The notes beneath the pieces are model-generated. The model did no database searches. It worked only from the letters and a program-made list of their open reading frames with translations, and was not told the origin of the DNA. A DNA stretch of 64,000 bases. It comes from Clostridium ljungdahlii DSM 13528. Lineage in GTDB: Bacteria > Bacillota > Clostridia > Clostridiales > Clostridiaceae. The number at the start of each line of letters is the position of its first letter. Within the stretch, counting starts at the first letter, position 1. Shown here piece after piece: positions 1 through 64,000 of this stretch. The position numbers and the translations under genes were made by a program. The stretch is from the NCBI RefSeq assembly GCF_000143685.1, contig NC_014328.1:3782001-3846000 (forward strand). The letters are read 5' to 3'.

Positions 1-286
1 AGCTCGATATAGTAACCGTATTCTTACTTCCCAGTCCATAGGTTATGATGCAACCGGATATATCTACATTATTTTTCATTTTGCTTATTAAATCCATATT
101 TATAAAACAATAATCTCCATCTAGAACTTTGTACCTTTCATTTATAGAATTTAGCACTACATAATTTACCCTTCTACTAACATCATTGTCTGTAAAAGTG
201 GAGTAGTCTAAATTCATTAAATCAAAAAGCTCTACCAAATATTTCTTAAACTGGGCATTAGTTTCAATAATTTCTATAGATTGCAT
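1..286 (-). CDS. Unrecognised protein, N-terminal part only (runs off left edge)
   Basis: An ATG at 286-284 follows an AGGAGG ribosome-binding site (295-300) at good spacing. The frame stays open for 95 codons to the window edge, so the 3' part is missing. The visible protein begins MQSIEIIETNAQFKKYLVEL and contains the stretch GCIITYGLGSKNTVTIS. I do not recognise the family with confidence; the ITYGLGSKNTV stretch is faintly reminiscent of Mur-ligase-like proteins, but this is too weak for a call. It is co-directional with, and downstream of, the polysaccharide deacetylase gene. Confidence 0.6.
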   Translation of the reverse strand, partial: MQSIEIIETNAQFKKYLVELFDLMNLDYSTFTDNDVSRRVNYVVLNSINERYKVLDGDYCFINMDLISKMKNNVDISGCIITYGLGSKNTVTISS

Positions 287-450
287 CTTTATTACCTCCT
301 GTTAAAATATATGTTTTAAAATTATTTTAAACAGGATATGTTTTTTTTATACTATTTTCTAAATTGTAATCCAATCATTGATACTTGCCCTCATTGCCAT
401 TATAATACATATTTATTGTGTTTTTCAATAACTGTTTAATATAAGTCATA

Positions 451-1203
451 TTAATTTCTCATCTGCTTTCCGTCATAGTCCATTTTATAGTTATCTTTGT
501 ATATCAAATCCCCTACCTTAACAAACTTGTATCCTTTTTCCTTTAAATTTACTATTACCCTTTCTAAATTAAGTGGTGTATACTTTGCACTATTATGAAA
601 TAATAATATAGAACCAGGTTTTGTACTTTTTATAACCCTGTTGTATTCAAGATCTGCCCCCTGCTCTTTCCAGTCTATACTATCTACATCCCATTGAATG
701 CAGTAATATCCTGAATTCTTTACTGTATCTATTACATCATCATTATAAGATCCTTCAGGACATCTAAATAATTTTGTTCCACTTCCTGTTATGCTTCTTA
801 TTTTAGCTTCATTTATGTTTATATCTTCAATAATTTTATCTCTAGATATTTTCGTCATATTAGGGTGTCTATTTGAATGATTTCCTATCTCGTGTCCTTT
901 AGTATATATCTCCTTTAGTTTATCGGGATTTTTATCAACCCAGTCCCCTACTACAAAGAATGTAGCTTTTATATTATGTTTATCCAGTACATTTAATATC
1001 TGATCAATGTATTCATCTCCTAGACTAACATCAAAGGTTATAGCAACTTTTTTATCTTTTGTGTCAACACAATAAATAGGTAATTTCCTATTTACTCTTG
1101 CAAATGCCCCTTCATATCTATAATTTGCAAATAATGATACGCCAATAGCTATAAGCAATAATATTGACACCATAAATATTTTTTTTATACATCTTGATTT
1201 CAA
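451..1203 (-). CDS. Polysaccharide deacetylase, PdaB-like, membrane anchored
   Basis: NodB-type carbohydrate esterase (CE4) predicted to remove acetyl groups from a cell-wall polysaccharide outside the membrane. Residues 8-26 form one hydrophobic anchor or signal segment. The NodB domain spans about 50-235. Motif 1 reads TFDVSLGD (56-63), the form seen in Bacillus PdaB rather than the usual TFDDG. Motif 2 is HSNRHP (109-114, metal ligands), motif 3 RCPEGSY (147-153), and motif 5 LLFHN (200-204). At 250 residues it has the normal family length. In Bacillus PdaB acts on spore cortex peptidoglycan; a sporulation role here is only an analogy. The 160 bp between its end and the next gene show no feature I can name. 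Confidence 0.88.
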   Translation of the reverse strand: MKSRCIKKIFMVSILLLIAIGVSLFANYRYEGAFARVNRKLPIYCVDTKDKKVAITFDVSLGDEYIDQILNVLDKHNIKATFFVVGDWVDKNPDKLKEIYTKGHEIGNHSNRHPNMTKISRDKIIEDININEAKIRSITGSGTKLFRCPEGSYNDDVIDTVKNSGYYCIQWDVDSIDWKEQGADLEYNRVIKSTKPGSILLFHNSAKYTPLNLERVIVNLKEKGYKFVKVGDLIYKDNYKMDYDGKQMRN

Positions 1204-1393
1204 TTTTTACCTCCACAATATATTTATTTCATAATTTTATATAGTATTTTATAACAACAAATATTACAAAATTTAAAAAATTTATTGTAGATATATTACA
1301 TTCAAAAATATGCATTCAAATATTTTATACAACTATGCTATAATATACATATATATTATTTTAGTATTCTTAATTCAATGGAGAGGATTTTAA

Positions 1394-1921
1394 ATGTTTG
1401 AAAATACTTTAGAACTAGCAGAAAATAAATTACTTCTGCTTTACATATTTAAAAAAATCAAGTTTCCTATTTCCAATAATCAAATAACCGAAGTCATACT
1501 GGAAAATGACTTCATAAATTATTTTACTCTTCAGCAATATTTAAATGAGCTTCTATCTTCTAATTTTATCAAGCAGATAGATTCTCAAAGTAACCATAAA
1601 TTTATAATTACAAAAAAAGGCATAAAGGTGTTGTCCCTCTTCGGAAATAGGATTTCCAAAGATAAAATAGATATATTAGACAGCTATATAGACGAGCATT
1701 TTAATGACATAAAAAGTAAAATCTCAGTAAATGCCAACTATACAACTAAACATAAAAACAGTTTTATGGTAAATTTAAAAATATCGGAAAGTAATTCCAC
1801 CTTAATGAACTTAAAGCTAAATGTGGACTCTAAAAAAACTGCCCAAAAACTATGTGAAAAGTGGGAAAAAAACTTTTCAGAAATTTATTATAAAATAGTT
1901 GAATTACTTATGGAAGATTAA
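1394..1921 (+). CDS. DUF4364 family protein (winged-helix-like)
   Basis: The protein matches the DUF4364 pattern common in clostridia: an N-terminal winged-helix-like half (about 8-85) including the run LAENKLLLLYIFKKI and a wing ending in ITKKGIKVL, followed by a C-terminal half of alternating strands and helices. The N-terminal half suggests DNA binding, but no target is known to me. It has a GGAGAGG site upstream (1380-1387) and a TATAAT-like box at 1339-1344. It is convergent with the next gene, only 4 bp apart. Function unknown. Confidence 0.8.
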   Translation: MFENTLELAENKLLLLYIFKKIKFPISNNQITEVILENDFINYFTLQQYLNELLSSNFIKQIDSQSNHKFIITKKGIKVLSLFGNRISKDKIDILDSYIDEHFNDIKSKISVNANYTTKHKNSFMVNLKISESNSTLMNLKLNVDSKKTAQKLCEKWEKNFSEIYYKIVELLMED

Positions 1922-1925
1922 GGAT

Positions 1926-2816
1926 TTATTTCACAACCATACCTGTAGGCTCTCCACCTATAGGTATATATTTTTTATTTTCATCTTTTAAATTTACCTT
2001 TATCAATAAATTGTTATAATTATCCCCCACATATAAACTTCCCCTTCGTTTTAATACACTTGCAGGCATCCCCCCAACAATCAGCCTCTTTTTCTCCTTA
2101 TAGTTATTTATATCCAAAACGCTTATTGTACCATCTCCAAAATTGGATACAAAACAATATCTACTGCTGCAGTATATGTCTACTGGCGAATTTCCCACAA
2201 TAATTCTATTTATAATTTTATAGTTTTTAAGTGATAATATGGCTATACTTCCCCTAAACTCCGATCCTATATTGCTTTCACAGATAAGTATATGCTGTCC
2301 ATCCACTGCAAACACAGCCTTAGTAGGATAGCATCCTACTCTTATGTTAGCTATAGGTTCATTTTTTTTGCAGTCTATTAAGGTTATGCTATCATCTTCC
2401 ATATTAGATATTACAAGCAGCTTTCTTTCCTTATTCAAACATATGCTATAAGGAAGATTTCCACAGGGAACTTCTTCAACTACTCTTCTCATATTAAGAT
2501 CAAAAACAAGCAGGCTATTTAAATCACTGCATATTATATATGCATTATTTTTATAGGTAATAATATCATTGCAGCATGCCCCAACATAATAACTTTCTTC
2601 CTGAATTTCATTTTTTATATCTATTATAGATATGCTGTTATTATATTTGTTTGCTGTTATAAGTTTAGAATCATTTAAACATAACCCATGGGGTCCAACT
2701 CTATAGGTCATGTCCTCAGATTTTAAATGTATTCTAGTTTCTTCATGAAAATCATCTAAATTCACCTTTGATACTGTATCAGAAGAAGTGCTACATATAT
2801 AAAGATACTCCAACAC
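1926..2816 (-). CDS. YncE-like beta-propeller protein (YVTN-type repeats)
   Basis: The 296-residue protein consists of repeated blade-like units of about 40 residues, each ending in strands such as SITLIDCKKNEPIANIRVG and GTISVLDINNYKEKKRLIVGG, typical of YVTN/YncE beta-propellers. There is no signal peptide, so it is probably cytosolic. The start is GTG at 2816, preceded by a GGGGG site at 2824-2828; the ATG at 2821 is in another frame. Ligand and role are unknown. It ends 4 bp from the convergent DUF4364 gene. Confidence 0.72.
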   Translation of the reverse strand: MLEYLYICSTSSDTVSKVNLDDFHEETRIHLKSEDMTYRVGPHGLCLNDSKLITANKYNNSISIIDIKNEIQEESYYVGACCNDIITYKNNAYIICSDLNSLLVFDLNMRRVVEEVPCGNLPYSICLNKERKLLVISNMEDDSITLIDCKKNEPIANIRVGCYPTKAVFAVDGQHILICESNIGSEFRGSIAILSLKNYKIINRIIVGNSPVDIYCSSRYCFVSNFGDGTISVLDINNYKEKKRLIVGGMPASVLKRRGSLYVGDNYNNLLIKVNLKDENKKYIPIGGEPTGMVVK

Positions 2817-2959
2817 ACCATCGCCCCCTTACAACTATAATATGAAGGTTAGCTAAAATAGGTAATACTAATTAATTATTTTATTTTGTTGTATATTAAC
2901 TTTATATTCTATATAATTATTTTGTTAATACATTATTTTATATGAAACAAGGTGATGAA

Positions 2960-3211
2960 ATGTACAGTTATGTAACAAAAGGAGTTTGTTCAAGTCAAAT
3001 AAATTTTGATGTTGTAGAAAACAAAATTAGAAATGTAAATTTTGTAGGAGGATGTAATGGGAACTTACAAGGTATATCAAAATTAGTTGAAGGAATGGAT
3101 GTAGCTGAAGCTGTGGAAAAATTAGAAGGAATTTCCTGCAGTGGAAAAGGAACTTCCTGTCCCGATCAATTTGCAACTGCCCTTAAAAAATTAGTTTTAA
3201 GCCGTAAGTAA
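2960..3211 (+). CDS. TSCPD domain protein (TIGR03905-type)
   Basis: A small protein of 83 residues with the motif GKGTSCPDQFATAL near the C terminus and the family opening MYSYVTKGVCSSQI. TSCPD domains also occur at the end of some ribonucleotide reductases, and the conserved cysteines suggest metal or redox chemistry. The free-standing form has no firm function. I chose the ATG at 2960 over the one at 2942: AAGGTGAT lies 7 bases upstream of 2960, and family members start at MYSY. Confidence 0.85.
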   Translation: MYSYVTKGVCSSQINFDVVENKIRNVNFVGGCNGNLQGISKLVEGMDVAEAVEKLEGISCSGKGTSCPDQFATALKKLVLSRK

Positions 3212-3235
3212 AAAAATTTATTTAACATATAGATC

Positions 3236-3476
3236 TTCTAATTAGAAAGTTCACTTATACCAGCCATATACTAACAAATTTCATTACACTAAAAACTTTT
3301 AATAAGTCTAAATCTTGGTATTTTGAAAACCTAAAGGTACTTAGATAAACTCGTACCTCAAACACATCTAAGTACCTAAGGTTTTCTAAAATACCAAGCT
3401 AAGACTTATTTATAAAAGTTTTTAAATGTAATTTCAATTTTGTTAGTATATTTTATGTATAAGGTAAAATTTCAAT
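3236..3476. repeat. Long imperfect palindrome, copy 1 (~240 bp)
   Basis: The left arm (about 3236-3330) and right arm (about 3350-3476) are near reverse complements. Matching blocks include CTAACAAA (3271) with TTTGTTAG (3439-3446), CTTGGTATTTT with AAAATACCAAG, and GGTACTTAGAT with ATCTAAGTACC. The loop carries CTCGTACCTCA. The transcript could fold into one very long hairpin. No ORF is present. Confidence 0.85.
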
Positions 3477-3510
3477 TAGAAACTCAATGTAAATGGAAAT
3501 AATATTTATG

Positions 3511-3765
3511 ATTTATAGGTTTTGTACAAAAATAAACTTATGCGTAGAAATATTTTACAATAAGCAAGTACATTTAAATATTTTGTATATAAGTCTTAGC
3601 AGAAAATTTGTAAAAAAACTTAGGACTTTTGAATTGTCTGAGGTACGAGTTTTCAAAAGTCCTTAGCTTTTTTAAACTGTCTGTTTAGACTTATCAAAAT
3701 ATTTAACCGTACTTGTGGTTGTAAAATATTCGAAGCATAAGTTTATTTTTAGTTAAAAGCCATAA
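3511..3765. repeat. Long imperfect palindrome, copy 2 (~250 bp), inverted relative to copy 1
   Basis: A second long palindrome. AATAAACTTATGC (left) pairs with GCATAAGTTTATT (right), GGACTTTTGAA pairs with TTCAAAAGTCC at the tip, and a loop contains TGAGGTACGAG. The loop is the reverse complement of the copy 1 loop, and AAGTCTTA-type blocks are shared, so both are probably diverged members of one repeat family. Together they fill the 562 bp between the TSCPD gene and folC. Confidence 0.85.
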
Positions 3766-3773
3766 CTTCAAAC

Positions 3774-5120
3774 TTATTTGATGTCATTGTGCTTTCTTAT
3801 AATTTTTCTCATGTCGCCTATCATATAAAGGGAACCTGATATCAATAAGATATCATCTTCGCTGCAGTAGGAAAGTGCCTTTTCGTAAGCCTCTTCATAA
3901 GTATCCAAAGCTTCGCATTTGGAGTTATATTTTTCTATGACACCTTTTAACTCTTTTGAATTTTCAGCTCTTGTATTGTTTGGGGTAACGGCTATTACTC
4001 TCTCCGCTAAAGGAACAATAGTTTTTACCATTACTTCAACTTCTTTATCTGCCAATATACCCAATATAAGTATCATCTTATTGTAGTTAAAATAGGTGCA
4101 TAAGTTTTTCCTCAGCATGGAAATTCCCTCTCTATTGTGTGCACCATCTATTACAACTAGCGGCTTACGGTGCATTACTTCAAGTCTTCCAATCCATTTC
4201 ACATTAGAAAGTGCTTTTAATATAGTCTGCTTATCTATATCAAATCCATATCTAGACAATTCCTCTATAGCAAATAGGGCACAAGCACAATTTGTAAGCT
4301 GATGTCTACCTAAAAGGGATAATTTAATATGGTAATCTTCTTTTTTTGTATGTACCTTTATCTTTTGCACATATTCTTTGCTGTTATTGTCCACCTTTTC
4401 CTGATCTTCAGGCTCTACACAATCACAAGGAACCTTTATAAGTGTACTTCCCCTTTCACTGCATACCTTTTCTATAGCTTCTTCTGCCTCTTTCTCTTCA
4501 GGATAAAGTATTACAGGTATACCAGACTTAACTATTCCTGCCTTTTCATGAGCTATCTCAGCTAAGGTATTTCCTAGTATCTGCATGTGGTCATAGCTTA
4601 TAGATGCAATTATGCTAAGCAATACTCCTCCATCTTCTTCTTTTGAAAATGGTGCCATAACATTTGTGGCATCAAGTCTTCCCCCAAGTCCCACTTCAAC
4701 TACAGCTATATCAACTTTCTGCTCATAGAAATAATAGAACATAGTACAGGTAATTATCTCAAATTCGGTAGGGTTTTCATACCCGAGTTCAATAACCTTT
4801 TTAACAACTTCTGCTACCTTGGTTACTACCCTACTCAAATCATCCTTAGGTATATTGACACCATTTATCTGAATTCTCTCTTCAAACACTTCTAAATAAG
4901 GTGAAGTGTACATACCTACCTTAAATCCTGCTTCCATTAGTATTCTATTTATCATTGCCGTAATAGAACCTTTTCCATTGGTACCCGCTACATGTATTGT
5001 CTTTATTTTCTTCTGTGGGTTACCTAAAAGCTCTAACATCTTTTCTGTCCTATCAAGTCCATAGTTACTTCCAAATTTAGCAGTAGTTTCTATATACTCA
5101 ACTGTTTCATCATAATTCAT
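3774..5120 (-). CDS. folC: Folylpolyglutamate synthase / dihydrofolate synthase
   Basis: Mur-ligase-fold ATP-dependent enzyme that adds glutamate to folates, and in many bacteria to dihydropteroate. The P-loop HVAGTNGKGS lies at about 43-52. Other family blocks are SYDHMQILG with a following EKAGIVK, and the C-terminal VIDGAHNREG. At about 448 residues it has normal length. I place the start at the ATG at 5120: a GGGGATG site lies 7 bases before it, while the ATG at 5138 has no ribosome-binding site. It lies downstream of valS on the same strand, an order common in Firmicutes, but a strong hairpin separates them. Confidence 0.95.
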   Translation of the reverse strand: MNYDETVEYIETTAKFGSNYGLDRTEKMLELLGNPQKKIKTIHVAGTNGKGSITAMINRILMEAGFKVGMYTSPYLEVFEERIQINGVNIPKDDLSRVVTKVAEVVKKVIELGYENPTEFEIITCTMFYYFYEQKVDIAVVEVGLGGRLDATNVMAPFSKEEDGGVLLSIIASISYDHMQILGNTLAEIAHEKAGIVKSGIPVILYPEEKEAEEAIEKVCSERGSTLIKVPCDCVEPEDQEKVDNNSKEYVQKIKVHTKKEDYHIKLSLLGRHQLTNCACALFAIEELSRYGFDIDKQTILKALSNVKWIGRLEVMHRKPLVVIDGAHNREGISMLRKNLCTYFNYNKMILILGILADKEVEVMVKTIVPLAERVIAVTPNNTRAENSKELKGVIEKYNSKCEALDTYEEAYEKALSYCSEDDILLISGSLYMIGDMRKIIRKHNDIK

Positions 5121-5231
5121 AGTAACACATCCCCACATTTTTTTATTTTATCCAACGACTGCGTCCCTAGATAAGTTCTTTTCCTAAATAATAACGTATT
5201 TTAAGTGCTAAAGGCACTAAAAATACTGTTA

Positions 5232-5289
5232 ATAAGACTCTGATGGAGATAGAGGTATTCCTCTTAGCAAAACTCCACCTGAGTCTTAG
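5232..5289 (-). terminator. Nested hairpin just after valS
   Basis: Three stacked inverted segments, TAAGACTC/GAGTCTTA, GGTGGAG/CTCCATC and AGAGG/CCTCT, form a nearly continuous stem starting 3 bases after the valS stop. There is no long T run, so it may be an RNA 3'-end or processing element, or a small repeat, rather than a classical terminator. Confidence 0.55.
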
Positions 5290-5291
5290 AA

Positions 5292-7940
5292 TTACTTGAT
5301 ATTCTGCAATCTTTCAATTACAGTATTCAGCATTTCTCTGTACTTATCTCCTTTTTCCCTTTCTGCATTTACCACAGCTTCCGGTGCCTTGGAAACAAAT
5401 TTTTCATTTGAAAGTTTATTTTCTACTCTCTTTATTTCTGCCTCTAGTTTTTCCTTTTCCTTATTAAGTCTTTCAATTTCCTTATCCATATCTACTAGAT
5501 CAAAAAGTGGAATAAATAATTCTGCTCCTCTAGTTACTGCTGATACTATATTTTTTGGTACATCATTTTTATCTTTTAAAAATTCAACTTCACTAGCAGA
5601 AGCTAATTTTTTGAAATAATCTTCTCCATTTTGAAAAGCTTCATATGCATCTTTTTCAGCTACATGAACCATGATTTTTGCTTTTCTGGAAAATGGTACA
5701 TTCATTTCTGTTCTAATATTTCTTATTTCTCTAATAGCCTCTATAATATATTCCATATCTTTTTCTGCCTTTAAATCCTTCAGGCTTTCATCATATTCTG
5801 GCCATTTTGATATAGTTATAGATTCATACTCTGTATAAAGGTGAGTATATATTTCTTCAGTTATAAAAGGCATTACAGGATGTAATAGCTGCAAACTTGT
5901 AGATAATACATTGTTTAATACATTGTATGCTACACCCTTAGCTTTTTCATCCTCACCATACATAACAGGTTTAACAAGTTCTATATACCAATCACATAAC
6001 TCTCCCCATATAAAATCATATAATTTCTGAGAAGCTATTCCAAGTTCAAATTTTTCTATGTTGTCTGTAACTTCTTTTACAAGAGTATTTAATTTAGACA
6101 TTATCCATCTGTCTGCACCACTGTAATCTTTGCAGTCTTTATACTTACTCATCAAATCTTCATCTATGTTCATAAGTACAAATCTTGAAGCATTCCATAT
6201 TTTATTTGCAAAATTTCTAGATGCTTCAACTCTTTCTGGATAATACCTTATGTCATTTCCTGGTGCATTTCCTGTAATAAGGGTAAATCTAAGAGCATCT
6301 GCCCCATACTCATCTATTACCTCTATTGGATCTACACCATTTCCAAGGGATTTTGACATTTTTCTTCCTTGAGAATCCCTTACAATACCATGTATAAGTA
6401 CATTTTCAAAAGGAATATCATCCATACAGTAAAGACCTGAGAATATCATCCTTGCAACCCAGAAGAATATTATGTCGTATCCTGTAACAAGAGTATTGTT
6501 AGGGTAGAAGCATTTCAAATCCTCTGTCTTATCTGGCCATCCAAGTGTTGAGAAAGGCCATAATGCAGAACTAAACCAGGTATCCAGTACATCTTTATCC
6601 TGTTCTAAGTTAGTTGAACCACATTTTGTACATTTCGTAGCTTCTCCGTCTGTTACTATAACTTCGCCACAATCCTTACAGTACCAAACAGGAATTCTAT
6701 GTCCCCACCAGAGCTGTCTTGAAATACACCAGTCCTGAATGTTTTCCATCCAGTTGAAGTAAGTCTTTTCAAACCTTTCAGGTACAAATTTAACCTTTTT
6801 ATCTCTTACAACCTTAATAGCAGGTTCTGCCAATGATTTCATCTTTACAAACCACTGCTTTGAAAGCATAGGTTCGATAGTAGTACCACATCTGTCATGA
6901 CATCCTACATTATGTGCATGTTCTTTGATTTTAACCAAATATCCCTGCTTATCTAAATCTTCTACTACTAACTTTCTAGCTTCATATCTATCAAGTCCAT
7001 CATATTTTGTCCCAGGTAATTTTATAGTTCCATCTTCATTCATTATTATTATTTCAGGAAGGTTATGTCTCTTTCCTACATGATAGTCATTAGGGTCATG
7101 GGCTGGTGTTATCTTAACTGCTCCTGTACCAAACTCCATGTCTACATAGTCATCCTCAACTATAGGTATTTCCCTATTTATAATTGGAAGTATAGCTTTC
7201 TTTCCTACTAAATGCTTATATCTTTCATCCTTAGGATTAACTGCAATGGCTGTATCTCCAAACATTGTTTCAGGTCTTGTAGTTGCAATTTCAAGGTATT
7301 CATCGCTGCCTACAATCTTATATTTTATGTGCCAGAAATGTCCCTGCTGCTCTTCATACTCGATTTCCGCATCGGATATAGCTGTCTGACACTTAGGACA
7401 CCAGTTTATTATCCTATTTCCTTGATATATAAGGCCATCATTATATAGTTTTACAAAGAACTTTTTTACTGCCTTATTGAGACCTTCGTCCATAGTAAAT
7501 CGCTCTCTTGTAAAATCTGTAGAACAACCAAGCTTCTTTACCTGATTTCTTATTCTTCCCCTGTATTCATTACTCCAATCCCAAGTCTTTTCAAGGAACT
7601 TTTCTCTTCCTATTTTCTTTTTTTCTATTCCATTTTTTAGAAGTTCTTTTTCAACTTTTACCTCAGTTGCAATACTTGCATGATCTTCACCCGGAAGCCA
7701 TAGTGTACTGTAGCCTTGCATTCTCTTTGTTCTTATTATTATGTCCTGTATAGTATCATCTAGCGCGTGTCCAAGGTGCAATTTTCCTGTAATATTTGGA
7801 GGTGGTATTACTATTGTATACGATTTTTTATTTTTATCTGCTTTGGGTGTAAAATATCCTTTTTCTTGCCAAAGATCATAAAGTCTGTCTTCAAATTCTT
7901 TTGGGTTATAAGTAGTTGCCATTTCTTTCTTTTGTGCCAT
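5292..7940 (-). CDS. valS: Valyl-tRNA synthetase
   Basis: Class I aminoacyl-tRNA synthetase that charges tRNA-Val in the cytosol. The signature [15 protein letters not shown] holds the HIGH motif (HLGH, 55-58), and KMSKSLGNG at about 521 holds the KMSKS loop. The editing domain is present, and the C-terminal 60 residues form the usual coiled coil ([18 protein letters not shown]). The 882 residues match the family. AGGAGG lies 7 bases before the ATG at 7940; the in-frame TTG at 7943 is less likely. Expression should be controlled by the T-box upstream. Confidence 0.97.
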
Positions 7941-8007
7941 CAAATCTCCTCCTAATTATTAGATATTCTAATATTAATACCAATTCAAGTATTTACATTC
8001 TTAAATC

Positions 8008-8250
8008 AAAAAAAGCCTTCATCCACAAAGGACGAAGACCCGCGTTGCCACCTTTTTTCCTGTAAATACAGGCTCTTAAAAAATAACGATTAAGAAAACC
8101 GTCTTTACCTACTGTTATTTCAGCAAAGAAACTCCAAAGCTACCTTCAAGATAATCCATATAGAAAACCTCTCAACTAACAGATTTTCCTCTCTTTATAC
8201 TCCATTATCTCTAATCCTCTTTTTCACAGTTAACAAATTCAAATTTATAT
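8008..8250 (-). promoter_or_regulatory. T-box leader RNA, valine specific
   Basis: Read on the minus strand, this leader has the conserved T-box AGGTGGCAACGCGGG (around 8040-8054), followed by a terminator hairpin (8015-8037) and seven T residues (8008-8014). Stem I carries an AGTA/GAA internal-loop pair. In the standard position (GAA, then one base, then the specifier) the codon is GTA at 8141-8143, which is valine and agrees with valS downstream. Uncharged tRNA-Val should stabilise the antiterminator and permit valS transcription. Confidence 0.93.
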
Positions 8251-8256
8251 AGTTCT

Positions 8257-8284
8257 ATTATAACGTTATTTTTCAACCTGTCAA
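8257..8284 (-). promoter_or_regulatory. Promoter of the valS T-box transcript
   Basis: On the minus strand TTGACA (8284-8279) and TATAAT (8262-8257), with a 16-bp spacer, lie just upstream of the T-box leader. Confidence 0.8.
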
Positions 8285-8326
8285 GAATTTTTATAGTAAA
8301 TTCCTATATACATCAATCTTATACAA

Positions 8327-8731
8327 CTAGTATTTTTTAAACATATTTCCTGGCGAATCATTCAATAATTTTACACACAATCTATATTTATAGTGTATCA
8401 TAGAAAGGTATTCTTCTTCCGATAATACATCTTGAAAATCATCTTCATCTACAAGACCATATTTAGGATGAAATATAATAGCTCTATAATTTATGCCACC
8501 ATTTCTTACTCCTATAAAAAATACAGCAATAAATTTTTCATTATCTGCATTTAACAAAGTTCCTGGAATATATGCTTCATCCATTTCATTATATGAAGCT
8601 CCATATAGATCTTCAAATTTCATACCTATATCCCTATACACCTTTTCAAAATAAAATGGATCTTCTCCTATTTTCTTAAAATCAACCTTTCGAGCATAAT
8701 CTTCTATATAATCTAAATATTCATTATTCAA
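8327..8731 (-). CDS. Conserved-looking hypothetical protein
   Basis: About 134 residues, acidic, with no signal peptide or membrane segment. A central stretch, KFIAVFFIGVRNGGINYRAI, looks like paired beta strands. I do not recognise the family. Several GTG/TTG starts are possible. I prefer TTG at 8731, because AGGTGG lies 8 bases upstream; GTG at 8743 is nearly on top of that site. It stands alone upstream of the valS promoter. Confidence 0.6.
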   Translation of the reverse strand: MNNEYLDYIEDYARKVDFKKIGEDPFYFEKVYRDIGMKFEDLYGASYNEMDEAYIPGTLLNADNEKFIAVFFIGVRNGGINYRAIIFHPKYGLVDEDDFQDVLSEEEYLSMIHYKYRLCVKLLNDSPGNMFKKY

Positions 8732-8833
8732 AACATACACCACCTACCATTTATGCAGTAAAAAGACTAATTGTATTTTATTCCATTATATCAAAAGTTA
8801 TGTGTAAGCAGAGTTTAAATTTAAAATTAATAG

Positions 8834-8888
8834 TTAAGAATTAATAGTTATAATTAATTTTCACTCATTTTTCACTATTAATTCTTAA
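8834..8888. repeat. AT-rich inverted repeat
   Basis: TTAAGAATTAATAGT (8834-8848) and its exact reverse complement (8874-8888) flank a 25-base loop. It lies downstream of the truncated binding-protein gene and upstream of the 8.3-kb gene. There is no T run, so a terminator role is uncertain. Confidence 0.6.
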
Positions 8889-8934
8889 CTTAAATGTAAT
8901 TTTCAATTACTAATAATCTATTGATGTATATAAA

Positions 8935-9765
8935 TTATTTAATAGCTTTTTCTGCAAAAGAGTTATTAACTATCTTATTAAAGTCTGGTCTTGAAGGTAT
9001 TAAACTAGGTTTATAGTTTTGTATTATATCCTCAAGCCTGTTTAAATCCTGCTGTTTTATAACTGGCGTAGTCGCATAGGCATTTATAGCTCTATAATTT
9101 TTCACTACAGAAATCAAGATATCTTCATCTGTTCCAGGGAAAAATGATTTTATAGCCTCAGCCACTTCTTTGTCACTGTGTTTTTGAACCCATATTTGTC
9201 CTTGATGAATTGCATCAGTGAATTTTTGTATAGTCTGTGGATTCTTTTCCATATAGGATTTAGTTGAAAAATAACAGGTATACGGAAGCACACCAGCAGA
9301 TTTACCTACTGAAGCAACTACGTATCCAGTTTTATCTTTTTCAAGCATACTAGCTGTTGGTTCAAAAAGTGCAACATAATCCCCTGTTTTCGATTTAAAA
9401 GCTCCTCCTGTTGCAGTATAGGCAATATTAGTCATCAAGTTAACGTCTTTTCCAGGTTGAATTCCATTTTTCTGCAATACATACTCCAGAGCCATTTCAG
9501 GAACTCCGCCAGGTCTTCCTCCAATTATACTTTTACCTTTTACAGATTTCCAATCAAAGTTTTTTTCCGCTTTTCTACCAACTAAAAAAGAACCATCCGT
9601 AGTTGTAAGTTGTGCAAAAAGTACGGGGTAATCCTTTCTCTTCTGGTTATATATATATATTGTCTGCTCCGGCCCACAAAATCCAATATCACAACTTTTA
9701 CTAAGTACCTGCTGCATAGTCTTATCTGCTACCATTACAAAAACACAAGTTTTTATTTTTAGCAT
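8935..9765 (-). pseudogene. ABC transporter substrate-binding protein (NMT1/SsuA type), 5'-truncated
   Basis: The body is a clear periplasmic-binding-type fold of the nitrate/sulfonate/thiamine-precursor class, with blocks ADKTMQQVLS, CDIGFCGPEQTIY, GKSIIGGRPGG and VALFEPTASM. It lacks the signal peptide and the first lobe segment (roughly 60-70 residues). The first dozen residues, MLKIKTCVFVM, look like unrelated sequence read through from upstream. No permease or ATPase gene is adjacent. A functional exported binding protein is therefore unlikely, and I read it as a decayed gene. It lies 65 bp after pucR on the same strand. Confidence 0.75.
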
Positions 9766-9830
9766 TATATTTCGAAGAACGTGTAAAATTCGTTCTCTTT
9801 AATATTAGTAATAACTTTAGCAGCCTATTC

Positions 9831-11396
9831 TTAAAACTTAAAATTTAATGACTTAGTAAACATTAGAATTTTAAAAGTCAAATAGAGATGAAACGCTGTG
9901 TCCACATCGTCCAGATTAATATTCATAACTTTTTCTATAGTCTTAATATGTGATGTCAAAGTATTCCGATGGATTCGCAAATCAGCAGCTGTTGCTGCTA
10001 TTCTCTTTTCGTTTTTAAGATAGGTATAAAGTACTTTCATATTATTCGTATGTTGATTATTATCATACTCAATTAAAGTAAATATAGATACATGACAAAA
10101 CTTTATTAATTCGTCTTTACTTTGGCAAATGTCCAATAGGCAGTATAAAACATACTTCTCATAAAAATAAAGGTGATCTTTCTTTGCTGTAATTATTCCA
10201 TATTCTATTGACTTTACAGATTGACGGTAGTATTCTTGCAAATTGGAAATATTGTAAAAACATCTGCTTACCCCACCGTACATATTGCTTTTTTTAAGGA
10301 AGTCTGCAAGTTTTTTTATATCATTCTGCTGAGCAGTCATTTTTGTGCTGCAACTGATAACTGCTACAACGGAATTATCATATATAATACATTTGCTCCC
10401 GCTTATAATTTGTTCAAAAATATTACATAAATATTGAACATCGACTTTTTCTATAATGTCAGATTCCGTAAATTGAATGGTCAATACATATAGATTTTCT
10501 TTCAGGTTTAAATCAAGACATTTAATTCGATCATTTATAATTTTAGAATTGATTTTTTTTCCATCAAGAATTTGGGTAATAAAGGATTCATACATATATC
10601 CATTTGAATTTTGGATAAATCTTCCTTTTTGCATTTCAGAAGAAATGATTTCACATAAAAGTTTGAAAAGTATTATGTCATTTTCGCTAAAAAGTTTTTC
10701 ATACTCTAACATGGCGATAGAACCAACAATTTTATTATCAGAAACAATCTTAGAAATAAGTCGTGCAACGTCAAAGATTTCTTTTCCAACATAAACCGGG
10801 TCAACATTTCTGCTAATAATATCAGATAGCTTCTTAGCTTCAATCATAGATATTGACTCATAGGAAAAGTATCCATTTAAGACTAAGTCATTCCAAAATA
10901 TATCGTTTACTTCAATACTGCCGCAATAAGAAAGCAGCTTAGAGCTAGAGTCAATAAGAATTATTGGATTACTAAGCAGTTTATAGGCAGTATTAATAAT
11001 ACCCTGCAGACCCTTTCCATGAATAAATGCATTAATTAATTTCTCACGCTTTAATTGGATTTTCTGCTCATTGGCGAAAACACTTTGTATCTTATTAAAG
11101 ATACAAGCCACTTCAACTTTACTCTGTATCAAAATTAAATTTAGGTTTTCCTCTTTAGAATTCACATCAAAGTGTGTATTTTCAGTTACACAAATGATAT
11201 TTACTGGTATATTTGAAGGGATACTTTTGGGAAAATCTAAAACTAAGCCAACATATAAATACTGTGGTTCAAATATTACCTGATTAATTTCCAGTAGTTT
11301 AACAGCTTGTACTAGTATTTCGTTATCTTGTGATATAAATACTTCCAGATTAAACTCTATCAATTCTTGTATGATGCTATTCAGACTCACAGCCAT
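9831..11396 (-). CDS. PucR-family transcriptional regulator
   Basis: A 521-residue regulator with the PucR/CdaR layout: a long N-terminal sensor region, a middle GGDEF-like region, and a C-terminal helix-turn-helix. The last part has NMKVLYTYLKNEKRIAATA, then HRNTLTSHIKTIEK and a following NLDDVDTAFHLYL. Such proteins usually activate purine, sugar-acid or amino-acid catabolic genes. Start: ATG at 11396 with AGAGGTG 6 bases upstream; the GTG at 11405 overlaps that site. It is divergent from the methyltransferase gene at 11744, its most likely target together with the broken binding-protein gene. Confidence 0.85.
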   Translation of the reverse strand: MAVSLNSIIQELIEFNLEVFISQDNEILVQAVKLLEINQVIFEPQYLYVGLVLDFPKSIPSNIPVNIICVTENTHFDVNSKEENLNLILIQSKVEVACIFNKIQSVFANEQKIQLKREKLINAFIHGKGLQGIINTAYKLLSNPIILIDSSSKLLSYCGSIEVNDIFWNDLVLNGYFSYESISMIEAKKLSDIISRNVDPVYVGKEIFDVARLISKIVSDNKIVGSIAMLEYEKLFSENDIILFKLLCEIISSEMQKGRFIQNSNGYMYESFITQILDGKKINSKIINDRIKCLDLNLKENLYVLTIQFTESDIIEKVDVQYLCNIFEQIISGSKCIIYDNSVVAVISCSTKMTAQQNDIKKLADFLKKSNMYGGVSRCFYNISNLQEYYRQSVKSIEYGIITAKKDHLYFYEKYVLYCLLDICQSKDELIKFCHVSIFTLIEYDNNQHTNNMKVLYTYLKNEKRIAATAADLRIHRNTLTSHIKTIEKVMNINLDDVDTAFHLYLTFKILMFTKSLNFKF

Positions 11397-11601
11397 ACTA
11401 TTCACCTCTTGATTACAATTATAGTACTTAGGGGAAAGCCTTTATTAAAAATATTATCATCATATTTGATGTATTTCAAACTTTCATAAGTTACTAATGT
11501 AAAAACTGATTTTAGCTTATAGCTATTGTTATGCCTAAACTTTTAAAAAAGGACAGTGCTTTTTGCTGAAATTTATGTATACATATTCAGCCTAATGTTC
11601 A

Positions 11602-11630
11602 TTGTAATGAAAACGTTAACTTGTTATAAT
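11602..11630 (+). promoter_or_regulatory. Promoter with embedded cre site for the 11.7-kb methyltransferase
   Basis: TTGTAA (11602-11607), a 17-bp spacer and TATAAT (11625-11630) form a promoter. The spacer holds ATGAAAACGTTAACTT (11607-11622), which fits the CcpA cre consensus WTGNAANCGNWNNCWW at every fixed position. CcpA binding here should block RNA polymerase, so carbon catabolite repression is inferred. The transcript would have a ~107-base leader in which I see nothing clear. Confidence 0.72.
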
Positions 11631-11743
11631 TATATAGCAAAGTTTATTTTTAAAAAAACCATATATGATTATATTTATAACATATGGAATAATATTTAAG
11701 ATGTAAAACATTACAAGTTTAAAATTAGCGGAGGTGAAATAAT

Positions 11744-12850
11744 ATGAAGACATCACAAGAATTATACAATGAACGTTTAACCAGAATAAAAAAAGCAATA
11801 GCACTTGAAAAACCTGATAGAACACCTGTTATTCCATATGCAGATGCTTTCCTTGCTAATGTAGCCGGTGTTAAATTATCTGATTATGTATCAAATTTGG
11901 AAATCTCAAATAAGGTTCAAATAGATGGAGCAAAAATGTTTAGATTTGACGGCTCATCTGGAACCTTTTCAAATGCAGCAATGATGGGAATGATATTTTT
12001 TTCCAATATAAAGCTTCCTGGACGTGAACTCCCTGATAATACGCTCTGGCAAGTTGATGAGCGCGAATATATGACCGTTGATGACTATGATACCATAATA
12101 GATAAAGGTTTTGAGGAATTTCAGAACAATTTTTACGCTTCAAAGATAAATGTTGATTTTCAAAAAACCCAAGAAATAATTACTAAAGCTCCTCAATTTA
12201 ACAAAAACATGCGGGATGAGGGATATCCTCTTTATTACGCAGGTACAATTTCCCATCCTGTTGATTACTTGAGTGGAGGCCGTACCATGGCAAAATTCAT
12301 GGTAGATATAAGAAGAATACCTGAAAAGGTAGAAGCAGTAATGGATATAATAACTGATGCCAATATTAAGGCAATGAAACAGAGTATTCAAAATGCTGTA
12401 GATCCTATTTCTGTATTCGTAGCTATGGGACGCGGCTGTCCTGACTTCTATAATCCTAAATTATGGGAAAGGTTTATATGGAACCCTCTTAAAAAGATAA
12501 CTTATGCCGTAATAGAAACAGGATTAACTGCAAACTTTCATATTGATGCCAATTGGCAGCGTTCTCTTGACTATTTTAAAGATTTTCCAAAAGGCACCTG
12601 TGTTTTTGAAACAGATGGAACAACTGATATTTATAAAATTAAAGAAAAATTAGGAGACCGTATGTGTATTAAAGGAGACGTACAAGCTGCAAAACTTACT
12701 CTTGGAACTCCTGATGAAATATACAATTACAGTACTCAGTTGATAAAGGATATGGGAAGAGGATTTATACTTGCTTCCGGCTGTGGTATACCCCCAAATG
12801 CAAGACCCGAGAATGTTAAAGCAATGGTGGCAGCAGCACTAGGAAAGTAA
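11744..12850 (+). CDS. Uroporphyrinogen decarboxylase-family (MtaA/CmuA-like) methyltransferase
   Basis: A 368-residue URO-D-fold protein of the group that moves methyl groups between corrinoid proteins and coenzymes, or acts in O-demethylation. N-terminal NERLTRIKKAIALEKPDRTP is the usual opening. FHIDANW (around 266) and ASGCGIPPNARPENVKAM at the C terminus supply the expected histidine and cysteine metal-ligand positions. GGAGGTG precedes the ATG by 8 bases. No corrinoid protein or MttB partner is adjacent, so substrate and role are open. It is divergent from pucR and under a cre-containing promoter, consistent with use of a secondary methylated substrate. Confidence 0.8.
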   Translation: MKTSQELYNERLTRIKKAIALEKPDRTPVIPYADAFLANVAGVKLSDYVSNLEISNKVQIDGAKMFRFDGSSGTFSNAAMMGMIFFSNIKLPGRELPDNTLWQVDEREYMTVDDYDTIIDKGFEEFQNNFYASKINVDFQKTQEIITKAPQFNKNMRDEGYPLYYAGTISHPVDYLSGGRTMAKFMVDIRRIPEKVEAVMDIITDANIKAMKQSIQNAVDPISVFVAMGRGCPDFYNPKLWERFIWNPLKKITYAVIETGLTANFHIDANWQRSLDYFKDFPKGTCVFETDGTTDIYKIKEKLGDRMCIKGDVQAAKLTLGTPDEIYNYSTQLIKDMGRGFILASGCGIPPNARPENVKAMVAAALGK

Positions 12851-12974
12851 TAAATTTGAAAACATTCATATCAACATTATTTACAAAACTTAATGGATTT
12901 CAGTTAAAAGTTTAAGTAAAAACACCCTTTTCAATATTACAATAATTCAATATATTTAAAAATTTCTTTTCGAA

Positions 12975-13016
12975 CTTATTCAGATAACTCATAATGAGCA
13001 TTCCTGAATAAGCTCT
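12975..13016. terminator. Hairpin between convergent genes
   Basis: CTTATTCAG (12975-12983) pairs with CTGAATAAG (13004-13012), followed by CTCTCTTTTTCT. It lies between the methyltransferase gene and the convergent surE gene. Confidence 0.55.
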
Positions 13017-13126
13017 CTTTTTCTGTTCTTAATATTCTTAAAATACAGCCTAATATCAACACTATTCTTTAACATATACTAAATTAAACACTTAAATTTT
13101 CTGATCTTTCAGATAACTAAGATTTA

Positions 13127-13876
13127 TTAACTAAAAATTTTATCAACCTGTTTAAGCAGTTTAAAATTAGTAAGATCATAGTGAAGTGGTGTTAAAGTAG
13201 CATAACCTTGTTTTATAAAATATCCATCTGTGTCAATAACAAGAGATTCACTCATCTTACCTTTTAGTTGAAAAGTCTTTCCCTCATCTTTGGAATCCAC
13301 CTCTATAAAATAACCAGTATATCCTCTTTCCCCAATTTTACACACTTTAATTCCTTTTTTTATCTTCATAGGCATATTTAAATTAAATACAACATCATCT
13401 TTCATGTGTCTATCTTGAAGCTTTTCCAGCACTTCTGAAACACATTTTGCTGCATCCTCATATTCTCCTTCAACTCCATCTTCAACTTCCATAGATGCAG
13501 CCAGTGAAGGTATTTTATTAATGGCAGCCTCAATAGCTGCAGAAACCGTACCGGAATACAACACGTCCAATCCAATATTCAATCCATTATTTATTCCAGA
13601 TAAAACCATATCTATATTTCCATCTACAATTTTATCTATTGCAATCTTTACACAGTCTGCAGGTGTACCAGTGACGCTGTAAGCTTTCGATTTTATTCCT
13701 TCAAGCTTCACTTGTTTTACAAATAAAGGATCTCTTACTGTTATGGAATGACTGCTGGCACTTTTTTCAACATCCGGCGCAACAATTATCACTTCATGCT
13801 TTTTTTCTAATTCTTTAGCTAATGCATATATTCCCTTTGCATTAACTCCATCGTCGTTAGTCAATAATAATTTCAT
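13127..13876 (-). CDS. surE: 5'/3'-nucleotidase SurE
   Basis: Metal-dependent nucleoside monophosphatase of the SurE family, cytosolic. The opening MKLLLTNDDG carries the metal-binding NDDG (7-10). SSHS (about 41-44), SGINNG (93-98) and SGTVSAA (108-114) are the other conserved blocks. At 249 residues it has full length. The start has TGGAGG 8 bases upstream. It is a single-gene unit here. Confidence 0.95.
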   Translation of the reverse strand: MKLLLTNDDGVNAKGIYALAKELEKKHEVIIVAPDVEKSASSHSITVRDPLFVKQVKLEGIKSKAYSVTGTPADCVKIAIDKIVDGNIDMVLSGINNGLNIGLDVLYSGTVSAAIEAAINKIPSLAASMEVEDGVEGEYEDAAKCVSEVLEKLQDRHMKDDVVFNLNMPMKIKKGIKVCKIGERGYTGYFIEVDSKDEGKTFQLKGKMSESLVIDTDGYFIKQGYATLTPLHYDLTNFKLLKQVDKIFS

Positions 13877-13992
13877 AAATTAGCCTCCACACTTATAAAT
13901 TGATCATTTAAAACTATTCTACTACAAATACAGGAAATTAAATGTAGAAATAAATAAAAAATCAACTTATATTTTTATAATTCTCCTTGAAT

Positions 13993-14290
13993 CTATAATT
14001 TTAGGATGGGCATTTTTTGCTCAAGATAGATAATATCTTGATTTCTAGCGAGAATGGATTTAAGGTGTTTATAATGAGGTACACATGCCATAGGCAAAGC
14101 TATTTCACATGCAGCTTCAAGACGTTCCCCTGAATAACTCTTACTTAATTTCAAAACTGATAATGCAGAGTTATATCCTTGTTCTTTTATGTTACACTCT
14201 TAAATATACGTTCAATAACTTCACTTGTGTGGGTAACCTATACTGCTGCCCATTGTTTCAACCGGATATCATTCATTTCTGGTTGATTAA
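13993..14290 (-). pseudogene. IS21-family IstA transposase, C-terminal fossil
   Basis: The minus strand encodes KEQGYNSALSVLKLSKSYSG, then ERLEAACEIALPM and HYKHLKSILARNQD, ending at a TAG at 13993. This matches the C terminus of IS21 transposases (their RLEAAC and YKSVKSIL blocks). Upstream, SEVIERIFKSV lies in a different frame, so there is a frameshift, and an in-frame TAG interrupts the WAAV region. The element is dead and its ends are not recognisable. Confidence 0.7.
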
Positions 14291-14501
14291 AAGCATCAGC
14301 ACAATGTGCAGAACGATAGGTATTCCAAGGAGCTTGGTTTATTATAAGAGAAAAATAATACAAATCATAGACAAATACAGGCTGGTTTCAGATTATACTA
14401 TAAAAGTAGAGAATTTAGTAAATAGAGAATTTGATAACAGAAGTGATTTAGAAATAGTAGTAAGTGATCTTACATATGTTAATGCGGCTGGAAAAAGTTG
14501 A
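14283..14501 (+). pseudogene. IS3-family transposase OrfB, internally deleted fossil
   Basis: The plus strand encodes MCRTIGIPRSLVYYKRK (the OrfB start region) joined directly to VENLVNREFDNRSDLEIVVS and DLTYVNAAGK (the beginning of the DDE core). The HTH_21 region between them is mostly missing, and the frame stops just after the DLTYV motif. It abuts the IS21 fossil on the opposite strand. The 130-codon ORF covering both is not a real gene. Confidence 0.7.
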
Positions 14502-14502
14502 G

Positions 14503-15438
14503 CTAATCATTATTAACATTTGTATATACTTTCTTAATAGACTTTATAAATAACAATGCTGGCTTGCTTAATATTGTTCCTGTTTTATATGCAATTGTGA
14601 TTTCCCATTGCAAAGGAGGAGTATCTATTTTAAAGAACATGAGATTTTTTACGTTTTCTTCTATTTTAAGTATTGATTCTGGTACAAATGTAACGCCCAT
14701 ATCAGCAGATACAAGATTTACAGCGGTCATTATATTTGATGTTTCTATAGTAGGGATAATGTTAATTCCTAGTTTGTTTAAAAAATTTTGTGAAACTTCA
14801 CGGAGAAGTTGCCCTTCCTTTAGCATAAAAAATGGTTCATCTTTAAATTGTAGAAAGTCTTTCTGGCTCATAAAATTTATTCTTTTATTCACATCATAGT
14901 CTAATTTTTTTAATAGTGGATTATGATAGTTTACAGTAAAAAGGATATGTTCAAATGCAAGATGTTCAAAAATAATGTTATGGTGACTGTTAGGTGACTG
15001 TAAAATACAAAAATCTACTTTGTTTTGTTTCAGCAATGAGAACATATATTGATGGGATCCTTCTTGTAATTCAATATCTATTTTAGGGTATTTTTTTTTA
15101 AAATTGGGAAATACGATTGGTAGTAAGATAGAGGATCTCCATACTGTAATACCTAATGTCACTCTCCCACTGACTGAATTTTTAACATCTGAAAAATCTT
15201 GTTGTAATTTTTTATTTCGTTTAATAACATCTTGAATGTATTGCATGAATAATTCGCCTGCAGGAGTAAGTTTTAATGGGTGAGAAGCTCTTGTAAATAG
15301 CTCAGTGCCTGCATTTTCCTCAAGCTTTTTTAAATATTTGCTAAGTGAAGGCTGAGAAACATATAATTTAGATGCAGCCTTTGAAATATTTCCTTCTTTA
15401 ACAATTGTAAGAAAGTACTCATAATTTTTTAATAGCAT
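14503..15438 (-). CDS. LysR-family transcriptional regulator
   Basis: A 311-residue regulator. The N-terminal winged helix (1-60) includes GNISKAASKLYVSQPSLSKY. The effector-binding domain (about 90-300) has the LysR core GRVTLGITVW and ADMGVTFVPES. It is divergent from the 2-hydroxyacid dehydrogenase operon, which it most likely controls. A small molecule from that pathway would be the co-inducer. Its ribosome-binding region is built from repeats of GGAGAGGAGT (15442-15468), giving several overlapping Shine-Dalgarno sequences. Confidence 0.92.
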   Translation of the reverse strand: MLLKNYEYFLTIVKEGNISKAASKLYVSQPSLSKYLKKLEENAGTELFTRASHPLKLTPAGELFMQYIQDVIKRNKKLQQDFSDVKNSVSGRVTLGITVWRSSILLPIVFPNFKKKYPKIDIELQEGSHQYMFSLLKQNKVDFCILQSPNSHHNIIFEHLAFEHILFTVNYHNPLLKKLDYDVNKRINFMSQKDFLQFKDEPFFMLKEGQLLREVSQNFLNKLGINIIPTIETSNIMTAVNLVSADMGVTFVPESILKIEENVKNLMFFKIDTPPLQWEITIAYKTGTILSKPALLFIKSIKKVYTNVNND

Positions 15439-15441
15439 ATC

Positions 15442-15573
15442 TTCTCTCCACTCCTCTCCACTCCTCTCTATGTCAAACTGTATACGTTTTTATCTACATA
15501 AATTAATAATATACCTTTTTCTCTCTGCATGTCAAACTTTATTCCTTTTTGTCTATACAATTAATATAATAAT
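15442..15573 (-). promoter_or_regulatory. lysR promoter region with two sets of direct repeats
   Basis: CTCTCCACTC-type 10-mers are repeated in tandem at 15442-15468. A ~45-bp unit beginning TGTCAAACT recurs with a 60-bp period (about 15471-15515 and 15531-15573). On the minus strand the second unit supplies TTGACA and, 16 bp on, TATATT as a likely lysR promoter. Confidence 0.5.
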
Positions 15574-15636
15574 AGATATTTTACAAAGTTTCTATATGTT
15601 AATATAATTTAATTAAGGTTTAGCACTGGATATCAT

Positions 15637-15650
15637 GTGATGGCCATCAC
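15637..15650. promoter_or_regulatory. Palindromic operator candidate for LysR
   Basis: GTGATGGCCATCAC is a perfect 14-bp palindrome in the divergent region, 48 bp before the dehydrogenase start. It contains a T-N11-A spacing typical of LysR sites. Confidence 0.55.
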
Positions 15651-15697
15651 CTTTACAATGCATAATCTATATGTAAACATATACAGGAGGTAATATT

Positions 15698-16717
15698 ATG
15701 TGGAATGCTGTCATAGTAGATAGAGATTATGGAAGTGTTAGTCTTGAAAATCAAAATTACATTAAGAAACAATATTTTCAAAATGGAATTAATTTAAGAT
15801 TAGAGCACTATAACACTTCTGAGGAAATTATTAATGGATGTCAAGATGCAGATGTTATCCTGGGTACAGGCAATCCGCCAATTACAAAAGATGTTATAGA
15901 AAATCTTCCAAAACTAAAACTAGTTCAACGATTTGGAATTGGTGTAAATTCCATAGATTTGGAGACGGCAACCAAAAAGGGAGTAATAGTACAATTTATG
16001 CCAGGATTTTGTATAAAGGAGCTTTCCATTCATGCTGCTGCACTCATTCTTAATTTGATTAGAAATGTAGGATTTTATGATAGAGGTATTCGAAAAGGTG
16101 AATGGAGAAAAGCAGCGGGTTATGTACCTAGGAACCTTGAGGAAATGACTGTAGGTATTTTTGGCTTTGGGGCTTCAGGGAGACTTTTGTATCAAATCTT
16201 TAAAAAAGGATTTGGGTCGAAGGTAATTGTATGTGATCCATTTATTGATAAGAGTATTCAAAATAGTATGGACGTAACTGTTGTATCATTTGAAGAAATG
16301 TTAAAAAATTCTGATATTATTTCAATTCATGCACCATTAACTCCAGAAACACGTCATATTTTTGATTATAAAGCTTTTAAACAAATGAAAAATACTTCAA
16401 TGATTATCAATGTTTCAAGAGGAGGGCTTATCAATCAGCAGGATTTAGAAAAGGCACTAGCAGATGGAGAAATTCGTTATGCAGGTTTAGATGTTTTTGA
16501 AAAAGAACCATTGTCACCAAATAGTCCATTAATTAGTAATGAAAACGTTGCATTAACATGTCATAGTGCGTTTTATGGTGAGAATGCTCAGAAAAATCAA
16601 ATTAAACTTGCCATTGAACTTGTTGATTGTGTATTGAACAAGAAAAGTGTGAAAAGAAAATATGTAGCTAACAAAGATGTTTTAAATAAGTTTGAAGATT
16701 TGAATATCATAAAATAA
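15698..16717 (+). CDS. D-isomer-specific 2-hydroxyacid dehydrogenase (CtBP-like)
   Basis: NAD-dependent oxidoreductase interconverting a 2-hydroxy acid and a 2-oxo acid in the cytosol. The Rossmann motif GFGASG lies at 156-161. Asp180 at the end of the second strand favours NAD over NADP. The catalytic set is Arg241 (NVSRGG), Glu270 (FEKEPL) and His289 (CHSAFYG). Length (339) is normal. AGGAGG precedes the ATG. It is the first gene of a run with an RraA-type aldolase, an MFS carrier and an amidohydrolase. The sequence does not identify the substrate. Confidence 0.9.
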   Translation: MWNAVIVDRDYGSVSLENQNYIKKQYFQNGINLRLEHYNTSEEIINGCQDADVILGTGNPPITKDVIENLPKLKLVQRFGIGVNSIDLETATKKGVIVQFMPGFCIKELSIHAAALILNLIRNVGFYDRGIRKGEWRKAAGYVPRNLEEMTVGIFGFGASGRLLYQIFKKGFGSKVIVCDPFIDKSIQNSMDVTVVSFEEMLKNSDIISIHAPLTPETRHIFDYKAFKQMKNTSMIINVSRGGLINQQDLEKALADGEIRYAGLDVFEKEPLSPNSPLISNENVALTCHSAFYGENAQKNQIKLAIELVDCVLNKKSVKRKYVANKDVLNKFEDLNIIK

Positions 16718-16749
16718 ATATTTTAATAAAATAATAGGAGGACAATAAT

Positions 16750-17427
16750 ATGTCAAATATTGGTTGCAAAATAATTAGTGATTTTAAACGTCCAGATAAG
16801 TCTTTAGTTGAGGGATTTAGGAATATACCTGTTGCAAATATTGATGATTGTATGAACAGAACAGCAGCTGTACATTACGATATTAAACCAGTCAATAAAG
16901 CAAAGTTACTAGGTACTGCATTCACTGTTAAAGTAGCACAAGGCGATAATTTGATGTTTCATAAAGCCATGGATATGGCTCAAGAAGGTGATGTAGTCGT
17001 TATAGATGCTGGAGGAGACACTTCACGTGCAATATTTGGTGAATTAATGATCAATTATTGTAAAGTTAGAAAACTTGCAGGTGTTATTGTTGATGGGTGT
17101 ATTAGAGATTATGATGAAATATCAAAATTGGATTTTCCCGTTTATGCTAAAGGCACTACACCTAACGGACCTTATAAAAATGGCCCTGGAGAGATTAATA
17201 CCACAATCAGTTTTGGAGGACAAGTTGTACATCCTGGAGATATCATTATCGGGGATGGAGATGGAATCATAATTGTTAAACCAAGTGAAGCTGAAGAACT
17301 TGTTAATAAGGCTAAAAAAGTTGTAGTAAAAGAAGAAGGAATTATGGACATTATAATGAAAGAAGGAACATATATTAGGCCTTGGGTTGATTCTAAACTA
17401 AAAGAAATTGGTTGTGAATATTTATAA
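16750..17427 (+). CDS. RraA-family protein (HMG/CHA aldolase-like)
   Basis: A 225-residue member of the RraA/MenG-like superfamily. Metal-dependent members cleave 4-hydroxy-4-methyl-2-oxoglutarate or decarboxylate oxaloacetate, giving pyruvate; others bind RNase E. RKLAGVIVDGCIRDYDEI (107-124) holds the Arg119-Asp120 pair used by the aldolases, and GDGDGI closes the domain. Firmicutes lack classical RNase E, and the neighbours are catabolic, so an aldolase role fits better. It is 32 bp behind the dehydrogenase with AGGAGG at its start. Confidence 0.85.
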   Translation: MSNIGCKIISDFKRPDKSLVEGFRNIPVANIDDCMNRTAAVHYDIKPVNKAKLLGTAFTVKVAQGDNLMFHKAMDMAQEGDVVVIDAGGDTSRAIFGELMINYCKVRKLAGVIVDGCIRDYDEISKLDFPVYAKGTTPNGPYKNGPGEINTTISFGGQVVHPGDIIIGDGDGIIIVKPSEAEELVNKAKKVVVKEEGIMDIIMKEGTYIRPWVDSKLKEIGCEYL

Positions 17428-17463
17428 AATTTTAAATTAATTTTAATAATAATATAAAATTAA

Positions 17464-17496
17464 TAGAAAACATTCTTTTTAGAAGAATGTTTTCTA
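17464..17496 (+). terminator. Perfect 14-bp hairpin after the RraA gene
   Basis: TAGAAAACATTCTT and AAGAATGTTTTCTA enclose a 5-base loop. There is no T run after it, so it may act as a partial terminator or an RNA-stabilising structure separating the first two genes from the transporter. Confidence 0.55.
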
Positions 17497-17570
17497 TAAT
17501 ACATTTATCTTATCAATGTAAACAATTTCATTAAAAATAAATTCTTTTTTGTAGACTAATTAAAATTTAA

Positions 17571-17586
17571 TTAATAACGTTATTAA
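17571..17586. promoter_or_regulatory. Palindromic operator candidate before the MFS gene
   Basis: TTAATAACGTTATTAA is a perfect 16-bp palindrome with a central CG, as in LacI-type sites, about 100 bp upstream of the transporter start. The binding protein is unknown. Confidence 0.4.
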
Positions 17587-17685
17587 TTTTGATTTTTGCA
17601 AAAGGTAAAGGCTTTAAATATAATAAAACAAATAAATATGTCTTTAAAATTCAGAATTTATAGAAAAAATAGGAGGTAATTTGAA

Positions 17686-19005
17686 TTGAAGAAAGGAAGA
17701 TATCGTTATTTTATTATTTTCATGGTACTGGCTATTATGACAATAAATTATATAGACAGAGGAGCTCTTTCTTATGGACAAGCAGATATTATTAAAGAAT
17801 ATGGACTAAATGCACAATCATGGGGAGCAGTTATGGGATACTTTGGATATGGTTATGCTGTTGGTGGATTATTTGGCGGCTTCCTAGCAGATAAAAAAGG
17901 TCCTAAATTTACTTGGATTGTATTTGGTTCTATTTGGTCTGTTTTTGAGATGTTAACAGCCTTTGCTGGAGATATTGGAATTACAGTATTCGGCGGATCG
18001 GCTCTTGCAGGTTTCTTTGTAGTTCGAGTATTATTTGGTCTTGCTGAAGGTCCTTCATTTGTTTCTATGAGCCGTACTATGGCAAACTGGGTTGCACCAA
18101 AGGAAAGAACATTTTGTTCCTCTTTAACTCTTATTGGTACTCCACTAGGTTCAGTAATAACGGCTCCTATAGCAGTTACAATTATTTCACTAACTAATTG
18201 GAAAGTTATGTTAGTGACAATGGGATTGTTAGGACTTGTTTGGGCTTCAATTTTTAGTAGGGTTTTTACGAGTTTACCAGAAGATAATCCTAGAATATCA
18301 AAAGAGGAACTTGCCGAAATAAGATATAATACCGATCTTAAAACTAAAGATAATGTTTCACAAGATAAAATTCACTGGTTTGATTTTTTTAAAAATCCAT
18401 CATTGATTTGTAATACGGTTGGTTTCTTTGCTTGCAGTTACATCATTTTTTTATTACTAACATGGACACCAAAGTATCTCCAGGATGTATATCATTTTAA
18501 ATTAACATCTCTATGGTATTTAGGAATGATACCATGGATTGGTCCTATTTTTACTACAGTACTTGGCGGAAAAATTTCAGATTATATTCGAATGAGAACT
18601 GGAAATCTTAGATTTGCTAGAAATAGTGTATCGGTTATATCATTACTTCTATCTTCTATATGTTTTTTATTAATTCCTAAAATGGGAAGCGCAATGCAGG
18701 TTTTACTTTTAATGGCTTTAGGAAATTCTGCAGCTCTAGCAGCTAACTCCATATATTGGAGTAATCTTATAGACATTGAACCATCAAAAACAGGTACATT
18801 TAGTGGAATTATGCATTTTTTAGGACAAACATCTGCATTTATAGCTCCAACTTTAACAGGAACTCTAGTAAAAAATTATGGATATTCAGCAGCGTTTATC
18901 ATAGCAGGAATTATCTGTGCTGTTGGTATGGTTTGTATGTTCTTTGTAAAATTTAAAAATGTGGAAATTGACAACGGTCAAGTGGAAAAAAATTTTTCTG
19001 CATAA
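17686..19005 (+). CDS. MFS transporter (anion:cation symporter-like)
   Basis: A 439-residue, 12-helix carrier. The N-terminal INYIDRGALSYGQADI and the loop GFLADKKGPKFTWIVFGS are typical of the ACS group, which takes up hexuronates, glucarate, galactonate and other organic anions. The start is TTG at 17686 with AGGAGG 9 bases upstream. Its place between an aldolase gene and an amidohydrolase gene suggests it imports the substrate of that pathway. Substrate is not deducible from sequence. Confidence 0.87.
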   Translation: MKKGRYRYFIIFMVLAIMTINYIDRGALSYGQADIIKEYGLNAQSWGAVMGYFGYGYAVGGLFGGFLADKKGPKFTWIVFGSIWSVFEMLTAFAGDIGITVFGGSALAGFFVVRVLFGLAEGPSFVSMSRTMANWVAPKERTFCSSLTLIGTPLGSVITAPIAVTIISLTNWKVMLVTMGLLGLVWASIFSRVFTSLPEDNPRISKEELAEIRYNTDLKTKDNVSQDKIHWFDFFKNPSLICNTVGFFACSYIIFLLLTWTPKYLQDVYHFKLTSLWYLGMIPWIGPIFTTVLGGKISDYIRMRTGNLRFARNSVSVISLLLSSICFLLIPKMGSAMQVLLLMALGNSAALAANSIYWSNLIDIEPSKTGTFSGIMHFLGQTSAFIAPTLTGTLVKNYGYSAAFIIAGIICAVGMVCMFFVKFKNVEIDNGQVEKNFSA

Positions 19006-19034
19006 ATTAAAAAATATGTATAATTTAATTAAGA

Positions 19035-19050
19035 TGAAAACGATTTTCCA
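19035..19050. promoter_or_regulatory. cre-like palindrome between transporter and amidohydrolase
   Basis: TGAAAACGATTTTCCA resembles a cre site but has one extra base in the right half, so the match is imperfect. It lies in the 133-bp gap before the amidohydrolase gene. Confidence 0.35.
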
Positions 19051-19138
19051 CATGCAAAGAAGCTTCAATATTGTGTAAAATCCTTATAAAAACAAGATAC
19101 ATTAGTTAAAAATATAATGCATTAGGAGGAAAGCAAAT

Positions 19139-20275
19139 ATGAAATATGATTTAATTGTTAGAAATGGTTATTTATTGGATCCGGCTACCGGAAATAAAGG
19201 TAAGCATATAGTTGCAGTAAAAGATGATAAAATTGCAGATTATTCTCAAGATGGGCAAGCAATTCAGACTATAAATGCTAAAGGTTGTTATGTTTTTCCA
19301 GGCCTTATCGATTTTCATACACATATTTATGAAGGAAGTGATTTTGGGGTTTCACCAGATTTATTATTAGCCAATGGTGTTACAGCAGCTGTTGATGCAG
19401 GAAGTACAGGATGTGTCAATTTTGAAATGTTTTATAAAAATTCAATGATGAATAGTAAACTGAAAATAAAGGCATTTTTAAATGTATCATCTATTGGCCA
19501 ACCGGGCGCAGGGATTGATGAACCTCTTGATCCAAAATTGTTTCAAAAGGATTTGATACGATCTTTAATTAGAAAATATAAAGGTACAATATTAGGCTTA
19601 AAGATTCGTTTTAGTAAAAATACTGTGGGAGGTTTAGGTACGAAACCATTGGAAGAGACGTTAAAACTTGCTCAAGAATTAGGGGTACCTGTATGTGTTC
19701 ATACAACTAATCCGCCAATTGATGCTGCTGAACTGGTAAGCATGCTTAGAAAAGGTGATATATACTGTCATATTTATCATGGAACAGGTTCAACTTTACT
19801 AGAAGAAGATGGTACAATAAAACCAGCATTTTTAGATGCTGCAAAAAGAGGAGTAATTTTTGATTGTGCAAACGGAAGGTTCAATTTAGATTATAAGGTA
19901 GCCAAACAATCCATTTCAAATAAGTTCTTGCCGGATATAATTAGTACGGATACGACAAAAGTTACTTTAAATGTACCGGCACAAGTTAAGAGCTTACCAT
20001 TTGTCATGTCAAAATATCTTAGCTTTGGTATGAGCTTAGAAGACGTTTTAAAAACCGTAACTGTTAATCCTGCAAAATTAATGGGTATGGAAGGTAAGAT
20101 TGGAACACTGAAAAAAGGAGCATATGCAGATATTACTATTTGTAAAATCGTAGATAAAAAAGTTGTATTTAGTGATTCAAAAGGTGCAACACATGAGGGA
20201 AACCAACTGATAGTCCCAGTTCTTACAATTGAAAATGGTAGGATTGCATATTGTCAAACGGATTTTAATATTTAA
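19139..20275 (+). CDS. Amidohydrolase/deacetylase-family metallohydrolase
   Basis: A 378-residue TIM-barrel amidohydrolase of the dihydroorotase-like group that includes EF_0837-type deacetylases. Metal ligands are visible: His60 and His62 (DFHTHIYEG), Lys155 in GLKIRF (probably carbamylated), His188 (VHTTNPP), His211 (CHIYHGTG) and Asp271 (STDTT). The family hydrolyses cyclic or acyl amides. The start has AGGAGG 9 bases upstream. It is the last gene of the LysR cluster. The substrate could be an N-acyl or cyclic amide feeding the dehydrogenase and aldolase steps, but that is inference. Confidence 0.88.
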   Translation: MKYDLIVRNGYLLDPATGNKGKHIVAVKDDKIADYSQDGQAIQTINAKGCYVFPGLIDFHTHIYEGSDFGVSPDLLLANGVTAAVDAGSTGCVNFEMFYKNSMMNSKLKIKAFLNVSSIGQPGAGIDEPLDPKLFQKDLIRSLIRKYKGTILGLKIRFSKNTVGGLGTKPLEETLKLAQELGVPVCVHTTNPPIDAAELVSMLRKGDIYCHIYHGTGSTLLEEDGTIKPAFLDAAKRGVIFDCANGRFNLDYKVAKQSISNKFLPDIISTDTTKVTLNVPAQVKSLPFVMSKYLSFGMSLEDVLKTVTVNPAKLMGMEGKIGTLKKGAYADITICKIVDKKVVFSDSKGATHEGNQLIVPVLTIENGRIAYCQTDFNI

Positions 20276-20276
20276 C

Positions 20277-20670
20277 AGTACTTACGCAGCACAAAAATAA
20301 CATTGAAAAATCAATAGCTTTAACCACTTAACTTATCCCAAATGGTTGTTACTATGGGACTTGTAATATCATTTACCTGTTTACTTTTACAATCTTTTGA
20401 GGAATACCCGGTATCGAATGTTGCGTATTCGACCTGTAATCCAAATTTGTGAGCGAAAGTTATCATATCTATTGCCAGTTCAAGCTTGATGTGATAATCT
20501 TCGCATTTTTGCTTTGGAATCCACATTCGAAAGCAAACAGTTAATTTAAACCATCCATTTGAGCACAGCAAAACAACTATATGCATTCCCATAGCAACAA
20601 CCTTTTACATAATACTTTAATGTTTAAGCTATTGATTTTTCTATGATTAAATCATTTTGCATAAGTACTG
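20277..20670 (-). mobile_element. Internally deleted IS701-like element (~394 bp)
   Basis: The ends are inverted repeats of about 45 bp beginning CAGTACTTACGCA (left) and, reversed, CAGTACTTATGCA (right), both running on to AAAATCAATAGCTT. Each end is flanked by TTAA, which fits the 4-bp YTNA duplication known for IS701. The interior keeps a minus-strand fragment (20320-20592) with LELAIDMITFAHKFGLQ and ATFDTGYSSKDC, a DDE-transposase piece. About 1 kb of a full IS is missing, so it cannot move by itself. It inserted right at the stop codon of the amidohydrolase gene. Confidence 0.6.
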
Positions 20671-20776
20671 TTAACTAAATATCATATGCCAAACCGTCCT
20701 TCACCTATTAATCTTATAACTTTATATTCATTAATAAAACAGCCTGCTGGATATGTCTTTTTCTTAAAAAACGATA

Positions 20777-21016
20777 TCATGACCATGAACTTTTATATCT
20801 TCTATGATGTCTCTGATTTGAATAATGCCGTCTATCGGAATGATGGTTTTGATGTAAACTGTGAGAATACTGGTTATTATACTTCCTGCCTGAATTGGAA
20901 AGTGACCCAAACATTCTCAATATACGGCTTAAAAATCCTTCTCTTTTATAATAGTTACTACCTCGATGCTTATCTCCATATCCATTTTTTTCTGATGATC
21001 TTGAGAAAAAACTCAT
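20777..21016 (-). CDS. Small basic His/Arg-rich protein
   Basis: A 79-residue protein starting MSFFSRSSEKNGYGDKHRG, with a hydrophobic-basic helix GFLSRILRMFGSLS and a C-terminal tail rich in His, Arg, Ser and Tyr. The ATG at 21016 has GAGGTG 6 bases upstream, which the overlapping plus-strand ORF (20686-21057) lacks. I do not recognise a family. The tail could bind metal or nucleic acid. It is divergent from padR. Confidence 0.5.
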   Translation of the reverse strand: MSFFSRSSEKNGYGDKHRGSNYYKREGFLSRILRMFGSLSNSGRKYNNQYSHSLHQNHHSDRRHYSNQRHHRRYKSSWS

Positions 21017-21148
21017 TAAAGCACCTCTTTTCAATAATTTTTAATATGATTGAATAATTATCAATTGACAATATAAATCACATATATTTACACATTCATT
21101 TTATAATTGCACATATATTATTGCAGCCCACTAATAAGTAATAAATAA

Positions 21149-21206
21149 TTGACACATATATCATTTAATGATATATTATACTAAATGATATGTCATTTAA
21201 TGATAT
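21149..21206 (+). promoter_or_regulatory. padR promoter with two PadR-type operators
   Basis: TTGACA (21149-21154), 17 bp, TATATT (21172-21177). Two copies of a 17-bp dyad lie across it: ATATCATTTAATGATAT at 21158-21174, covering the spacer and -10, and ATGTCATTTAATGATAT at 21190-21206, just before the AGGAGG. The arrangement predicts autorepression by the PadR protein encoded next. Confidence 0.8.
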
Positions 21207-21219
21207 ATAGGAGGTAAAA

Positions 21220-21552
21220 ATGGCTAGAAATAATTCTTTGGAAATGGGTGAACTTACAGACGCATACTATTATATTTTGCTATCTTTAATAAAACCTAAA
21301 CATGGCTATTTGATTATGAAATCAGTTGAAAAGATGTCAGAAGGCAAGTTTTCAATAGGTCCTGCATCTTTATATACAAGTATAAAAAAACTTCTTGATG
21401 CAAAACTCATAAAACTTACAGAGGAATCAGAGCAAAAAAAAGTTTACATTGCTACAGATAAAGGAATTCAATTTCTAAAAAATGAAGTTAAAAGGAAACG
21501 TAAGATGGTTCAAATTGCAGAAGAAATATTTAGCAACGAGGAGATGTTATAG
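21220..21552 (+). CDS. PadR-family transcriptional regulator (copy 1)
   Basis: A 110-residue winged-helix repressor. Family blocks: LTDAYYYILLSLIKPKHGY, then GPASLYTSIKKLLDAKLI and YIATDKGIQFLKNE, followed by a short C-terminal dimerisation helix. AGGAGG precedes the ATG. It forms an operon with the DUF2812 membrane protein starting 4 bases after its stop. Its promoter holds two dyads that recur at the serine hydrolase promoter near 63.3 kb, so that gene is a probable second target. Confidence 0.93.
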   Translation: MARNNSLEMGELTDAYYYILLSLIKPKHGYLIMKSVEKMSEGKFSIGPASLYTSIKKLLDAKLIKLTEESEQKKVYIATDKGIQFLKNEVKRKRKMVQIAEEIFSNEEML

Positions 21553-21555
21553 TAT

Positions 21556-22305
21556 ATGTCCAACACAAAATATGTCATGAGCAAAGGAGTAGCTTTTGGA
21601 GAAGAGGAAGAAATGGAAATGCTCTCTGATTATGCAAGCAAAGGCTGGATTTTATATAAATTTAGCTTTATGGGATACAAACTCAAAAAAGCTAAACCTG
21701 AAAAATTGCAATATTCTCTAGATTATAGATATAATGCAGATGAAGAATACTTTTCATACTTTGAAGAAGCAGGATGGAATCATGTATGTTCTGCATCAAA
21801 TTCAATGCATATATTCAGTGCCCCTGAAGACACAAAACCAATTTATACAGACAGCGATACTAAATCAGAAAAATATATAAACCAGTATAAATTAGCTAAA
21901 AAAATCGCAATGCCATCACTTTTATGCCTTATTGTATGCTCTATTTTATTTACTATTTTAGCATCACTTGCTAAATATGATTATATACCTCATATATATA
22001 TAAAAATTGGATGTATTATTTTAATACCTACATTAATAATAACATTAATAATAACTATTATAACAGGACTACCTTGTATATCTTATTACACTACATTAAA
22101 TAGAATTAAGGATGGTTATCCAACTCATGTAAAGCATAAAGCATTAAAAAAATTATTAGATACATTAGCAGCAATTTCACCTATATTAATAATATCTCTG
22201 TTCCTTTTAAGTATATTTAACATTATAATTATAAGCAAAGCAGCGTTTTTGTTAATTTGTCTAATTGCTTTCATAACTTGTCTATTAAGTATGTTCATAA
22301 AATAA
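21556..22305 (+). CDS. DUF2812 membrane protein (PadR partner, copy 1)
   Basis: A 249-residue protein. The soluble N-terminal DUF2812 region (about 8-95) has EEEMEMLSDYASKGWILYKF and a following FEEAGWNHV. At least four hydrophobic helices follow (about 117-137, 146-176, 212-232, 234-249). DUF2812 proteins are usually encoded next to PadR regulators and may act as membrane partners sensing envelope stress, but no mechanism is established. A similar PadR/DUF2812 pair lies at 46-46.9 kb. Confidence 0.85.
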   Translation: MSNTKYVMSKGVAFGEEEEMEMLSDYASKGWILYKFSFMGYKLKKAKPEKLQYSLDYRYNADEEYFSYFEEAGWNHVCSASNSMHIFSAPEDTKPIYTDSDTKSEKYINQYKLAKKIAMPSLLCLIVCSILFTILASLAKYDYIPHIYIKIGCIILIPTLIITLIITIITGLPCISYYTTLNRIKDGYPTHVKHKALKKLLDTLAAISPILIISLFLLSIFNIIIISKAAFLLICLIAFITCLLSMFIK

Positions 22306-22311
22306 GCTAAA

Positions 22312-22350
22312 TAAAAGGTGACCAATTATGAATTGAACACCTTTTATTTT
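22312..22350. terminator. Bidirectional terminator
   Basis: TAAAAGGTG and CACCTTTTA (22312-22320 and 22338-22346) form a stem followed by TTTTA. It serves the DUF2812 gene and the convergent transporter operon. Confidence 0.75.
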
Positions 22351-22375
22351 ATCCTAACTTTAAATATAAAACTCA

Positions 22376-23383
22376 TCAGCTTATAACAACCTTTTTCTTT
22401 TCTTCTCTAATAACAATAATTCTCTGCAGTGCAATAAATATAAATAACAACATTCCTACTGCAATCTTTGTCCACCAAGAATTAAGATTTCCCTGAAACA
22501 TTATAAGGCTTTGAATTATACCCATAGTTAAAACACCGAATACAGGTCCTATAGGATATCCTGATCCCCCTGTTAGTAATATTCCTCCTATTACACAAGC
22601 TGCAATGGCATCCATCTCCGTTCCCAAACAATGTAAGCCATAACCAGATAGTGTATATAAAGTAAATAACAGCCCAGCTAAAGAAGAGCAAAAACCAGAT
22701 ACAGTATAAACAAGAATTTTAACTTTTCCAGTATTTAGGCCCATAAGCATAGCTGAATTTTCATTTCCACCAATTGCATATACGGTTCTACCAAACCTTG
22801 TATACTTTAATACAAATATAGCAACTGCAGCTACTATCAAACTAACAATTACATTAATGGATATAGCTACACCTGGACCAATGGGTATTCTAAAACCTGA
22901 AATAGCAGTAAATACCGGATTTTTAATACTTATAGTATCTATACTTATAACATAACTTGATCCTCGTGCAAAGAACATACCTGCTAATGTTACAATCCAT
23001 GGGTGAAGATCAAATTTCTCTACTAATATCCCCTGAACTGTTCCAAATACAATTCCTACAATTAAGACAAAAATCATAACCAAAAATGGATTAACTCCAT
23101 TTTGCAATAGGCTTGCAGTAATCATACTTATAAAAGCTATCATAGAACCTACAGAAAGATCTATTCCACCTGTAATAATAACAAAAGTCTGGCCAATAGC
23201 TAAAACTATTAAATAAGCATTATCTATAAAAAGGTTTGCTAATACTTGTCCTGAAAAAAATCCACTAAACATAACAGATCCAATTAAAAATAATACTATA
23301 AACAAACCAATTGTAGCGTAAATCGAAATAAATGATGAATTCAATTTTAAAATTTTCTTCTTATTAGTTAACCCTTTTATCAT
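22376..23383 (-). CDS. yjfF: Sugar ABC transporter permease, YjfF-like
   Basis: A 335-residue RbsC-type inner-membrane permease with about ten hydrophobic segments. GQTFVIITGGIDLSVGSM and the C-terminal GGSGYPIGPVFGVLTMG are signatures of the family. It is last in an operon whose order (binding protein, ATPase, permease, permease) equals ytfQ-ytfR-ytfT-yjfF of E. coli. Its ATG overlaps the stop of the previous gene (ATGA), and AGAGGTGG supplies the ribosome-binding site. Confidence 0.85.
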   Translation of the reverse strand: MIKGLTNKKKILKLNSSFISIYATIGLFIVLFLIGSVMFSGFFSGQVLANLFIDNAYLIVLAIGQTFVIITGGIDLSVGSMIAFISMITASLLQNGVNPFLVMIFVLIVGIVFGTVQGILVEKFDLHPWIVTLAGMFFARGSSYVISIDTISIKNPVFTAISGFRIPIGPGVAISINVIVSLIVAAVAIFVLKYTRFGRTVYAIGGNENSAMLMGLNTGKVKILVYTVSGFCSSLAGLLFTLYTLSGYGLHCLGTEMDAIAACVIGGILLTGGSGYPIGPVFGVLTMGIIQSLIMFQGNLNSWWTKIAVGMLLFIFIALQRIIVIREEKKKVVIS

Positions 23384-24429
23384 ACACGAGCCACCTCTTT
23401 TTTAGGTTTACTTTTAGTTGTATTATTTTTTGATTTCTTTCTTACTAGCATTTTTCTAAATGCCTCAGATTGTATAATACAAACTATTATAACTACTATA
23501 GCTTTAACTACAAGAGTAATTTCTGGAGCCACTCCCATACTATAAATGGTTGTTGTTAATGCTTGTATAAATATTGCTCCTACTACTGTTCCTCCTAAAT
23601 AAAATCTACCACCTGCCATGGAAGTTCCTCCAATAACAGTAGCTAATATAGCATCTAATTCCATCCACAATCCTACATTGTTTGCATCTGCACTCTTTAT
23701 GTTAGAGCATAAAATAATGCCTGCAATACCTGCTAGAATACCCGATATAATATACAGTGAAAAAATAACTTTTCGTGCCCTTATGCCACAGTATTTGCTG
23801 GCACTGCTATTTACTCCTATAGATTCAACAAATAAACCCAATGCTGTTTTTCTAATAAGTAAATAAATTGCAAAAACAATTACAGCAGCAATAATTATTG
23901 CCACAGGTAAGAAAATATATCCTGTTCCTATAAAAATAAATGACTTATTAGTAAATGTTAGTATTTGACCGCCTGTAATAAGTTGGGCTATACCTCTTCC
24001 AACTATGTATAAAATAAGCGTAGCAACCATAGGTTGAATTTCAATATAAGCTACCAAGAAACCGTTCCATATTCCACAAAGTACACCTACTATTGCTCCT
24101 GATAATACTGCCGCTGGAACAGAACCACCTCCAACTATAACTGTTGCCGAAACCGAAGCACTTATAGCAATTATAGATCCAACAGAAATATCTATTCCCT
24201 GGGTGGCAATAACTATTGTCATACCTAACGATATTAATATAAGTGGCGCTGAATGATTAAGTATATCTATTACATTTCCAAATAAGTGTCCATCCCTAAT
24301 TGTTATATTAAGGAAACCTGGTCTTACTAAAAAATTTAATAAAAGCAGCGCAATTAATGCTGCTACCGGCCAAAATATCTGCATATGATAAAATTTCATA
24401 AATATATTGGAAGTTTTAGTATTATGCAC
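23380..24429 (-). CDS. ytfT: Sugar ABC transporter permease, YtfT-like
   Basis: A permease of the same family as the next gene, with GMTIVIATQGIDISVGSI and GGTSMAGGRFYLGGTVVG. I place the start at GTG 24429, which has GGAAGGAGG 8 bases upstream and overlaps the end of the ATPase gene. The upstream in-frame start at 24450 lies within the ribosome-binding region of that overlap. It forms a heterodimer pore with the YjfF-like protein if the E. coli model holds. Confidence 0.87.
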   Translation of the reverse strand: MHNTKTSNIFMKFYHMQIFWPVAALIALLLLNFLVRPGFLNITIRDGHLFGNVIDILNHSAPLILISLGMTIVIATQGIDISVGSIIAISASVSATVIVGGGSVPAAVLSGAIVGVLCGIWNGFLVAYIEIQPMVATLILYIVGRGIAQLITGGQILTFTNKSFIFIGTGYIFLPVAIIIAAVIVFAIYLLIRKTALGLFVESIGVNSSASKYCGIRARKVIFSLYIISGILAGIAGIILCSNIKSADANNVGLWMELDAILATVIGGTSMAGGRFYLGGTVVGAIFIQALTTTIYSMGVAPEITLVVKAIVVIIVCIIQSEAFRKMLVRKKSKNNTTKSKPKKEVARV

Positions 24430-25951
24430 TAATATTGCCTCCTTCCGCAATAGTCCTAAGTATATTAGATTCTTGTACCTCTTCTCCCGCTAACTCCCCT
24501 ATAATTTTTCTATCTCTAAGTACGAGCACCCTATCGCAGCAACTTTCTATTTCTGAAAGTTCGGAAGATATAAATATAATTGACATGCCTTTTTTTGCTA
24601 GTTTTATAATTAATTTTTTTATTTCATCCTTGGCACCTACGTCAATACCTCTTGTAGGCTCGTCCAAGATTAAAATCTGAGGGTCTGTAGCAAGCCATCT
24701 TGCCAGTATAACCTTTTGTTGATTTCCACCACTCAAATTGTCAATTCTCTGTTCTATACTAGGAGTTTTAATATTTAGGAGTTTAACATACTTTTCAGCA
24801 ATTTCCTGCTGCTTTTTCATTGGAATGTATTTAAATATTCCTTTAATGGATTGAAGAGCCAAAATTATATTTTCTCTTATAGTTAGTTCTCCAACTATAC
24901 CAGCTGCTTTTCTATCTTCGGGACAAAGTCCTAAACCTTCCTGAATAGCTTTTTGAGGATAAATATATGAATATTCCTTACCATCAATGATCAATGTTCC
25001 ATGATCTGATTTATCTATACCAAACAACAATTTAGCACATTCAGTTCTTCCAGAACCTAAAAGTCCTGCTAGTCCAAGTACTTCGCCCTTTTTTATATTC
25101 ATACTAAAAGAATCTATAGTTCCTTTTCTGCCAAATTGTTTAGTTTCTATCAAGTTTTTTTCTTCATTACTGTAATAATCACGAGATAACTGCTTATTTT
25201 CTTTTACCATTTCTTCGTACTTTTTTCCTATCATCTTAGAAATTAGGTCCATTTGAGGTAAATCTTTTACAGCATAAGTTCCAACCAATTCTCCATTTCT
25301 AAGTATTGTTATCCTATCTGAAATTTCATAAACCTGATCTATGAAGTGAGTTACAAACACAATTGACATGCCTTCGGATTTTAACTTTCTCATAATACTA
25401 AATAACTGTTTAACTTCATTACTATCCAAACTAGACGTTGGTTCATCAAGAATCAATATTCCACTTGATATATCTACAGCTCTTGCTATAGCCACCATTT
25501 GCTGAATTGCAACAGAATAGCTAGATAATAATTTTTTTACATCTATTTTCAAATTCAATCTTTCTTCCAATAATTTTGATGCATTTTCATTCATGGTATT
25601 CCAATCAATAAATCCTCTTTTCATTGGTTCCCTTCCAATATAAATATTCTCAGCTACAGTAATGTTTGGACATAAATTGACTTCTTGATAAACAGTGCTT
25701 ATCCCATTTTCCTGAGCATCATGGGTTGATTTAATAATAATTTTTTTTCCATTTAAAGTTATGATTCCTTCATCTATTTCGTAGACCCCTGTAAGCACTT
25801 TAATTAGAGTTGACTTTCCAGCCCCATTTTCCCCCATAAGAGCATGTATCTCACCTTTTTTAAGTTGAAAATCTACATTTGAAAGAGCTTTAACCCCGGG
25901 AAAAGATTTGCATATGCCTTCCATGTTAAGAACAATATCGCTTTCATCCAT
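24422..25951 (-). CDS. ytfR: Sugar ABC transporter ATP-binding protein, YtfR-like
   Basis: A 509-residue protein with two ABC domains, as in RbsA/MglA/YtfR. The first has MGENGAGKSTLIKVL and ILDEPTSSLDSNE. The second has a degenerate P-loop LAGLLGSGRTECAK, the signature LSGGNQQKV and ILDEPTRGIDVGAK. The start is ATG at 25951 with GGGGGTG 6 bases upstream; the ATG at 25966 overlaps that site. It energises import through the two permeases. Confidence 0.93.
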   Translation of the reverse strand: MDESDIVLNMEGICKSFPGVKALSNVDFQLKKGEIHALMGENGAGKSTLIKVLTGVYEIDEGIITLNGKKIIIKSTHDAQENGISTVYQEVNLCPNITVAENIYIGREPMKRGFIDWNTMNENASKLLEERLNLKIDVKKLLSSYSVAIQQMVAIARAVDISSGILILDEPTSSLDSNEVKQLFSIMRKLKSEGMSIVFVTHFIDQVYEISDRITILRNGELVGTYAVKDLPQMDLISKMIGKKYEEMVKENKQLSRDYYSNEEKNLIETKQFGRKGTIDSFSMNIKKGEVLGLAGLLGSGRTECAKLLFGIDKSDHGTLIIDGKEYSYIYPQKAIQEGLGLCPEDRKAAGIVGELTIRENIILALQSIKGIFKYIPMKKQQEIAEKYVKLLNIKTPSIEQRIDNLSGGNQQKVILARWLATDPQILILDEPTRGIDVGAKDEIKKLIIKLAKKGMSIIFISSELSEIESCCDRVLVLRDRKIIGELAGEEVQESNILRTIAEGGNISA

Positions 25952-25978
25952 TAAATTCACCCCCATTTATCAAAATTT

Positions 25979-26018
25979 CATAATGTATGAATGTGGAATA
26001 TCCAATTCATACATTATG
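25979..26018 (-). promoter_or_regulatory. Intercistronic hairpin between binding-protein and ATPase genes
   Basis: CATAATGTATGAAT (25979-25992) and ATTCATACATTATG (26005-26018) form a perfect 14-bp stem with a 12-base loop and no T run. Such structures after the first gene commonly protect its mRNA and reduce read-through, so the binding protein would be made in excess over the membrane parts. Confidence 0.75.
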
Positions 26019-26028
26019 ATTTACAATT

Positions 26029-27021
26029 CTAATATTTTCTGTTAGGTAATTCTTTTTTAGCTTGATCTTGAGTAAATACACCCTCTTTAGTGTGTACAAT
26101 TTTATCTTTAAGTTTGCCACTTAGTACTTGTTTTGAAGTTTCTAGCAATTGAGGTCCTAAAAGAGGATTACACTCAACTATACCATTTGATTTTCCATCA
26201 GCCATTAACTTGAACATATCTTTAATACCATCAACAGAAACTATAAAAATATCTTTTCCTGGTTTTTTACCATATTCCTCTATAGCTTGTATAGCTCCAA
26301 CTGCCATATCATCATTGTGAGACCACAAAACATTAATTTTATTTCCATCAGATTTCAAAAATGCTTCCATAACTTCCTTACCTTTTGCACGAGTAAAATC
26401 ACCTGTTTGTGATTTTATGATTTTATAGTTTGGACAATCTTTTATAGTTTCATTGAAACCTTTTTGACGTCCTATCATAGCTGTTGATCCAACAGTACCT
26501 TGAAGCTCTGCTATGTTAAGCTTTGCATCTTTTCCAAATTTATCAATTACAATTTTAGCTGCTCTCTTACCTTCTTCTTCCATATCTGATCCAAGAAAAG
26601 CTGTAACAAGAGAATTATCTGCTACTTTTACATTTCTATCTACTATAACAACTGGTATCTTGGCATTTTTTGCCTCTCTCAATACTGTATCCCAACCAGT
26701 TTCTACTACAGGGTCCAATGCGATTATATCAACCTTTTCAGCTATAAAGGATCTTATTGCCTTTATTTGATTCTCCTGTTTTTGCTGGCCATCAGAAAAT
26801 TTTAGTTCAAAATTTGGATCTAATTTAGGAATTTCCTTAATGGAAGTAGTTTCTGCTGTTCTCCAACCACTTTCAGCTCCAACCTGTGCAAAACCAATTA
26901 CCTTTTTCTTACTTGATGAATTTGAGGAGCTTGTCTGCTGACTTGCGCCGCCGCATCCTGCAAATATACCAATTGTTAAAACTGCTGTTGCTGCTAAAGC
27001 AGCAATCTTTTTAAATTTCAT
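26029..27021 (-). CDS. ytfQ: Sugar ABC transporter substrate-binding lipoprotein, YtfQ-like
   Basis: A 330-residue periplasmic-binding-type I protein tethered as a lipoprotein: hydrophobic signal, then lipobox FAGC with Cys23. Blocks such as GFAQVGAESGWR, DIIALDPVVETGWDTVL, VPVVIVDRNV and WSHNDDMAVGAIQAIEEYG match YtfQ-like proteins. E. coli YtfQ binds galactofuranose. The ligand here could be that or another furanose or pentose. It is the first gene of the operon, under a cre-containing promoter. Confidence 0.9.
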   Translation of the reverse strand: MKFKKIAALAATAVLTIGIFAGCGGASQQTSSSNSSSKKKVIGFAQVGAESGWRTAETTSIKEIPKLDPNFELKFSDGQQKQENQIKAIRSFIAEKVDIIALDPVVETGWDTVLREAKNAKIPVVIVDRNVKVADNSLVTAFLGSDMEEEGKRAAKIVIDKFGKDAKLNIAELQGTVGSTAMIGRQKGFNETIKDCPNYKIIKSQTGDFTRAKGKEVMEAFLKSDGNKINVLWSHNDDMAVGAIQAIEEYGKKPGKDIFIVSVDGIKDMFKLMADGKSNGIVECNPLLGPQLLETSKQVLSGKLKDKIVHTKEGVFTQDQAKKELPNRKY

Positions 27022-27175
27022 ATTTCTTTCCCCCCATTATATTTATTTTTATTTCAGAAAATCCAGGATATATAAAAACATCCAAACCATATATGTAAAG
27101 ATTTGATTTTTTATATAATTAGGACTATTTCTTTGTATATTTCTCCTGCATTTTTGAAATCAACCAATTAATGTT

Positions 27176-27227
27176 TTGAAAGCGATTTCTTAAATATAAT
27201 AATAATATTTATTGGTACAAATGTCAA
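27176..27227 (-). promoter_or_regulatory. Promoter and cre site of the sugar transporter operon
   Basis: On the minus strand TTGACA (27227-27222), 17 bp, TATTAT (27204-27199). TTGAAAGCGATTTCTT (27176-27191) fits the cre consensus at all fixed positions and lies about at the transcription start, a place where CcpA blocks initiation. Confidence 0.8.
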
Positions 27228-27283
27228 TTACTTTCATATATTATTATTTATTACCTTAATTCAATATTATGCTAATACAATTA

Positions 27284-27314
27284 TTTCAATAAAATACATA
27301 TATTTTTATTGAAA
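27284..27314. promoter_or_regulatory. Inverted repeat upstream of the transporter promoter
   Basis: TTTCAATAAAA and TTTTATTGAAA (27284-27294 and 27304-27314) form a perfect 11-bp dyad about 60 bp upstream of the -35. It could be an activator or repressor site. The rest of the 27,022-27,497 gap shows nothing else I can name. Confidence 0.4.
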
Positions 27315-27470
27315 CAAAAAATGTTTAAAAAATAGTTACATAAGTGATATTTATTGGTATAAATACTGGATCATTTCACCCCTACTGGTGCTAATTTGTC
27401 CTATTCAAAATATACAATTGGATTTGGTTGGGTATTAATTATCCACAAGAGTTGTAAAAGATGATATGAT

Positions 27471-27539
27471 AAGAGAAGACAACCCGCCATGCATGGGTTA
27501 AATTATAGAACCATCATGCTTCACGGCTTGTCTTCTCTT
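27471..27539 (-). terminator. Long hairpin spanning the 3' end of the CDP-alcohol phosphotransferase gene
   Basis: AAGAGAAGACAA (27471-27482) and its exact reverse complement (27528-27539) enclose a further stem built around GCATGATGG and CCATGC. The stop codon (27498-27500) lies in the loop region, so the last ~13 codons form one arm. No T run follows. A role in 3'-end formation or stability is likely. Confidence 0.5.
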
Positions 27540-28109
27540 AATTTGAATACATAAGATTATTCTTTGAAATAAGGATATTAAAGCAATGATTGTGCTTATA
27601 TATGTTAAAAACAGGACGTGAAAAATACATCTACCTTTTAAATATTCATTCATGGAAAGTACAATAAAAGGCATTATATAAAATGAAATAGCAGCTGCTC
27701 TTCCCATAAAATCAAATACAAAAGTTTTATTCTTCTCTGACTTATACTTATTCATGATTTTAGAAGTTACAAAGAAATCAATAATCTTTGCTATTATTAC
27801 AATTAAAAACCACCAGGCAATAAGTTTGTATTTTATCAGTATTCCTGTAGCACACAATATAAACAAAAAGTCTGCTAAAACATCAAGAAAACTTCCAAAA
27901 CTTGAAACTGATTTAAAATACCTGGCGATTCTTCCATCTATAAAGTCAGTTACACATATTGCAAAAAAAATCATTACTAGATAAGTAAATAGCTCATCAT
28001 TTCCATCTAAAGCAAGCTTTCTGTTTAAAAATAAAGTAAATATTCCTGTTAAAACTACCCTTAACAAAGTAATGAAGTTAGGAACTGCATACCTTAAATA
28101 TTTTTTCAT
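27498..28109 (-). CDS. CDP-alcohol phosphatidyltransferase family protein
   Basis: A 203-residue integral membrane enzyme of phospholipid head-group synthesis (PgsA/PssA/CLS fold). The family motif DxxDGxxAR-(8)-GxxxDxxxD is complete as DFIDGRIARYF, then SFGSFLDVLAD, within about six hydrophobic segments. The opening VPNFITLLRVVLTG is also typical. It is the last gene of an operon with a TetR regulator and a membrane-tethered flavodoxin, so it is probably an accessory copy rather than housekeeping PgsA. Head-group unknown. Confidence 0.85.
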   Translation of the reverse strand: MKKYLRYAVPNFITLLRVVLTGIFTLFLNRKLALDGNDELFTYLVMIFFAICVTDFIDGRIARYFKSVSSFGSFLDVLADFLFILCATGILIKYKLIAWWFLIVIIAKIIDFFVTSKIMNKYKSEKNKTFVFDFMGRAAAISFYIMPFIVLSMNEYLKGRCIFHVLFLTYISTIIALISLFQRIILCIQIKRRQAVKHDGSII

Positions 28110-28114
28110 TATCT

Positions 28115-28657
28115 CTACTCTCCAGTTAAATTTTTTATTGCATCTGCTGCCTTAGTTGTTTGTCCTTTTAAAAGTTTTATACCTTCAACTTTGTCTGCTC
28201 CCTTTGCTAATTGTACTAAGGGATCTATTTCTTTTGTTACCTTATTATCGCCACCAGTTGAAAATATCATCACTCTTTTATTTGAAAAATCTTTAATTGC
28301 CTTCATATAGGATTCCAGCACCGTTGAATACTTTCCCACATAAATAGGAGTTCCAAAAACAAGTACGTCGTATTTAGAAATGTCATAGTTTAATTCTTGA
28401 GATGGGTAATTAATTGTAACTTCATAGCCTGATTTTTGCAAAGTTTCTGCTATACTACTTGCCATAGTTGATGTTAACTTAGTTCTTGATGGCTGATAAA
28501 TAACCAGTGCTTTTTTACTACTGCTGCTTAAAAGTAATTTTCTCTCATCACTCTTATGAACTATTGAATTAGCATTTACTACCCACTTAAAAAATAGAAT
28601 GGTTCCCACTATAATAACAACTAACAAAATTAATACAACCTGCAGTACTCTTTTCAT
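28115..28657 (-). CDS. Membrane-anchored flavodoxin-family protein
   Basis: A 180-residue protein with one N-terminal transmembrane helix (about 4-26), then a flavodoxin fold: ALVIYQPSRTKLTSTMASSI in place of the FMN phosphate loop, DVLVFGTPIYVGKYS and VMIFSTGG. Start ATG 28657 with GGAGGG upstream; the earlier in-frame start at 28678 has no ribosome-binding site. It lies between tetR and the CDP-alcohol phosphotransferase gene with 5-25-bp gaps. A redox or protoporphyrinogen-oxidase-like (HemG-type) role is possible but unproven. Confidence 0.8.
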   Translation of the reverse strand: MKRVLQVVLILLVVIIVGTILFFKWVVNANSIVHKSDERKLLLSSSSKKALVIYQPSRTKLTSTMASSIAETLQKSGYEVTINYPSQELNYDISKYDVLVFGTPIYVGKYSTVLESYMKAIKDFSNKRVMIFSTGGDNKVTKEIDPLVQLAKGADKVEGIKLLKGQTTKAADAIKNLTGE

Positions 28658-28681
28658 TGTAATCCCTCCATTTAACATAAT

Positions 28682-29275
28682 TTATCTGATGACCAATTCT
28701 TGAAACAGCTGCTTGAGATTTGACAAAATTTTAGCTTTAGTGTCTTCTTTACTAACCATAAGTCTCCGCTTGTTAATCCACAGGGAAATTTCGCCGTGTA
28801 AGTAAGCAAAAAATACATCACTTACAAAGCTTGCCCTTTCTTCTAACAACTTGCCCCTAGCTGCTTCTAAAATATTTTTATCAAATTCTTTTCTTGCACT
28901 TGCCACTATGTTCATTACTTCACTGGGAGGCTCTCCATCTATGGATTCCATCCGAAGAAGTTTGTACAATCCAATATGATCTAATGAAAAATCAATAAAA
29001 TTAGATAGGAGCACATAATAATCTTTTTCTGGATCATCTTTAAAAGTTAAATTATCTCTTGAATAATTTATCATCTTGATCAATACTTGTCCCAAGGCTT
29101 CCCAAAGTATTTCGCTTAAACTGCCAAAATAGTTATATAAATTTGTATGAGAACATCCTACCTTTTTAGCTATATCTCTCAATGTAACATTTTTAATTTC
29201 TTCATTTTCATCTACTAACTGCAAAGTTTTTTCTAAAATAATCTCTTTAGTTATTTGACTTTTATCAGTCTTCAT
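28682..29275 (-). CDS. TetR/AcrR-family transcriptional regulator
   Basis: A 197-residue repressor. The N-terminal helix-turn-helix (about 10-58) includes VTLRDIAKKVGCSHTNLYNY. The C-terminal ligand domain is unlike those of well-known members. It is first in the operon tetR-flavodoxin-phosphotransferase. A perfect 28-bp palindrome lies between the -10 box and its start, so it very likely represses its own operon. Confidence 0.92.
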   Translation of the reverse strand: MKTDKSQITKEIILEKTLQLVDENEEIKNVTLRDIAKKVGCSHTNLYNYFGSLSEILWEALGQVLIKMINYSRDNLTFKDDPEKDYYVLLSNFIDFSLDHIGLYKLLRMESIDGEPPSEVMNIVASARKEFDKNILEAARGKLLEERASFVSDVFFAYLHGEISLWINKRRLMVSKEDTKAKILSNLKQLFQELVIR

Positions 29276-29292
29276 TCTAATTCACCGTCCTT

Positions 29293-29349
29293 ATTACCAA
29301 TGGTAATTACCATTGGTAATATAATAGCATCATAAAATTTGTATGTCAA
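29293..29349 (-). promoter_or_regulatory. tetR promoter with a perfect 28-bp palindromic operator
   Basis: TTGACA (29349-29344), 17 bp, TATTAT (29326-29321). Positions 29293-29320 form a perfect palindrome with half-site ATTACCAATGGTAA, covering the region from just past -10 into the leader. Confidence 0.88.
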
Positions 29350-29435
29350 CATTTTTTCATTCTATTACCTGTAACTCTAAAGTATGAATTAAGGAAAATC
29401 CAAAAATTATTACATAACATAAGCAATAATCTTTC

Positions 29436-29474
29436 CCTTATGGATAATCTTAATATATAAATTATCCATAAAGG
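29436..29474. terminator. Hairpin after the bactofilin gene
   Basis: CCTTATGGATAAT (29436-29448) pairs with ATTATCCATAAAGG (29461-29474). On the plus strand TTTTAATT follows. It separates the bactofilin operon from tetR. Confidence 0.6.
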
Positions 29475-29519
29475 TTTTAATTATAACATACTGTTGGTTT
29501 ACTTCTTCTCATTATTTCT

Positions 29520-30248
29520 TTAATTATCAGCTATTTTTTTACAAACTATCTTAGAATTTTTACCAACATCTACTTTATTTCTATATTCCACTATCTCGAT
29601 ATCACAATTAGCTCCTATAGTAACATTATTTCCTCTTACTACTTTTGCACATGTATTTTCAAGATAAATATCATCTCCTTCAATTGTGCCTGTTACAAGT
29701 CTTGCAGAATTTGAGAAAAGATTTATCATCTTCATGAAAAAATGACCTTCTCCCAATTTAACACTTATATTTTCGCCACCTATATCTTTTACTGTACATT
29801 TTCCATACATCTCTATATCTATATTCCCTGCATTTAATAATCCGTCTATATTAAAGCCTCCTCTTGCATTAAAATTTTCTGCTTCACAATCTCCACTTAT
29901 GGATGCTGAACCTGATATTGATATTTCTTCCGTATGCAAATTACTATCCATACGGGAAGATCCACTTATTTTAACTTTTTTTGCAGTAACACTGCCTACT
30001 ATATGAGAAGATCCACTTACGGTTATTTCTTCACAATCAAGATTTCCACATATTTTAGTACTGCCGCTGATTTTAGTTATTTTACTTTTTAAATTTCCGC
30101 TCACATTAGAAGATCCTGATACTTTATAAGAGCTGCACTCTATATCTCCATTCATTTTAGCAGTTCCACTTATTTTAACTTCGTCATACTTTCCACCTCT
30201 AATTATTCCAGCCCCAGAAATTTTTACATCTTGTAAATTCTCTTCCAT
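29520..30248 (-). CDS. Polymer-forming cytoskeletal protein (bactofilin-like, YhbE/F-type)
   Basis: A 242-residue protein made of about ten short beta-helix rungs with the recurring pattern VKISGSSxxxGxL (for example KVSGSSNVSGNLKSK and EEITVSGSSHIVGS). This is the right-handed beta-helix of bactofilins/DUF583, which self-assemble into filaments without nucleotides. AGGAG precedes the start. It is 19 bp behind a YhbD-type gene, the arrangement seen in Bacillus yhbD-yhbE-yhbF. Confidence 0.87.
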   Translation of the reverse strand: MEENLQDVKISGAGIIRGGKYDEVKISGTAKMNGDIECSSYKVSGSSNVSGNLKSKITKISGSTKICGNLDCEEITVSGSSHIVGSVTAKKVKISGSSRMDSNLHTEEISISGSASISGDCEAENFNARGGFNIDGLLNAGNIDIEMYGKCTVKDIGGENISVKLGEGHFFMKMINLFSNSARLVTGTIEGDDIYLENTCAKVVRGNNVTIGANCDIEIVEYRNKVDVGKNSKIVCKKIADN

Positions 30249-30267
30249 TTTAAAACTCTCCTTTATT

Positions 30268-30897
30268 TTATAATGTTAGTTTTGATTTTAATTGCTCCAC
30301 ACATTCCCCTGCATTTATCTTTAATACAAGCATGGCTTCAGTTTCAACATACACTTCATTTGGTATCAGCATTAAAAAACATACAGCAACTCCAAGCTTT
30401 CTTATAAGTACTACATCACAATATCTTCCATAAAATTTCTCATAGTTTTTTTCCAGAGTATCAAGTACTAATTTAGCTTCCCCCAAACTCACCTTTCCAG
30501 ATTTTAAAAACCTATCTACTATAGTCATAAACAGCAGTTCATTAAAATTGAATTCACTGCTTTCTTTATGAACATCTTTATATAATGTGAAAGTAGGTTG
30601 TGAAACAATGTTATGTGATGATATGTCACTTTCTTTTAAAATAACTTTCGAAAGATTTGGCGAAAATATGCTTGCAAGTTCATCTAAAGATACATCATCT
30701 TTAAAATTCTTGATCTTTTCTACTCTATCCAGTATTTCCTTCCTTGGAAAAAACGTCTCCTGGCCTGTAAAGCTGGACCTTTTTATAAACCATTCTTCGG
30801 GTATTAATTTTTTTCTTTTCCATCTATACAATTGGCCATAGGAAATACCTGTTACTTTAAGCAATTCTTTTTTAGAAATTAGATTTTCCTCTTCCAT
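30268..30897 (-). CDS. YhbD-family protein (DUF4004, MerR-like helix-turn-helix)
   Basis: A 209-residue protein. The N terminus, LISKKELLKVTGISYGQLYR followed by KKLIPEEWF, is a MerR-like DNA-binding fold. The rest matches DUF4004. The start is ATG at 30897 with GAGAGG 9 bases upstream; the ORF extends further to 30948 without a ribosome-binding site. It is paired with the bactofilin gene. A regulatory or assembly role for the filament protein is inferred from this pairing. Confidence 0.82.
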   Translation of the reverse strand: MEEENLISKKELLKVTGISYGQLYRWKRKKLIPEEWFIKRSSFTGQETFFPRKEILDRVEKIKNFKDDVSLDELASIFSPNLSKVILKESDISSHNIVSQPTFTLYKDVHKESSEFNFNELLFMTIVDRFLKSGKVSLGEAKLVLDTLEKNYEKFYGRYCDVVLIRKLGVAVCFLMLIPNEVYVETEAMLVLKINAGECVEQLKSKLTL

Positions 30898-30968
30898 ATT
30901 TTCATTCCTCTCAATAATTTCTTTTTCAAAAACAGTGTAACATAACATTGTTACGTTAGCAATAGTTA

Positions 30969-31091
30969 TTTTATCCGATGGCTACCAGCCGTAATCCCCC
31001 ATCTTCTTATAAAGTGTGGGGATAACGGCTGCTACACCCCTGGATAACGATTTCTAAGTTTCAGATAGAGAAAAAAAACTTCACCTGAAAC
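30969..31091. repeat. GC-rich hairpin element with terminus TTTTATCCGAT, copy 1
   Basis: The block begins TTTTATCCGATGGCTACCA and is followed by a strong hairpin (AGCCGTAATCCCC with GGGGATAACGGCT, 30987-31030), then a second small stem GTTTCAG/CTGAAAC (31058-31091). GC content is well above the surroundings and no ORF is present. The same terminus recurs at 33.70 kb. Confidence 0.55.
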
Positions 31092-31110
31092 CAAGAACTC
31101 TGTTTATTTA

Positions 31111-31150
31111 AAATAAAAAACTCACCTTAAAGCAATAACTGCTAAAGGTG
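31111..31150 (-). terminator. Rho-independent terminator after the 31.2-kb membrane-protein gene
   Basis: On the minus strand CACCTTTAGC (31150-31141) pairs with GCTTTAAGGTG (31132-31122), followed by AGTTTTTTATTT. Confidence 0.85.
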
Positions 31151-31176
31151 AATTTAAATAAGACTCCATTAAAATC

Positions 31177-31566
31177 CTATGTATTATTCTTTTTAAAAAC
31201 AATATCCATAAAGGACATTCCAAATGCCAATGCTAACGACATCCATATTCCACTGAGCAAACTTCTATTTGTGATTCCAAATATATAATAAAAAATGCAA
31301 TCCAAAATGGAAAACAAAGCAAATAGTAACATTAATTTCAAAGTTCTCTTTTTTACCTCAATCCATTTCAATTTTTTTAAATTTATTACAGCCACTAATA
31401 ACATATATAATATATAAAAAAATGCAAAAAAGAGATATGCCATTAAAAATTTAGCAGCAAATTTATTTCTTATACCCCTATAGGCAATAAAAAATGAAAT
31501 TGCCGTACTTACTAGAAACACTATGCTTATTATTCTTGTAAAATATGTCATTAAATTTTTTTTCAT
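31177..31566 (-). CDS. Small four-helix membrane protein
   Basis: A 129-residue, very hydrophobic protein with four predicted transmembrane helices and basic ends. Family not recognised. The start is ATG at 31566 with GAGGGAT upstream. The longer ORF to 31641 overlaps the end of fabG and lacks a site. It is 20 bp behind fabG on the same strand and has a good terminator after it, so the two probably form one transcript. Confidence 0.68.
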   Translation of the reverse strand: MKKNLMTYFTRIISIVFLVSTAISFFIAYRGIRNKFAAKFLMAYLFFAFFYILYMLLVAVINLKKLKWIEVKKRTLKLMLLFALFSILDCIFYYIFGITNRSLLSGIWMSLALAFGMSFMDIVFKKNNT

Positions 31567-31586
31567 ATTATCCCTCATATATTCTA

Positions 31587-32339
31587 TTACATAGCCATTC
31601 CACCATCTACATTGATGACTTGCCCTGTAATATACTGGCACATATTTGAAACAAGAAATAAAACTGCATTTGCCACATTTTCTGCTTTTCCGTAAGCTTT
31701 CATTGGAATTTTAGACAGCATCTCTTCAGTTACCTTATCAGAAAGTACAGATGTCATATCTGTTGAAATATATCCTGGAGCAACGGCATTTACAACTATA
31801 CCACGACCTGCAAGTTCCCTTGCAGTTGCCTTTGTAAACCCAATAACTCCTGCTTTTGAAGCAGCATAATTTGCCTGACCAACATTTCCTATTATGCCTA
31901 CAACACTTGCTATATTTACTATGCTTCCTGATCTTTGCCTTAACATCTGCTTTGATACAAGCTTAGTACAGTTAAATGTCCCGGTAAGATTTGTATTTAT
32001 TACTTTATCCCAATTTTCTTTTTTCATGGTCATCACTATGCCATCACTTGTAACACCTGCATTATTTATCAATATGTCTATCTTTTTAAATTTTGCAATT
32101 ACAGATTTTACAACTTCTTTTGTCGATTCTTCTGAACTCACATCATGCTTTAAACCCAGGGCTTCAACACCATAAGCTGATGATATTTCATCTGCCGCTT
32201 TTCTTGCTCTTTCTTCATTAGTTCCCGTTACTACTATTTTTACTTTTTCTGCTGCCAATTTCTCTGCAATAGCTCTACCAAGCCCCCGAATGCCTCCAGT
32301 TATTAAAGCTACTTTATCCGTTAAACCTAAATCCATCAT
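31587..32339 (-). CDS. fabG: 3-oxoacyl-ACP reductase (SDR family)
   Basis: A 250-residue short-chain dehydrogenase. Cofactor motif TGGIRGLG near the N terminus, NNAGVTSDG, and the catalytic Ser with Tyr-x-x-x-Lys in NYAASKAGVIGFTKATARE identify FabG. The C-terminal GQVINVDGGMAM is typical. AGGAGG lies 6 bases before the ATG at 32339. It is away from the other fatty-acid genes, so it may be an accessory copy. Confidence 0.92.
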   Translation of the reverse strand: MMDLGLTDKVALITGGIRGLGRAIAEKLAAEKVKIVVTGTNEERARKAADEISSAYGVEALGLKHDVSSEESTKEVVKSVIAKFKKIDILINNAGVTSDGIVMTMKKENWDKVINTNLTGTFNCTKLVSKQMLRQRSGSIVNIASVVGIIGNVGQANYAASKAGVIGFTKATARELAGRGIVVNAVAPGYISTDMTSVLSDKVTEEMLSKIPMKAYGKAENVANAVLFLVSNMCQYITGQVINVDGGMAM

Positions 32340-32408
32340 GTTCATCCTCCTATTTGCAATAATGGCCACCCTGCCTCTCCCTTTAGACGTGAGATAACAG
32401 CTTATATG

Positions 32409-32471
32409 CCACTAGATAATTTCTCAATAAAATACTAGTGGTAATTATATCATACTTTATGTATCAAACAA
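32409..32471 (-). promoter_or_regulatory. fabG promoter and downstream dyad
   Basis: On the minus strand TTGTTT (32471-32466), 16 bp, TATAAT (32449-32444). CCACTAG and CTAGTGG (32409-32415 and 32435-32441) form a dyad just past the start site, a possible operator or leader hairpin. Confidence 0.55.
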
Positions 32472-32480
32472 ATCCAAAAT

Positions 32481-33287
32481 TCACCAGTTTATTTCCAGCC
32501 CCACTCCTACTTCCTTTATAGGTAAATATTTATGTATTTCTGCTTTAACAGCAAAGGAGGTACAATGACAGGGATACAACTCTTTCACATCATTTTTTCT
32601 TAGATATTCAATAGTTTTTCTAACCCCAGAGTTAACTTGAAATAAATGAAATCCACCTATAATTCCAAGTACCCTGTTGTCACTGCAAACTTTTTTTGCG
32701 TATTCCACTATATTGCATATGCCGCTGTGAGAACATCCTGTTATAACATAAATACCCTTTTCACTTTTATACACAAGTGCCGTATCATCCATTACATAAT
32801 CATCAACCAAAGCTTTCCCTGAAGCCTGCTTTCCTATAGGTTTTTTATTTTCAAAATCATTCGTTCTTGGTATCTCCCCTAAAAAGGTTATATGTTTGCT
32901 AATTTTTTTAGGTTCTTTGGAAAGAATCAAATTACATTTTTCTTTTAGCTCTTCTTCCAAAATAGGAGAACAAATTTTTAAATCTCCATCTATTTTTTCC
33001 TTAAATGCATCAGGGTGGGCAAGTATTGAAATTTTGTTTTTACAGTTTTTTTCAAAGTAATATTTAAGTCCTCCTGTGTGGTCATTATGTCCATGTGAAA
33101 TAGCAATTATATTTATGTTTTTTAAATCCACCCCTAATGCATCTGAATTTTTTAAGAATATATCAGAATAACCTGTATCAAATAGAATTTTAGTGTCTTC
33201 ATCTTTCATATAATATGAAACAGCAGGTTCTCCAAAATAATATCTATCTATATAGGTGTTGTTATCTACTAAAACTTTTAGTTTCAT
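32481..33287 (-). CDS. MBL-fold metallo-hydrolase
   Basis: A 268-residue metallo-beta-lactamase-fold enzyme. The metal motif HGHNDHTGG follows ISISH-type context (IIAISHGHNDHTGGLKYY), with later ligands in GCSHSGICN and GGFHLF, and PCHCTS near the end. It resembles enzymes annotated as methanopterin-related or RNA-processing MBL proteins. The physiological substrate is not known. Start ATG 33287 with GGGAGATG upstream. Confidence 0.85.
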   Translation of the reverse strand: MKLKVLVDNNTYIDRYYFGEPAVSYYMKDEDTKILFDTGYSDIFLKNSDALGVDLKNINIIAISHGHNDHTGGLKYYFEKNCKNKISILAHPDAFKEKIDGDLKICSPILEEELKEKCNLILSKEPKKISKHITFLGEIPRTNDFENKKPIGKQASGKALVDDYVMDDTALVYKSEKGIYVITGCSHSGICNIVEYAKKVCSDNRVLGIIGGFHLFQVNSGVRKTIEYLRKNDVKELYPCHCTSFAVKAEIHKYLPIKEVGVGLEINW

Positions 33288-33406
33288 TCTTTCATCTCCC
33301 AAAAATAATTTTCACTGTCTTCATTATATTTTATAAAACCATTCTTTTGCAAAACTTTTTGGGATGCAGTACGAATCAGATAACCTCCAAAATTTTTCAG
33401 AATTAA

Positions 33407-33441
33407 AAAATCGCCTTCAGTTTTCTGCTAAAGGCGATTTT
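33407..33441 (-). terminator. Rho-independent terminator of the CD3324-like gene
   Basis: On the minus strand AAAATCGCCTT pairs with AAGGCGATTTT, followed by a T-rich tail, immediately after the stop codon. Confidence 0.9.
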
Positions 33442-33443
33442 AA

Positions 33444-33683
33444 TTATTTCATTTTTGATAAAATTTTCTGTATGGTTTTAGGAGATAGATAGTATGTTTC
33501 AGAAAGGTAGTCTATAGATGCTCCCTTTCTGTATTTGCTGTAGATTTCAAGGTTTCTGTAAAATAACATATTTCTGCTGCCACTTTTCTCTCCCCAGGTT
33601 TTTCTGTTGCATTGTCTTCTTGGTATATAGATATATTCGCCGTCAATGTAATCCTGAATTTGAGATACGAGTTCTAATGACAA
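33444..33683 (-). CDS. CD3324-family protein, 5' end disrupted
   Basis: The protein matches the small CD3324 family: VSQIQDYIDGEYIYIPRRQ, then KTWGEKSGSRNML and a C-terminal helix-turn-helix-like LSETYYLSPKTIQKILSK. The family normally starts a few residues earlier with an MKY-type N terminus. Here the frame continues upstream as DKKAADVLSLELVSQ without an ATG and runs into the terminus of the repeat element at 33697. Only TTG (33683) remains as a start, and it lacks a good ribosome-binding site. The gene was probably cut at its start codon. Confidence 0.72.
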   Translation of the reverse strand: MSLELVSQIQDYIDGEYIYIPRRQCNRKTWGEKSGSRNMLFYRNLEIYSKYRKGASIDYLSETYYLSPKTIQKILSKMK

Positions 33684-33696
33684 TACATCTGCTGCT

Positions 33697-33800
33697 TTTT
33701 TATCCGATCGCTACCATTGCTAACACCCCCATCGCACACAGCGAAAGCGACTATCACAAAATCAAATATTTAAGTTCTCTGCTTTTCCCACTAAGTAGGA
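33697..33800. repeat. Element with terminus TTTTATCCGAT, copy 2, next to a gene fragment
   Basis: TTTTTATCCGATCGCTACCA (33697-33716) repeats the terminus seen at 30.97 kb. It is followed by ACACCCCCATCGC and a short TCGC/GCGA stem, again richer in GC than its surroundings. At 33802-33900 the minus strand encodes a 32-residue remnant ending LFLIEDPELEKKYEEYQ with no start, probably the tail of a lost gene. Confidence 0.5.
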
Positions 33801-33891
33801 TTTATTGATATTCCTCATATTTCTTTTCTAACTCTGGATCTTCAATTAAAAATAAGTATTCTAAAAAGTACAATAGAAAATTTGGAACATA

Positions 33892-33927
33892 AAAACTAGC
33901 CTAATATTAACATGTTAAGCTAGTTTT
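33892..33927. terminator. Hairpin after the small-ORF pair
   Basis: AAAACTAGC (33892-33900) and GCTAGTTTT (33919-33927) form a perfect 9-bp stem whose loop contains TTAACATGTTAA. On the minus strand the stem ends in TTTT. It overlaps the stop codon of the 53-residue ORF. Confidence 0.7.
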
Positions 33928-34087
33928 ACTTTAGAATTTTTCTAATCCATTCAGGCATATTTTTACTTTTCCATTTAATAGTTCCATTAACTAAATACGC
34001 TATTTCTTCAATTTGTTTTGTATTATCATATATATATTGATGTCTTGTCAACACCATTAACACCAGCAATATGGTATATGTAGCCAT
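33926..34087 (-). CDS. Very small protein, 53 residues, coupled to the upstream small ORF
   Basis: ATG at 34087 lies 2 bases after the stop of the upstream ORF, with AGGCGAG as ribosome-binding site inside that ORF's end, so translation is probably coupled. The product has a hydrophobic start (MATYTILLVLMVLTRHQYIY) and a polar C-terminal half with GTIKWKSKNMPEWIRKILK. I do not recognise it. The first half could be a membrane helix or the remnant of a longer protein. Confidence 0.5.
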   Translation of the reverse strand: MATYTILLVLMVLTRHQYIYDNTKQIEEIAYLVNGTIKWKSKNMPEWIRKILK

Positions 34088-34089
34088 TT

Positions 34090-34260
34090 TTACTCGCCTA
34101 TTATTCTTTTTTGTTCTTTTTGAAGCACCAGATTAGATAATGTTATATAAAAATCCTGTTCTTCTTTCGTTTTTGCATTTTTAAATAATTCTTTTAAGTC
34201 CCAATACGAATATTTTAAGAATTGTTCATATAAGTTATTTTGTTTATTTGTTTTCTCCAT
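34090..34260 (-). CDS. Small protein, 56 residues, unrecognised
   Basis: MEKTNKQNNLYEQFLKYSYW followed by KELFKNAKTKEEQDFYITLS: a charged, probably all-helical protein. Start ATG 34260 with GGAGG 7-8 bases upstream; the longer frame to 34335 has no site. It forms a two-gene unit with the 53-residue ORF, between a terminator and the end of the CRISPR array. No function can be assigned. Confidence 0.58.
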   Translation of the reverse strand: MEKTNKQNNLYEQFLKYSYWDLKELFKNAKTKEEQDFYITLSNLVLQKEQKRIIGE

Positions 34261-34331
34261 ATTAATTCCTCCAACAAATAATACTTTTATTATATTATAG
34301 CCTAATACATCACTTATATAAATAATTTTCT

Positions 34332-34561
34332 GCAAGTGTACATGTCATGTTAATGTTCAACTTAGGTATCAGCAGATAATAATACTAGTTTAAACTAATT
34401 TAAATACATCCCCTGTTGAGTTTCAACGTATAATAACTGAAACAAGTAACATTGCTAAATTTACATTTAAATACATCTCATGTTAAGGTTCAACTTTCAA
34501 GAATAATAGATATGCGAAATGTTTTTACAGAATTTAAATACATCTTATGTTGAGGTTCAAC
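34332..34561 (-). CRISPR. Short CRISPR array: 4 repeats, 3 spacers, no cas genes in the window
   Basis: Repeats are 30 bp: 34532-34561, 34465-34494, 34398-34427, and a degenerate terminal repeat 34332-34361. On the crRNA strand they read GTTGAACCTTAACATGAGAT followed by GTATTTAAAT, with small variations. Spacers are 37, 37 and 36 bp (34495-34531, 34428-34464, 34362-34397). The leader lies at the right (34562-34740) and the decayed repeat at the far end, so transcription is leftward. The repeat is of the kind found with clostridial type I-B systems. Cas proteins would have to come from another locus. Confidence 0.9.
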
Positions 34562-34740
34562 CACAGTAAAATAGCCATTTCTTATTTTCATTATAGTCCT
34601 AAAACCCTTAATAATAAAGGCATCAACAGAAAATTTTCCAACCGTTTTTCACTTTTCACAAACTCAATAAAAAAGGTACCCTCATCCATTGAATTCAAAT
34701 GACTTAAGACATCTCTATCCCCCAAATTAGTTGGAAAATA
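34562..34740 (-). promoter_or_regulatory. CRISPR leader, copy A
   Basis: About 179 bp next to the first repeat are nearly identical to 45309-45485, next to another copy of the repeat. A TATAAT box on the minus strand (34595-34590) lies about 30 bp before the first repeat and is conserved in both copies. The dyad TTTTCCAAC/GTTGGAAAA (about 34635-34643 and 34731-34739) is conserved too. The 139-codon minus ORF across it is not a gene. Confidence 0.82.
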
Positions 34741-34834
34741 CTCAACAAAATGTAGTAATATATTGTATAAAATAGTATAATTTATTTGTACAATATACAG
34801 ATAAATAGTAAATTTATGAGGGAGAATGTGTATT

Positions 34835-35233
34835 ATGAAGGAATCGACCATTACAACTACATTTAAATCAGATATTAAAAAAGTATGGGAAGTAGTTACA
34901 AACAACAATAAATATGAGTGGCGAAGCGATTTAAGTAAAATTGATGTTTCAGAAGATGGAAACTCTTTTACAGAATATACAAAAAATAATTTTCCTACTA
35001 AATTTAACATTACTTTAAAAAAGCCTTATGAGCGATATGAATTTGACATGACTAATAAAAATATGAAGGGTCATTGGATTGGAACTTTTAGTCCTGCTAA
35101 TAATGGTACCCAGATTGAATTTGCAGAAAAAGTATCAGTAAATAATCCTATAATGAATTTGTTTGCAGGTTTGTATCTAAAAAAACAGCAGTCACTTTAT
35201 ATTGCAGATTTAAAAAAGGAACTAGGTGAATAA
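34835..35233 (+). CDS. SRPBCC-family protein (polyketide cyclase-like)
   Basis: A 132-residue START/Bet v1-like fold protein: ITTTFKSDIKKVWEVVTNNN at the N terminus, TEYTKNNFPTKFNI and GTQIEFAEKVSVNNP as central strands, and a long C-terminal helix. These proteins bind hydrophobic ligands; no ligand can be named. The ATG at 34835 is preferred over 34826, which overlaps the GAGGGAG site. A TATAAT box lies at 34776-34781. Confidence 0.82.
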   Translation: MKESTITTTFKSDIKKVWEVVTNNNKYEWRSDLSKIDVSEDGNSFTEYTKNNFPTKFNITLKKPYERYEFDMTNKNMKGHWIGTFSPANNGTQIEFAEKVSVNNPIMNLFAGLYLKKQQSLYIADLKKELGE

Positions 35234-35247
35234 ATTTCATATTACTT

Positions 35248-35775
35248 TTATGTTGCTATGACCCGTTTATAAATTATTTCTGCTGCATCTTTTGCTGAGA
35301 TTTCATCTACATCTATTTTATCTGTATCCATTTTTAGATAATTGTTTAACCTGGGAACACTTCTATCAATGACATCTTCTGTTCTGGTTCCATTTTCAAT
35401 ATCTTTTGTAATTCGTTCAATTAATGATTTTTCTGAACATATAAGAGAAAACTTATACACCTTACAGCCCCTTTTGTTTATTCTAGATAATACATCATCA
35501 AGAATACTTTGCATATGCATTACCCAACAAAATATAATATTTTCATACTCCGAACATGAAATGAAATTATTTAGCATATATGTAATATTATCAATTACCA
35601 TACTTTTAGTTTCATCTGTAACGATGAAGGGTGACATATTCCAGCACCAATCACCGTCAAGGAAGACACATTTAGGCAGCAGTTTTTGTAATTCTTTACT
35701 TGTTGCTGTCTTTCCTACACCCATTGTTCCATTTATGAAAATAAGATTTTTTATCATTTTACCCTTGTCATTCAT
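35248..35775 (-). CDS. P-loop kinase-like ATPase
   Basis: A ~175-residue protein with Walker A FINGTMGVGKTATSKEL near the N terminus, followed by FLDGDWCWNMSPF, and a lid-type region LIERITKDIENGTR. This matches small-molecule or nucleotide kinases of the AAA_18/shikimate-kinase-like group. Substrate unknown. The start is uncertain among 35781 (TTG), 35775 (ATG, with GGAAG 9 bases upstream) and 35757 (ATG). It begins directly at the end of the nitroreductase gene, so the two are probably co-transcribed. Confidence 0.78.
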   Translation of the reverse strand: MNDKGKMIKNLIFINGTMGVGKTATSKELQKLLPKCVFLDGDWCWNMSPFIVTDETKSMVIDNITYMLNNFISCSEYENIIFCWVMHMQSILDDVLSRINKRGCKVYKFSLICSEKSLIERITKDIENGTRTEDVIDRSVPRLNNYLKMDTDKIDVDEISAKDAAEIIYKRVIAT

Positions 35776-35781
35776 AATCAA

Positions 35782-36324
35782 TTACTTCCAGCTTTCATAA
35801 TGTATAATTTCTTCCAGTTTCTTTCGTAGACGAGGTTTAGGCTTTTCATCTGCATAACCAAGTGTGACAATTCCAACTACATATTTATCATCAGGTATAT
35901 TTAAAATTGGTCTTATTTCATTTTGTACAAACCATCCAACCCAACAAGTACCTAATCCCAGGTTATCAGCTCCAAGCAATATATTTTCTACAGAGATTGA
36001 AGTATCTCTAATTATCTGTTTAAGTTCTTCTTCCGGACTGTTTTCATCCAATGATACAGCTATTTTTTCGTCTATTCTGCAGCGTATGTCTGCTACACAA
36101 GCAATAAAAACTGGAGCAGAAAGCATCCATTTCTGATTATGACATACTTGTGATATTTTTTGCCTATTTGATTCTGATTTTACCACAATAAAGTGCCATG
36201 GTTGAGTATTGCTTCCTGATGGAGCAAGCCTTGCGCCTTCGATCAACTGCAGTATTTTTTCATTTTCAACTTCTCTATCTATGTATTTCCTTATACTTCT
36301 GCGTGTTGAAATCTCTTCAATCAT
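35782..36324 (-). CDS. Nitroreductase-family FMN oxidoreductase
   Basis: A 180-residue flavoenzyme. The opening IEEISTRRSIRKYIDREVEN, the FMN-binding ARLAPSGSNTQPWHFIVV and the C-terminal LGTCWVGWFVQNEIR with GIVTLGYADEKPKPR identify the family. It reduces nitro or quinone compounds, or serves another flavin reaction. Substrates are not predictable. GAAGGGAAG lies upstream. It is the first gene of a pair with the P-loop kinase. Confidence 0.9.
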   Translation of the reverse strand: MIEEISTRRSIRKYIDREVENEKILQLIEGARLAPSGSNTQPWHFIVVKSESNRQKISQVCHNQKWMLSAPVFIACVADIRCRIDEKIAVSLDENSPEEELKQIIRDTSISVENILLGADNLGLGTCWVGWFVQNEIRPILNIPDDKYVVGIVTLGYADEKPKPRLRKKLEEIIHYESWK

Positions 36325-36527
36325 ATCATCCGCTTCCCTTCTTAATAATTATTTTAACATAACATTATATATTAGCAAAATGTAAACATAGCCTTGCAAC
36401 TTTCAAATTTCATAGTATAATTTTATACAAATATTCAATTTACTTAACCCACATTGAAGATACAACCGCAATTTGTTTTCCTAAGAGTGTTTTTACCTTG
36501 ATAATAATATGATTTGGAGCGTTGAAA

Positions 36528-36992
36528 ATGAAAATTAAAAAGAATAAATTTGACATTATGGTCAATCTTTTAAGTTTATTATGTTTAGTTGGGACAGTTG
36601 TTGTTTTGACTATTCTATGGAAAACAATTCCTGCAAAAATACCTGGACATTATAATGCTGCTGGTACTATTGATAAAGTAACAGACAAGAACTCTTTGAT
36701 TGTGCTTTTACTTGTAGGATGGATTATATTTATTGGGATATCCATTGTAGAAAAATTTCCTCAAATATGGAATACAGGAATACAAGTAACAGAGCAAAAC
36801 AAAGAAAAAGTATATAGAATTTTAAAAAACATGATAGGAACTGTAAAACTTTTGATAGCCTCAGTATTTTCATATTTGACGTTACAATCAACTACCGGGA
36901 AAAATTTATCACCACTATTCCTACCAATCTTTTTAATTTTACTGTTTGGATCGATTGTATTTTTTATATTTCAACTAGTAAAAGAAAAATAA
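36528..36992 (+). CDS. DUF1648 membrane protein
   Basis: A 154-residue protein with four hydrophobic segments. WKTIPAKIPGHYNAAGTIDK between the first two is the hallmark of DUF1648, also found at the N terminus of SdpI-type immunity proteins. The ATG at 36528 has GGAG 8 bases upstream; the TTG at 36522 is less likely. It stands alone, so an immunity role is not supported by neighbours. Confidence 0.83.
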   Translation: MKIKKNKFDIMVNLLSLLCLVGTVVVLTILWKTIPAKIPGHYNAAGTIDKVTDKNSLIVLLLVGWIIFIGISIVEKFPQIWNTGIQVTEQNKEKVYRILKNMIGTVKLLIASVFSYLTLQSTTGKNLSPLFLPIFLILLFGSIVFFIFQLVKEK

Positions 36993-37006
36993 ATGAATTT
37001 TGATTT

Positions 37007-37885
37007 TCATAAATTACTACAGAAATTTTTTCTAAAATTCAGCGGTGATACATTTTTAACTTTTTTATATATACGGCTGAAATAATTTACATCACTAAAT
37101 CCACAATTCAGTGCTATTTCTGTTATATTTAAATCAGTTTCTTGCAGCAATGAATCTGCTTTTTGTATTCTAAGATTATTTATGTAATTCGTTAGAGATC
37201 TACCTGTAATTTGTTTAAATGTCCTGCAAAAATGCTCTTTACTAATATGAGCCATTTCTGAAATTTCATCTAAAGTTATCTTTTCAGTAAAATTTTCGTT
37301 GATGTACAAAAATATATTTTTTAATCTGTTTAGATTATCAACTCGACAGTTAAATTGACCTGCTGTTAAAACTTTTTCAACATATTTTCTGAGTAGCAGT
37401 ACAATAACCTCATATATATATGCTTTTACAGCCAGTTCATATCCAAGCCTTTTTGAAAAATACTCCTCAATAATTTTATCTGCACAATTGAGTATGTCCT
37501 TATCATTTCTAACTAGATTTTTAAATAAAATAAGGTTCTTTGCCAGTGGTACCATAAACTTGGTCTGGCAGGAGTCCATCTGACTACTAAAGAGAAATGA
37601 AAGGTCAACCCTTATAATATAATATATTAAATTATCACATAAGCTTTCACAGTAATGAAGTTCATTGCTGTTTACAATTATAAAATCCCCAGCTTTTACA
37701 TGAATACTTTTATAATTACACCTGATCAAGGCACTACCCTGGATAAAATAAAAAAATTGAAGATGCTCATGCCAATTTTCTTCAAATGTAGCTCCCAGCT
37801 TGTTAACTTTTACTTCGAATATATCTACAAAAAAATTTTTATCGGGCATGTCTTTATAGTAATAATTAATTTTAGATTTATTCAT
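37007..37885 (-). CDS. AraC-family transcriptional regulator
   Basis: A 292-residue regulator. The N-terminal cupin-like domain has HLQFFYFIQGSALIRC and VKAGDFIIVNSNELHYCE. The C-terminal double helix-turn-helix has ISEMAHISKEHFCRTFKQIT and ALNCGFSDVNYFSRIYKK. It is divergent from an MFS drug/solute exporter at 38041, its most likely target. The ligand is unknown. Confidence 0.9.
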   Translation of the reverse strand: MNKSKINYYYKDMPDKNFFVDIFEVKVNKLGATFEENWHEHLQFFYFIQGSALIRCNYKSIHVKAGDFIIVNSNELHYCESLCDNLIYYIIRVDLSFLFSSQMDSCQTKFMVPLAKNLILFKNLVRNDKDILNCADKIIEEYFSKRLGYELAVKAYIYEVIVLLLRKYVEKVLTAGQFNCRVDNLNRLKNIFLYINENFTEKITLDEISEMAHISKEHFCRTFKQITGRSLTNYINNLRIQKADSLLQETDLNITEIALNCGFSDVNYFSRIYKKVKNVSPLNFRKNFCSNL

Positions 37886-38040
37886 AATTACAGCATCCCC
37901 TTATATCAATATAATGCTAATATTAATCAATATATTCAATGAAATTCAATACTTATATTGTTATTATATATCTAGATGTTTCACTAGTAAATATCAATAA
38001 AATACTACTATTTTAAAAAGAAAGGGGTTATCTAACTAAC

Positions 38041-39495
38041 ATGGAATATAAAAATAAATACGGAATTTTACTTGTTGTTATATCTATGACTTTTATGTCC
38101 TGTCTTGTCTCTAATATTGTGAATGTAGCTCTGCCTGTAATGTCAAGAAAACTTTCAGTACCCATGGTGTCTATAGAATGGGTTGTAGCAAGTTATATAA
38201 TCTCGATTTGCTCAACTATTTTAGTATTTGGAAGACTAGGTGATGTAATAGGCAAAATGAAGGTATTTAAATTTGGAATGGTTGTCTTTACTATCGCTTC
38301 CTTCACGTGCGGCATTTCAACTTCATTTACAGAGCTTATTATATTTAGAATTATACAAGGCATTGGTGCTTCAGCTTACATGGCCAACAATCAAGGTATT
38401 ATAACTCAGGTCTTCCCAAGAAATGAAAGAGGAAAAGCCCTTGGAATCTTGGCATCTTCTGTTGCCCTGGGAACTTTAATAGGATCACCTGCAGGTGGAT
38501 TTATTACCTACTATTTAAGCTGGAATTATATATTCTTTGTCAATGTACCTATCGGAGTAATTGCATTTATCGCTGCTTTAAAAGTATTACCTCATAGTAA
38601 AACTCAAAATAAAGAAATAAATAGTGAACTTGATGTAAAAGGATCAACTTTTATTTTCCTGTCAATGGTACTTTTATTTGGTTCCCTGATTCAAGGGCAG
38701 AAGGTCGGATATAATAATCCTATTATAATTACAATATTTATTGTATCTATTCTATTTGTAGTAGTATTTATTGTATTAGAAAATAAAATAGAAAAACCTC
38801 TCATACAAATGAAAATTTTTAAGAACAACGTATTTTCTTTAAGCTTATTTTGTGCATTTATATCATTTGTTTGTCTAAATGCTTCAATAATTATAATACC
38901 TTTTTATCTTCAAGATGCAATGAAACTAAACTCTAGTATAACAGGTCTTATAATGATGATACAGCCACTGGTCATGGCTGTGATTTCTCCGTTTTCAGGA
39001 AACTTGTCAGACAAAATAGGATCTAAGCTTTTAAGTTTTTTAGGACTTTTGCTTATGAGTATAAGTTTTATATTTCTATCATTTTTAAATCAATATTCTT
39101 CTATCACAAAGATTATAATTTATATTGTGGTATTAGGTTTAGGACAATCCTTGTTTCAACCTTCAAATAATTCACTCATAATGTCAACAGTTCCTAAAAA
39201 TGAACTAGGAATAGCTGGCAGTGTCAATTCTCTTGTGAGGAACTTAGGACAAATTATAGGAATTATACTTTCCACAAGCCTCCTATATAGTTTTATGAGC
39301 ATTAAGATAGGTTATCGTATAACAGACTATGTTACAGGAAGAGATGATATTTTCGTATATGGGATGAAATATGTATATATTGTTCTAACTATTGTATGTG
39401 CCTTCGGAGCACTGCTCACTGCTTTTAGAATGCATAATAAGAAAAGCATACAAACAAATCAGTCACCTGCAGATATACATGGCAAAAATTTCTAA
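38041..39495 (+). CDS. MFS transporter, DHA2 (EmrB/QacA) family
   Basis: A 484-residue carrier with 14 predicted helices. GRLGDVIGKMKVFKFGMVVF (motif A), then RIIQGIGASAYMANNQGI and LGTLIGSPAGGFITYY (motif C) mark the drug:proton antiporter-2 family. It is most likely an exporter of toxic or amphipathic compounds. It is divergent from araC with a 155-bp gap that should hold the control sites. Confidence 0.9.
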   Translation: MEYKNKYGILLVVISMTFMSCLVSNIVNVALPVMSRKLSVPMVSIEWVVASYIISICSTILVFGRLGDVIGKMKVFKFGMVVFTIASFTCGISTSFTELIIFRIIQGIGASAYMANNQGIITQVFPRNERGKALGILASSVALGTLIGSPAGGFITYYLSWNYIFFVNVPIGVIAFIAALKVLPHSKTQNKEINSELDVKGSTFIFLSMVLLFGSLIQGQKVGYNNPIIITIFIVSILFVVVFIVLENKIEKPLIQMKIFKNNVFSLSLFCAFISFVCLNASIIIIPFYLQDAMKLNSSITGLIMMIQPLVMAVISPFSGNLSDKIGSKLLSFLGLLLMSISFIFLSFLNQYSSITKIIIYIVVLGLGQSLFQPSNNSLIMSTVPKNELGIAGSVNSLVRNLGQIIGIILSTSLLYSFMSIKIGYRITDYVTGRDDIFVYGMKYVYIVLTIVCAFGALLTAFRMHNKKSIQTNQSPADIHGKNF

Positions 39496-39630
39496 AAGTT
39501 ATCTCTTATATAAGATATTATTTCAAAGCATTTTAAACAATATTTACAGCAGTAAAAGCAATAAAAAATGTAAAATTCTAAACTATAATGTGATGTGAAC
39601 TTAGAATTAGAAAAGGGAAGTGAAATAAAT

Positions 39631-40068
39631 TTGGTTACTATAACTAGAATAACATATGATGATTTAAATGACTTATCAAATTTATATGAGGAACTTTTAG
39701 GTAAAAAAACAAATTTGCAAAAATTCAAGGATAAGTTTACATTAATTAATTCAAACAAAAACTATATATTAATTGGAGCAAAAGATAGTGATAATACTTT
39801 AGTTGGCTCATTATTAGGTATTATTTGCCAGGACCTTGGCGGCGAATGTAAGCCCTTTATGGTCGTTGAAAATGTAATTGTAAAAAATAATTGTAGACGA
39901 ATGGGAATCGGAAAGACTCTAATGACTTTTATTGAAAGCTTTGCCAGGAAAAAAGACTGCTATTTTACCATGTTAGTATCAGCTTTCAAGAGAAAAGACG
40001 CTCATAAATTTTATGAATCAATTGGATATAACAATGATGTGGTTAAAGGATTTAAAAAGTATCTATAA
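39631..40068 (+). CDS. GNAT-family N-acetyltransferase
   Basis: A 145-residue acetyltransferase. The acetyl-CoA motif is VKNNCRRMGIGKTLMTFIES, followed by MLVSAFKRKDAHKFYESIGY. Start: TTG at 39631 with GGAAGTG 8 bases upstream; the ORF extends to GTG 39595 without a site. Substrate unknown. It lies between the MFS gene and the thiamin-salvage leader. Confidence 0.85.
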   Translation: MVTITRITYDDLNDLSNLYEELLGKKTNLQKFKDKFTLINSNKNYILIGAKDSDNTLVGSLLGIICQDLGGECKPFMVVENVIVKNNCRRMGIGKTLMTFIESFARKKDCYFTMLVSAFKRKDAHKFYESIGYNNDVVKGFKKYL

Positions 40069-40083
40069 TAGAATAAAAAAAAT

Positions 40084-40112
40084 TTGCATACATGGAAGAC
40101 ATATGGTATGAT
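40084..40112 (+). promoter_or_regulatory. Promoter of the thiWM leader
   Basis: TTGCAT (40084-40089), 17 bp, TATGAT (40107-40112), just upstream of the first aptamer. Confidence 0.7.
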
Positions 40113-40113
40113 T

Positions 40114-40215
40114 TTCATAAAAAGGGAGCATGCTTAAGCATGCTGAGAGGAAGTATATGCTTCGACCTATAACTTGATTCGGATAATGCCGACGTAAGGA
40201 AATATTTAATTTATG
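40114..40215 (+). promoter_or_regulatory. TPP riboswitch (canonical)
   Basis: All core elements are present. GGGAGC opens P2, CTGAGAGG (40143-40150) is the pyrimidine-binding J3/2, CGACC closes P2, and CTTGATTCGGATAATGCC, then GACGTAAGGAAAT, forms P4/P5 with the pyrophosphate-binding GGATAATGCC (40181-40190). It is followed by its own terminator at 40244. Confidence 0.95.
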
Positions 40216-40243
40216 CTGTTTTTGTATGTTTTATGAGTGTAGA

Positions 40244-40277
40244 TGGAATGTGCCTTACAAGGTATGTTCCATTTTTT
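40244..40277 (+). terminator. Terminator of the TPP riboswitch
   Basis: TGGAATGTGCC pairs imperfectly with GGTATGTTCCA, followed by six T. This is the expression platform of the canonical TPP aptamer. Confidence 0.82.
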
Positions 40278-40285
40278 ATATTTAA

Positions 40286-40315
40286 AAAGCAGTGGGGGAG
40301 CGCCCGGGGCTTTAT
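40286..40315 (+). other. GC-rich hairpin between the two leader RNAs
   Basis: AAAGC and GCTTT bracket a run of G and C (GTGGGGGAGCGCCCGGGG), unlike the AT-rich surroundings. It has no T run. It could insulate or pause polymerase between the first terminator and the second aptamer. Confidence 0.4.
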
Positions 40316-40327
40316 AATAAAAATACA

Positions 40328-40423
40328 ACTAAATAGCGAGGGAACTTGTGTTTCAAGGTGAGAGGAAGCTTTTGAGCTTCGACCGACCAATATGATTTGT
40401 CATATAGGGAATTGCTATTTGGT
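40328..40423 (+). promoter_or_regulatory. TPP-riboswitch-like RNA lacking the P4/P5 pyrophosphate arm
   Basis: P1 is a 10-bp stem (ACTAAATAGC with GCTATTTGGT, 40328-40337 and 40414-40423). Inside are GAGGGAAC, an ACTTG/CAAG stem, TGAGA (40359-40363) at the J3/2 position, GGAAGC/GCTTC and CGACC, just as in the canonical copy 190 bases upstream. The usual P4/P5 with GGATAATGCC is absent; instead there is a simple hairpin TATGA-TTTG-TCATA (40391-40404) followed by the conserved AGGGAA. It may sense a non-phosphorylated thiamin precursor, or be a decaying copy. Confidence 0.6.
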
Positions 40424-40509
40424 TACTCTAAAATTATGCCTACAATAATGATGTTTATTTCCTATGTGATAAATTTAGAAAATAAATATTATTATGGAGG
40501 TACTTTATT

Positions 40510-41079
40510 ATGGAAAGAAACTCAAAACTATTAAAAAAACTTATGCTGGCAATGATGGTGGCAATGGGAGTTGTCATTTCGCCAATTCTTCGTATAGAAG
40601 GAATGTGTCCTATGTCTTCTGTTATAAATATTACATGTGCAGTTTTTTTTGGACCTTGGTATGCGCTGCTTTGTGCTGTTTGTATTGGAATTATAAGAAT
40701 GTTTCTTATGGGAATTCCACCTTTAGCTTTGACAGGTGCTGTTTTCGGAGCTTTTTTAGCAGGATTTTTATATAGAATATCTAAGAATACTTTGATTTTT
40801 GCAGTTTTAGGTGAAGTTATCGGAACAGGTATTATAGGCGCTGTTGTCTCATCGCCTATTATGACATATTTCTGGGGCAAAAAAGGCCTTTCACTTATGT
40901 TTTATATTCCTTTATTCTTTACTGCTACAATTATTGGTGGAACAATTGCCTTTATTTTTTTAGGAACATTAAGCAAAAATGGAATGCTTATAAAGATTCA
41001 GAAAGACTTGGGGGTAAAAGTCTATGACAAATCAACAGACACTGATAAACAACCTATTGCAAATAAAACGCAATGTTAA
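40510..41079 (+). CDS. thiW: ECF transporter S component for thiazole (ThiW)
   Basis: A 189-residue membrane protein with about five helices. The ThiW signature lies in the N-terminal half, VISPILRIEGMCPMSSVINI, then FFGPWYALLCAVCIGIIRM and PLALTGAVFGAFLAGFLY. It is the substrate-specific subunit for hydroxyethylthiazole; the energising EcfAAT module must be encoded elsewhere. GGAGG lies before the ATG. It overlaps thiM by 56 bp and stands behind two thiamin-related leader RNAs. Confidence 0.93.
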   Translation: MERNSKLLKKLMLAMMVAMGVVISPILRIEGMCPMSSVINITCAVFFGPWYALLCAVCIGIIRMFLMGIPPLALTGAVFGAFLAGFLYRISKNTLIFAVLGEVIGTGIIGAVVSSPIMTYFWGKKGLSLMFYIPLFFTATIIGGTIAFIFLGTLSKNGMLIKIQKDLGVKVYDKSTDTDKQPIANKTQC

Positions 41080-41854
41080 AATAAAAAAACCTCTTATTCA
41101 TTATATTACAAATCCAATTTCAATAAATGATTGTGCAAATGCAATGCTTGCTATTGGGGCAAAACCTATTATGGCCGAGCATCCTCTAGAAGTTTCTGAA
41201 ATTACATCTGCTTCTAACGCACTTGGAGTTAACCTTGGAAATATAACCGATGTTAGAATGAAATCCATGTTGATTTCAGGCAAAACGGCTTTTAAAGAAA
41301 GAATTCCCCAAGTAATTGATCTTGTTGGTGTTGGCTGCAGTAAATTGAGGTTTAATTATGCAAAGAAATTTATTTCTCAGTGTCATCCAGACGTCATCAA
41401 AGGTAATTTATCTGAAATAAGAGCACTTTGTGGTATAGAAAGCAATGCAAAAGGAATAGATGCAGGGGAATGTGATAAGATAACAGAGGATAACTTTGAT
41501 GAAAATATAGAAATTGTAAAAAAACTATCCCTTAGAACAAATTCTGTTATTGCAGCTACTGGTGCAGTAGATGTAATAACTAACGGCAGCAAAACATATT
41601 TAATAAAAAACGGTTGTGAAATGCTTTCAATGGTAACAGGTACAGGGTGTATGGTTACTGCACTTATAGCAAGTTATATTTCTTCCTTAGATATATTTGG
41701 TGCTACTATTTTAGCTGTATCACTTATGGGAATATGCGGAGAACTTTCTCATCATGTTACCGGTATAGGAAGTTTTAGAACTAATCTTATAGATAACTTA
41801 TTTACAATTTCTGATAACACTATAATAAATAAAATAAAGTGTGAATTAAAATAA
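41024..41854 (+). CDS. thiM: Hydroxyethylthiazole kinase
   Basis: A 276-residue ribokinase-like enzyme that phosphorylates hydroxyethylthiazole for thiamin salvage. HYITNPISINDCANAMLAIG, KPIMAEHPLEV and the C-terminal ATP/anion-hole GTGCMVTALIASY are family signatures. The start lies inside thiW with GGGGGT 8 bases upstream. Together with ThiW it imports and traps thiazole. Confidence 0.95.
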   Translation: MTNQQTLINNLLQIKRNVKIKKPLIHYITNPISINDCANAMLAIGAKPIMAEHPLEVSEITSASNALGVNLGNITDVRMKSMLISGKTAFKERIPQVIDLVGVGCSKLRFNYAKKFISQCHPDVIKGNLSEIRALCGIESNAKGIDAGECDKITEDNFDENIEIVKKLSLRTNSVIAATGAVDVITNGSKTYLIKNGCEMLSMVTGTGCMVTALIASYISSLDIFGATILAVSLMGICGELSHHVTGIGSFRTNLIDNLFTISDNTIINKIKCELK

Positions 41855-41870
41855 AAAAGCTTTAATAATT

Positions 41871-41902
41871 GGGTAACATACCTAAACCAAGTACGTTATC
41901 CC
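41871..41902. terminator. Hairpin between convergent thiM and merR
   Basis: GGGTAAC (41871-41877) pairs with GTTATCCC (41895-41902), with an inner TAC/GTA pair. A T-rich stretch follows on the minus strand (AAAGCTTTTTTATTTT). Confidence 0.6.
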
Positions 41903-43317
41903 TATTCTACCGGCATATAGTTATAAACAGCTGACTCCCTGGTATCTTTACAATCACTGCTGTATAACGTCAGCACAGGAAACTCAACAATTTTATGCGC
42001 CTGGGAAATGAATGTAATTAACGGTATTTCATTTTTCATAAAGCTCTTTAAATTTTTACTTTCTGAAGTAGTATACCAGGCATGCTTATGAGAAGGTATA
42101 GTAAATACTTGCATGTCTTTCGGTATTTGTTCTGCTTTTGAAACTTGTACCCCTACTATAAACGAAAAGCTTAATTTGTGAATTAAAGTTTTAGGCTTTT
42201 CATATTGAGGAAGACTGTCTATTCCATTTATTGTATAAATATCACCGGGATTTATCACATTACTAATTTCATCAATTCTTTTTCTAAAATTCTCAATTAG
42301 TTTAGGTGTTTTGCCAGGGGGAATAATTTTTTTATATTCACAGCCAACAAAAGTCATTTCAGGTAAAGTAATTATCCCCATATTATTTTCAATTTCATTA
42401 GCACTAACCTTAGAATTCTCTGTGTACACCTTTTTCATTTTGCAATTAACTGATGAAAGATTTTCTTGAAATTTTTTGTACTTTGAACTGAGTACCTTTA
42501 AATCTTCATCTATTAATTTAAGTAAATCGTTCATATATTTTATATTATCCTTAGAACTTGTATAACTTACAAACTGCTCTAACAATTTCAAATCAGTTTC
42601 AGTTAGTTCAGCATCATACAAGTTATCTACATAATTTTGAATGTCTTCTTCATTCATTGAATAAAAATCTTTATCTCTGTTTTTAATTATTTCTTCAAGC
42701 AAATTCCAATCAATTTCATCTAATTCCATGTTTTCTAATATTTCTTTATTAACTTTTAACTCATGACTGTCGTCAAGTGTTTTAACAAGATGAATCCAGG
42801 CATTTTCCTTTTCTCTACTGTCAATTGGCTCATCAAGGTAATTTGAATACTTCAAACAAATATATCTACCAAAAAATCCAGGAAAGATGCGTATCAGCTC
42901 TCTTTTCATATACCCTTCTTTTTCCCTTTCACTCATGTCAAGGCTTCTTTTTAGCAGCATCATGTCATCAGTAACTTTGCCTATATCGGAACTTGGAAAA
43001 CTAATGTCATTTATGCACAGCTGGAAAATTTCCTTCGATCTTTCCATATTTAAAATTTGTGCCTTTATCTTATTTAAATGTTCTGTAAATATCTTTTCCA
43101 TTTCTTTAGGGTTCACTAATATTTCTTTAATCTTTTTTACTGGTATATCAAAGTTTCTTAAAACAGAGATTTGCTTTAATTTTTCAATATCTTTTTTAGT
43201 ATAATCCCTATAGTTATTTTCCTTATTTACTGAAGGACTAATAAGTCCATTTTCCTCATAATAGTTTATGGCTTTTTTTGTAAGAGATGTGATCTCCATA
43301 ACTTCACTTATCTTCAT
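41902..43317 (-). CDS. Large MerR-family regulator with GyrI-like effector domain
   Basis: A 471-residue protein, far longer than a typical MerR (120-280). The N-terminal MerR domain has ITSLTKKAINYYEENGLISP and NNYRDYTKKDIEKLKQISVL, then a dimerisation helix. A ~200-residue helical middle region of unknown type follows. The C-terminal ~155 residues (from IITLPEMTFVGCEYKKI) look like a GyrI/AraC-effector domain that binds small drugs, as in BmrR-type regulators. It is probably a sensor of toxic compounds. Its own promoter has the long 19-bp spacer typical of MerR targets. Confidence 0.85.
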   Translation of the reverse strand: MKISEVMEITSLTKKAINYYEENGLISPSVNKENNYRDYTKKDIEKLKQISVLRNFDIPVKKIKEILVNPKEMEKIFTEHLNKIKAQILNMERSKEIFQLCINDISFPSSDIGKVTDDMMLLKRSLDMSEREKEGYMKRELIRIFPGFFGRYICLKYSNYLDEPIDSREKENAWIHLVKTLDDSHELKVNKEILENMELDEIDWNLLEEIIKNRDKDFYSMNEEDIQNYVDNLYDAELTETDLKLLEQFVSYTSSKDNIKYMNDLLKLIDEDLKVLSSKYKKFQENLSSVNCKMKKVYTENSKVSANEIENNMGIITLPEMTFVGCEYKKIIPPGKTPKLIENFRKRIDEISNVINPGDIYTINGIDSLPQYEKPKTLIHKLSFSFIVGVQVSKAEQIPKDMQVFTIPSHKHAWYTTSESKNLKSFMKNEIPLITFISQAHKIVEFPVLTLYSSDCKDTRESAVYNYMPVE

Positions 43318-43335
43318 TAAAAATTCCCCCTTAGA

Positions 43336-43376
43336 TACTATTCATAGTATAAACCAGTACCCAAGGCATCAGTCAA
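43336..43376 (-). promoter_or_regulatory. MerR-type promoter with 19-bp spacer
   Basis: On the minus strand TTGACT (43376-43371), a 19-bp spacer, TATACT (43351-43346). The dyad TACTAT-TC-ATAGTA (43336-43349) overlaps the -10 and start. A 19-bp spacer is the hallmark of promoters untwisted by MerR proteins, so autoregulation is likely. Confidence 0.72.
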
Positions 43377-43432
43377 TAATCAATTTTTCATACATTCAAA
43401 ATAGAATCCAGGCCATCAGGCATGGACAATGC

Positions 43433-43870
43433 TCAAATAATATAATTTAATTCTTGGCACGGGTAATTAAAAACTGTAATAAATTTTCCTTCAATAAAAC
43501 CTATACTCTGATACAATTTTCGTGCAGCTATACCTTTTACATCACCTTCACGGTAAGTTATCACTTTTAAATTTGTACCTTTAGGGAACAAATCAAACAT
43601 ATGCTGTATTAAATTTGTCGCAATTCCCTTCTTTCTGTGCCTTGGATGAATTGCAAGAAATGCAAGTTCACAATTCTTCCTTGAAAATATTAGTTCCCCT
43701 ACTAATTCTCCTTTATCATTTTTTGCAATTAATGCCTCTTGATTCAAAATACTTTGGTGCAGCACATTTTTATATTCTTTTAAATCTAGTCCAGGAAAGC
43801 TTTCTTTAACAAGCTCCAGCAAATCTATCCAACTCTGAAAATCGCAGTTATCTGCATAATCTACTTTCAC
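43433..43870 (-). CDS. GNAT-family N-acetyltransferase
   Basis: A 145-residue acetyltransferase with core IHPRHRKKGIATNLIQHMF and a following AARKLYQSIGF. The start is taken as GTG 43870 with GAGGTG 6 bases upstream; GTG 43879 overlaps that site. Substrate unknown. It is 115 bp upstream of merR on the same strand, with merR's own promoter between. Confidence 0.85.
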   Translation of the reverse strand: MKVDYADNCDFQSWIDLLELVKESFPGLDLKEYKNVLHQSILNQEALIAKNDKGELVGELIFSRKNCELAFLAIHPRHRKKGIATNLIQHMFDLFPKGTNLKVITYREGDVKGIAARKLYQSIGFIEGKFITVFNYPCQELNYII

Positions 43871-44061
43871 AACCTTCACCTCTATTTCGATACTTAATTT
43901 TTCTATAATAATAAGTTTGTAAATCTTTCATGCCTATATTCTTATATCAAAATTGTGCTAAATTTCAGCAATACAATTCTTGCTTTATACCGCCAATACA
44001 ATTATTATAATACAAGTACCTGCTACTAATAAGCACAAAATTTTTAAAGTGGTGATAAAAA

Positions 44062-44853
44062 GTGAAAAAATCAAAAGTTGAAAGAATAAATTTTTACAGC
44101 AATATACTTCGTAAAGAAATGGCTGTATCAGTATATTTGCCTGAAAGCCATAATGACTCAGCTCCCCTGCCTGTATTATATTTTCTACATGGAAGAAGTG
44201 GAAATGAAAATATACTTCTTGATCTGGGTATAGATACTAAAGCCGATGAAATGATAAATAGCAGAAAAATAAAACCTATGATAATTGTATCTCCAAGATA
44301 TGAAAACAGCCGCTGCTTGAATTCATCCTTAATCTGTAAAGAAGTACCTGATCCCGGGAATATCAATAGAATTATAAATCTTGGAATGTATGAAGATTAT
44401 TTTATAAAAGAAATAATACCTCTAGCAGATAAAACCTTCAATACCATAAAAGATAGAAAAGGAAGATATATAGGTGGAATATCTGCCGGTGGTTATGCAG
44501 CCCTTCACAATGCCCTGAGACATCAATCTATGTTTTCAAAAGTTGGAGGACATATGCCTGCTTTAGAACTGAAACTTGAAGATGAAGACAAACCATATTT
44601 TAAAGACATGGATATATGGGAAAAATATGATCCCATACATATTGCCAGAAACAGTAGTATTTCTTCCCATATTGATGTATATCTTGACGCTGGAAATAAG
44701 GACGAAGGCGGATTTTATGAAGGCTGTTCAATTTTACATAAAATATTGAAGGAAAAAGGCGTAACTTCTCAAAATCATGTATTTTGTGGTAATCACAATG
44801 CCGAATATATAAAATCAAATATTGAAAAATATCTACAGTTTTATGGACGCTAA
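44062..44853 (+). CDS. Esterase-family alpha/beta hydrolase (EstA/FGH-like)
   Basis: A 263-residue hydrolase with the nucleophile elbow GGISAGGYAALHNAL, an oxyanion region in LPVLYFLHGRSGNEN, an acid in VYLDAGNKDEGG and the catalytic His in GNHNAEY. It resembles D-type esterases including mycolyltransferase-like and S-formylglutathione hydrolase-like proteins. No signal peptide. The start is GTG with AAGTGGTG upstream. Substrate unknown. Confidence 0.87.
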   Translation: MKKSKVERINFYSNILRKEMAVSVYLPESHNDSAPLPVLYFLHGRSGNENILLDLGIDTKADEMINSRKIKPMIIVSPRYENSRCLNSSLICKEVPDPGNINRIINLGMYEDYFIKEIIPLADKTFNTIKDRKGRYIGGISAGGYAALHNALRHQSMFSKVGGHMPALELKLEDEDKPYFKDMDIWEKYDPIHIARNSSISSHIDVYLDAGNKDEGGFYEGCSILHKILKEKGVTSQNHVFCGNHNAEYIKSNIEKYLQFYGR

Positions 44854-44870
44854 TATTAACTCTTAAAGGT

Positions 44871-44915
44871 ATAGGATTTCTAACTTGGAAGTTCACTTAA
44901 ATTAGAAACCCTATA
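44871..44915. terminator. Hairpin between convergent genes
   Basis: ATAGGATTTCTAA (44871-44883) and TTAGAAACCCTAT (44902-44914) pair with one bulge, followed by ATTTTATT. It serves the esterase gene and the convergent TfoX_C gene. The loop region AACTTGGAAGTTCACTTA resembles the short repeat family seen at 61.2 and 63.5 kb. Confidence 0.68.
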
Positions 44916-44941
44916 TTTTATTATGCCATCTAATTGCACAA

Positions 44942-45196
44942 TTATTTAAATGTATTGTAAAAATCTTTCAATTCTTCTTTTACTTCTTCTGAAAGATTAT
45001 GCCACCTAATTCCCTCTATGGCACCCTCCAAAGCATACAACCTATTTATACACGCAGAATGATCAATGCTTTTTATTCTAGACCAAGCTCCCCTGCTTCC
45101 GATATCAGTTAATTGTTCTATTGTTTCTATCCCAACTTGATTTAATTGTTGTTCAACTGTTTTTCCAATATTAGGCAAGGTGGACAATTCTCCCAT
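44942..45196 (-). CDS. TfoX C-terminal domain protein
   Basis: An 84-residue protein made of the TfoX/Sxy C-terminal helix-hairpin-helix-like domain: ELSTLPNIGKTVEQQLNQVG, then IDHSACINRLYALEGAIEGI and RWHNLSEEVKEELKDFY. The N-terminal TfoX half is absent, as in many Firmicutes. GGAGG lies 9 bases before the ATG at 45196. In gamma-proteobacteria the full protein promotes competence; the role of the isolated domain is unknown. Confidence 0.88.
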   Translation of the reverse strand: MGELSTLPNIGKTVEQQLNQVGIETIEQLTDIGSRGAWSRIKSIDHSACINRLYALEGAIEGIRWHNLSEEVKEELKDFYNTFK

Positions 45197-45286
45197 AGCA
45201 TCATTCCTCCATTTATATATGATAAACACTTTATTCCATATATTCTATCATACTAAAGCTCATATTTACTGTCATCTTTTACCTTT

Positions 45287-45308
45287 ACATCTCATGTTAA
45301 GGTTCAAC
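45287..45308 (-). CRISPR. Single truncated CRISPR repeat next to a second leader
   Basis: ACATCTCATGTTAAGGTTCAAC is the 22-bp leader-proximal part of the repeat found in the array at 34.4 kb. The 8 bases that should follow (the crRNA-handle end, ATTTAAAT) are replaced by unrelated sequence, and there is no spacer. It is a leader with an abandoned or collapsed array. Confidence 0.78.
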
Positions 45309-45485
45309 CAGTAAAACAGCCATTTCTTATTTTCATTATATATGTAAAACCCTTAATAATAAAGGCATCTGCTGAAATTTTTCCAACCGTTTTTCACTTT
45401 TCATAAACTCAGCCAAAAAAGTACTCTCAGCCATTCAATTTAAACGGCTTAAGGCACTTGTGCTTTTCAAATTGGTTGGAAAAAT
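45309..45485 (-). promoter_or_regulatory. CRISPR leader, copy B
   Basis: This region aligns almost base for base with the leader at 34562-34740, for example in CCATTTCTTATTTTCATTAT and CTTAATAATAAAGGCATC and TTCCAACCGTTTTTCACTTT. The minus-strand TATAAT (45340-45335) and the CCAAC/GTTGG dyad are kept. It lies between the TfoX_C gene and a GNAT gene and has no ORF. Confidence 0.8.
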
Positions 45486-45510
45486 GTTTCTGTCTTCCAC
45501 TTGCCAGGAT

Positions 45511-45933
45511 CTATTCAATAAAGCCTTTTGTCTGCATTTTTTCTGCATTACAAAACAATGCCATTCCTGTTTTCATTTTTCTAAAACTTAATTTTTCATA
45601 AAAAGCTTCTTTACCAGGTGAAGCATACAATATAAAATTGCACTGTGGAATACGATTTAAAATACCATTAACAATTGTTCTTCCAATATTCTTACCTTGA
45701 TATTCAGGTAATACTGCTACATCATAAATTGCAGCCTGGTAAACTCCATCTGAAATTGCACGACCAAAACCAATTAATTTATTATTATCAAAAACAAATA
45801 TAGTAGTATGACTATTTTTAAAAGCTTTCTCATGCACTTTTCCTTCAAAATATGACATTCCAGCTTTTTTCAATATTTCACATACGTCATCCCAATTAAT
45901 ATTTAAACAATTATACTGAATCTTAAGATCCAT
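45511..45933 (-). CDS. GNAT-family N-acetyltransferase
   Basis: A 140-residue acetyltransferase. IGFGRAISDGVYQAAIYDVA, then VLPEYQGKNIGRTIVNGIL (acetyl-CoA site) and the C-terminal GKEAFYEKLSFRKM are typical. GGAGGGG precedes the ATG. Substrate unknown. Confidence 0.9.
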   Translation of the reverse strand: MDLKIQYNCLNINWDDVCEILKKAGMSYFEGKVHEKAFKNSHTTIFVFDNNKLIGFGRAISDGVYQAAIYDVAVLPEYQGKNIGRTIVNGILNRIPQCNFILYASPGKEAFYEKLSFRKMKTGMALFCNAEKMQTKGFIE

Positions 45934-46029
45934 ATTTTCCCCTCCTTGAAATAATATAACCTTATCTATAAGTATAAATGCTTACACAGCGTAAGCTTCA
46001 AGTGAAATTTTTAATTGCTATATTATTGG

Positions 46030-46545
46030 CTACATTCCTTCGCGTTTAAATTTCTCAATTTTCAATTTACACTTCCATACAATTCTTATCATTGTCAAAA
46101 ATATTGCTGCAAGTAATACTGTAAATATTACAAAGATATAGTCACCTGTATTAACTGCTCCTATTAGTTCCACAAAAAAGCAAATAGCTTCTACAAAGGA
46201 AAATACCTTAAAAAGATTTCCAATCCTTCTGTATTGAGCAATTTTTGATTCCACATCTGTATACATTTCAAAAGGACCATCTGATGCTTTCTTTTTCAAA
46301 TATACCCATCTCCACCACTGACCTACAACTTGTACTCCTACATTACTCATAAAAGATGAATAATCAACTGTATCACCTTTCCAATTATCAAGCAAATCTA
46401 TTTGATAATTGTATTCTCCAGGTTCACATGGTTTAAAAGTGTAAAATCCAAGAAAAAATTTTTTAAATTCCCATCCATCTAAACACATTTTTTTTAGCCA
46501 GGCTTCTTCTGCATCTTTGTCATAATACAATTTAAATTTTAACAT
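46030..46545 (-). CDS. DUF2812 membrane protein (PadR partner, copy 2)
   Basis: A 171-residue protein. The DUF2812 domain fills the N-terminal two thirds (EEAWLKKMCLDGWEFKKFFL, then EPGEYNYQIDLLDNW), followed by two hydrophobic helices (about 112-132 and 138-158). It is shorter than the copy at 21.6 kb and lacks its extra helices. It starts 4 bp after padR copy 2 in the same operon. Confidence 0.87.
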   Translation of the reverse strand: MLKFKLYYDKDAEEAWLKKMCLDGWEFKKFFLGFYTFKPCEPGEYNYQIDLLDNWKGDTVDYSSFMSNVGVQVVGQWWRWVYLKKKASDGPFEMYTDVESKIAQYRRIGNLFKVFSFVEAICFFVELIGAVNTGDYIFVIFTVLLAAIFLTMIRIVWKCKLKIEKFKREGM

Positions 46546-46549
46546 ATAT

Positions 46550-46879
46550 TTATACCCCCCTAATCATCCATCTTTTAGCGTTGTTTATAAGTTCTTCCAG
46601 CCTATTGACTTCTTTTTTTAATACTTCTGTCCCCATATCTGTAAGGAGATATTCCTTTTTTTTTCTTGATTTTGTATCCTCACTATATAAACTAATCCAT
46701 CCTTTTTTAAGCATTGAATTAATAGCACCATATAAAGTCCCTGGCCCCAACGTTACCCTTCCATCTGTCATTTTGCTCACATCTTGAATAATTCCATATC
46801 CATGGTTTGGTTTTTGTGTCGCCAATAAAATATAAAATGAAGCCTCTGTTAAAGGTGTACTATTGTCCAAATCTATCAT
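46550..46879 (-). CDS. PadR-family transcriptional regulator (copy 2)
   Basis: A 109-residue winged-helix repressor with LTEASFYILLATQKPNHGYG, GPGTLYGAINSMLKKGWI and YLLTDMGTEVLKKEVNRLEE. GGAGGATGA lies upstream. Like copy 1 it is followed by a DUF2812 gene, and its promoter carries two 17-bp dyads with ATATC and GATAT arms. The dyad centres differ from those of copy 1 (GTCATAC and ATCTCCC instead of ATTTAAT), which may give each repressor its own specificity. Confidence 0.93.
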   Translation of the reverse strand: MIDLDNSTPLTEASFYILLATQKPNHGYGIIQDVSKMTDGRVTLGPGTLYGAINSMLKKGWISLYSEDTKSRKKKEYLLTDMGTEVLKKEVNRLEELINNAKRWMIRGV

Positions 46880-46886
46880 CCTCCGT

Positions 46887-46937
46887 TATATCGTCATACG
46901 ATATATACTAATATATCATCTCCCGATATATATGTCA
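46887..46937 (-). promoter_or_regulatory. padR copy 2 promoter with two operators
   Basis: On the minus strand TTGACA (46937-46932), 17 bp, TATATT (46914-46909). Dyads ATATC-N7-GATAT lie at 46912-46928 (spacer) and 46887-46903 (leader). Confidence 0.8.
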
Positions 46938-47048
46938 ATAATATTTTATCTAATTTTTAAACATTTTTGTAGAATTATATAATATAATAAAGTAAAAAAA
47001 AAATAAAATAAATCAATACGAGACTATAATTTAAGTGGATATAGCAAC

Positions 47049-47828
47049 ATGTTTTTAATGTTTGTTCCATTTAAATTATATAAGGAGCTACAAATAATAG
47101 GAAAAAAGAATTTAAATAAGAAGCTAGATGTTAGAAAAATGTTATTCAATACTTTAATAATTTCTTTCACAGTTTTAATATTAGGATTTGCTATAAATTT
47201 TAAATATGCAGTAGGATATCTATCTATTCTTATTGTCCATGAACTGGGCCATTACATTACAGCAAAGTTTTTGAAACTGAATGTCACTTTTGGAGGGTTC
47301 ACCCCTATTGGAGCATATATAACTCATGAAGATCCTAAGAATTGCAAAGAAAATGCACTTATTACACTGGGAGGACCATTATTGGGAGGGATACTTGGTC
47401 TTATTTGCTATATAATTTATTATATTACAGGAGACTATACCTTTTTAGCATTGAGTTTCACTGCAATAACAATAAATTTGAGTAATTTAATACCTGTAAA
47501 GCCTCTTGATGGCGGACATATAGTTGAATCAATATCTCCTATTCTATGTTATATTGGATTTCCATTTTTAATATATCTATTTATATCAGTAAATAATTTA
47601 AAAAGTAAGGTAATATTACTTTTTATTATGGCAGCAGGTGCTTATCAAACGTATAATTTTACCATTAAGTATAAAACAGATTCTTATTATAAAGTGGACA
47701 AACATAGTAAAATAATTTTTATAATCATATATAGCCTATTGGTATTATCTTTAGCTGGAAGTGCAATATACATTTATAACGCCTTTGATTATAAATGTAT
47801 ATTTAAAAATATCTCCAGGTATAAATAA
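47049..47828 (+). CDS. M50 (site-2 protease-like) membrane metalloprotease
   Basis: A 259-residue membrane protein with about six helices. Zinc ligands are in LIVHELGHYITAKF and in PVKPLDGGHIVESI, the two motifs of intramembrane site-2 proteases. The topology resembles SpoIVFB-like members without added CBS or PDZ domains. Such enzymes release regulatory proteins from the membrane; no substrate is encoded next to it. The ribosome-binding site is weak (AAGTGGAT). Confidence 0.88.
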   Translation: MFLMFVPFKLYKELQIIGKKNLNKKLDVRKMLFNTLIISFTVLILGFAINFKYAVGYLSILIVHELGHYITAKFLKLNVTFGGFTPIGAYITHEDPKNCKENALITLGGPLLGGILGLICYIIYYITGDYTFLALSFTAITINLSNLIPVKPLDGGHIVESISPILCYIGFPFLIYLFISVNNLKSKVILLFIMAAGAYQTYNFTIKYKTDSYYKVDKHSKIIFIIIYSLLVLSLAGSAIYIYNAFDYKCIFKNISRYK

Positions 47829-47859
47829 TCATAATTATACTACTTTTCTCAAGTGTAAT

Positions 47860-48048
47860 TTACTTTTGATACATTCCATGTTTATGAAACTCATACCATT
47901 TATTAATTTCATCTGCAGGTTTAATCTTTAAATATAGCATAATTTCTTTAGCAAATTCTAATGCTGCTGTGCCATTTGCAGTAATCACGTTGGAATTACT
48001 TACTGCTTGTTTATCAATATAATTACTATCTCCTTTATAAACATACTA
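47860..48048 (-). pseudogene. DJ-1/PfpI-family protein, C-terminal fragment
   Basis: The minus strand encodes YIDKQAVSNSNVITANGTAA, then LEFAKEIMLYLKIKPADEIN and KWYEFHKHGMYQ, ending in TAA at 47860. This is the C-terminal third of a type 1 glutamine-amidotransferase-like protein, related to the intact gene at 48.3 kb. A stop codon precedes it in frame and no start is available. Confidence 0.72.
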
Positions 48049-48052
48049 TTCC

Positions 48053-48345
48053 CCCTATACGATTACCAATTTTAGTTCATCATAGTTTACTTTTAAGTCA
48101 CATAATATGAAGAATGCGTACTAATAATTATACTTATTAACTTTAGTCATTGCATCTTCTCCTCCAAGCAGTTCCAAAGGTTAATGGATTCTTCCTTCGG
48201 CACCATAGCTGATTATCGGAGTATTATAATCATAAACAATGAAATACTCTTGATTCCTTAGAAGGGTGTTGCCAACACTTCCGACAAAACCCACGCTAAA
48301 GTGGAAAGTGGTGAAAAGTAGCTATCTTACCATCTTTAAGCCATT
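48053..48345. other. Gene debris without a clear ORF
   Basis: No complete gene is visible in this ~290-bp stretch. The minus strand contains a short coherent run, YFIVYDYNTPIISYGAEGRI, ended by a stop, so it is probably another gene remnant of unknown family. Confidence 0.4.
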
Positions 48346-48972
48346 TTATTGAATTGAGCTCATCAACTCAAAGAAATATTTTGACTCTTGGGTTTTATAA
48401 AGATTGTACCAGGAATCTAGGGTTTGCGGTAAGAACACATCTAGAATTTTCAATATATGCAAAGCAAATTCAAGGGGAGCTATTCCAGAAGCAGTAATCA
48501 AACTTCCATCAGTTACTACACATTCCTGCTTATAATACTTTTCTCCATCATAGCTTGGGCAGACCATTTTAAGATACCCCAAGTCATTGCTTGTATGAGC
48601 TCGCTTATTCAATACTCCCCCCATAGCAAGTCCTATTGTAGCACCACAAATTGCCCCTACAACAATACCTTTCTCTAAATATTTTTCAGCCATTCTTATA
48701 ATGGGAGAATGAATTGCTTCTGTCCATGTATTCCCACCAGGTAGAATCAAAGCAGCAGCATCTTTAACACTACACTCCTTAAGTTCAATTTCTGGCAATA
48801 TTTTCAGACCTCCCATTGTAGTAATAGGGGTCTTGGTAATTCCTACAGTTACTACTTTTAGCGGCATTAATCCCTTTTTGTAGTACCTTCCCGAATTGAT
48901 TTCAGTGCTCAAATAACCTATTTCCCAGTCTGCCATTGTATCAAATACATAAAGATATACTGTATTCTTCAT
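48346..48972 (-). CDS. DJ-1/PfpI-family protein (type 1 glutamine amidotransferase-like)
   Basis: A 208-residue protein with the nucleophile elbow VVGAICGATIGLAMGG (Cys in AICGAT), LILPGGNTW and ITASGIAPLEFALHILK. Members act as glyoxalases, deglycases or proteases of various kinds; none can be chosen here. The start is ATG 48972 with GGAGG 8 bases upstream; 48993 lacks a site. A related C-terminal fragment lies immediately downstream, so a tandem pair has partly decayed. Confidence 0.88.
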   Translation of the reverse strand: MKNTVYLYVFDTMADWEIGYLSTEINSGRYYKKGLMPLKVVTVGITKTPITTMGGLKILPEIELKECSVKDAAALILPGGNTWTEAIHSPIIRMAEKYLEKGIVVGAICGATIGLAMGGVLNKRAHTSNDLGYLKMVCPSYDGEKYYKQECVVTDGSLITASGIAPLEFALHILKILDVFLPQTLDSWYNLYKTQESKYFFELMSSIQ

Positions 48973-49042
48973 TTTATATTCCTCCACATTCATTTTATTG
49001 TTGCTATTTGTTACAGTATGGTCTCAAACTCCATCTCGATCT

Positions 49043-49086
49043 ATTATATATTATCTTCACTGACAAATTCGGTCAGTGAAGATAAT
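49043..49086 (-). promoter_or_regulatory. Promoter with 15-bp perfect dyad before the DJ-1 gene
   Basis: ATTATCTTCACTGAC (49050-49064) and its exact complement (49072-49086) flank a 7-base centre, directly upstream of a minus-strand TATAAT (49048-49043). An operator covering the -35 region is the likely reading. A terminator for something upstream is possible but lacks a T run. Confidence 0.58.
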
Positions 49087-49092
49087 GGGCCA

Positions 49093-49152
49093 TCAAATCT
49101 TTAAGAAATTCAGCATCCATAAAATTGCTAGCATATTATCATTTTTTGGCAT
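49093..49152 (-). pseudogene. YafY/WYL-type regulator, N-terminal fragment
   Basis: ATG at 49152 with GTGGGG 6 bases upstream begins MPKNDNMLAILWML, which is how YafY-type helix-turn-helix regulators start, but the frame ends after 19 codons. It probably once regulated the DJ-1 genes downstream. The remaining ~210 bp up to the next gene's terminator show nothing clear. Confidence 0.42.
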
Positions 49153-49360
49153 AATACGCCCCACTTTCCTAGATTTTTAATAGTATCATTTATAAATAAA
49201 TGTAATGTATCTCATTGCCAAGACATATTTTTCTCATATTTAAGTTAGTATCTTTAACACCCTTTGTTTGTTAAAGGGAATCAATGTGGACAGTTCTTTT
49301 TCTTCATAATATATAAACTAATACTAACATTATTAAGCACATCCTTTCTTAAACATTATA

Positions 49361-49395
49361 TAAAAAGAAAGATGACACCTGTATGTCATCTTTCT
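49361..49395 (-). terminator. Rho-independent terminator of the giant surface-protein gene
   Basis: AGAAAGATGACA and TGTCATCTTTCT form a perfect 12-bp stem with a 6-base loop, followed on the minus strand by TTTTTATA. It begins 16 bp after the stop codon. Confidence 0.92.
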
Positions 49396-49410
49396 AAATT
49401 TATTTTCTTG

Positions 49411-52400
49411 TTACTTGCCAGTTATCTTTGATAAATCATTTTCAACGTCCTTGCTTACTGCTCCTGTTCCACCAAAAATAGTTACTTCTTTTAGCTTTAA
49501 GCTTTGCAAAAATAAATTTTCTTCATTACTTAAGCTAGTATTAATTAACAATATTGGTGCATTGCTATTTGCTGCATAAGTGCTTCCTGCTAACGCATCT
49601 GGAAAATTATTACCTGATGCTGCACATACTATATCTGCATTCGAACTAAAATACTTCGCAACATTAAGAGAAGTTTGAAATCTATCTGTTCCACCTATTC
49701 TCACTACCTTTGACTTATCTATACCTGCAGTTTGGACAACTTGATTTTCTACTGTATCACTTACAGCTCCTTGCAGCCCTATAATATATATCTTATCTGG
49801 TTTTATATCTGAAATCTTTTTTCTTACGTAATCAGATATTTCATTTTTTTTCACCAATAATATAGGGTACTGATTTGCCGCTGCTGCACTACTTACTGAT
49901 ATTGCATCTGGATAATTTTCTCCTGATACAATAATTACTGGTGTCCTTTCTTTTACTGCTAGCATATCATTAATTTTTGCATTCGTTTCATATCTGTCCT
50001 TACCACCTAATCTCTGGATATTCTTAAAGCCATCCGCCTCCAATTTTTCTTCTACATCTGGATCTACTGCACAATTTCCTCCAAGAATATATATATTTCC
50101 TGCTTGATCCATGTTTTCCTTCAAATAAGCTAATACTTTTTCTCTATCCTCCATGCTGTTTCCAACAAGTAGTATTGGTGCCTTTAGCTTATGTGCCAGT
50201 ACACTTCCTGCTAACGCATCCGGATAATCACCTGACGATGCAAGTATTACATTTGAAACTTTATCCTTATAAGCTGCTTTAGCAATTGCTATAGCTGTAT
50301 CAACCCTGCTTTGTCCTGATATTCTCTCTAATTGTACATTAGCTGGTGTTGATGATGAACCTCCACTGCCGCCTGATCCTCCACTTGAAGAAGATACCGA
50401 TTTATTCATTTTGACATCAAATTTCACAATTTCCTGTCCTACAGAAATGGTAGGACTTGTATATTTGTCATATCCTTCTTTATCTACTGTTATATAGTAA
50501 TCCGTATTAGGGAATACCATAAAGCCATACGCCCCACTAGCATCACTCACTTGTGGATTTTTATTTTTATTTGGCTTAAAATCATCTATAATTGGAAGCG
50601 ATACTGCTGTATCTGGAGTTTTCCCATTTGCCTTGTTTCTATCTGTATTTGCATAATAAAGCGTTAAGTTTGCTCCATCAATTATCTTTCCTGTAACTGA
50701 ATCCGTTATTATTCCATAAGGGTCAATTAGCGTACTAGTTATACTTACAGCTCCACTTTCAGAAACTTTTACATCAATCGTTCCAATAATAATCTTCTGA
50801 CCATTGCCAACATCAAGCGTTACATTTATTTTTGATTGTGTACCATTTGCTAAATCTTTAACTTTAATAGTTCCATCCGATGACAATGTAACATTAGTAT
50901 TTCCTGTTGTTGAAAAACTTAACCCTGAAATATCCGCTAAAGGTGATACTGTACCATCTGGTGTCCTTAATACTATAGCATCCTGAGACTTTACTGCCAC
51001 AGTTTTAGTTCCATCTGTTTCTGTAGTTACTTGTGCTTTTATTCCCTGAACAGGTTTGCCAGAGTCATCTACTACACTACCTGTTGTTTCTACAGGTGTT
51101 GGGTCTGGTGGTACTATAGCATTTACAGTTACCGTATATGTCACCTTCGTTGTTCCATCTTCTGCTGTCACTACTATCTTATCTCCACTTACTACAGGAT
51201 CATGCAATAATGCTTCGTCAAAGTTTTCATGGTATTCTCCCTTTGTCAGTGCTGCTATAAACTCTGCTTTTGTTGTCCCATACGGCACATTTGTTATTGT
51301 TTCATCTCCTGTTCCTCCTGCACTTACTGTGTAACTGCCTGATGTTACTGTTGCTACCGTGCTCTTCGCAGGATTCACTGTTACCGTATATGTCACCTTC
51401 GTTGTTCCATCCTCCGCTGTTACTACTATCTTGTCTCCACTTACTACAGTGTCTGATAACGCTGATACATCCCAAGTCTGATTTGCATTTCCTTTTATTA
51501 AGGCCAATTGAAATGCTGCTTTTAATGTCCCATAAGGTACATTTGTTATTGTTTCATTTGCTGTTCCTCCTGCACTTACTGTATAGCTGTTTGATGTCAC
51601 TGTCGCTACCGTGCTCTTCGCAGGGTTCACTGTTACCGTATATGTTACCTTTGTTGTTCCATCTTCTGCTGTTACTACTATCTTATCTCCGCTTACTACA
51701 GGATCATGCAGTGATGCTTCATCAAAGCTCTCATGGGATTCTCCCTTTGTCAGTGCTGCTATAAACTCTGCTTTTGTTGTCCCATATGGTACATTTGTTA
51801 TTGTTTCATCTGACGTTCCTCCTGCACTTACTGTGTAACTTGTAGATGTTACCGTTGCTGTAGTGCTCTTTGATGCTGTATGTCCGTCTGCTTCTACCGT
51901 TACATTCTCTATTGTTCCGCTGCATAGTGTCTTTAACCCATTTGCATCTACTGCTACCACTCCTACATATAAGTTTTCCCCTGCTGTCCAGTCAAAGGCA
52001 GCTGTCTGTATTCCTTTTGCTATACTTGTCTCTCCTGCCACTGTATCACTAACTTCTGGTGCAGCTCCTACCTTTGCTACTATTTCATAGTGATCTACTG
52101 CTGCTGTTATCGAATCTGTCCAGGTTACTGTTACACTACTTTTTCCATCATCATTTACTCCATTATCTGCACTTGTTGGCTGGTTTACAGTAAATACTTC
52201 AGGTGCTGTTGCCGCATTTACTGTTACTGTATACGTCACCTTTGTCGTTCCATCCTCTGCTGTTACTACTATCTTATCTCCAGTTGCTACCAGATCATGC
52301 AGTGATGCTTCATCAAAACTCTCATGGGATTCTCCCTTAGTAAGTGCTGCTATAAACTCTGCTTTTGTTGTTCCATATGGTACATTTGTTATGCCTTCAT

Positions 52401-55400
52401 CTGCTGTACCTGCTGCACTTACTGTATAACTTATGGATGTCACTGTTGCTACTGTGCTCTTTGCAGGGTTCACTGTAATTGTGTATGTCGCTTTCGTTAT
52501 TCCATCTTCTGCCGTCACTACTAGCTTATCTCCACTTACTACAGTGTCATGCAGTAATGCTTCGTCAAAACTCTCATGGGATTCTCCCTTAGCTATGGCT
52601 GCTATAAACTCTGCCTTTGTTGTCCCATTTGGTACGTTTGTTATTGTTTCATCTCCTGTATCTCCTGCACTTACTGTATAACTGTCTGATGTTACCGTTG
52701 CTACCGTGCTCTTTGCAGGATTCACTGTAATTGTAAATTCATGACTATCTGATGGTTCACACACTCCATCATCATTTACCGTCACTGTAAATGTTTTTGT
52801 TCCTGCTTCCGTTGGCGTTCCTGACAAAACTCCATCTTCTGAAAGGTTCAATCCTGCTGGTAGGTTTCCTGCTGTTACATAGTAAGTTTTGTTTCCTGTT
52901 CCCCCAGCTGCTGTAAATGTGTATTGAGTATACGGAACTCCTACTGTTCCTGCTGGCGGCAGGTCATCTATTCCTATTGTCACCGTCACTCCACTTACTG
53001 TTAAGGTTATGTTCTTGCTGTCTGATATTCCTAAACTATCTACCCAGCTGCTTCCATTCCAGCTTTGCTTTTTATAAGTTACAATTATTGTATAACTTCC
53101 CACAGTACCTGTTACATAATTTGCATTATAACTTGTCCCATTAAAACTAAAGCTACCACCTTTTCCTAATTCTGTAGATGTCCACGTATTTGGTATATAT
53201 CTCTCGTCTCCAACTATTGATCCTGCCACTTCCTGTCTATCTCCTGATGCTGTTATGGTTATAGTTCCACCTGCTGTTATACTACTAGTACTTAAGTCTA
53301 CTGTATTATTCGATGCATTTGCAGCAGTTGGTGCTGGATTCACTGTAATTGTGTATGTTACCTTTGTTGTTCCATCTTCTGCCATAACTACTAGTTTGTC
53401 TCCACTTACTATAGTGTCATGCAGTAATGCTTCATCAAAGCTCTCATGAGATTCTCCCTTAGTTATGGCTGCTATGAAGTCTGCTTTTGTTGTCCCATAT
53501 GGTACATTTGTTATACTCTCATCTGCCTTTCCTCCTGCGCTTACTGTGTAGCTTGTAGATGTCACTATTGCTACCGTACTTTTTGCAGGACTCACTGTAA
53601 TTGTAAATTCATGACTATCCGATGGCTCACACACTCCATCATCATTTACCGTCACTGTAAATGTTTTTGTTCCTGCTTCCGTTGGAGTTCCTGACAAAAC
53701 TCCATCTTCTGAAAGGTTCAATCCTGCTGGTAGGTTTCCTGCTGTTACATAGTAAGTTTTGTTTCCTGTTCCCCCAGCTGCTGTAAATGTGTATTGAGTA
53801 TATGGAACTCCTACTGTTCCTGCTGGCGGCAGGTCATCTGTTCCTATTGTCACCGTTACTTCACTTACTGTTAAGGTTACATCCTTGCTGTCTACTGCTC
53901 CAGCAATATCTTCCCATGCACTTCCATTCCATTTCTGCTTTTTATAATTTGCTGTTATTGTATAGCTTCCAGGTGTATCTGATTGGTATGATGATGTATA
54001 AATATCATCACTCAATTCAAAGTTTCCACTTTTACCTGATTCTGTAGACGTCCACGTACTTGGTATATATCTCTCATCACCAACTACTGATCCTGCTTCT
54101 TCCTGCCTATCTCCTCCTGCTGTTATTATTACTGTTCCTCCAGCAGCTATACTGTCTCCATCCAAACTTATTGTGTTATTCGATGCATTTGCAGCAATTG
54201 GTTCAGGATTTACTGTTACTGTATACGTCACCTTTGTCGTTCCATCTTCTGCTGTTACTACTAGCTTGTCTCCACTTACCACTGGGTCATGCAGTGATGC
54301 TTCATCAAAGCTCTCATGAGATTCTCCCTTTGTCAGTGCTGCTATAAAGTCTGCTTTTGTTGTCCCATATGGTACATTTGTTATACTCTCATCTGCCGTT
54401 CCTCCTGCACTTACTGTATAGCTGTCTGATGTCACCGTTGCTACATTACTTGATGAACTAGGGAAAAAATCATTTACATCTCCTGTAATAAAGCCATAAC
54501 TCAAACTAGTGTTATCAAAATAATGAACCATTAATTTATCTGTTTGAGGTATAATTGGATATATGGTAATGCTATATTGATTTGCTGCATCTTTAAGATA
54601 ATTTAGGCTGTCAATATCCATTTTACCTTTTGTCCATTGACTACTTCCTGCTTTCATGCCATAAAAGTATAGCCCGTTTATTTGCCAACTATCAGGATCA
54701 TATACTTCCGAAATAAAATACATATTATCATTTGCATCAATTACTAGATCTCCAAGGTCTCCACAATTACAAGAAAGTATATCTTTAGCTTCTATGGGGG
54801 ATGTTACCCATGCACCATCATCTCCTGTATTGAAAACGATTCCATTTCCCCCATTTAAACTATCAGTATACGCTAAGTATATATTACCTGCCGAATTCGT
54901 AACCGCACCATAAATATCATATCCACATCCTTTTGTAGAGCCATCAAGTATTTGATTGGGATTATCATATGGATAAGCAAGAGCATATACATCATTACCA
55001 TTGCTTCTTGTTATAGTATAAATAATGCTAAATTTTCCTAAGGCATCACTGACAAGATACTTTATGCTTACTGATTCACCAGAAGATAAATTCAAGGGTA
55101 ATTCTTTAACTTGTGACCACGTACTATTTGAATTTGCACCAGATTTAACAACGATATAGCTGTCTGAAGTATTATTACTATTTCTTTTTATATATGCTAA
55201 AGTAATATTACCAGAAGCATTTATTTGCATTTTAGTATATTCATACTGATAATGTGTAACTGAAAGTGACCCATCACTAAGAGCTTGTGTTTCAATTGCA
55301 TTAAAAGATCCATCCCATGTTCCTGAATTTGTGTTGTATTTTCCAAAACATAGACCTTTATTGTATTTGCAATACAAATGATTGTCAGTATTGAGAACTG

Positions 55401-55824
55401 TTCCATTCTCAACAACTGCAATATTTAAAATTCCAGATGAATCTATGAGCATAGAAATTCCATCATAATAATCGCTATCTTGGTTTAGCCCTACTTTTGA
55501 GTTTAAACTAACAATACTTGTCCATATATTAGTAGATGGAACATATTTATATATCTTGTAGTCAATGGTACCAGAACCGCCTTTTACATTTCCTTGTACA
55601 GCAAAAGCACAATACATATCACCATTTGATGCTTTTGTAATTGCCATCGGACTTCCATAGTAAGAACTTCCCGAACCATAAATGTCAGAGGTTACGGATG
55701 CCTTAACCGGGTTATAATATATAAATGTTAGTAAAATAGCACTAAACATAAATAAAAAAACTCTCATTAAAGTAAAAAAATCTATTTTTTGCTGTCTAGA
55801 TACTGTACTTTTTGTACAGTCCAT
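49411..55824 (-). CDS. Giant repeat-rich surface protein with C-terminal CWB2 anchor
   Basis: A 2137-residue exported protein. The signal segment is at about 18-43. Residues 44-455 look like a beta-propeller-type sensor or lectin region. Next come seven copies of an ~80-residue repeat (about 460-545, 748-826, 1040-1120, 1123-1205, 1320-1401, 1405-1485, 1490-1568), each ending in VVTAEDGTTKVTYTVTVN-like sequence. They are mixed with two NASNN-type blocks (543-655, 831-946), two putative Ig domains with GTVGVPYTQYTFTA (660-745, 950-1035) and one fibronectin-like domain (1208-1315). A carboxypeptidase-regulatory-like domain (about 1578-1805) and a GGSGGSGGSSS linker follow. Three CWB2 repeats (1829-2137, for example YPDALAGSVLA) should bind an anionic wall polymer. 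It is probably an adhesin or S-layer-associated protein. The gene starts with AGAGGTG. Confidence 0.9.
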   Translation of the reverse strand: MDCTKSTVSRQQKIDFFTLMRVFLFMFSAILLTFIYYNPVKASVTSDIYGSGSSYYGSPMAITKASNGDMYCAFAVQGNVKGGSGTIDYKIYKYVPSTNIWTSIVSLNSKVGLNQDSDYYDGISMLIDSSGILNIAVVENGTVLNTDNHLYCKYNKGLCFGKYNTNSGTWDGSFNAIETQALSDGSLSVTHYQYEYTKMQINASGNITLAYIKRNSNNTSDSYIVVKSGANSNSTWSQVKELPLNLSSGESVSIKYLVSDALGKFSIIYTITRSNGNDVYALAYPYDNPNQILDGSTKGCGYDIYGAVTNSAGNIYLAYTDSLNGGNGIVFNTGDDGAWVTSPIEAKDILSCNCGDLGDLVIDANDNMYFISEVYDPDSWQINGLYFYGMKAGSSQWTKGKMDIDSLNYLKDAANQYSITIYPIIPQTDKLMVHYFDNTSLSYGFITGDVNDFFPSSSSNVATVTSDSYTVSAGGTADESITNVPYGTTKADFIAALTKGESHESFDEASLHDPVVSGDKLVVTAEDGTTKVTYTVTVNPEPIAANASNNTISLDGDSIAAGGTVIITAGGDRQEEAGSVVGDERYIPSTWTSTESGKSGNFELSDDIYTSSYQSDTPGSYTITANYKKQKWNGSAWEDIAGAVDSKDVTLTVSEVTVTIGTDDLPPAGTVGVPYTQYTFTAAGGTGNKTYYVTAGNLPAGLNLSEDGVLSGTPTEAGTKTFTVTVNDDGVCEPSDSHEFTITVSPAKSTVAIVTSTSYTVSAGGKADESITNVPYGTTKADFIAAITKGESHESFDEALLHDTIVSGDKLVVMAEDGTTKVTYTITVNPAPTAANASNNTVDLSTSSITAGGTITITASGDRQEVAGSIVGDERYIPNTWTSTELGKGGSFSFNGTSYNANYVTGTVGSYTIIVTYKKQSWNGSSWVDSLGISDSKNITLTVSGVTVTIGIDDLPPAGTVGVPYTQYTFTAAGGTGNKTYYVTAGNLPAGLNLSEDGVLSGTPTEAGTKTFTVTVNDDGVCEPSDSHEFTITVNPAKSTVATVTSDSYTVSAGDTGDETITNVPNGTTKAEFIAAIAKGESHESFDEALLHDTVVSGDKLVVTAEDGITKATYTITVNPAKSTVATVTSISYTVSAAGTADEGITNVPYGTTKAEFIAALTKGESHESFDEASLHDLVATGDKIVVTAEDGTTKVTYTVTVNAATAPEVFTVNQPTSADNGVNDDGKSSVTVTWTDSITAAVDHYEIVAKVGAAPEVSDTVAGETSIAKGIQTAAFDWTAGENLYVGVVAVDANGLKTLCSGTIENVTVEADGHTASKSTTATVTSTSYTVSAGGTSDETITNVPYGTTKAEFIAALTKGESHESFDEASLHDPVVSGDKIVVTAEDGTTKVTYTVTVNPAKSTVATVTSNSYTVSAGGTANETITNVPYGTLKAAFQLALIKGNANQTWDVSALSDTVVSGDKIVVTAEDGTTKVTYTVTVNPAKSTVATVTSGSYTVSAGGTGDETITNVPYGTTKAEFIAALTKGEYHENFDEALLHDPVVSGDKIVVTAEDGTTKVTYTVTVNAIVPPDPTPVETTGSVVDDSGKPVQGIKAQVTTETDGTKTVAVKSQDAIVLRTPDGTVSPLADISGLSFSTTGNTNVTLSSDGTIKVKDLANGTQSKINVTLDVGNGQKIIIGTIDVKVSESGAVSITSTLIDPYGIITDSVTGKIIDGANLTLYYANTDRNKANGKTPDTAVSLPIIDDFKPNKNKNPQVSDASGAYGFMVFPNTDYYITVDKEGYDKYTSPTISVGQEIVKFDVKMNKSVSSSSGGSGGSGGSSSTPANVQLERISGQSRVDTAIAIAKAAYKDKVSNVILASSGDYPDALAGSVLAHKLKAPILLVGNSMEDREKVLAYLKENMDQAGNIYILGGNCAVDPDVEEKLEADGFKNIQRLGGKDRYETNAKINDMLAVKERTPVIIVSGENYPDAISVSSAAAANQYPILLVKKNEISDYVRKKISDIKPDKIYIIGLQGAVSDTVENQVVQTAGIDKSKVVRIGGTDRFQTSLNVAKYFSSNADIVCAASGNNFPDALAGSTYAANSNAPILLINTSLSNEENLFLQSLKLKEVTIFGGTGAVSKDVENDLSKITGK

Positions 55825-56120
55825 ATTAACACCTCTTTTCTATAAATTATTAGTCACCTATAATTTAAATTTGAATTCAATTTTATGATGTAAAAATAAT
55901 TGTTGATTAAAAACCAATTCCTCTTAGAGCTTAATTGATTTTCCACCCTATTATTGAAAGTACATATTTTCATCATAAGTCGACTTTTTTTGCATATATT
56001 TATTATATCATGAAATTCTGATAATGCAGAAAATTTTTACTAGATATTAAATAAAAACTAATTATATTTATTTCTAAATTTAAACTTTTCAGATCATATA
56101 AAAAAATGATCTCAAAAAAA

Positions 56121-56166
56121 ATTTCCCCCTAGATACTATCCATAGTACCTAATGAGGCAATCAATA
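56121..56166 (-). promoter_or_regulatory. Vestigial copy of the merR promoter region
   Basis: The stretch reading AGATACTATCCATAGTA (56131-56147) with CCCCCT before it and CAATCAATAAT after it matches 43325-43380, upstream of the large merR gene. Compared with that copy the spacer is shortened and no merR gene follows. The rest of the 55,825-56,224 gap holds only a small GATCAT/ATGATC stem at about 56093-56111. Confidence 0.5.
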
Positions 56167-56224
56167 ATTAATTCACAAATAATGATATAATTATATTATC
56201 ATTTGTGAATAAGCGAGGTATTGT

Positions 56225-56944
56225 ATGCTGGAAATATTTATTTGTGACGACAATAAATCTTATAGAGATAAAATTAAACAAATTATTGAAAACACTATTT
56301 TGAGGGAATCTTTAGATTTGCATATATCCATCTGCACTGACAGCCCAATAGAGCTATTAAAGTATGTAGAAGATCATACAGCAACTGGAATTTACTTTCT
56401 GGATGTTGATTTAAAAAGTAATATGAATGGAATAAAGCTTGGTGAAAAGATAAGGGACTTAGACCCCTTTGGATTCATAATATTTACAACTATCCATATG
56501 GAAATGAGCTATCTTGTCTTTAAATACAAAGTTGAAGCAATGGACTATGTTGCTAAAGACGAAGATGATTTTAAAGCACGGGTAACAAGTTGTCTTATGA
56601 AGGCTTATAACATTTATACTAGAGAAAATCTTAGTGAAGGATATATTAAAGTAAATGAAGATTCTAGAATAATAAATATAAAGCTGTCTGATATCCTATT
56701 TATTGAGACAAGCAGTACCCCCCATAAGATAAGGGTACATGAGGAAAATAGACAAATAGAGTTTTATGGAAATCTTAAAGATATGGAGCAAAAACTAACT
56801 TCAAACTTTTACAGGTGCCATAAGTCCTATATTGTAAATAAAAACAAGATTGATGAAATAGATCTGAAAAATAACAAAATCATTATGGTAAATGGAGAAG
56901 AATGTTTTGTTTCTTTTAGATACAAGAGAGGCCTTATAAAATGA
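56225..56944 (+). CDS. LytTR-family response regulator (AgrA-like)
   Basis: A 239-residue response regulator. The receiver domain (1-125) starts EIFICDDNKSYRDKI and has the phosphoacceptor Asp60 in YFLDVDLKSN. The LytTR DNA-binding domain (about 140-239) includes ILFIETSSTPHKIRVH and FYRCHKSYIVNKNKIDEID. This is the AgrA/ComE layout. Its stop overlaps the start of the kinase gene by 4 bp. The three-gene ABC exporter downstream is a likely target. Confidence 0.93.
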   Translation: MLEIFICDDNKSYRDKIKQIIENTILRESLDLHISICTDSPIELLKYVEDHTATGIYFLDVDLKSNMNGIKLGEKIRDLDPFGFIIFTTIHMEMSYLVFKYKVEAMDYVAKDEDDFKARVTSCLMKAYNIYTRENLSEGYIKVNEDSRIINIKLSDILFIETSSTPHKIRVHEENRQIEFYGNLKDMEQKLTSNFYRCHKSYIVNKNKIDEIDLKNNKIIMVNGEECFVSFRYKRGLIK

Positions 56945-58290
56945 TTATCAAAAAATTCCCTATAAGTAAGCTTTTTACAGACGTGATCTTCTCTTCACTG
57001 CAAATTAGTTTATTATGTTGTATTTCAATATACATATTATTTAAAGATAAAGTTACCTTAAATGTAATGAAAAAGTACTTTGTCATATCTTTTATAATTG
57101 GAATGGTGCTTCAAACTGGTTCATATACCATAATACTCCCTATCTTTACAATACTAATAATATTTTTATTAAAAAATAGTAAAGACATCAAAAGTACTAT
57201 AGAAATACTCATAACCATTTTTACAATATACTTTATTAACATCATGTATAATGGAATTTTAAAATTAGATGTTTATAAAACAATATCTTTTAAAAATTAC
57301 ATTGTTGAACTCATAATTATTCTATTTTTTACACTTTTAATATATATAATTAAAAAGCATATTCCATGTAAACTTAGAAAATCAAGAAAAACTTCACTAC
57401 AGCAAATAAGATATAGAATGATTCTAACTATAAGTATTCCTATAGCTTTAAGTATATTCTTTATTTATCCTCTGGTAGATTCAGTAAATTATTTTGGAAT
57501 ATATTTTATAACTGAATGCTATCTTCCTCTTGGAATTCCTCTTATTTCAATAATACTCATACTTATAATAATTTATAATTATGACAAGAGTTTAAAAATT
57601 GAAATTGATTTAAAAAGAGAAATTGAAGAAAAATATAGAATAGAAGAATATGCACATGTAGTTGAAGAAATGTACAGTGAAACGAGAAAATTCAAGCATG
57701 ATTACATAAATATGCTTATTCCTCTTAAGGAATATATAGATACTTCTAATGTCAATGATCTCAAGGATTTCTTTTATGATAATGTACTCAACATAGACAA
57801 AGATATAAAGTGGAATAACACAAATATAGATAAGTTAAAACATATTAAGATACTGCCTTTAAAGGCCCTGATTTCTACAAAACTAATAAAAGCATTATCC
57901 TCAAGAATAAATATAAAAGTAGAAATAGTAGAAGATATATCTCAAATATATATGAACATAATGGATTTATGCAGGATACTTGGAATACTTTTGGATAATG
58001 CAATAGAAGCATCTATGAAATGTGATTTGCCTAAGCTATATTTCTGCATTTGTGTAAAAAAGGATTATGTAGTTATAGCAGTTCACAATAACTTTGGGAA
58101 TACAAAACCAGTGATACACAAAATATATGAAAAAGGTTTTTCAACTAAAGGAGATGGAAGAGGCCTTGGCTTATATATCTTAAAAGATACTATAGATACA
58201 AAATACAATAATGTATTTATAAATACATCCGTTGAGGACAATATGTTTATACAGGAATTATGGATTAAGAATATACATGGGACATCCTAA
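56941..58290 (+). CDS. GHKL sensor histidine kinase (AgrC-like)
   Basis: A 449-residue kinase. Six or seven hydrophobic helices fill residues 1-220. The phosphoacceptor His is in SETRKFKHDYINML (about 253), and the GHKL ATPase domain has LLDNAIEASMKC and GLGLYILKDTID. The membrane domain resembles AgrC-type receptors for peptide pheromones, but no agrB or agrD gene lies within the window. The inducing signal is unknown. Confidence 0.92.
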   Translation: MIIKKFPISKLFTDVIFSSLQISLLCCISIYILFKDKVTLNVMKKYFVISFIIGMVLQTGSYTIILPIFTILIIFLLKNSKDIKSTIEILITIFTIYFINIMYNGILKLDVYKTISFKNYIVELIIILFFTLLIYIIKKHIPCKLRKSRKTSLQQIRYRMILTISIPIALSIFFIYPLVDSVNYFGIYFITECYLPLGIPLISIILILIIIYNYDKSLKIEIDLKREIEEKYRIEEYAHVVEEMYSETRKFKHDYINMLIPLKEYIDTSNVNDLKDFFYDNVLNIDKDIKWNNTNIDKLKHIKILPLKALISTKLIKALSSRINIKVEIVEDISQIYMNIMDLCRILGILLDNAIEASMKCDLPKLYFCICVKKDYVVIAVHNNFGNTKPVIHKIYEKGFSTKGDGRGLGLYILKDTIDTKYNNVFINTSVEDNMFIQELWIKNIHGTS

Positions 58291-58305
58291 CTAGGGTGTC
58301 TTTTT
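58281..58305 (+). terminator. Rho-independent terminator of the two-component operon
   Basis: GACATCCT pairs with AGGGTGTC around a 4-base loop, followed by TTTTTCTTT. It overlaps the last codons of the kinase gene. Confidence 0.85.
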
Positions 58306-58469
58306 CTTTAACGTAAATTTTTTAATCTTAACCGTATCAGCTTCTGCTATTTATGAATTCAGGACATCCTCTTTGGACTAATACATAAAATATGCACTAA
58401 TACCTGTTAATATGTAATGGATGTTTAGGTTTGCAAACTAAAAATTAATCTTTTAAGAAAGGATAAAAA

Positions 58470-59180
58470 ATGGAACCAATTTTAGAAGTAAAAAATTTAA
58501 GTAAATATTATAAAAATAAAAAAGTAATTGACAACATCAATATAAAGGTATTCAAAGGAGACATCTATGGTTTTATAGGTCCAAATGGAGCTGGAAAAAC
58601 AACAACTATAAAAACTATTTTACGTTTACTAAAACCTTCAAGTGGTGAAGTCTTCATAGATGGCAAAAATGTATTTAAAAATGGAGAAAACAATCCTTCA
58701 GATATAGGAGCTATGATAGACTATCCAAGCTTTTACAACAACTTATCTGGATATAAAAATTTAATGCTCTATGCAAATGTCCTGAATCTAAGCAAAGAAA
58801 GAGTTTATGAGGTTTTGGAATTAGTAAAATTAATGGATGATAAAGATAAAAAAGTAAGCAATTATTCTATGGGAATGAAGCAGAGGCTTGCAGTGGCAAG
58901 AGCATTTTTATCAAAGCCCAAAATTGTAATATTAGATGAACCAACTAATGGCCTTGACCCGGAAGGAGTAAGAGATATGAGAAATTTAATTAACAAATTA
59001 GCTAGGGAAAATGATACAACTTTCATATACTGTTCTCACATTTTAAATGAAGTACAAAATATATGTAATAGAGTTGCAATGATAAATAAAGGCAGAATAA
59101 TTATTGAAGATTCTATGAAAAATCTGCTTAATAGTAGTAACTCTTTAGAAGATTATTTTATGAAAGCAGTAGGACTTTAA
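58470..59180 (+). CDS. ABC transporter ATP-binding protein (bacitracin/lantibiotic-immunity type)
   Basis: A 236-residue ATPase. Walker A FIGPNGAGKTTTIK (36-49), signature SNYSMGMKQRLAVARAF and Walker B IVILDEPTNGLDPEG are intact. The closest families are BcrA- and LanF-type exporters. AAAGGAT lies upstream. It is first of three tightly packed genes (ATPase, permease, permease), the arrangement of LanFEG immunity transporters, and lies 180 bp behind an AgrAC-like system. Confidence 0.93.
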   Translation: MEPILEVKNLSKYYKNKKVIDNINIKVFKGDIYGFIGPNGAGKTTTIKTILRLLKPSSGEVFIDGKNVFKNGENNPSDIGAMIDYPSFYNNLSGYKNLMLYANVLNLSKERVYEVLELVKLMDDKDKKVSNYSMGMKQRLAVARAFLSKPKIVILDEPTNGLDPEGVRDMRNLINKLARENDTTFIYCSHILNEVQNICNRVAMINKGRIIIEDSMKNLLNSSNSLEDYFMKAVGL

Positions 59181-59181
59181 T

Positions 59182-59868
59182 ATGATTAAAAATGAATTCA
59201 TAAAATTTTTTACTCCTTTAAAAATATCAATATATGGAGGTATCATATTTATATTCATTTTATTAAATGATGTAATATTTGCAGATAAAACCGCAGGAAT
59301 AGTTACTTTTCACAGCTTGCTTTATAGTGATATGTCTTCACTTATATTTATGCTTCCCATAATTTTAGCACCAATAGCTTCCGATATGATTACAAGTGAT
59401 TATGAATCTGGCTGCATGAAATTTGTTGTAATTTATAAAGGCAAAGCAAAAGTACTTTTATGCAAAATAGTTTCTCTTATTTTAATAACAGGCATTATGA
59501 TAATTTTTACATTTGCTATTTTAAATGTAATCTATATTTTCAAAGATTCAGTACATATTAATTTACTTTTAAATATAAAAATGGGATTGTTGTTTTTAAC
59601 TGCGCTAATGCCAGTACTATTTATATATGTTTTAATTTCTATACTATCTAAAAACAGCACTATAATATCATTACTCGTATTTCTTTTAATTGTAATGTCG
59701 GACTTTATTCCCAAAGCAATTGGAAATATAACTCCACGAAGATTCTTATGGGAATGCCTTTTAAAAAATCAAACTGATAAATTTTCTATAATATTATTTT
59801 TAATATACATTGTAGTTCTTGTAATTTTAAACTTTAAGTTATTCAACAAAAAGGAGCTGATACATTGA
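59182..59868 (+). CDS. ABC-2-type permease, first
   Basis: A 228-residue protein with six hydrophobic segments. The topology, the N-terminal MIKNEFIKFFTPLKISIYGG and the loop TSDYESGCMKFVVIYKGKAK are usual for LanE/LanG-like ABC-2 subunits. It starts one base after the ATPase stop and overlaps the next gene by 4 bp, so the three are translated together. Confidence 0.85.
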   Translation: MIKNEFIKFFTPLKISIYGGIIFIFILLNDVIFADKTAGIVTFHSLLYSDMSSLIFMLPIILAPIASDMITSDYESGCMKFVVIYKGKAKVLLCKIVSLILITGIMIIFTFAILNVIYIFKDSVHINLLLNIKMGLLFLTALMPVLFIYVLISILSKNSTIISLLVFLLIVMSDFIPKAIGNITPRRFLWECLLKNQTDKFSIILFLIYIVVLVILNFKLFNKKELIH

Positions 59869-60665
59869 TACTCAAACTTTTTAAGAATGAAATCATCAAA
59901 ATGCTGCATTCTAAAAATTTATATATACTTATAGGATTCTTGATATTCATGATTGCAGCAATATGTTATCTTATAAATTTAGATAAAGGACATATAATAA
60001 ATAATACACCTATAACACGTAAATACAGCAATCAGCTTAAAATGGACATTTTAAATATGAACAGTGTAATTTTTTTAAAACAATTCAGGACAGAATTTAT
60101 ATTTAGAACAGTCGTACCCTACTTCGCATTTTTCATGACTGTATTTTCAGTTGGAATCTTTGGTGAAGATTTTTTTAGTGGAAATATGAAATACTTTGCA
60201 AGATTAACTAAAGACCACGTTGATGTATTTAAATCTAAAGTACTTATTATTATCTTTTATTCAGCACTAGTAGTTATTTTGACATTGATATTGGGATTTA
60301 CCATAAGTGCCTTTGTTTTTAAATTGAGTTTTGATGGTTTAGAAAAAATTGTATTAATTTATTTATCTGCAATAATTCCAGTTGCTTCATTTGGATTAAT
60401 CATAGGAATAATATCTTTGTTTTTTAAAAACACGACAATCAGTATAGCTATAGGCATTGTAAGTTCCATATTTTTAACTGTTTCAGACAGACTTACAATC
60501 ACAAGTAATTTTTCTCCCATAGGAGTACTTGGTCTTATGGAGAAGTTTAGAGCTAACAATATATCGCTAATATCTTTGCTGATTGTAAATGGAGTATCTA
60601 TTATATATTTGCTAGGTGCTTATTTCATAGGAAGAAAACTATTCAAAAATAAAGAATTTGTCTAA
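59865..60665 (+). CDS. ABC-2-type permease, second
   Basis: A 266-residue protein with six hydrophobic segments. Opening ILKLFKNEIIKMLHSKNLYI and the loop FGEDFFSGNMKYFARLTKDH match ABC-2 permeases. The start is TTG at 59865, overlapping the previous stop, with AGGAG 8 bases upstream. It probably pairs with the first permease as a heterodimer. Export or removal of a peptide or antibiotic from the membrane is the likely function. Confidence 0.85.
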   Translation: MILKLFKNEIIKMLHSKNLYILIGFLIFMIAAICYLINLDKGHIINNTPITRKYSNQLKMDILNMNSVIFLKQFRTEFIFRTVVPYFAFFMTVFSVGIFGEDFFSGNMKYFARLTKDHVDVFKSKVLIIIFYSALVVILTLILGFTISAFVFKLSFDGLEKIVLIYLSAIIPVASFGLIIGIISLFFKNTTISIAIGIVSSIFLTVSDRLTITSNFSPIGVLGLMEKFRANNISLISLLIVNGVSIIYLLGAYFIGRKLFKNKEFV

Positions 60666-60706
60666 AACTTTTCTAATTATCTTTCAATCTTCAGAGTTTA
60701 TACTAA

Positions 60707-60751
60707 AAAAGTACTTTAATCCATTATACTTACATGGTTTAAAGTGCTTTT
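60707..60751. terminator. Bidirectional terminator
   Basis: AAAAGTACTTTAATCCA and TGGTTTAAAGTGCTTTT form a long stem with A and T runs on each side, between the ABC operon and the convergent AhpD-like gene. Confidence 0.85.
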
Positions 60752-60763
60752 GTGGTACTTGTC

Positions 60764-61153
60764 CTATTTTTCATCTTCCTTTATGGAGTTTATTTCTTCA
60801 AACCTTTTCTCTGCTGCGTTTATTGCCTCCACGCCTGCTTTACATAAAACATTAATACCTTTAACAATAGTTACAATCACAAATGCTTCTACTAATTCTT
60901 CCATAGTCAATCCTGCTTCTATGGCAGCAACGGCATGTGACTTTGCACCACTTACTTCATCATCTAAACTATCCAATATAGCAAAAATTAATTCTCTTGT
61001 TTTTTTAGGTAAATGTCCTTCTTGAACCGATTCACGCATGGTTAAATAACCTTTTAATCCATCAGGGCAATACTTAGATAGAGCTTTAGCAAAAGGCGGA
61101 TCCCATTTTAATTCATTCTTATAATAATCAAGTATACTTTCTAAATCTTTCAC
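60764..61153 (-). CDS. Carboxymuconolactone decarboxylase-family (AhpD-like) protein
   Basis: A 129-residue all-helical CMD protein with LPKKTRELIFAILDSLDDEV, then GAKSHAVAAIEAGLTMEELV. The CxxC pair of AhpD is missing: the helix reads SGAKSHA where AhpD has CxxCxxxH, so peroxidase-partner activity is doubtful. I choose GTG 61153, with GGGGG 8 bases upstream, over ATG 61174. It is a single-gene unit. Confidence 0.85.
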   Translation of the reverse strand: MKDLESILDYYKNELKWDPPFAKALSKYCPDGLKGYLTMRESVQEGHLPKKTRELIFAILDSLDDEVSGAKSHAVAAIEAGLTMEELVEAFVIVTIVKGINVLCKAGVEAINAAEKRFEEINSIKEDEK

Positions 61154-61242
61154 AATTAATTCCCCCATTTTCATAATATATTATTTTTTCCTTTATTCTA
61201 CATTTTCATTATAGTATAAAAGCTATTTTAAATATAGGATTT

Positions 61243-61266
61243 TCTAACTTAAAAATCAACTTATAC
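61243..61266. repeat. Short repeat, copy 1
   Basis: TCTAACTTAAAAATCAACTT followed by ATAC recurs at 63469-63492 with one change, and in looser form at 3237 and 44879. It lies downstream of the serine hydrolase terminator. Confidence 0.6.
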
Positions 61267-61291
61267 GCAGACATATGAAAATCTAAAATTC

Positions 61292-61327
61292 AAAAAGCTG
61301 CTGACAAAATATTTTATCAACAGCCTT
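61292..61327 (-). terminator. Rho-independent terminator of the serine hydrolase gene
   Basis: On the minus strand AAGGCTGTTGA pairs with TCAGCAGCTT, followed by TTTTT. Confidence 0.88.
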
Positions 61328-61373
61328 ACTAATGCAAAATACTATATTACTTTATTTTTGTTAAGTTTAATTT

Positions 61374-63212
61374 TTAATTAATTTTATCACCATGATACTG
61401 CATTCCATAACCAGGCATGTTAATGGTAATACCTGTGATTTGTCCATCTGAATTTTTATCAAATGTAGTATCTCCATATAAAATTCTCATAAAGAATTTA
61501 TCTTGAGATTCAGCAAAAAGCTCGTATTTTTGATTTGTTCCATCTGCTGAATAATAAAGGTGTCCCCCTTTATTTGTTATTGAAATATTTCCCATATCCG
61601 TAGATTTATATTTACCTACATATTTATTTAATATACTATCATCAAGTTTTATAACATTCTTTGCTTTAGGCATACTATAGTTATTTTTTCCAAGTGCTAT
61701 ATTTGAAAGAGCATATGTAAGTGGATTTATCGTATAGTATCCTGAATTTGTAAGTATGATTATACTTAAGCCTTTATCTGTATACCTTGCTATATTGCTT
61801 GTAAATCCAAGTACATTTCCATCATGAAAAACTTCATGACCATTATCTCCATCAGCTATCATCCAGCCATATCCATAGTAGATGCCACTTCCTTTTGCCA
61901 TTTCAACATACTTTGAAAATATTTTGTCCATAGTTTTCTTGCTTACAAGTTTTTCTGTATCAAGTGCCATATTCCACCTATATAAATCTTCTGTAGTAGA
62001 ATATAAATTGCCTGCTCCGTGTACACCATCAACTATAATTTCATCACTTATTGGTGTTACATCCAAATATCCTTGATATCCACTTGAATTATACATTTTT
62101 TCTTTTCCTATATAGCCAATTCCTGTATCATTCATATTTAGTGGTTTAAATATATTCTTATTTAAATAATTTTCATAATTCATTCCACTTACTTTTTCAA
62201 CTATATATCCAAGCAATAAATATCCCGAATTAGAATATTCAAATTGAGTGCCTGGTTTAAAATCAAGAGGTTTATTCTTAAAAAAGTTAATTGCAGTATT
62301 TATATTTTGTAAGTCTTCAGGCTTCATATTCAAAAATCCAGGCATCTCATTTAAACTTTTAATACCAGATGTATGGGTAAGTAAATTATAGATAGTTATT
62401 TCATCTCCACGCGGAAAATCAGGTACGTACTTTGAAAGTTTATCTTGTTCACTTAAGAGTCCCTTTTCTTCAAGCTGCATTATTGCCATTGCTGTAAATT
62501 GTTTTGTCATTGATCCTATCAAGAATCTAGTCTGAGATGTATTTTTAATATTTTGTTCAAAGTTTGCCATACCATACCCTCTATTTAAGAGTATATTTCC
62601 ATCTTTAGCAACTAAAACACTTCCATGAAAGTTATCTGATTTTTGTAAGGCAGTTAAATAATCATCCAACTTTGCAGCAATTATTTTATCATTTGCATAA
62701 ACTAATTGCTTATTGAAGCTATCTTCAGTATTTTTTTTCATATCAGATATTTTGACTATCTGAGTAGTACTGTCCCAATCAACTAATTGGTTAAATGCTT
62801 CACTAAAAAACTCAAGTGGTACAAAAACTTGTCCATAATTTACTATTGGAATTGTGGACAGTGTAATAGCCTTACCATTAGCAGTTACTTTCTCATCTCC
62901 ACTTTTAAATGTAACATTTACATTAGAACCTTTTATTGTAATATTATTACCTTTAACCTGTAAAACAGCATCACTTCTGATTTGTTTAAGTATTGGAACA
63001 AGTGGCATCATAACTTTTGAATTTGAATTCACATATGGCTTTTGATCTAATGTAACTGTCTTATCATTTATCTTTACTACAATCGAACTAGTTTTAGATG
63101 CAGTTATATCTGTTACGGTCCCATCAATTGCTTGTGCACTTACAGGCGTTACAGCTGAATAAGTGACAAGAGTAAGCGATACAAGAAGACCTGATATACA
63201 CTTTTTAATCAT
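61374..63212 (-). CDS. Secreted serine hydrolase (beta-lactamase/DD-peptidase fold) with copper amine oxidase-like N-domain
   Basis: A 612-residue exported protein. Signal peptide 1-27 with cleavage near VSAQA. A copper amine oxidase-like domain of the extracellular clostridial type lies at about 45-158 (MMPLVPILKQI, then VFVPLEFFSEAF). The beta-lactamase-class-C domain (about 180-500) has catalytic Ser234 and Lys237 (GSMTKQF), Tyr326 (EYSNSGY) and the third motif HDG near 475. A C-terminal lipocalin-like region of 90 residues follows. It may be a DD-peptidase, esterase or antibiotic-resistance-like hydrolase. Its promoter carries the same double operator as padR copy 1. Confidence 0.9.
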   Translation of the reverse strand: MIKKCISGLLVSLTLVTYSAVTPVSAQAIDGTVTDITASKTSSIVVKINDKTVTLDQKPYVNSNSKVMMPLVPILKQIRSDAVLQVKGNNITIKGSNVNVTFKSGDEKVTANGKAITLSTIPIVNYGQVFVPLEFFSEAFNQLVDWDSTTQIVKISDMKKNTEDSFNKQLVYANDKIIAAKLDDYLTALQKSDNFHGSVLVAKDGNILLNRGYGMANFEQNIKNTSQTRFLIGSMTKQFTAMAIMQLEEKGLLSEQDKLSKYVPDFPRGDEITIYNLLTHTSGIKSLNEMPGFLNMKPEDLQNINTAINFFKNKPLDFKPGTQFEYSNSGYLLLGYIVEKVSGMNYENYLNKNIFKPLNMNDTGIGYIGKEKMYNSSGYQGYLDVTPISDEIIVDGVHGAGNLYSTTEDLYRWNMALDTEKLVSKKTMDKIFSKYVEMAKGSGIYYGYGWMIADGDNGHEVFHDGNVLGFTSNIARYTDKGLSIIILTNSGYYTINPLTYALSNIALGKNNYSMPKAKNVIKLDDSILNKYVGKYKSTDMGNISITNKGGHLYYSADGTNQKYELFAESQDKFFMRILYGDTTFDKNSDGQITGITINMPGYGMQYHGDKIN

Positions 63213-63299
63213 TCACACATCCATCCCTTCAAACTTTTGATTGAGGAATTGCATTTTACAAATTTGACTTACCTTCAATAAAACTCCCCCCTTATCAAT

Positions 63300-63356
63300 A
63301 TATCATTAAATGATATATTATAAATAAATCATATCATTTAATGATATATATGTCAA
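63300..63356 (-). promoter_or_regulatory. Serine hydrolase promoter with two PadR-type operators
   Basis: On the minus strand TTGACA (63356-63351), 17 bp, TATGAT (63333-63328). ATATCATTTAATGATAT (63331-63347) is identical to the first operator of padR copy 1. ATATCATTAAATGATAT (63300-63316) lies 31 bp further downstream, close to the spacing at padR. Confidence 0.82.
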
Positions 63357-63468
63357 TGTATAACTTCATTTCCTATATACCTAAATTATACCGTGATTTC
63401 GATAAGTAATATTAAAGAAAGTCTTAAGAAAAACTTAAGATTAATTCCACCATTTTTGGTGTATATTC

Positions 63469-63541
63469 TCTAACTTAAAAATCAACTTACACTTCGATAT
63501 TTTTAATTATTAAAAATATCCCAAGTATAAGTTGACTTTTG
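63469..63541 (-). terminator. Long hairpin terminator containing the short repeat, copy 2
   Basis: AAAATCAACTTACACTT pairs with AAGTATAAGTTGACTTTT and an inner GATATTTTTAA pairs with TTAAAAATATC, giving a stem of about 28 bp. The repeat TCTAACTTAAAAATCAACTT begins at 63469. It follows the nitroreductase gene. A small TCTTAAG/CTTAAGA stem lies at 63422-63440. Confidence 0.75.
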
Positions 63542-63560
63542 TTTAGGAACTCTATAAATT

Positions 63561-64000
63561 TTACTTAGAAAATATTAAAGGTTTTTTTCTTTCTGGTGGA
63601 GTCATTTTAGTTTTCATATATCCCATGCTCATGGTAGAAACCAATTCATATTTTTCAGGTACCCCATGTTTTTCTTTAAATTCTTTTGTATTTAATAGAG
63701 CCTCTGCAAATCCAATCCAGCAAGTTCCAATTCCCATACTATGAGCTGCAAGCATAATATTTCCTGCTGCAAGACTGCAGTCATAAACATGCCAGTGAGA
63801 TTCTTTATTTCCATAAATAACTAGTACTGTACCTGCATTATTAAATATATTATATTTAGGATTCTTTAACCAACTTTCATATTGACTTAAGTAGGGATAT
63901 TTTTCCATATTGTTCAATAAATACTGTTTTGTAGCTTCAGATAAAGAATCTATTTCCTCTTTGTCCTGAATAACTACAAATCCCCATGGTTCAAGACCTG
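63561..64000 (-). CDS. Nitroreductase-family protein, C-terminal part (runs off right edge)
   Basis: The frame is open to the window end and lacks its start. GLEPWGFVVIQDKEEIDSLS at the edge is the FMN-binding strand after the missing N terminus. LAAGNIMLAAHSMGIGTCWI and LVSTMSMGYMKTKMTPPERK close the fold. It is a different subgroup from the nitroreductase at 36 kb. An internal ATG at 63917 is not the true start, because the family homology continues upstream of it. Confidence 0.88.
   Translation of the reverse strand, partial: GLEPWGFVVIQDKEEIDSLSEATKQYLLNNMEKYPYLSQYESWLKNPKYNIFNNAGTVLVIYGNKESHWHVYDCSLAAGNIMLAAHSMGIGTCWIGFAEALLNTKEFKEKHGVPEKYELVSTMSMGYMKTKMTPPERKKPLIFSK

Follow-up and report, generated by a model that had tools for sequence, protein, structure and literature searches.

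A conserved relative of the TPP riboswitch, lacking the pyrophosphate arm, precedes thiW in Clostridium ljungdahlii and across its phylum

In the TPP riboswitch structures described in PMC3764141, residues U39-A43, G19 and A47 hold the pyrimidine of the ligand together with neighbouring base pairs, and P4, J4-5 and P5 are described as reading its pyrophosphate (PMC4112796). For the E. coli thiM riboswitch, pyrophosphate recognition by P4-P5 is reported to be required for switching (PMC4112796); an RNA without P4-P5 must therefore work in another way. A second described system is the HMP-PP riboswitch (thiS motif), which in clostridia comes second in tandem, after a TPP riboswitch that has a terminator of its own, and precedes thiW and other thiazole genes; its aptamer sits inside an intrinsic terminator that has a U run; the thiW leader of C. 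lundense, a TPP riboswitch followed by an HMP-PP riboswitch, is a precedent for the arrangement analysed here (PMC6478431). TPP-TPP tandems are also known, and the account that discusses them mentions unpublished work of the Breaker laboratory in which some RNAs “currently classified as TPP riboswitches” prefer thiamin or TMP (PMC9481103); the RNA analysed here may or may not be one of these TPP-derived variants of altered specificity.

We analysed a 64,000-nucleotide stretch of the genome of C. ljungdahlii DSM 13528 (hereafter the window), in which a second structured element, spanning 40287-40424, lies between a canonical TPP riboswitch and the genes thiW-thiM. The features of the locus are as follows:

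40112..40217, plus strand: canonical TPP riboswitch aptamer, the first of the tandem (Rfam RF00059, 60.9 bits against a cut-off of 54.3)
40241..40274, plus strand: terminator-like hairpin assigned to the first riboswitch (T run and 15 pairs, of which 4 are G-C, in a consensus scan)
40287..40312, plus strand: H0 hairpin (4 bp, 2/2 internal loop, 4 bp, 6-nt loop GGAGCG at 40297-40302)
40327..40339, plus strand: 5' strand of P1 (partner 40412-40424; 11 contiguous pairs counted from the inner GC)
40340..40342, plus strand: 5' strand of P2, GGG (39/39 members; register from the alignment to the TPP model)
40345..40357, plus strand: P3a hairpin with loop UGUUY (GUGUU in 39/39)
40359..40363, plus strand: UGAGA, the J3-2 T-loop (39/39), which in TPP riboswitches helps to form the pyrimidine pocket (PMC3764141)
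40365..40380, plus strand: P3 hairpin, 5 bp and a 6-nt loop (99.5% of alignment cells paired)
40381..40385, plus strand: GACCG, 3' strand of P2 and its conserved flank (ACCG in 39/39)
40387..40408, plus strand: P4*, the hairpin in place of P4/P5 and a probable component of the expression platform (constrained fold; 40394-40412 can pair downstream)
40412..40424, plus strand: 3' strand of P1 (partner 40327-40339)
40437..40502, plus strand: hairpin pairing part of the ribosome-binding site (GGAGG at 40496-40500; from folds)
40457..40475, plus strand: partner of 40394-40412 in an alternative (switch) helix (duplex of -22.0 kcal/mol, z -3.9)
40510..41079, plus strand: thiW, ECF S component for a thiamin precursor (thiazole) (PF09512, 3.9e-45; TIGR02359 above cut-off)
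41024..41854, plus strand: thiM, hydroxyethylthiazole kinase (PF02110, 3.9e-60; NF006830 above and TIGR00694 below cut-off)

A sequence-only reading of this DNA had proposed a variant TPP-like RNA in front of thiWM, in tandem behind a canonical TPP riboswitch with a terminator of its own. The genes are identified by Pfam and NCBIfam, the upstream riboswitch by its RF00059 match, and a terminator-like hairpin does follow that riboswitch; as the terminator scan returned two sites of this kind over 3 kb, where shuffled sequence gives 1.1, the call at 40241-40274 rests on position and form.

The second element is real and is conserved across the phylum of Clostridium. In the window, the fold of 40320-40430 is better than that of 200/200 dinucleotide shuffles (z -4.18), and the order of parts from 5' to 3' is H0, linker, GCKA[U], GGG, P3a, UGAGA, P3, ACCG, P4* and the 3' strand of P1, with 7-34 nt between H0 and GCKA[U] across members (the 5' strand of P1 included). 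It shares with RF00059 the P1-P2-P3 layout, the P3a that is optional there, the UGAGA of J3-2, the GG/CC of P2, the A of ACC, the association with thiamin genes and, often, a TPP riboswitch as neighbour. It differs from RF00059 in lacking P4/P5, J4-5/J5-4 and L5, in having a P3 of 5 bp closed by a 6-nt loop (38/39 members), in its UGUUY loop on P3a and in the obligatory H0; the Rfam TPP model gives it 14.9 bits against the cut-off of 54.3. P4/P5/L5, including GGAUAAUGCC, are absent by eye from the window element and from the member leaders inspected, and in the window the hairpin AUAUGA-UUUG-UCAUAU stands where P4/P5 would be. Because the defining second arm is missing, we do not file the element as a TPP riboswitch. 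It is nevertheless descended from, or copied after, one, and it is built like a riboswitch.

The sequence-only reading thus saw correctly that P1, the P2/P3 arm and TGAGA are kept and that the pyrophosphate arm is lost, and UGAGA recurs in 39/39 members; several of its details need revision. The P1 that it took for a perfect 10-bp helix has 11-13 pairs including one G-U. The element that it placed at 40328..40423 starts about 40 bases earlier, with H0, and the view that P1-P3 with a bare hairpin make up the whole aptamer is not supported, since H0 is found in 39/39 members. The reading also missed the P3a hairpin with its conserved loop. The closing AGGGAA that it listed is present in the window, yet it is not conserved (AGGAAA, AGGGGA and GGTAAA also occur), and this segment, like P4*, takes part in alternative pairing. 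Finally, P4/P5 is indeed replaced by a hairpin, but a role of this hairpin in the sensor is not supported: it can re-pair downstream.

Relatives were collected with two covariance models. The first, R1, was built on ten relatives and run over 391 genomes of the class; 18 genomes reached at least 57 bits, and the remaining listed matches had at most 50.6 bits. The gap to the canonical TPP matches is small (57.0 vs 50.6 bits); the 11 lower matches that we inspected (L044-L052, L054, L055) look like canonical TPP aptamers. The second model, R2, built from 23 sequences and applied at E <= 1e-8, found the motif in 6/398 genomes of the phylum, 19/194 of the family and 4/16 of another family. Together the searches give 39 distinct genomes, which fall into 15 family groups (groups being labels of the search tool), with R2 scores of 78.9-108.1 bits. 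Forty of the thiW leaders without the motif, all scanned with R2, reach 31.6 bits at best, and an Rfam TPP match is present in 13 of the 20 such leaders scanned for it. In the C. ljungdahlii genome the motif is single-copy: the next R2 match has 33.7 bits, against 108. L030, whose P3 carries a long insert, was excluded from A5 and R2 but is part of A6.

The sequence-only reading had argued that the intact P1 and the clean replacement hairpin speak against random decay, and had made its proposal depend on homologous leaders with compensatory changes; such leaders exist, with covariation in P3 and P3a, and the proposal is not refuted. In the alignment of the 39 members, 97.6% of helix cells pair, two-sided changes occur in 15/19 pairs, and 0/500 shuffles reach the observed value on each of five measures; in controls with slid partners, pairing falls to 34.7-53.6%. 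Two-sided changes are seen in 8/8 pairs of H0, 3/4 of P3a (100% of cells paired) and 4/5 of P3. This alignment was fitted to the covariance model, and the models that gathered the members were themselves made from members, so that some of the conservation seen in the core is built in. When 23 members are aligned with MAFFT, 97.0% of cells are paired and 14/19 pairs show two-sided changes; 0, 3, 0, 353 and 0 of 500 shuffles reach the observed value on the five measures, the count of further pair types being not above chance (353/500 shuffles as high). Pairing of P1 is kept while its sequence varies, by A-U, C-G and G-U exchanges, in 27 members from nine family groups: at least five contiguous pairs form in 26 of the 27, and the last (L075) pairs by eye when shifted by two bases. 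Its 3' strand was assigned by eye in 28/39 members, of which L058, with another register, was left out of the P1 test, and none was assigned in the other 11 (L029, L034, L035, L037, L038, L039, L041, L042, L043, L057 and L076). Two divergent members of the window's family (L075, 1501-1602; L027, 1501-1603) have the same layout with other P4* sequences.

That the element is a decayed, non-functional duplicate of a TPP aptamer has in its favour its resemblance to the neighbouring TPP aptamer; the covariation, the 34 positions at which 37 or more of the 39 members, across 15 family groups, share a base, and the consistent association with particular genes stand so squarely against it that we reject it as having next to no probability.

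The gene context is nearly uniform. The motif precedes thiW in 38/39 members and thiM in 1/39. Of the 18 strong R1 matches, 17 lie directly 5' of an independently found ThiW gene and the eighteenth lies 5' of thiM; among the other 21 members, 16 are placed before ThiW by Pfam, and L065, L066, L068, L070 and L073 by a ThiW match at the same contig positions. ThiW itself is found in 79/391 genomes at 80 loci, 17 of which carry the motif. As a separate observation, the ThiW frame of L071 (1725-2087) has 121 residues and covers profile positions 3-108 of 150; the gene is perhaps broken.

Larger stretches around the members show where the motif stands within operons; TPP positions in these stretches are pattern matches, supported also by Rfam for G254, G128 and G204, “cytX” is the label we give to the Pfam permease family PF02133, and the operon genes were identified in eight of the eleven stretches. 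In six operons the motif is internal and follows a cytX-like gene, thiC or other thiamin-related genes: TPP-cytX-like permease-[motif]-thiM-thiE-thiD (G254), TPP-cytX-like-[motif]-thiW-thiM (G128, G204), TPP-thiC-[motif]-thiW-thiM-thiE-thiD (G298), TPP-thiF-thiG-thiH-like radical SAM gene-thiE-[motif]-thiW-thiM-thiE-thiD (G232) and TPP-thiM-thiE-[motif]-thiW (G841). In G821 and G803, no TPP pattern was found in the stretch before [motif]-thiW-thiM.

The bases equivalent to the TPP pyrimidine pocket (U39-A43, G17-G19, A47-C49) are invariant in 39/39 members, the numbering having been matched in this analysis between the register of the TPP-model alignment and the residues named in PMC3764141. 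Apart from TPP, the only Rfam match is to Vault RNA on the opposite strand, at 17.2 bits (cut-off 34), which we discard as a chance match; no family of Rfam 15 covers the element at its cut-off, and in the 20 member loci scanned the TPP model matches nowhere inside the motif at E <= 0.01. With the pyrimidine pocket kept, the phosphate-reading arm lost and a new hairpin gained, the RNA probably senses a molecule related to vitamin B1 other than TPP. Our main reading, to which we give a probability of roughly 55%, is that the element represents an orphan riboswitch class, derived from the TPP riboswitch, that gates thiazole salvage in response to a pyrimidine-bearing compound of the thiamin pathway, most likely HMP or its phosphates; these are favoured because the bases of the pyrimidine pocket are intact and the pyrophosphate arm is gone. 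The most likely ranking of ligands would then be HMP, HMP-P or HMP-PP first, followed by thiamin/TMP, thiazole and TPP.

The same invariant bases bear on the proposal that the RNA senses the thiazole (HET or HET-P), giving feedback from the substrate or product of ThiW/ThiM. Genes of thiazole salvage form the context throughout, and the new H0 and P3a loop could form a new pocket; the positions conserved in 39/39 members, however, include counterparts of the bases with which TPP structures grip the pyrimidine, and we consider a thiazole ligand improbable.

H0 raises the question of whether the pyrophosphate arm was moved rather than lost. Its layout of 4-2-4-6 is that of P4-P5 in the Rfam TPP model, and its loop reads GGAGCG in 33/39 members and GAGC in 39/39. 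Folded alone, H0 takes the same shape with one extra outer pair (z -0.93, a stability not above that of shuffles). We may speculate that H0 is a displaced P4-P5 arm: in a permuted-like TPP fold, P4-P5 would have moved to H0, the GGAGCG loop would dock, perhaps on the P3a loop UGUUY, the RNA would grip a shorter pyrimidine ligand, HMP-PP, and the emptied P4 would serve as the switch. We regard this fold as unlikely. On paper, the GAGC of the H0 loop can form a kissing contact with the GUUY of the P3a loop; the P3a loop is invariant but for its last base (C or U), and since all other positions of the contact are invariant, covariation speaks neither for nor against it.

The shared 4-2-4-6 layout could also be taken to mean that H0 docks from the 5' side in place of P4/P5 and that the element is a second TPP sensor, the pair giving a steeper response; TPP-TPP tandems are known (PMC9481103). 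The bases of the H0 internal loop, however, show no conservation among the 39 members, in contrast to the conserved J4-5/J5-4 of TPP riboswitches, and a TPP riboswitch already heads the six operons in which the motif is internal; we find a second TPP sensor slightly more improbable than one for thiazole.

The resemblance to the HMP-PP riboswitch is one of position. The motif too precedes thiW, and among 20 member loci an Rfam TPP riboswitch directly precedes the motif in 12 and stands some 1.3 kb upstream in three, while five have none upstream within the locus. In contrast to the HMP-PP aptamer embedded in its terminator, our motif is about 100 nt or more in length, has the pocket bases of the TPP riboswitch and contains no terminator in the window. 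Compared by its published description (Rfam scans returned no family of that name), the HMP-PP riboswitch is rejected as the identity of the window element, no terminator-like site lying within the motif.

How would such an RNA switch? The sequence and length of P4* vary among members, and what persists is its complementarity to the leader downstream of P1. In the window, 1/300 shuffles gives a duplex between 40394-40412 and 40457-40475 as low in energy as the observed one. Among the 28 of the 39 members with an assigned P1 3' strand, which are the members covered by the duplex and accessibility tests, the duplex of P4* with the downstream leader has z -2.0 or lower against dinucleotide shuffles in 22 (15/17 of the window type and 7/11 of the others; L058 has z -2.63); L073, L027, L028, L033, L059 and L074 miss that value. 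Members within a group are related, and the 28 duplexes are thus not 28 independent tests; between groups, the switch helices of the window type, of L030 (16 bp) and of L032 (13 bp) are unrelated in sequence. On these modelled pairings, the P4* arm is probably expression platform rather than aptamer. In L031, L036, L040 and L056 it is the 5' strand of P4* that re-pairs, and in the window type, L030 and L032 the 3' strand; the same switch is made from opposite strands (window 40387-40412 and members).

The element thus shows hallmarks of a riboswitch: a conserved structured leader, related genes, and alternative pairing near expression signals. The leader may also be bound by a protein rather than a small molecule.

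The second element seems to act on translation, and the direction in which it acts bears on the ligand. In the computed folds, the GGAGG of the ribosome-binding site has a mean unpaired probability of 0.30 in the window; over the 28 members, the mean accessibility of the site is 0.29 without the aptamer and 0.31 with it, and most window-type leaders keep the site largely masked in both modelled states (folds without pseudoknots). Leaving the aptamer out raises accessibility by more than 0.1 in 5/28 members and lowers it in 4/28. With the site masked when P1/P4* is formed, an OFF switch fits the models at least as well as an ON switch sensing HMP.

An OFF switch is what one would expect if an armless TPP aptamer bound thiamin or TMP and repressed thiazole salvage on uptake of thiamin, and this is the alternative that we weigh most heavily, unlikely as we judge it to be. 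The variants of the Breaker laboratory point to such a preference among some TPP-classed RNAs (PMC9481103), in one reported assay the effect of thiamin on a TPP aptamer was about that of TPP (PMC12747935), and in the 5/28 members just mentioned, including L030, L032 and L036, the site is less accessible with the aptamer formed. Against it, those variants are said to be classified as TPP riboswitches, whereas our motif falls far below the cut-off at 14.9 bits; accessibility changes in the opposite direction in the 4/28, including L031 and L056; and a site inside the operon, only before thiW/thiM and behind cytX/thiC, is less natural for a thiamin sensor. It is mainly because of the remark on thiamin- or TMP-preferring variants in PMC9481103 that we are cautious about both ligand and priority; among the papers listed in our searches of the open-licence literature of PubMed Central, we saw no description of the motif.

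Returning to HMP or its phosphates as the favoured ligands, we propose the following mechanism. The RNA would bind a compound of the thiamin pathway through its pyrimidine ring; binding would set P4* against the alternative helix, and the choice between the two would expose or hide the ribosome-binding site of thiW. In the upstream riboswitch TPP would stop transcription, and thiazole uptake and the kinase would be produced only at low TPP together with the right second signal, as a thiazole transporter and kinase should be of use only with the pyrimidine half at hand and TPP short; this reasoning has been published for thiW of C. lundense (PMC6478431). The two-input gate put forward by the sequence-only reading is supported to this extent, that a TPP riboswitch followed by the second element has the look of one.

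The physiology of the host is compatible with such a gate. C. autoethanogenum and C. ljungdahlii are reported to be without thiC, thiG and thiH, and thiC-purF alone made the strains of that study independent of thiamin (PMC6505512); some route to thiazole must therefore exist in those strains. We likewise find no ThiC above cut-off in the C. ljungdahlii genome. Without pyrimidine synthesis of its own, the organism could use imported thiazole only if it also obtained pyrimidine.

If the permuted fold were true, an HMP-PP (or HMP) riboswitch would have evolved a second time, independently, and from the TPP riboswitch. Under our main reading, too, the motif would illustrate the rebuilding of a very widespread riboswitch class to read another molecule, with the pocket kept, the second arm dropped or moved and the vacated arm turned into the switch; thiamin salvage in acetogens and other clostridia would gain a regulated step. 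The motif itself is compact and is present in at least 39 genomes.

Three further features deserve mention. A fifth TPP-like RNA of the same genome (L005:1501-1601; G000:C1:1445441-1445541, minus strand) scores 42 bits against the cut-off of 54.3 and represents the opposite kind of variant: P4/P5 is kept, and UUGGGA replaces CUGAGA in the pyrimidine pocket. It lies upstream of a gene whose product resembles ThiE by eye. Elsewhere in the window, two matches to the CRISPR-DR3 repeat at cut-off (34465-34561) are perhaps a short or remnant array, and a T-box leader lies at 8025-8236 on the minus strand (113.7 bits).
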